Positions 1 through 7,918 of a DNA stretch of 7,918 nucleotides are shown here, piece after piece. The stretch's first letter is position 1; each line of letters opens with the position of its first letter. This DNA comes from Gammaproteobacteria bacterium. Its GTDB lineage: Bacteria > Pseudomonadota > Gammaproteobacteria > Arenicellales > JAOTYS01. The translations under genes were made by a program, and so were the position numbers. A model generated the notes under the pieces. The model was not told the origin of the DNA. It did not search any database and worked only from the letters and a program-made list of their open reading frames with translations. The stretch covers positions 1 to 7,918 of the forward strand of contig JAOTYS010000214.1 of NCBI GenBank assembly GCA_029861795.1, in the 5' to 3' direction.

Positions 1-30
1 ATCTGTCGAAAAACTTATGCGAGACCGGGA

Positions 31-333
31 TTAATTCTCTAACTTTTCTTTCACGCTGAACACCTTATCCTCCATGGTTTGATCGCGGTCGGTGCGCGTA
101 CCCACCTTAATTGTAGTAGTGATCCTCGGTGCGCCCATCTCATGAACGACTTCATGACAGCGTTTGATGGCGTCGAAGACCGTGTCCCACTCTCCCTCGA
201 TATTGGTACCATAAGCGTGAAGGTGCGTTTTTAGACCCGCCTCGTTAAGCACCTGCTGACATGCAGCAATGTGCTTGGAAACCGACACCCCGACTCCGAT
301 GGGAACAACACACAGATCTACCATAACTTTCAT
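31..333 (-). CDS. MTH1187/YkoF-family thiamine-binding protein
   Basis: A protein of 100 residues, the usual length of the MTH1187 family (Thiamine_BP, formerly DUF77). These are small ferredoxin-like-fold proteins that bind thiamine or its pyrimidine part in the cytoplasm; the relative YkoF works with a thiamine-precursor transporter. Family features visible here are the N-terminal strand MKVMVDLCVVPIGVG, the central GTNIEGEWD, and the C-terminal GAPRITTTIKVGTRTDR, which closes the fold. The frame is open back to an ATG at 357, but the family begins at the conserved MKV strand, so I place the start at 333. A purine-rich GAGGGT lies 11 bases before that ATG. The gene is divergent from the EamA permease, and a promoter-like pair lies at 422-451. 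No thiamine biosynthesis or transport gene is visible beside it, so its partner is unknown. Family assignment is firm; the exact ligand is not. Confidence 0.85.
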   Translation of the reverse strand: MKVMVDLCVVPIGVGVSVSKHIAACQQVLNEAGLKTHLHAYGTNIEGEWDTVFDAIKRCHEVVHEMGAPRITTTIKVGTRTDRDQTMEDKVFSVKEKLEN

Positions 334-421
334 CTTTTCATTACCCTCATTGCACATTTTACGCGTAGTTTATCCGCACGCCCGATGACCGCTGTATCTC
401 AGTCGCTCTTGGCTTAGCGAA

Positions 422-451
422 TGTATACGCCGCTTGTGATCACGATGACAA
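422..451 (-). promoter_or_regulatory. Candidate sigma-70 promoter of the thiamine-binding gene
   Basis: On the minus strand TTGTCA (446-451, five of six bases of the -35 consensus) stands 18 bases from TATACA (422-427, four of six of the -10 consensus). The spacer contains the perfect palindrome GTGATCAC (436-443), a possible operator. This would give a leader of about 80 nucleotides before the start at 333. It is a visual match only. Confidence 0.35.
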
Positions 452-641
452 CACCTCGATATCTGTATTGGGAATATTGCCGCTAACACTGTCACCAAGA
501 AAAGACGAAAACTAGACCTGTGCATAGGACGCAGGGGTGTAGCTCAAGGAAACGAAAATATGCTGGATAACAACAGACACTCAAAACGAGCGAGCTGTGA
601 AGCTGGCTTGGTATGACCGGATATGGGCCATAACACCGTTG

Positions 642-662
642 TATGATTGGCAAAAGAGCCAA
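642..662 (+). promoter_or_regulatory. Possible -10 box and inverted repeat before the EamA gene
   Basis: TATGAT (642-647) resembles a -10 box but has no good -35 at 16-18 bases. It touches an inverted repeat, TTGGC (647-651) and GCCAA (658-662), separated by six bases. The repeat ends 16 bases before the ATG at 679, so it could be an operator or a small leader hairpin affecting translation. The evidence is weak. Confidence 0.25.
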
Positions 663-678
663 CAACTAGAAAGTCTCT

Positions 679-1584
679 ATGGATAAGAATACACAAGATC
701 CGAACCGAGCAGCTACGTCGTCAGCGCACACAGTTGGTTGGCAACGAGTAATGCCAGCAGTGTTTGTATTGTTGTGGAGCACCGGCTTCATCGGTGCCAA
801 GTACGGTCTACCGTATGCCGAGCCGTTCACATTTCTTTTAGTGCGGTTTGCCATTGTTCTGGTGTTAATGCTTCTGTTTGCGCTGGTATTACGTGCTCCG
901 TGGCCCACCGATGTTAGGCAGATTTTGCATATCTCAGTGGTGGGACTGTTGGTTCATGGCGTCTATCTGGGTGGCATATTTTCGGCGATCGATCACGGAG
1001 TAAGTCTGGGCGTCAGTGCGCTGATCATCGGCATGCAGCCAATCTTAACGGCTGCGGTGGTCGGGCCGGTTCTCGGCGAGCGAGTCACGGCCCGTGGATG
1101 GCTGGGATTTGTCTTGGGATTCGTCGGTGTCGCTATGGTGGTATCACAACAGATCTCATTTCAGTCAGATGCACCGGGTCTTATCGGAAGTTTTGTGGCG
1201 GTCACAGCTATCAGCATAGGCACGCTCTACCAGAAGCGATTTTGCAGCGATATGGACCTGCGGTCGGGGACATGTATTCAATACGTGGCTGCGGCGGCAT
1301 TGATGGGCATCCTTGCGTTTAGTTTGGAAACCCGCGTTATTCACTGGACACCCGAGTTTATCGCCGGGCTGGCCTGGCTCAGTACGGTGCTATCGGTGGG
1401 GGCGGTGACGCTGCTTTGGCTACTGATTCGTCGTGGCGCCGCGGCAAAGGTTGCAAGCCTGTTTTACCTGGTGCCACCGGTTACCGCTTTATTGGCCTAT
1501 GCCATATTCGACGAAATACTGGGTACGACCGCGATGATTGGTATGGGAATCGCGGCGTTGGGAGTCGCCCTAGTGAATCGTTAG
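679..1584 (+). CDS. EamA/DMT-superfamily inner-membrane transporter
   Basis: A very hydrophobic protein of 301 residues, the normal size for a drug/metabolite transporter with ten membrane helices built from two EamA repeats. After a polar N-terminus of about 22 residues, the first helix reads VMPAVFVLLWSTGFIGAKYG. This is the W-[SG]-[ST]-x-F-[IV] pattern typical of EamA proteins, followed by AEPFTFLLVRF at the start of the second helix. The second half repeats the plan, with GAVTLLWLLIRRGAAAKVAS and LFYLVPPVTALLAY, then a final helix near GIAALGVALVNR. Such proteins export or import small metabolites across the inner membrane. The substrate cannot be read from the sequence. I chose the ATG at 679, preceded by a weak purine run (AGAAAG, 668-673). 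A later ATG at 751 would remove the polar N-terminus and is less likely. It converges on the HD-domain gene. Confidence 0.88.
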   Translation: MDKNTQDPNRAATSSAHTVGWQRVMPAVFVLLWSTGFIGAKYGLPYAEPFTFLLVRFAIVLVLMLLFALVLRAPWPTDVRQILHISVVGLLVHGVYLGGIFSAIDHGVSLGVSALIIGMQPILTAAVVGPVLGERVTARGWLGFVLGFVGVAMVVSQQISFQSDAPGLIGSFVAVTAISIGTLYQKRFCSDMDLRSGTCIQYVAAAALMGILAFSLETRVIHWTPEFIAGLAWLSTVLSVGAVTLLWLLIRRGAAAKVASLFYLVPPVTALLAYAIFDEILGTTAMIGMGIAALGVALVNR

Positions 1585-1640
1585 TGGGCGTGGGAAACAA
1601 ATACTGGTAACGCAAGAATGACGAGGCCGCTGAAGCTCCT

Positions 1641-1683
1641 GGCGGTGGATTCAATTCGTGCTGTTACAACAGTCGATTCCGCC
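1641..1683. terminator. Weak imperfect hairpin between convergent genes
   Basis: GGCGG (1641-1645) can pair with CCGCC (1679-1683). Inside it AAT plus CG pairs with CG plus ATT, and CTGTT (1661-1665) pairs with AACAG (1668-1672). There is a seven-base internal bulge and no T-run on either side. It lies between the stop of the EamA gene and the stop of the HD gene, where a two-way terminator would be expected, but the structure is poor. Confidence 0.25.
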
Positions 1684-1725
1684 TTCATTTGCAGCGAGTC
1701 CATGCTGACTAACTGCTGAACCGTG

Positions 1726-2286
1726 TCATTCAACAAATTTCGTTGGCTCTCTGGAGAATACGCGTCTTACCATAGGCTCGAATTCCCCCAGTGACATGGT
1801 ATCGTATTCGGGATCAAATGACGCCTGATCCCAACGATGGCAGAAATCAATACAATCCTGATAATAAGGATGATCACGGTATTGGTCGCGGGCGTTTCGA
1901 TCCATATCGAAATGATGAAAGAAGTAATAGCCCTGGAACAAACCATGGTGCGCAACCACCCAGTGATTCTTCTCGCTTACATACGGACGCAACATAGCCG
2001 CAGCCACCTGGCTATGATTATAGGGTGCCAACACATCTCCGACATCATGAAGCAGTGCGCACACAATCGTCTCCTCATCCGCACCATCTCGTAACGCGCG
2101 AGTCGCTGTCTGTAGCGAATGGGTATACCGATCGACCTGATAACCTAAAGGATCTCCGGCCATTTGCTTCAGCAGCGTTAAAGCATTGTCCACCACTTGC
2201 TCATGATTATTTCCATAAAACTGATCCAGAAACAGGTACTCTTCCTTTGTGCCGTCTTCCATCCGCGTGAAGCTCACTGCCTTCAT
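1726..2286 (-). CDS. HD-domain diiron oxygenase-like protein (PhnZ/TmpB type)
   Basis: A protein of 186 residues in the HD-domain superfamily. Candidate metal ligands, in order, are His56 in HSLQTA, His80-Asp81 in ALLHDVGD, His91 in YNHSQ, His113/His114 in VAHHG, and Asp153 in RWDQASFDP. The H-S-L-Q motif 24 residues before the HD pair, the compact size and the C-terminal W-D-Q-x-S-F-D-P segment resemble the mixed-valence diiron oxygenases PhnZ and TmpB. Those enzymes cleave the C-P bond of hydroxylated aminoethyl- or trimethylaminoethyl-phosphonates, releasing phosphate. They act in the cytoplasm after a 2-oxoglutarate-dependent hydroxylase (PhnY/TmpA), which is absent from this window. An ordinary HD phosphohydrolase is the alternative. 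The start at 2286 is chosen because GAGG lies eight bases upstream and the family begins near MKAVSF; the frame stays open to 2367. It is convergent with the EamA gene. HD domain is certain; oxygenase subfamily is likely. Confidence 0.8.
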   Translation of the reverse strand: MKAVSFTRMEDGTKEEYLFLDQFYGNNHEQVVDNALTLLKQMAGDPLGYQVDRYTHSLQTATRALRDGADEETIVCALLHDVGDVLAPYNHSQVAAAMLRPYVSEKNHWVVAHHGLFQGYYFFHHFDMDRNARDQYRDHPYYQDCIDFCHRWDQASFDPEYDTMSLGEFEPMVRRVFSREPTKFVE

Positions 2287-2291
2287 CGTCA

Positions 2292-2298
2292 TCACCTC
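2292..2298 (-). promoter_or_regulatory. Ribosome binding site fixing the HD-protein start
   Basis: On the minus strand GAGGTGA runs just before two in-frame ATGs, at 2292 and 2286. GAGG is eight bases from the second ATG but only two from the first, so translation most likely begins at 2286. It also argues against the far-upstream ATG at 2367. Confidence 0.6.
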
Positions 2299-2479
2299 AT
2301 TGATTTTCCAGGGCAACCCACCCAAGCGGTATTTGGTAATGATCGCTGACTTTATGGCAAAGCACAATCATCATACCGATCATAGCCGCGTGCCTTCCGG
2401 CTGTCGCGACGCAACGCAAGGACACTCCCGCTCCACATCGAAGGCTGCCAAGTCACTGCTGCCTCATACACTCACCACA

Positions 2480-2564
2480 GTCATGCCGGAAACACCGCAG
2501 GTGTTATCCGGCATCCAGTAAATCATCAAAGTCTCTGGATTCCGGATAAGCGCTACGGAATGAC
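2480..2564. repeat. REP/BIME-like paired-hairpin intergenic element
   Basis: The 85-base block starts with GTCATGCCGGA and ends with CGGAATGAC, so its termini are imperfect inverted copies. The left half folds into a strong hairpin: ATGCCGGA (2483-2490) pairs with TCCGGCAT (2507-2514), and AACACC (2491-2496) with GGTGTT (2500-2505). That is 14 pairs with one bulged A and a GCA loop. The right half has a weaker hairpin, ATTCCG (2539-2544) with CGGAAT (2556-2561). Read on the minus strand, the right half has the same plan as the left: GTCATTCCG, then ATCCGGAATCCAG. Two REP-like units facing each other are typical of REP or BIME-like elements in gammaproteobacterial intergenic DNA. Only one copy is in this window, so repetition in the genome is inferred. 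Confidence 0.6.
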
Positions 2565-2780
2565 AAATGAGAGCAATGACCGATCATGTGCATATTGCGG
2601 TTCACAGTGTGAATCGCTTCGCCGTCAAGATTTTGACCCTATCTATTCTAATTTTTATGGGACAGCAATACTGCCCAGCACGCTGGTCCTGTTGGCGACC
2701 CTCGCGAGAAGGAATGCTGTTGCAAGATAGATTTGTCCGGCTGCTACCGTCCAGGTAGATTACGCCAGGATCCATGGGTT

Positions 2781-2828
2781 TTGTTAGACGTATACAAAAG
2801 TTAAGCTAACAAGTTCACCGCTTGAACT
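2781..2828 (+). promoter_or_regulatory. Two adjacent inverted repeats upstream of the DoeA-like gene
   Basis: TTGTTAG (2781-2787) and CTAACAA (2806-2812) are perfect inverted copies with 18 bases between. Next to them, AGTTCA (2812-2817) and TGAACT (2823-2828) form a second perfect dyad with a five-base spacer. They lie about 70-115 bases before the ATG at 2897, where a promoter and operator would be expected. No strong -35/-10 pair is visible. A regulator binding here is inferred. Confidence 0.4.
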
Positions 2829-2896
2829 CAAATTCGGACCCAGCGCAACATTCACGTTAGTCGCAACCCCTGGCCCAAAAAACATAGGAGCGCGTC

Positions 2897-4069
2897 ATGC
2901 TGCCATTCGAGAAAAGCGAATACCTTGAACGAGTCAACAAAGTTAAGAAGAGCATGACCGAAAATGGGATTGATGTGTTGCTATCCACTAATCCCGCAAA
3001 CATATGCTATCTGACAGGTTACGACGGTTGGTCGTTTTATGTTCACCAATTGGTTGTGATTTCCGTGGATCATGACCATCCAATATGGATTGGCCGAGGT
3101 ATGGACGCTAACGCGGCACGCGTAACAACCTATCTAGATGACAACAACATCCATGGGTATGCCGATCACTATGTGCAGTCCACAGAACGTCACCCCATGG
3201 ATTACGTCGCCGATCTAATAAAGGAAAAGGGGTGGGACCGCAAAACCATCGGCGTAGAAATGGATACATACTACTTTACCGCTGCCTGCTATGTTGCTCT
3301 ACAACGGAATCTTCCGAATGCCGATTTCAAAGACTCCACGACTTTAGTGAATTGGGTACGCGTCATTAAATCTCCGCAGGAGATTGAATTCATGAAACGT
3401 GCGGCGCGAATTATAGAAAAAGTCATGCAAACCGCAATGGATGCCATCAACCCCGGCGTAAGACAATGCGACGCGGTTGCGGCAATCTATCAAGCTCAAA
3501 TCAGCGGAAGCGGCGAATACGGCGGCGACTACACCGCGTTCTGCCCGATGCTACCAACAGGGAAAGGCACCTCTACTCCGCACCTCACCTGGACCGACGA
3601 GCCTTTTGTCAACGGCGAAGCAACTGTTCTGGAACTGGGTGGCTGTTATAAGCGATATCATTGCCCAATGGCACGTACCGTACACCTTGGGACCCCGCCC
3701 AAAGCGCTTTCTGACACTGCCAATGTGGTGGTCGAAGGCCTGAATAATGCACTCATGGCCGCAAAACCAGGGGTGACCTGTGAAGAAGTTGAAGCAACTT
3801 GGCGCCGGACGATCGACAAATACGGCTTAAAGAAAGAGTCGCGTATTGGCTACTCCACTGGGCTTAACTATCCGCCGGACTGGGGCGAGAGCACCTTGAG
3901 CTTACGCCCCGGAGACAAGACCGTGCTACAGCCCAATATGACCATTCATATGATTCCTGGGATCTGGATGGACGACTGGGGCATAGAAATCAGCGAGTGC
4001 TTTCAGGTCACCGAGAGCGGCTCAAAGACCTTCGCCAACTTCCCCCAGGGGTTGCTGGTAAAGGAATAG
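2897..4069 (+). CDS. doeA: Ectoine hydrolase DoeA/EutD family protein (M24 fold)
   Basis: A protein of 390 residues with the creatinase/M24 'pita-bread' plan: an N-terminal domain (about 1-155) and a catalytic-fold domain (about 160-380). The N-terminal segment YLTGYDGWSFYVHQ (38-51) is characteristic of DoeA/EutD, which opens the ectoine ring to N-acetyl-diaminobutyrate in the cytoplasm. The M24 metal ligands are not kept. VLELGG (244-249) has Glu246 where peptidases have Asp; CPMART (256-261) lacks the second Asp; GYSTGL (318-323) has Tyr in place of the ligand His; IPGIW (353-357) and IEISE (363-367) lack the two Glu. This fits DoeA/EutD, described as working without metal through a glutamate that I believe corresponds to Glu246. 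A true Xaa-Pro peptidase is therefore unlikely. AGGAG (2886-2890) six bases before the ATG supports the start. No doeB deacetylase, regulator or ectoine transporter adjoins it. A DoeA-like enzyme for a related cyclic compound remains possible. Confidence 0.8.
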   Translation: MLPFEKSEYLERVNKVKKSMTENGIDVLLSTNPANICYLTGYDGWSFYVHQLVVISVDHDHPIWIGRGMDANAARVTTYLDDNNIHGYADHYVQSTERHPMDYVADLIKEKGWDRKTIGVEMDTYYFTAACYVALQRNLPNADFKDSTTLVNWVRVIKSPQEIEFMKRAARIIEKVMQTAMDAINPGVRQCDAVAAIYQAQISGSGEYGGDYTAFCPMLPTGKGTSTPHLTWTDEPFVNGEATVLELGGCYKRYHCPMARTVHLGTPPKALSDTANVVVEGLNNALMAAKPGVTCEEVEATWRRTIDKYGLKKESRIGYSTGLNYPPDWGESTLSLRPGDKTVLQPNMTIHMIPGIWMDDWGIEISECFQVTESGSKTFANFPQGLLVKE

Positions 4070-4113
4070 CTCAGGTGTTTTGCTCTGTCCTCGCCGTTTT
4101 GCACCTTGCATAG

Positions 4114-4151
4114 GGAAAGGCCACGGCGGAAAAAATCCGCGTGACCTTTCC
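4114..4151. terminator. Strong hairpin between convergent genes
   Basis: GGAAAGG (4114-4120) pairs with CCTTTCC (4145-4151). The stem continues through CACG (4122-4125) with CGTG (4140-4143), and CGGA (4127-4130) with TCCG (4136-4139). In all there are 15 pairs with one mismatch, one bulged G and a five-A loop. It begins 44 bases after the stop of the DoeA-like gene and is convergent with the EF-hand gene. Neither side has a clear T-run, so it may act as a two-way barrier or an RNA 3'-end stabiliser rather than a textbook terminator. Confidence 0.55.
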
Positions 4152-4152
4152 A

Positions 4153-4176
4153 GACTTACTGGTAGGGGTGTAAGTC
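4153..4176. terminator. Second hairpin abutting the first
   Basis: GACTTAC (4153-4159) and GTAAGTC (4170-4176) form a perfect seven-pair stem with a ten-base loop, one base after the preceding hairpin and 34 bases from the stop of the minus-strand EF-hand gene. It probably serves the EF-hand transcript's 3' end, but no T-run follows. Confidence 0.4.
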
Positions 4177-4210
4177 GCTGCTAAAGACGGAAAACGTGCA
4201 GGTCAGGCTC

Positions 4211-4441
4211 CTAGCCCTTCACAAAAGCCTCGTACTCCTCGATGCTAATTGCACCGTTTTGATCAGCATCAACGATTCCAAACTGATCGCTTAATCCCTG
4301 GTGGCCACCCGCCTCAGCGGCGCTAATCATTCCGTCCTGATCCGCATCCAGGTCACCAAACGCTGGCATGTCTTGCGCGGTGCAAGAAAGTGCGAATAGG
4401 GCGGACGTAAGACCGCCGGCAAAAGTTGCGAAACGTCTCAT
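4211..4441 (-). CDS. Small exported EF-hand calcium-binding protein
   Basis: A 76-residue protein with an N-terminal signal sequence and two EF-hand loops. Residues 1-22 have the basic MRRF start, a hydrophobic core (FAGGLTSALFAL) and then SCTAQ. Cys20 could be lipidated, but Ala at -3 and Leu at -2 make a poor lipobox; signal peptidase I cleavage after Ala22 is the alternative. Loop 1 is DADQDGMISAAE (32-43) and loop 2 is DADQNGAISIEE (58-69). Both carry every canonical calcium ligand position, including Gly at 6, Ile at 8 and Glu at 12. Mature protein is essentially one EF-hand pair, acidic, in the periplasm or on the envelope. A strong ribosome binding site, GAGGAG (4448-4453), sits six bases before the ATG. 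A sigma-54 promoter match lies at 4517-4533. It follows glrR on the same strand after 254 bases. The role is unknown; calcium binding or buffering is inferred from the loops. Confidence 0.85.
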   Translation of the reverse strand: MRRFATFAGGLTSALFALSCTAQDMPAFGDLDADQDGMISAAEAGGHQGLSDQFGIVDADQNGAISIEEYEAFVKG

Positions 4442-4516
4442 GAAGCACTCCTCTCAGCAAAAGTTTCCGCTTCCTGCAATGAATTGCCGTCCTTGGCCAG
4501 TTACCAATAGGAAATA

Positions 4517-4533
4517 AGCAACTCTTGTGCCAA
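4517..4533 (-). promoter_or_regulatory. Sigma-54 (-24/-12) promoter of the EF-hand gene
   Basis: On the minus strand TTGGCAC (4527-4533) is followed, after exactly five bases, by TTGCT (4517-4521). This matches the sigma-54 consensus TGGCAC-N5-TTGC[AT] at every defined position in the -24 and -12 elements, with the GG and GC at the required spacing. Transcription would begin near 4506, giving a 65-nucleotide leader before the ATG at 4441. I found no other match of this quality in the window. It needs an enhancer-binding activator; GlrR, encoded next door, is the obvious candidate, by inference. Confidence 0.72.
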
Positions 4534-4625
4534 CTTTGACCGAACGACGAGAAATCAGCGGTATTAGCGAGAAAGCCAGCAAATTACTTTGAGAAAAACA
4601 CTGTTTAACCGGCTACGACCCTTGT

Positions 4626-4665
4626 TGACGGACTACCACCGTCGCTGACGGACTACCACTGTCGC
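4626..4665. repeat. Tandem 20-bp dyad repeat, candidate activator enhancer
   Basis: Two copies of a 20-base unit (4626-4645 and 4646-4665) differ at one position. Each begins TGACGGACTACCAC. Within copy 1, GACGG and CCGTC form a 17-base dyad with a seven-base spacer; copy 2 has CTGTC in the right arm. At the junction, minus-strand CCGTC-AGC-GACGG is a further perfect palindrome. The block lies about 120-160 bases before the predicted sigma-54 start, the usual distance for enhancer sites, and the 20-base period puts both copies on nearly the same DNA face. It also lies 30 bases after the glrR stop, so a role in the glrR 3' end is an alternative. Copy 2 extends into TGTC-N10-TACA (4660-4677), one base off the TGTC-N10-GACA motif reported for enterobacterial GlrR. 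Confidence 0.6.
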
Positions 4666-4695
4666 ACATCACTTACACTAATGAGGTTAACTCCG

Positions 4696-6084
4696 CTAAC
4701 TACTTGAATCCCTTACAGTTACTTCGTCGCGATCTGACGACAGCGCACGCCGTTTAAACGCAGCAGGGTTTAGCTGGGATCGCCGCAATAGCTTATAGAA
4801 GTCAGTGCGGTTACGCTTGGCTAAGCGGGCCGCACGCGCCACGTTGCCACTGGTCATTCTGAGTAACCGTGTTAAGTATTCCCTGGTAAATTTATCCCTC
4901 GCCTCGGCATAAGATAGAAACTCGTTCGCGTCGTTGCCTAGAGCGTGCTCTACAGTGTGCACACTGATAACCCTGGTCGGTGAAAGCACTACATTTTGCT
5001 CCACCACGTTGTATAAATGCCGAACATTGCCGCGCCACGACGCAGCTACCAGCATATCCATGGCCTCCGGCGTATAGGTCTTTGCGGGCTCATTTCGCTT
5101 TTCCGCCAAGCGAGTCAAGAAATGAGTAACCAGCAACGGTATGTCCTCGCGTCGTTCGGCGAGCGGGGGCATATGCAGACTCACGACATTCAGTCGATAG
5201 AACAAATCTTCACGAAACTTGCCTTGTGCGATAGCGTTTCGCAAATCGCAATTTGTCGCAGAAATCAGACGTACGTCTATCGGTGTCGCCTTGGTGCTGC
5301 CCACAGATCTTATCTCTCCTTCTTGTAGCGTTCGCAGCAACTTTATCTGCAATGCAGTCGGCATATCGCCGATCTCATCCAACAACAATGTGCCACCATC
5401 AGCAGCCTGAAACAGGCCCCGGTGACTACGCATAGCATTAGTAAAAGCGCCGCGTTCATGACCGAATAACTCGGACTCAAGCAGATGCTCAGGAATAGCG
5501 CTACAGTTGATTGCAATGAACTCGCGGTCGCCACGAGAGCTTGCGTTATGAATCGCACGCGCAAGGAGCTCCTTACCGGTGCCGCTCTCGCCAGTTATCA
5601 GAACACTCGCATCGGATTGCGAGACCTTATAGGCGCTGGCCAGGACATCATCCATTAGCGCGCTGCAACTGATGATTTCATGCCGCGACATTTTGTTTAC
5701 GTATTCAGGGGCGGAGTTTTTGAGTGCCTTGGCCACCTTTGTTTGAAGTACCTCTTTGTCTACTGGCTTCGTTAGAAAGCCGACAGCACCCCTTTGGGTC
5801 GCATCGACAGCGTCAGGTATGGTGCCGTGGGCGGTAATAATTAGGATAGGTAGTCCAGGACGTTTCTTATGAATCTCATCCAGCAAATGCAGGCCGTCCA
5901 TCTCGTCCATCCGCAAATCAGTAATCACGGTCTGCGGATGGAACGTATCAAGAACACTGAGTGCAGCGGCGCCACTCTCAACGCCTTTGACTTCGTGGCC
6001 AAATGCCCGCAGGCGCAATCCCAATAGCCTCAGGAGGCTGGGATCATCGTCTACCAACAAAACTCGTCCAGTTTGCTCTGTCAT
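4696..6084 (-). CDS. glrR: Sigma-54-dependent response regulator GlrR (QseF)
   Basis: A 462-residue NtrC-type activator with three domains. The receiver domain (about 1-120) has the acidic VDDDP (11-15), phospho-acceptor Asp56 in TDLRMDEMDG and Lys106 in LTKP. The AAA+ domain (about 135-370) has Walker A GESGTGKE (165-172), the sigma-54 contact loop GAFTNA (212-217), Walker B LLLDE (233-237), arginine fingers in FREDLFYRLN (290-299) and WRGNVRHLYN (350-359). A Fis-type helix-turn-helix lies at about 414-435 (NVARAARLAKRNRTDFYKLL). The receiver closely resembles enterobacterial GlrR, including LLRLLGLRL and HGTIPDAV. Phosphorylated GlrR drives sigma-54 promoters (glmY in enterobacteria). The ATG at 6084 is preferred over a TTG at 6093 because GlrR starts there. 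The gene lies 18 bases after the lipoprotein gene and so is co-transcribed with glrK. The GAFTNA loop, with Asn for the usual Gly, is unusual. Confidence 0.93.
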   Translation of the reverse strand: MTEQTGRVLLVDDDPSLLRLLGLRLRAFGHEVKGVESGAAALSVLDTFHPQTVITDLRMDEMDGLHLLDEIHKKRPGLPILIITAHGTIPDAVDATQRGAVGFLTKPVDKEVLQTKVAKALKNSAPEYVNKMSRHEIISCSALMDDVLASAYKVSQSDASVLITGESGTGKELLARAIHNASSRGDREFIAINCSAIPEHLLESELFGHERGAFTNAMRSHRGLFQAADGGTLLLDEIGDMPTALQIKLLRTLQEGEIRSVGSTKATPIDVRLISATNCDLRNAIAQGKFREDLFYRLNVVSLHMPPLAERREDIPLLVTHFLTRLAEKRNEPAKTYTPEAMDMLVAASWRGNVRHLYNVVEQNVVLSPTRVISVHTVEHALGNDANEFLSYAEARDKFTREYLTRLLRMTSGNVARAARLAKRNRTDFYKLLRRSQLNPAAFKRRALSSDRDEVTVRDSSS

Positions 6085-6102
6085 CACGATCAAATCTCGC
6101 TT

Positions 6103-6666
6103 CTAGGGTTTGTCTACGGAACGCTCAATGTGTGTCAGGTCTCTGATCTTTTGGCGGAGGTCCGCCAATTCGGTGTTCATTCTGTCAAGCTTCGTCTCCA
6201 GTTGTTGATTACTTGTTACCGCTGCGCTTGACTGGACTTCCAGGTCTCGCAGGCACAATTTGTACTGTCCCAGGGTAGTCTGGGCCTCGATAGCCTTCTC
6301 GATTTCGTTCAGAGAAATGACGACAAAATCGTGTGCGGAGGGCGACAACCGCGTGGGGCCGCTGAGCGAATCGAGCAAGACAGCACGCGCGGTCTCGTTG
6401 TCCTCCCTGGTCGCACGAGGTCCGCTCGAAATTATGGCGAGGCGAATCTGGTTAGAGATTGATGGACTCGAGGAGTATCTAATTGCAGCCTCTTTTCGCA
6501 TTAGGCTTAGATCTGCCTCGGTAATCTCAGAAATCTGTCGTTTCAAAGCAAGATACGAGACCGTGCTTTTCATATCCACGGTGACTCCAGACGAAGGCAA
6601 CTGAGCGCAACCCGCCTGAATAACAGCGACAATCAGTAGCAAGAAGCAAATGTTCCTATGAATCAT
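6103..6666 (-). CDS. qseG: QseG-like outer-membrane lipoprotein of the GlrK/GlrR system
   Basis: A 187-residue predicted lipoprotein. The signal is MIHRNICFLLLIVAVI followed by the lipobox QAGC with Cys20, after which the mature part begins AQLPSSG. The middle is helical and polar. The C-terminus is a strong coiled-coil candidate (about 145-185: LETKLDRMNTELADLRQKIR). Sequence similarity to enterobacterial QseG/YfhG is not obvious by eye; the call rests on position between glrK and glrR, size and lipoprotein nature. QseG is an outer-membrane lipoprotein that contacts the kinase GlrK/QseE. The frame is open to an ATG at 6753 inside glrK, but the ATG at 6666 gives a clean signal peptide. That ATG overlaps the glrK stop by 11 bases, and no Shine-Dalgarno is visible, so translational coupling is likely. 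Confidence 0.72.
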   Translation of the reverse strand: MIHRNICFLLLIVAVIQAGCAQLPSSGVTVDMKSTVSYLALKRQISEITEADLSLMRKEAAIRYSSSPSISNQIRLAIISSGPRATREDNETARAVLLDSLSGPTRLSPSAHDFVVISLNEIEKAIEAQTTLGQYKLCLRDLEVQSSAAVTSNQQLETKLDRMNTELADLRQKIRDLTHIERSVDKP

Positions 6667-7918
6667 TGGCGACAACGGTCGAAGGCAAAAGAATTCGAAA
6701 TCGAGCACCAACCGGAGCCTCGACAACGCCGACGGTTCCACCATGGAAGGCAATGCAATCGCGGGTAACGGACAGCCCTAAACCAGTGCCAGCCACATAG
6801 GAATCCTGCGGATCTCCTCCCTTATAAAAGGGTTCGAATATGAAGTTCTGATCTCTCTCCGAAACACCTGGGCCTTGATCCGCAATATCGATTAGTACCC
6901 CATCTTCCGCACACCTTGCCTCTACCTTGATTTCTGAACCTCGTGGTGCAAACTTGATCGCGTTGGACAGCAGGTTTTTTAACGCTCGAACGATCTTCTC
7001 TCGATCCGCAGCCAGGATAAGTTCTTCGCCACAAACATTCAGCGACAGTCGCTTGCTTCTGAGCAGAAGCCTATGGTGCTGCTTGATCTCGTCGATAATT
7101 GAACTCAGGCCAAAGTGCGTCATCTCCAGATTTCCAAGCTCCCGACGCGCACCAAAGTCCAGTATATTTTCGATCAATCCCTGGAGTTCCAAACTGTTGT
7201 CGCGAAGGAGTTGGGCCACCTCTACTTGCGTCACATTGAGGCTTCCCAATGTTCCGTCGACAAGTAGCTCCGTCCCCTCTCGGATGCTCGCTAGCGGGGT
7301 CTTGAGCTCATGCGACATGTGCTGGAGAAACTTGCTTTTTGCACGTTCTAGCTCATCCAGACGTCTGCGCAGCCAATCAAGCTCATGACCTAGGGCGGCA
7401 AACTCTGGGGGGCCGGTGATTGTGACCGCCTGATCAAAGTTGCCTTCACCGAGCTGTCGTATGGCACGGCCAACCTGGCGTATAGGTCGAACGATCAAGG
7501 CTGTAAAAAATAGCACCAGCACGATCGTGCCCAGAATTAGTGCAGCCGCCTGCAAGCCAAGCCCATAGCGCGTTTTCCGTGACGCATCTTGAAGGGATTC
7601 GAGCTCGGTATGAATCATCCTCCAACTTTCAGATACCACAGTGCTCGCTACAAACTTGAGACCAGCGAGGGTTTCTAGCGCTTTTTCCGATTCAAACGAT
7701 TTCGGCGCATACCTGCTGAGATCAAAGAACACATTGGCACTATCCCGTTGGATCCGCGCCAAATACTCATCCATCGGCAGATCCTGATCCAGGCTACGCA
7801 ACACCTTGATATTGTTGAGTAATCGAAGTTGTTTCTCTTCATATATTTGCAGCAGGGACGGATCCTCCAGTACTTGGTACTGCCGCGCGTTGCGCTCCAT
7901 CTCAGTTAGCTGTTCAGC
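6656..7918 (-). CDS. glrK: Sensor histidine kinase GlrK (QseE), 5' end outside window
   Basis: The C-terminal 420 residues of a membrane sensor kinase; the frame remains open at the window edge, so the first membrane helix and start are missing. Numbering from the first visible residue: a helical periplasmic sensor segment (about 1-115), a membrane helix (about 120-143, LQAAALILGTIVLVLFFTAL), a HAMP linker beginning VRPIRQVGRAIRQLGEGNF, the dimerisation/phospho-acceptor domain with FLQHMSHELKTP (phosphorylated His203), and an ATP-binding domain with N-box NLLSNAIKF, G1 DQGPG, F-box FEPF and G2 GTGLGLS. All catalytic motifs are intact. It should autophosphorylate in response to an envelope signal and pass phosphate to Asp56 of GlrR. 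The short periplasmic helical bundle, motif spacing and gene order match GlrK/QseE. The 3' end overlaps the lipoprotein gene by 11 bases. The signal is not predictable here. Confidence 0.9.
   Translation of the reverse strand, partial: AEQLTEMERNARQYQVLEDPSLLQIYEEKQLRLLNNIKVLRSLDQDLPMDEYLARIQRDSANVFFDLSRYAPKSFESEKALETLAGLKFVASTVVSESWRMIHTELESLQDASRKTRYGLGLQAAALILGTIVLVLFFTALIVRPIRQVGRAIRQLGEGNFDQAVTITGPPEFAALGHELDWLRRRLDELERAKSKFLQHMSHELKTPLASIREGTELLVDGTLGSLNVTQVEVAQLLRDNSLELQGLIENILDFGARRELGNLEMTHFGLSSIIDEIKQHHRLLLRSKRLSLNVCGEELILAADREKIVRALKNLLSNAIKFAPRGSEIKVEARCAEDGVLIDIADQGPGVSERDQNFIFEPFYKGGDPQDSYVAGTGLGLSVTRDCIAFHGGTVGVVEAPVGARFRILLPSTVVANDS

Follow-up and report, generated by a model that had tools for sequence, protein, structure and literature searches.

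In the 7918-nt stretch of DNA analysed here (the window), a GlrR-dependent sigma-54 promoter very probably drives the expression of a small exported EF-hand protein. The window carries a sigma-54 promoter, paired GlrR-type sites, an EF-hand pair and a signal-peptide-like start, and the same wiring was observed in many GlrR loci. From these elements we infer that in the window GlrR would bind its sites, the gene would be transcribed, and its product would be exported and bind calcium.

The glrK-qseG-glrR module

The genes concerned lie on the minus strand in the order glrK (running off the edge), a lipoprotein gene in the qseG position, glrR, a 254-nt intergenic stretch, and the EF-hand gene. 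The histidine kinase in the GlrK position (6656–7918, leaving the window) possesses HAMP, HisKA and HATPase_c domains, and the lipoprotein following it (6103–6663, minus strand) contains the lipobox IQAGC. The glrK-qseG-glrR gene order is thus present with a weak QseG match, as the lipoprotein gave no match in Pfam and showed only weak similarity to the proteins that occupy this slot in other loci (E no better than 7.6e-07, in a small database).

The GlrR-type sigma-54 activator (receiver, AAA+ and HTH) occupies 4696–6093 of the minus strand, for which 6084 is probably the true ATG, and the corresponding database protein is P0002 of 462 residues. Pfam detected both the receiver and the sigma-54 AAA+ domain and did not detect the HTH. 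The C-terminus of this protein aligns with that of E. coli GlrR (NRTDFYKLLRR vs. NRTEFYKLLSR), and its recognition-helix stretch is close to the E. coli counterpart. The best match among 108 NCBIfam models was PRK15115 GlrR with 580 bits; its cut-off of 763 was exceeded by only 1 of the 99 GlrR matches in the even draw of genomes described below. Other activators scored at most 422 bits against this model in 8 genomes.

The sigma-54 contact loop of the window GlrR (5434–5451) reads GAFTNA and therefore falls outside the GAFTGA pattern, which was read in 41 of the 42 loci legible to it (out of 50) and in 109 of 119 homologues among the matches listed, 8 of the 119 being illegible to the pattern. 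The nearest homologue (P0003, 77%) reads GAFTSA, and a GAFTDA loop was found in L002, L115, L122 and L167. For NorR, Asn or Asp at this loop position leads to a fully constitutive protein and Ser to signal-free activity, as described in the consulted part of PMC2941729. By analogy, the GAFTNA-type GlrR of the window may be partly signal-independent. RpoN was found in 26 of 26 GlrR genomes tested, a set of our choosing that lies outside the window's own genome. The convergent neighbour of this cluster (2897–4069) resembles an ectoine hydrolase (DoeA) gene, scoring 547.9 bits where the cut-off is 613.

The sigma-54 promoter

A sigma-54 (−24/−12) promoter, TTGGCACAAGAGTTGCT, was located at 4517–4533 of the minus strand, in the 254-nt stretch that separates the end of glrR (4696) from the 76-residue frame on the same strand. 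It reads TTGGCAC-AAGAG-TTGCT, a near-perfect sigma-54 element in which GG (4531/4530) and GC (4519/4518) are placed 10 bases apart with exact −24/−12 spacing. The pattern TGGCAC-N5-TTGC has a single occurrence in the window, where 0.01 is expected, and was present in 3 of 200 shuffles. By a score using our own weights on the sigma-54 consensus, a site at least as good as TTGGCACAAGAGTTGCT appeared on the right strand of the gap in a fraction of 0.0002 of 5000 dinucleotide shuffles. A simple consensus scan detected no sigma-70-like promoter in 4050–4760.

The predicted +1 is 4506, giving a 65-nt leader, and the ATG of the EF-hand gene (4441), preceded by AGAGGAG, is 92 nt from the first base of the promoter. 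In the enterobacterial loci L003, L004, L011 and L013, the Rfam GlmY match starts 28 nt from the first base of the motif, which would give a +1 at 4505 when transferred to the window. An earlier sequence-only reading had claimed a near-consensus sigma-54 promoter with exact spacing, and this observation is confirmed. Its distance of 65–90 bases before the EF-hand start was about right, and the GlrK/GlrR neighbours that it named are found as the GlrK-position kinase and the GlrR-type activator, with the QseG-position lipoprotein between them.

Paired GlrR-type sites

QseF binds three TGTN12ACA sites at glmY, as stated in the consulted part of PMC6075780. Two putative sites of this type were found upstream of the EF-hand promoter on the minus strand, 65 bp apart. 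The distal site, TGTCGTCAGATCGCGACG (4725–4742, centre about −227), sits within the 3′ end of glrR and has one mismatch to TGTN12ACA, and the proximal site, TGTAAGTGATGTGCGACA (4660–4677, centre about −162), is an exact TGTN12ACA; each has one mismatch to TGTC-N10-GACA. When the whole 7918-nt window was ranked by a matrix built from 31 distinct exact sites, the window being excluded from them, TGTCGTCAGATCGCGACG was the best match (13.2 bits) and TGTAAGTGATGTGCGACA the second (9.9 bits), with a third match at 507–490 close behind (9.6 bits). The distance of the two sites from the promoter is approximately 50 bp greater than in most relatives. At least two such sites within 300 nt appeared in 0.0016 of shuffles, and a pair spaced by 60–72 appeared in 0 of 5000.

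The TGTC-N10-GACA pattern was evaluated on 43 promoters, including the window and three glmY promoters, which were hand-picked by their sigma-54 site before the search for GlrR sites. With up to one mismatch it was found upstream of 41 of these 43 sigma-54 sites, a set that contains the near-duplicates L188/L192, L195/L204 and L117/L118 and omits some scored sites, such as the two in L152 and those lying ahead of glrK in L185, L208, L142, L180 and L125. This gave 68 sites, whereas shuffles preserving base content only averaged 3.9. A scan of the gap between TGTC and GACA yielded 18 sites at the next-best gap of 8 compared with the 68 at gap 10, and, for exact matches, gap 10 gave 33 and no other gap from 4 to 17 gave more than 2. 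Two or more sites were present in 23 of the 42 other promoters, 17 of which have two sites 63–68 bp apart.

An imperfect 20-bp tandem repeat (19/20), GCGACAGTGGTAGTCCGTCA / GCGACGGTGGTAGTCCGTCA, was also seen at 4626–4665 of the minus strand, whose first copy begins inside the proximal GlrR-type site. An automated repeat search of 4430–4710 reported neither direct nor inverted repeats despite the presence of this one. It was dropped as an activator site because the TGTC-N10-GACA sites fitted better, and it may add GlrR half-sites.

The EF-hand protein

The gene at 4211–4441 of the minus strand encodes a 76-residue protein that begins like a signal peptide and contains two EF-hands (PF13202, E = 3.1e-10), and which was examined by its open reading frame, two alignments (A1 and A2) and AlphaFold2. 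A signal peptide is predicted for about residues 1–22 (4376–4441), as read by eye from the sequence. In EF loop 1, DADQDGMISAAE (4313–4348), the calcium-ligand positions 1, 3, 5 and 12 are filled, and EF loop 2, DADQNGAISIEE (4235–4270), is placed 26 residues past loop 1. This spacing was found in 55 of 58 EF-hand rows, the exceptions being L115 and two genes of L136. D32 and E43 of loop 1 and D58 and E69 of loop 2 are invariant in alignment A2, which is gap-free from loop 1 to loop 2 in 19 of its 20 sequences; the window protein aligns without a gap over this range with 18 of the 19 others.

The AlphaFold2 model consists of two EF-hands with a mean pLDDT of 73, rising to 83–89 over residues 31–76. 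In a Foldseek search with this model, the best solved folds were EhCaBP1 and calmodulins at E = 0.05 or weaker, and nothing was obtained at E = 0.001 or better. The paired canonical 12-residue calcium loops identify the product as an EF-hand protein by sequence and predicted structure. No close homologue was obtained for it, as the homologue search returned the protein itself alone. Membership of the lanmodulin family (22.8 bits vs. a cut-off of 135) and of the XopAW family (21.8 bits vs. 120) was rejected; in both cases the EF-hand stretch alone matches. In some relatives (L195, L204 and L035), an EF-hand pair is fused to what looks like a BON domain.

EF-hand genes beside glrKR in other genomes

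A first collection of 80 loci was kept from a scan with the window's GlrR. Of the 50 best GlrR loci, 27 contain a small EF-hand gene, compared with 0 of the 30 lower-ranked ones, which share 38–47% identity and were read by us as other activators. Twenty-five of the 27 genes lie upstream of glrK in the same orientation, and the others are downstream of glrR (L035) or divergent (L036). A GlrR-type site lies within 500 nt in 27 of the 27 loci, and both this site and a sigma-54 site pass in 18. The remaining 9, from Paraglaciecola, Neptuniibacter and Glaciecola, have no GG/GC site of the set score. No EF-hand gene is present alongside the GlrR relatives at about 61% (L001 and L197).

An even draw of 369 genomes was then taken from the class of Alteromonas flava (G003). 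GlrR was detected in 95 of these genomes with 99 matches at E = 1e-150 or better, and all 99 loci were examined, which include L033 of the first collection and some loci cut by contig ends. Greedy ORF calling hid many short genes, and the genes were re-read from each promoter instead. Counting a gene required a signal-like start together with two loops that fit a set pattern, which excluded genes with one degenerate loop such as that of L161. By these criteria an EF-hand pair gene adjoins glrKR in 26 of the 99 loci (27 genes) and 73 loci have no adjacent pair. Of the 27 genes, 17 follow glrR, which is the arrangement of the window, 6 are divergent, and 4 are co-directional and upstream of glrK.

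The promoter elements were tested by requiring a GG/GC sigma-54 site within 280 nt of the gene and, no more than 320 nt upstream of this sigma-54 site, a GlrR-type site. Both precede the EF-hand gene in 22 of the 26 loci, compared with 18 of 479 other ORFs of the even-draw loci, which are mechanical frames of at least 100 residues located away from the edges of glrKR. When a sigma-54 score of at least 22 was required in this test, 19 of the 27 adjacent EF-hand genes passed vs. 5 of the 479 other ORFs. The sequence-only reading had proposed looking for the −24/−12 element together with the EF-hand gene beside glrR in relatives, and this combination was found in 22 of the 26 even-draw loci and in only 18 of the 27 EF-hand loci of the first collection. 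As the window's own EF-hand gene gave no close homologue, this comparison covers other EF-hand loci. The link to GlrR, which that reading had only inferred, is now well supported at the sequence level by two GlrR-type sites at a spacing common among relatives, the proximal one being an exact TGTN12ACA, by the EF-hand genes that repeatedly adjoin glrKR with the same elements, and by RpoN in all 26 GlrR genomes chosen for testing.

Several other genes were observed near glrR or behind promoter elements of this kind. Downstream of it in L002 and L122, a sigma-54 site is placed ahead of a gene that by eye is OpgG-like (periplasmic glucan synthesis), which has two GlrR-type sites as well in L122, and L017 has an OpgH-like gene downstream of glrR. 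Genes resembling ybgC of the tol-pal cluster were seen by eye downstream of glrR or the EF-hand gene in L117, L132, L140, L149, L190 and L205, and a tolQ-like gene also in L190. In L211, a GlrR-site and sigma-54 hit precedes an exported-looking Lys/His/Asp-repeat protein (MGDHKDHK), which is perhaps metal-binding. Strong sigma-54 and GlrR-type sites with no evident gene near were found after glrR in L116, L123, L137, L184, L190, L196 and L121, which possibly represent new small RNAs. Rfam detected no RNA at the glrR-downstream promoters lacking an evident gene in these seven loci or in L124 and L130.

Genome-wide distribution of the promoter pattern

A composite pattern consisting of a GlrR site, 60–90 bases and a sigma-54 site was searched over the 369 even-draw genomes. 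It gave 40 hits in 35 genomes, compared with 4 hits for the reversed-pattern control, and 27 of the 35 genomes have GlrR (Fisher p = 2e-11). Among the 30 loci examined, covering 31 of the 40 hits, an EF-hand gene comes next in 8 (L209, L215, L218, L219, L220, L227, L232 and L237), namely 8 of 23 loci from GlrR genomes vs. 0 of 7 from others. The 9 further hits include L132 with an EF-hand gene and a site in G341 located 66 bases ahead of an EF-hand profile match.

EF-hand family genes away from glrR were also inspected, 20 from GlrR genomes and 20 from genomes counted as GlrR-less, both being selections from the better profile matches. Both elements were present in 7 of the former 20 and in 4 of the latter 20. 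Two of the genomes behind these 4 genes, G214 and G131, contain GlrR pieces (model residues 192–444 and 188–444; 375 and 369 bits), and hence the GlrR-less genomes are no clean negative control. No GlrR piece was seen in G072 and G246, though their EF-hand genes have both elements.

At E = 1e-8 the EF-hand profile, which also picks up other EF-hand proteins, matched 61 of 95 GlrR genomes vs. 57 of 274 others. Without the 15 training genomes, the numbers were 46 of 80 vs. 57 of 274 at this cut-off (p = 1e-9), 22 of 80 vs. 26 of 274 at 1e-15 (p = 1e-4), and 7 of 80 vs. 10 of 274 at 1e-18 (p = 0.07), indicating that the co-occurrence of profile and GlrR fades as the cut-off tightens.

Comparison with known systems

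The window resembles the GlrKR (QseEF)-sigma-54-glmY system of E. coli in its three-gene module, its TGTN12ACA-type upstream sites (consulted part of PMC6075780) and its −24/−12 promoter. It differs in that the product is an EF-hand protein, not a small RNA, and in that the target is downstream of glrR. Rfam GlmY was present in 4 of 4 enterobacterial loci tested (L003, L004, L011 and L013, the last being the E. coli control) and in 0 of 10 EF-hand loci tested (L018, L025, L033, L040, L041, L048, L006, L030, L132 and L199). GlmY occupies the slot upstream of glrK in the E. coli, Salmonella, Kluyvera and Mixta loci, and the EF-hand gene takes this place in loci of Amphritea, Paraglaciecola, Alteromonas, Neptuniibacter, Glaciecola and Saccharospirillum. 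Unlike the window's target, E. coli rpoE encodes a sigma factor. The rpoE gene is not known to adjoin glrR. The described sigma-54 targets of GlrKR/QseEF in E. coli K-12 are glmY and rpoE according to the consulted part of PMC6075780, and the rpoE promoter under QseF is similar to that of the window as an envelope-stress output of the same regulator with similar sites.

Two bacterial EF-hand proteins likewise have a signal peptide, comparable to the signal-peptide-like start of the window protein. EfhP of Pseudomonas aeruginosa is predicted to be periplasmic, and has two EF-hands and calcium binding (consulted part of PMC9132961; the word RpoN occurs 0 times in its text). CaBP of Caulobacter vibrioides is localised to the periplasm and differs by its three EF-hands and SigV-dependent promoter (consulted part of PMC13171946; GlrR and sigma54 occur 0 times and RpoN once in its text).

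Proposed mechanism and alternative explanations

We propose that GlrK, with the QseG-like lipoprotein, would sense the envelope state and phosphorylate GlrR. Phosphorylated GlrR would occupy the sites at about −227 and −162 and loop to the sigma-54 polymerase at 4533–4517, which would start the EF-hand transcript near 4506. The product would be exported and then bind calcium outside the cytoplasm through its two canonical EF-hands, for which the candidate roles are a buffer, an envelope stabiliser or a sensor feedback. As a hypothesis, the EF-hand protein may buffer or sense periplasmic calcium as part of the envelope response.

A rather unlikely extension of this scheme is a feedback similar to that of CpxP, in which the exported EF-hand protein would bind periplasmic GlrK or QseG and tune the sensor by calcium. 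The gene would then be an output and at the same time belong to the sensory module, which is compatible with a GlrR-dependent promoter. The adjacency of the EF-hand gene to glrKR in 26 of 99 even-draw loci with three arrangements speaks for such a feedback, which strong induction by its own regulator would also suit. However, a general effector also fits with the 7 of 20 chosen genes that have both elements away from glrR, and adjacency is not obligatory, since by our criteria 73 of the 99 loci lack an EF-hand pair next to glrKR.

It is improbable that the sigma-54 promoter is real and serves another activator, with the two GlrR-type sites being coincidental. Such a promoter is usable by any sigma-54 activator, and the sites have one mismatch each, are farther upstream than in most relatives, and include one of 9.9 bits that barely exceeds the third match of 9.6. 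Nevertheless, the two best matrix matches of the window fall here at the spacing of 17 of 23 other multi-site promoters, and the same arrangement recurs beside glrR. A promoter mainly making a GlmY-like small RNA, with the short EF-hand frame being incidental, is more improbable still. GlmY is the known GlrR target, and in relatives several of the sigma-54 sites downstream of glrR are not closely followed by any evident gene, but Rfam at its gathering cut-offs gave no RNA in the window, GlmY (RF00128) included, and the frame has two canonical EF loops, a signal-like start, a ribosome site and the gap-free alignment with 18 of 19 other A2 sequences. A chance resemblance with a non-functional promoter and read-through from glrR is hardly credible given the rarity of the promoter and the site pair in shuffles and their recurrence across other genomes, even though the gene follows glrR after 254 nt in the same orientation, with no terminator-like site detected in the gap by a simple scan.

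Implications of the proposed EF-hand output of GlrKR

In one open-access library, no literature was found that links GlrR or QseF with EF-hands or QseF with calcium-binding, or that joins EF-hand with RpoN, two-component system and enhancer-binding. An EF-hand gene is among the RpoN-affected genes of a Bradyrhizobium study (consulted part of PMC13207237), and a paper on sigma factors of Acidithiobacillia names GlrR/GlrK, with neither 'calcium' nor 'EF-hand' in its text (consulted part of PMC12194929). The module and the promoter class are known, and the recurrent exported EF-hand output is undescribed as far as this library goes. The sequence-only reading had called the control of such a protein a new output, which holds in the sense that it is undescribed, but it is recurrent and not peculiar to one organism.

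From sequence comparison, a GlrR-type regulator appears to control a small calcium-binding protein destined for export, and to do so recurrently within one bacterial class. We tentatively entertain the broader idea, more doubtful than not, that GlrKR is at its root a calcium and envelope system, whose widespread output outside enterobacteria is an exported EF-hand family feeding calcium status to GlrK/QseG, and that GlmY took over the same promoter slot later, in the enterobacteria. If the GlrR-dependent control proposed here is true, it would provide a testable calcium branch of a known envelope-stress pathway and a candidate effector or ligand for the GlrK sensor, and a clear case in which one promoter slot holds either a protein or a regulatory RNA, depending on the lineage.
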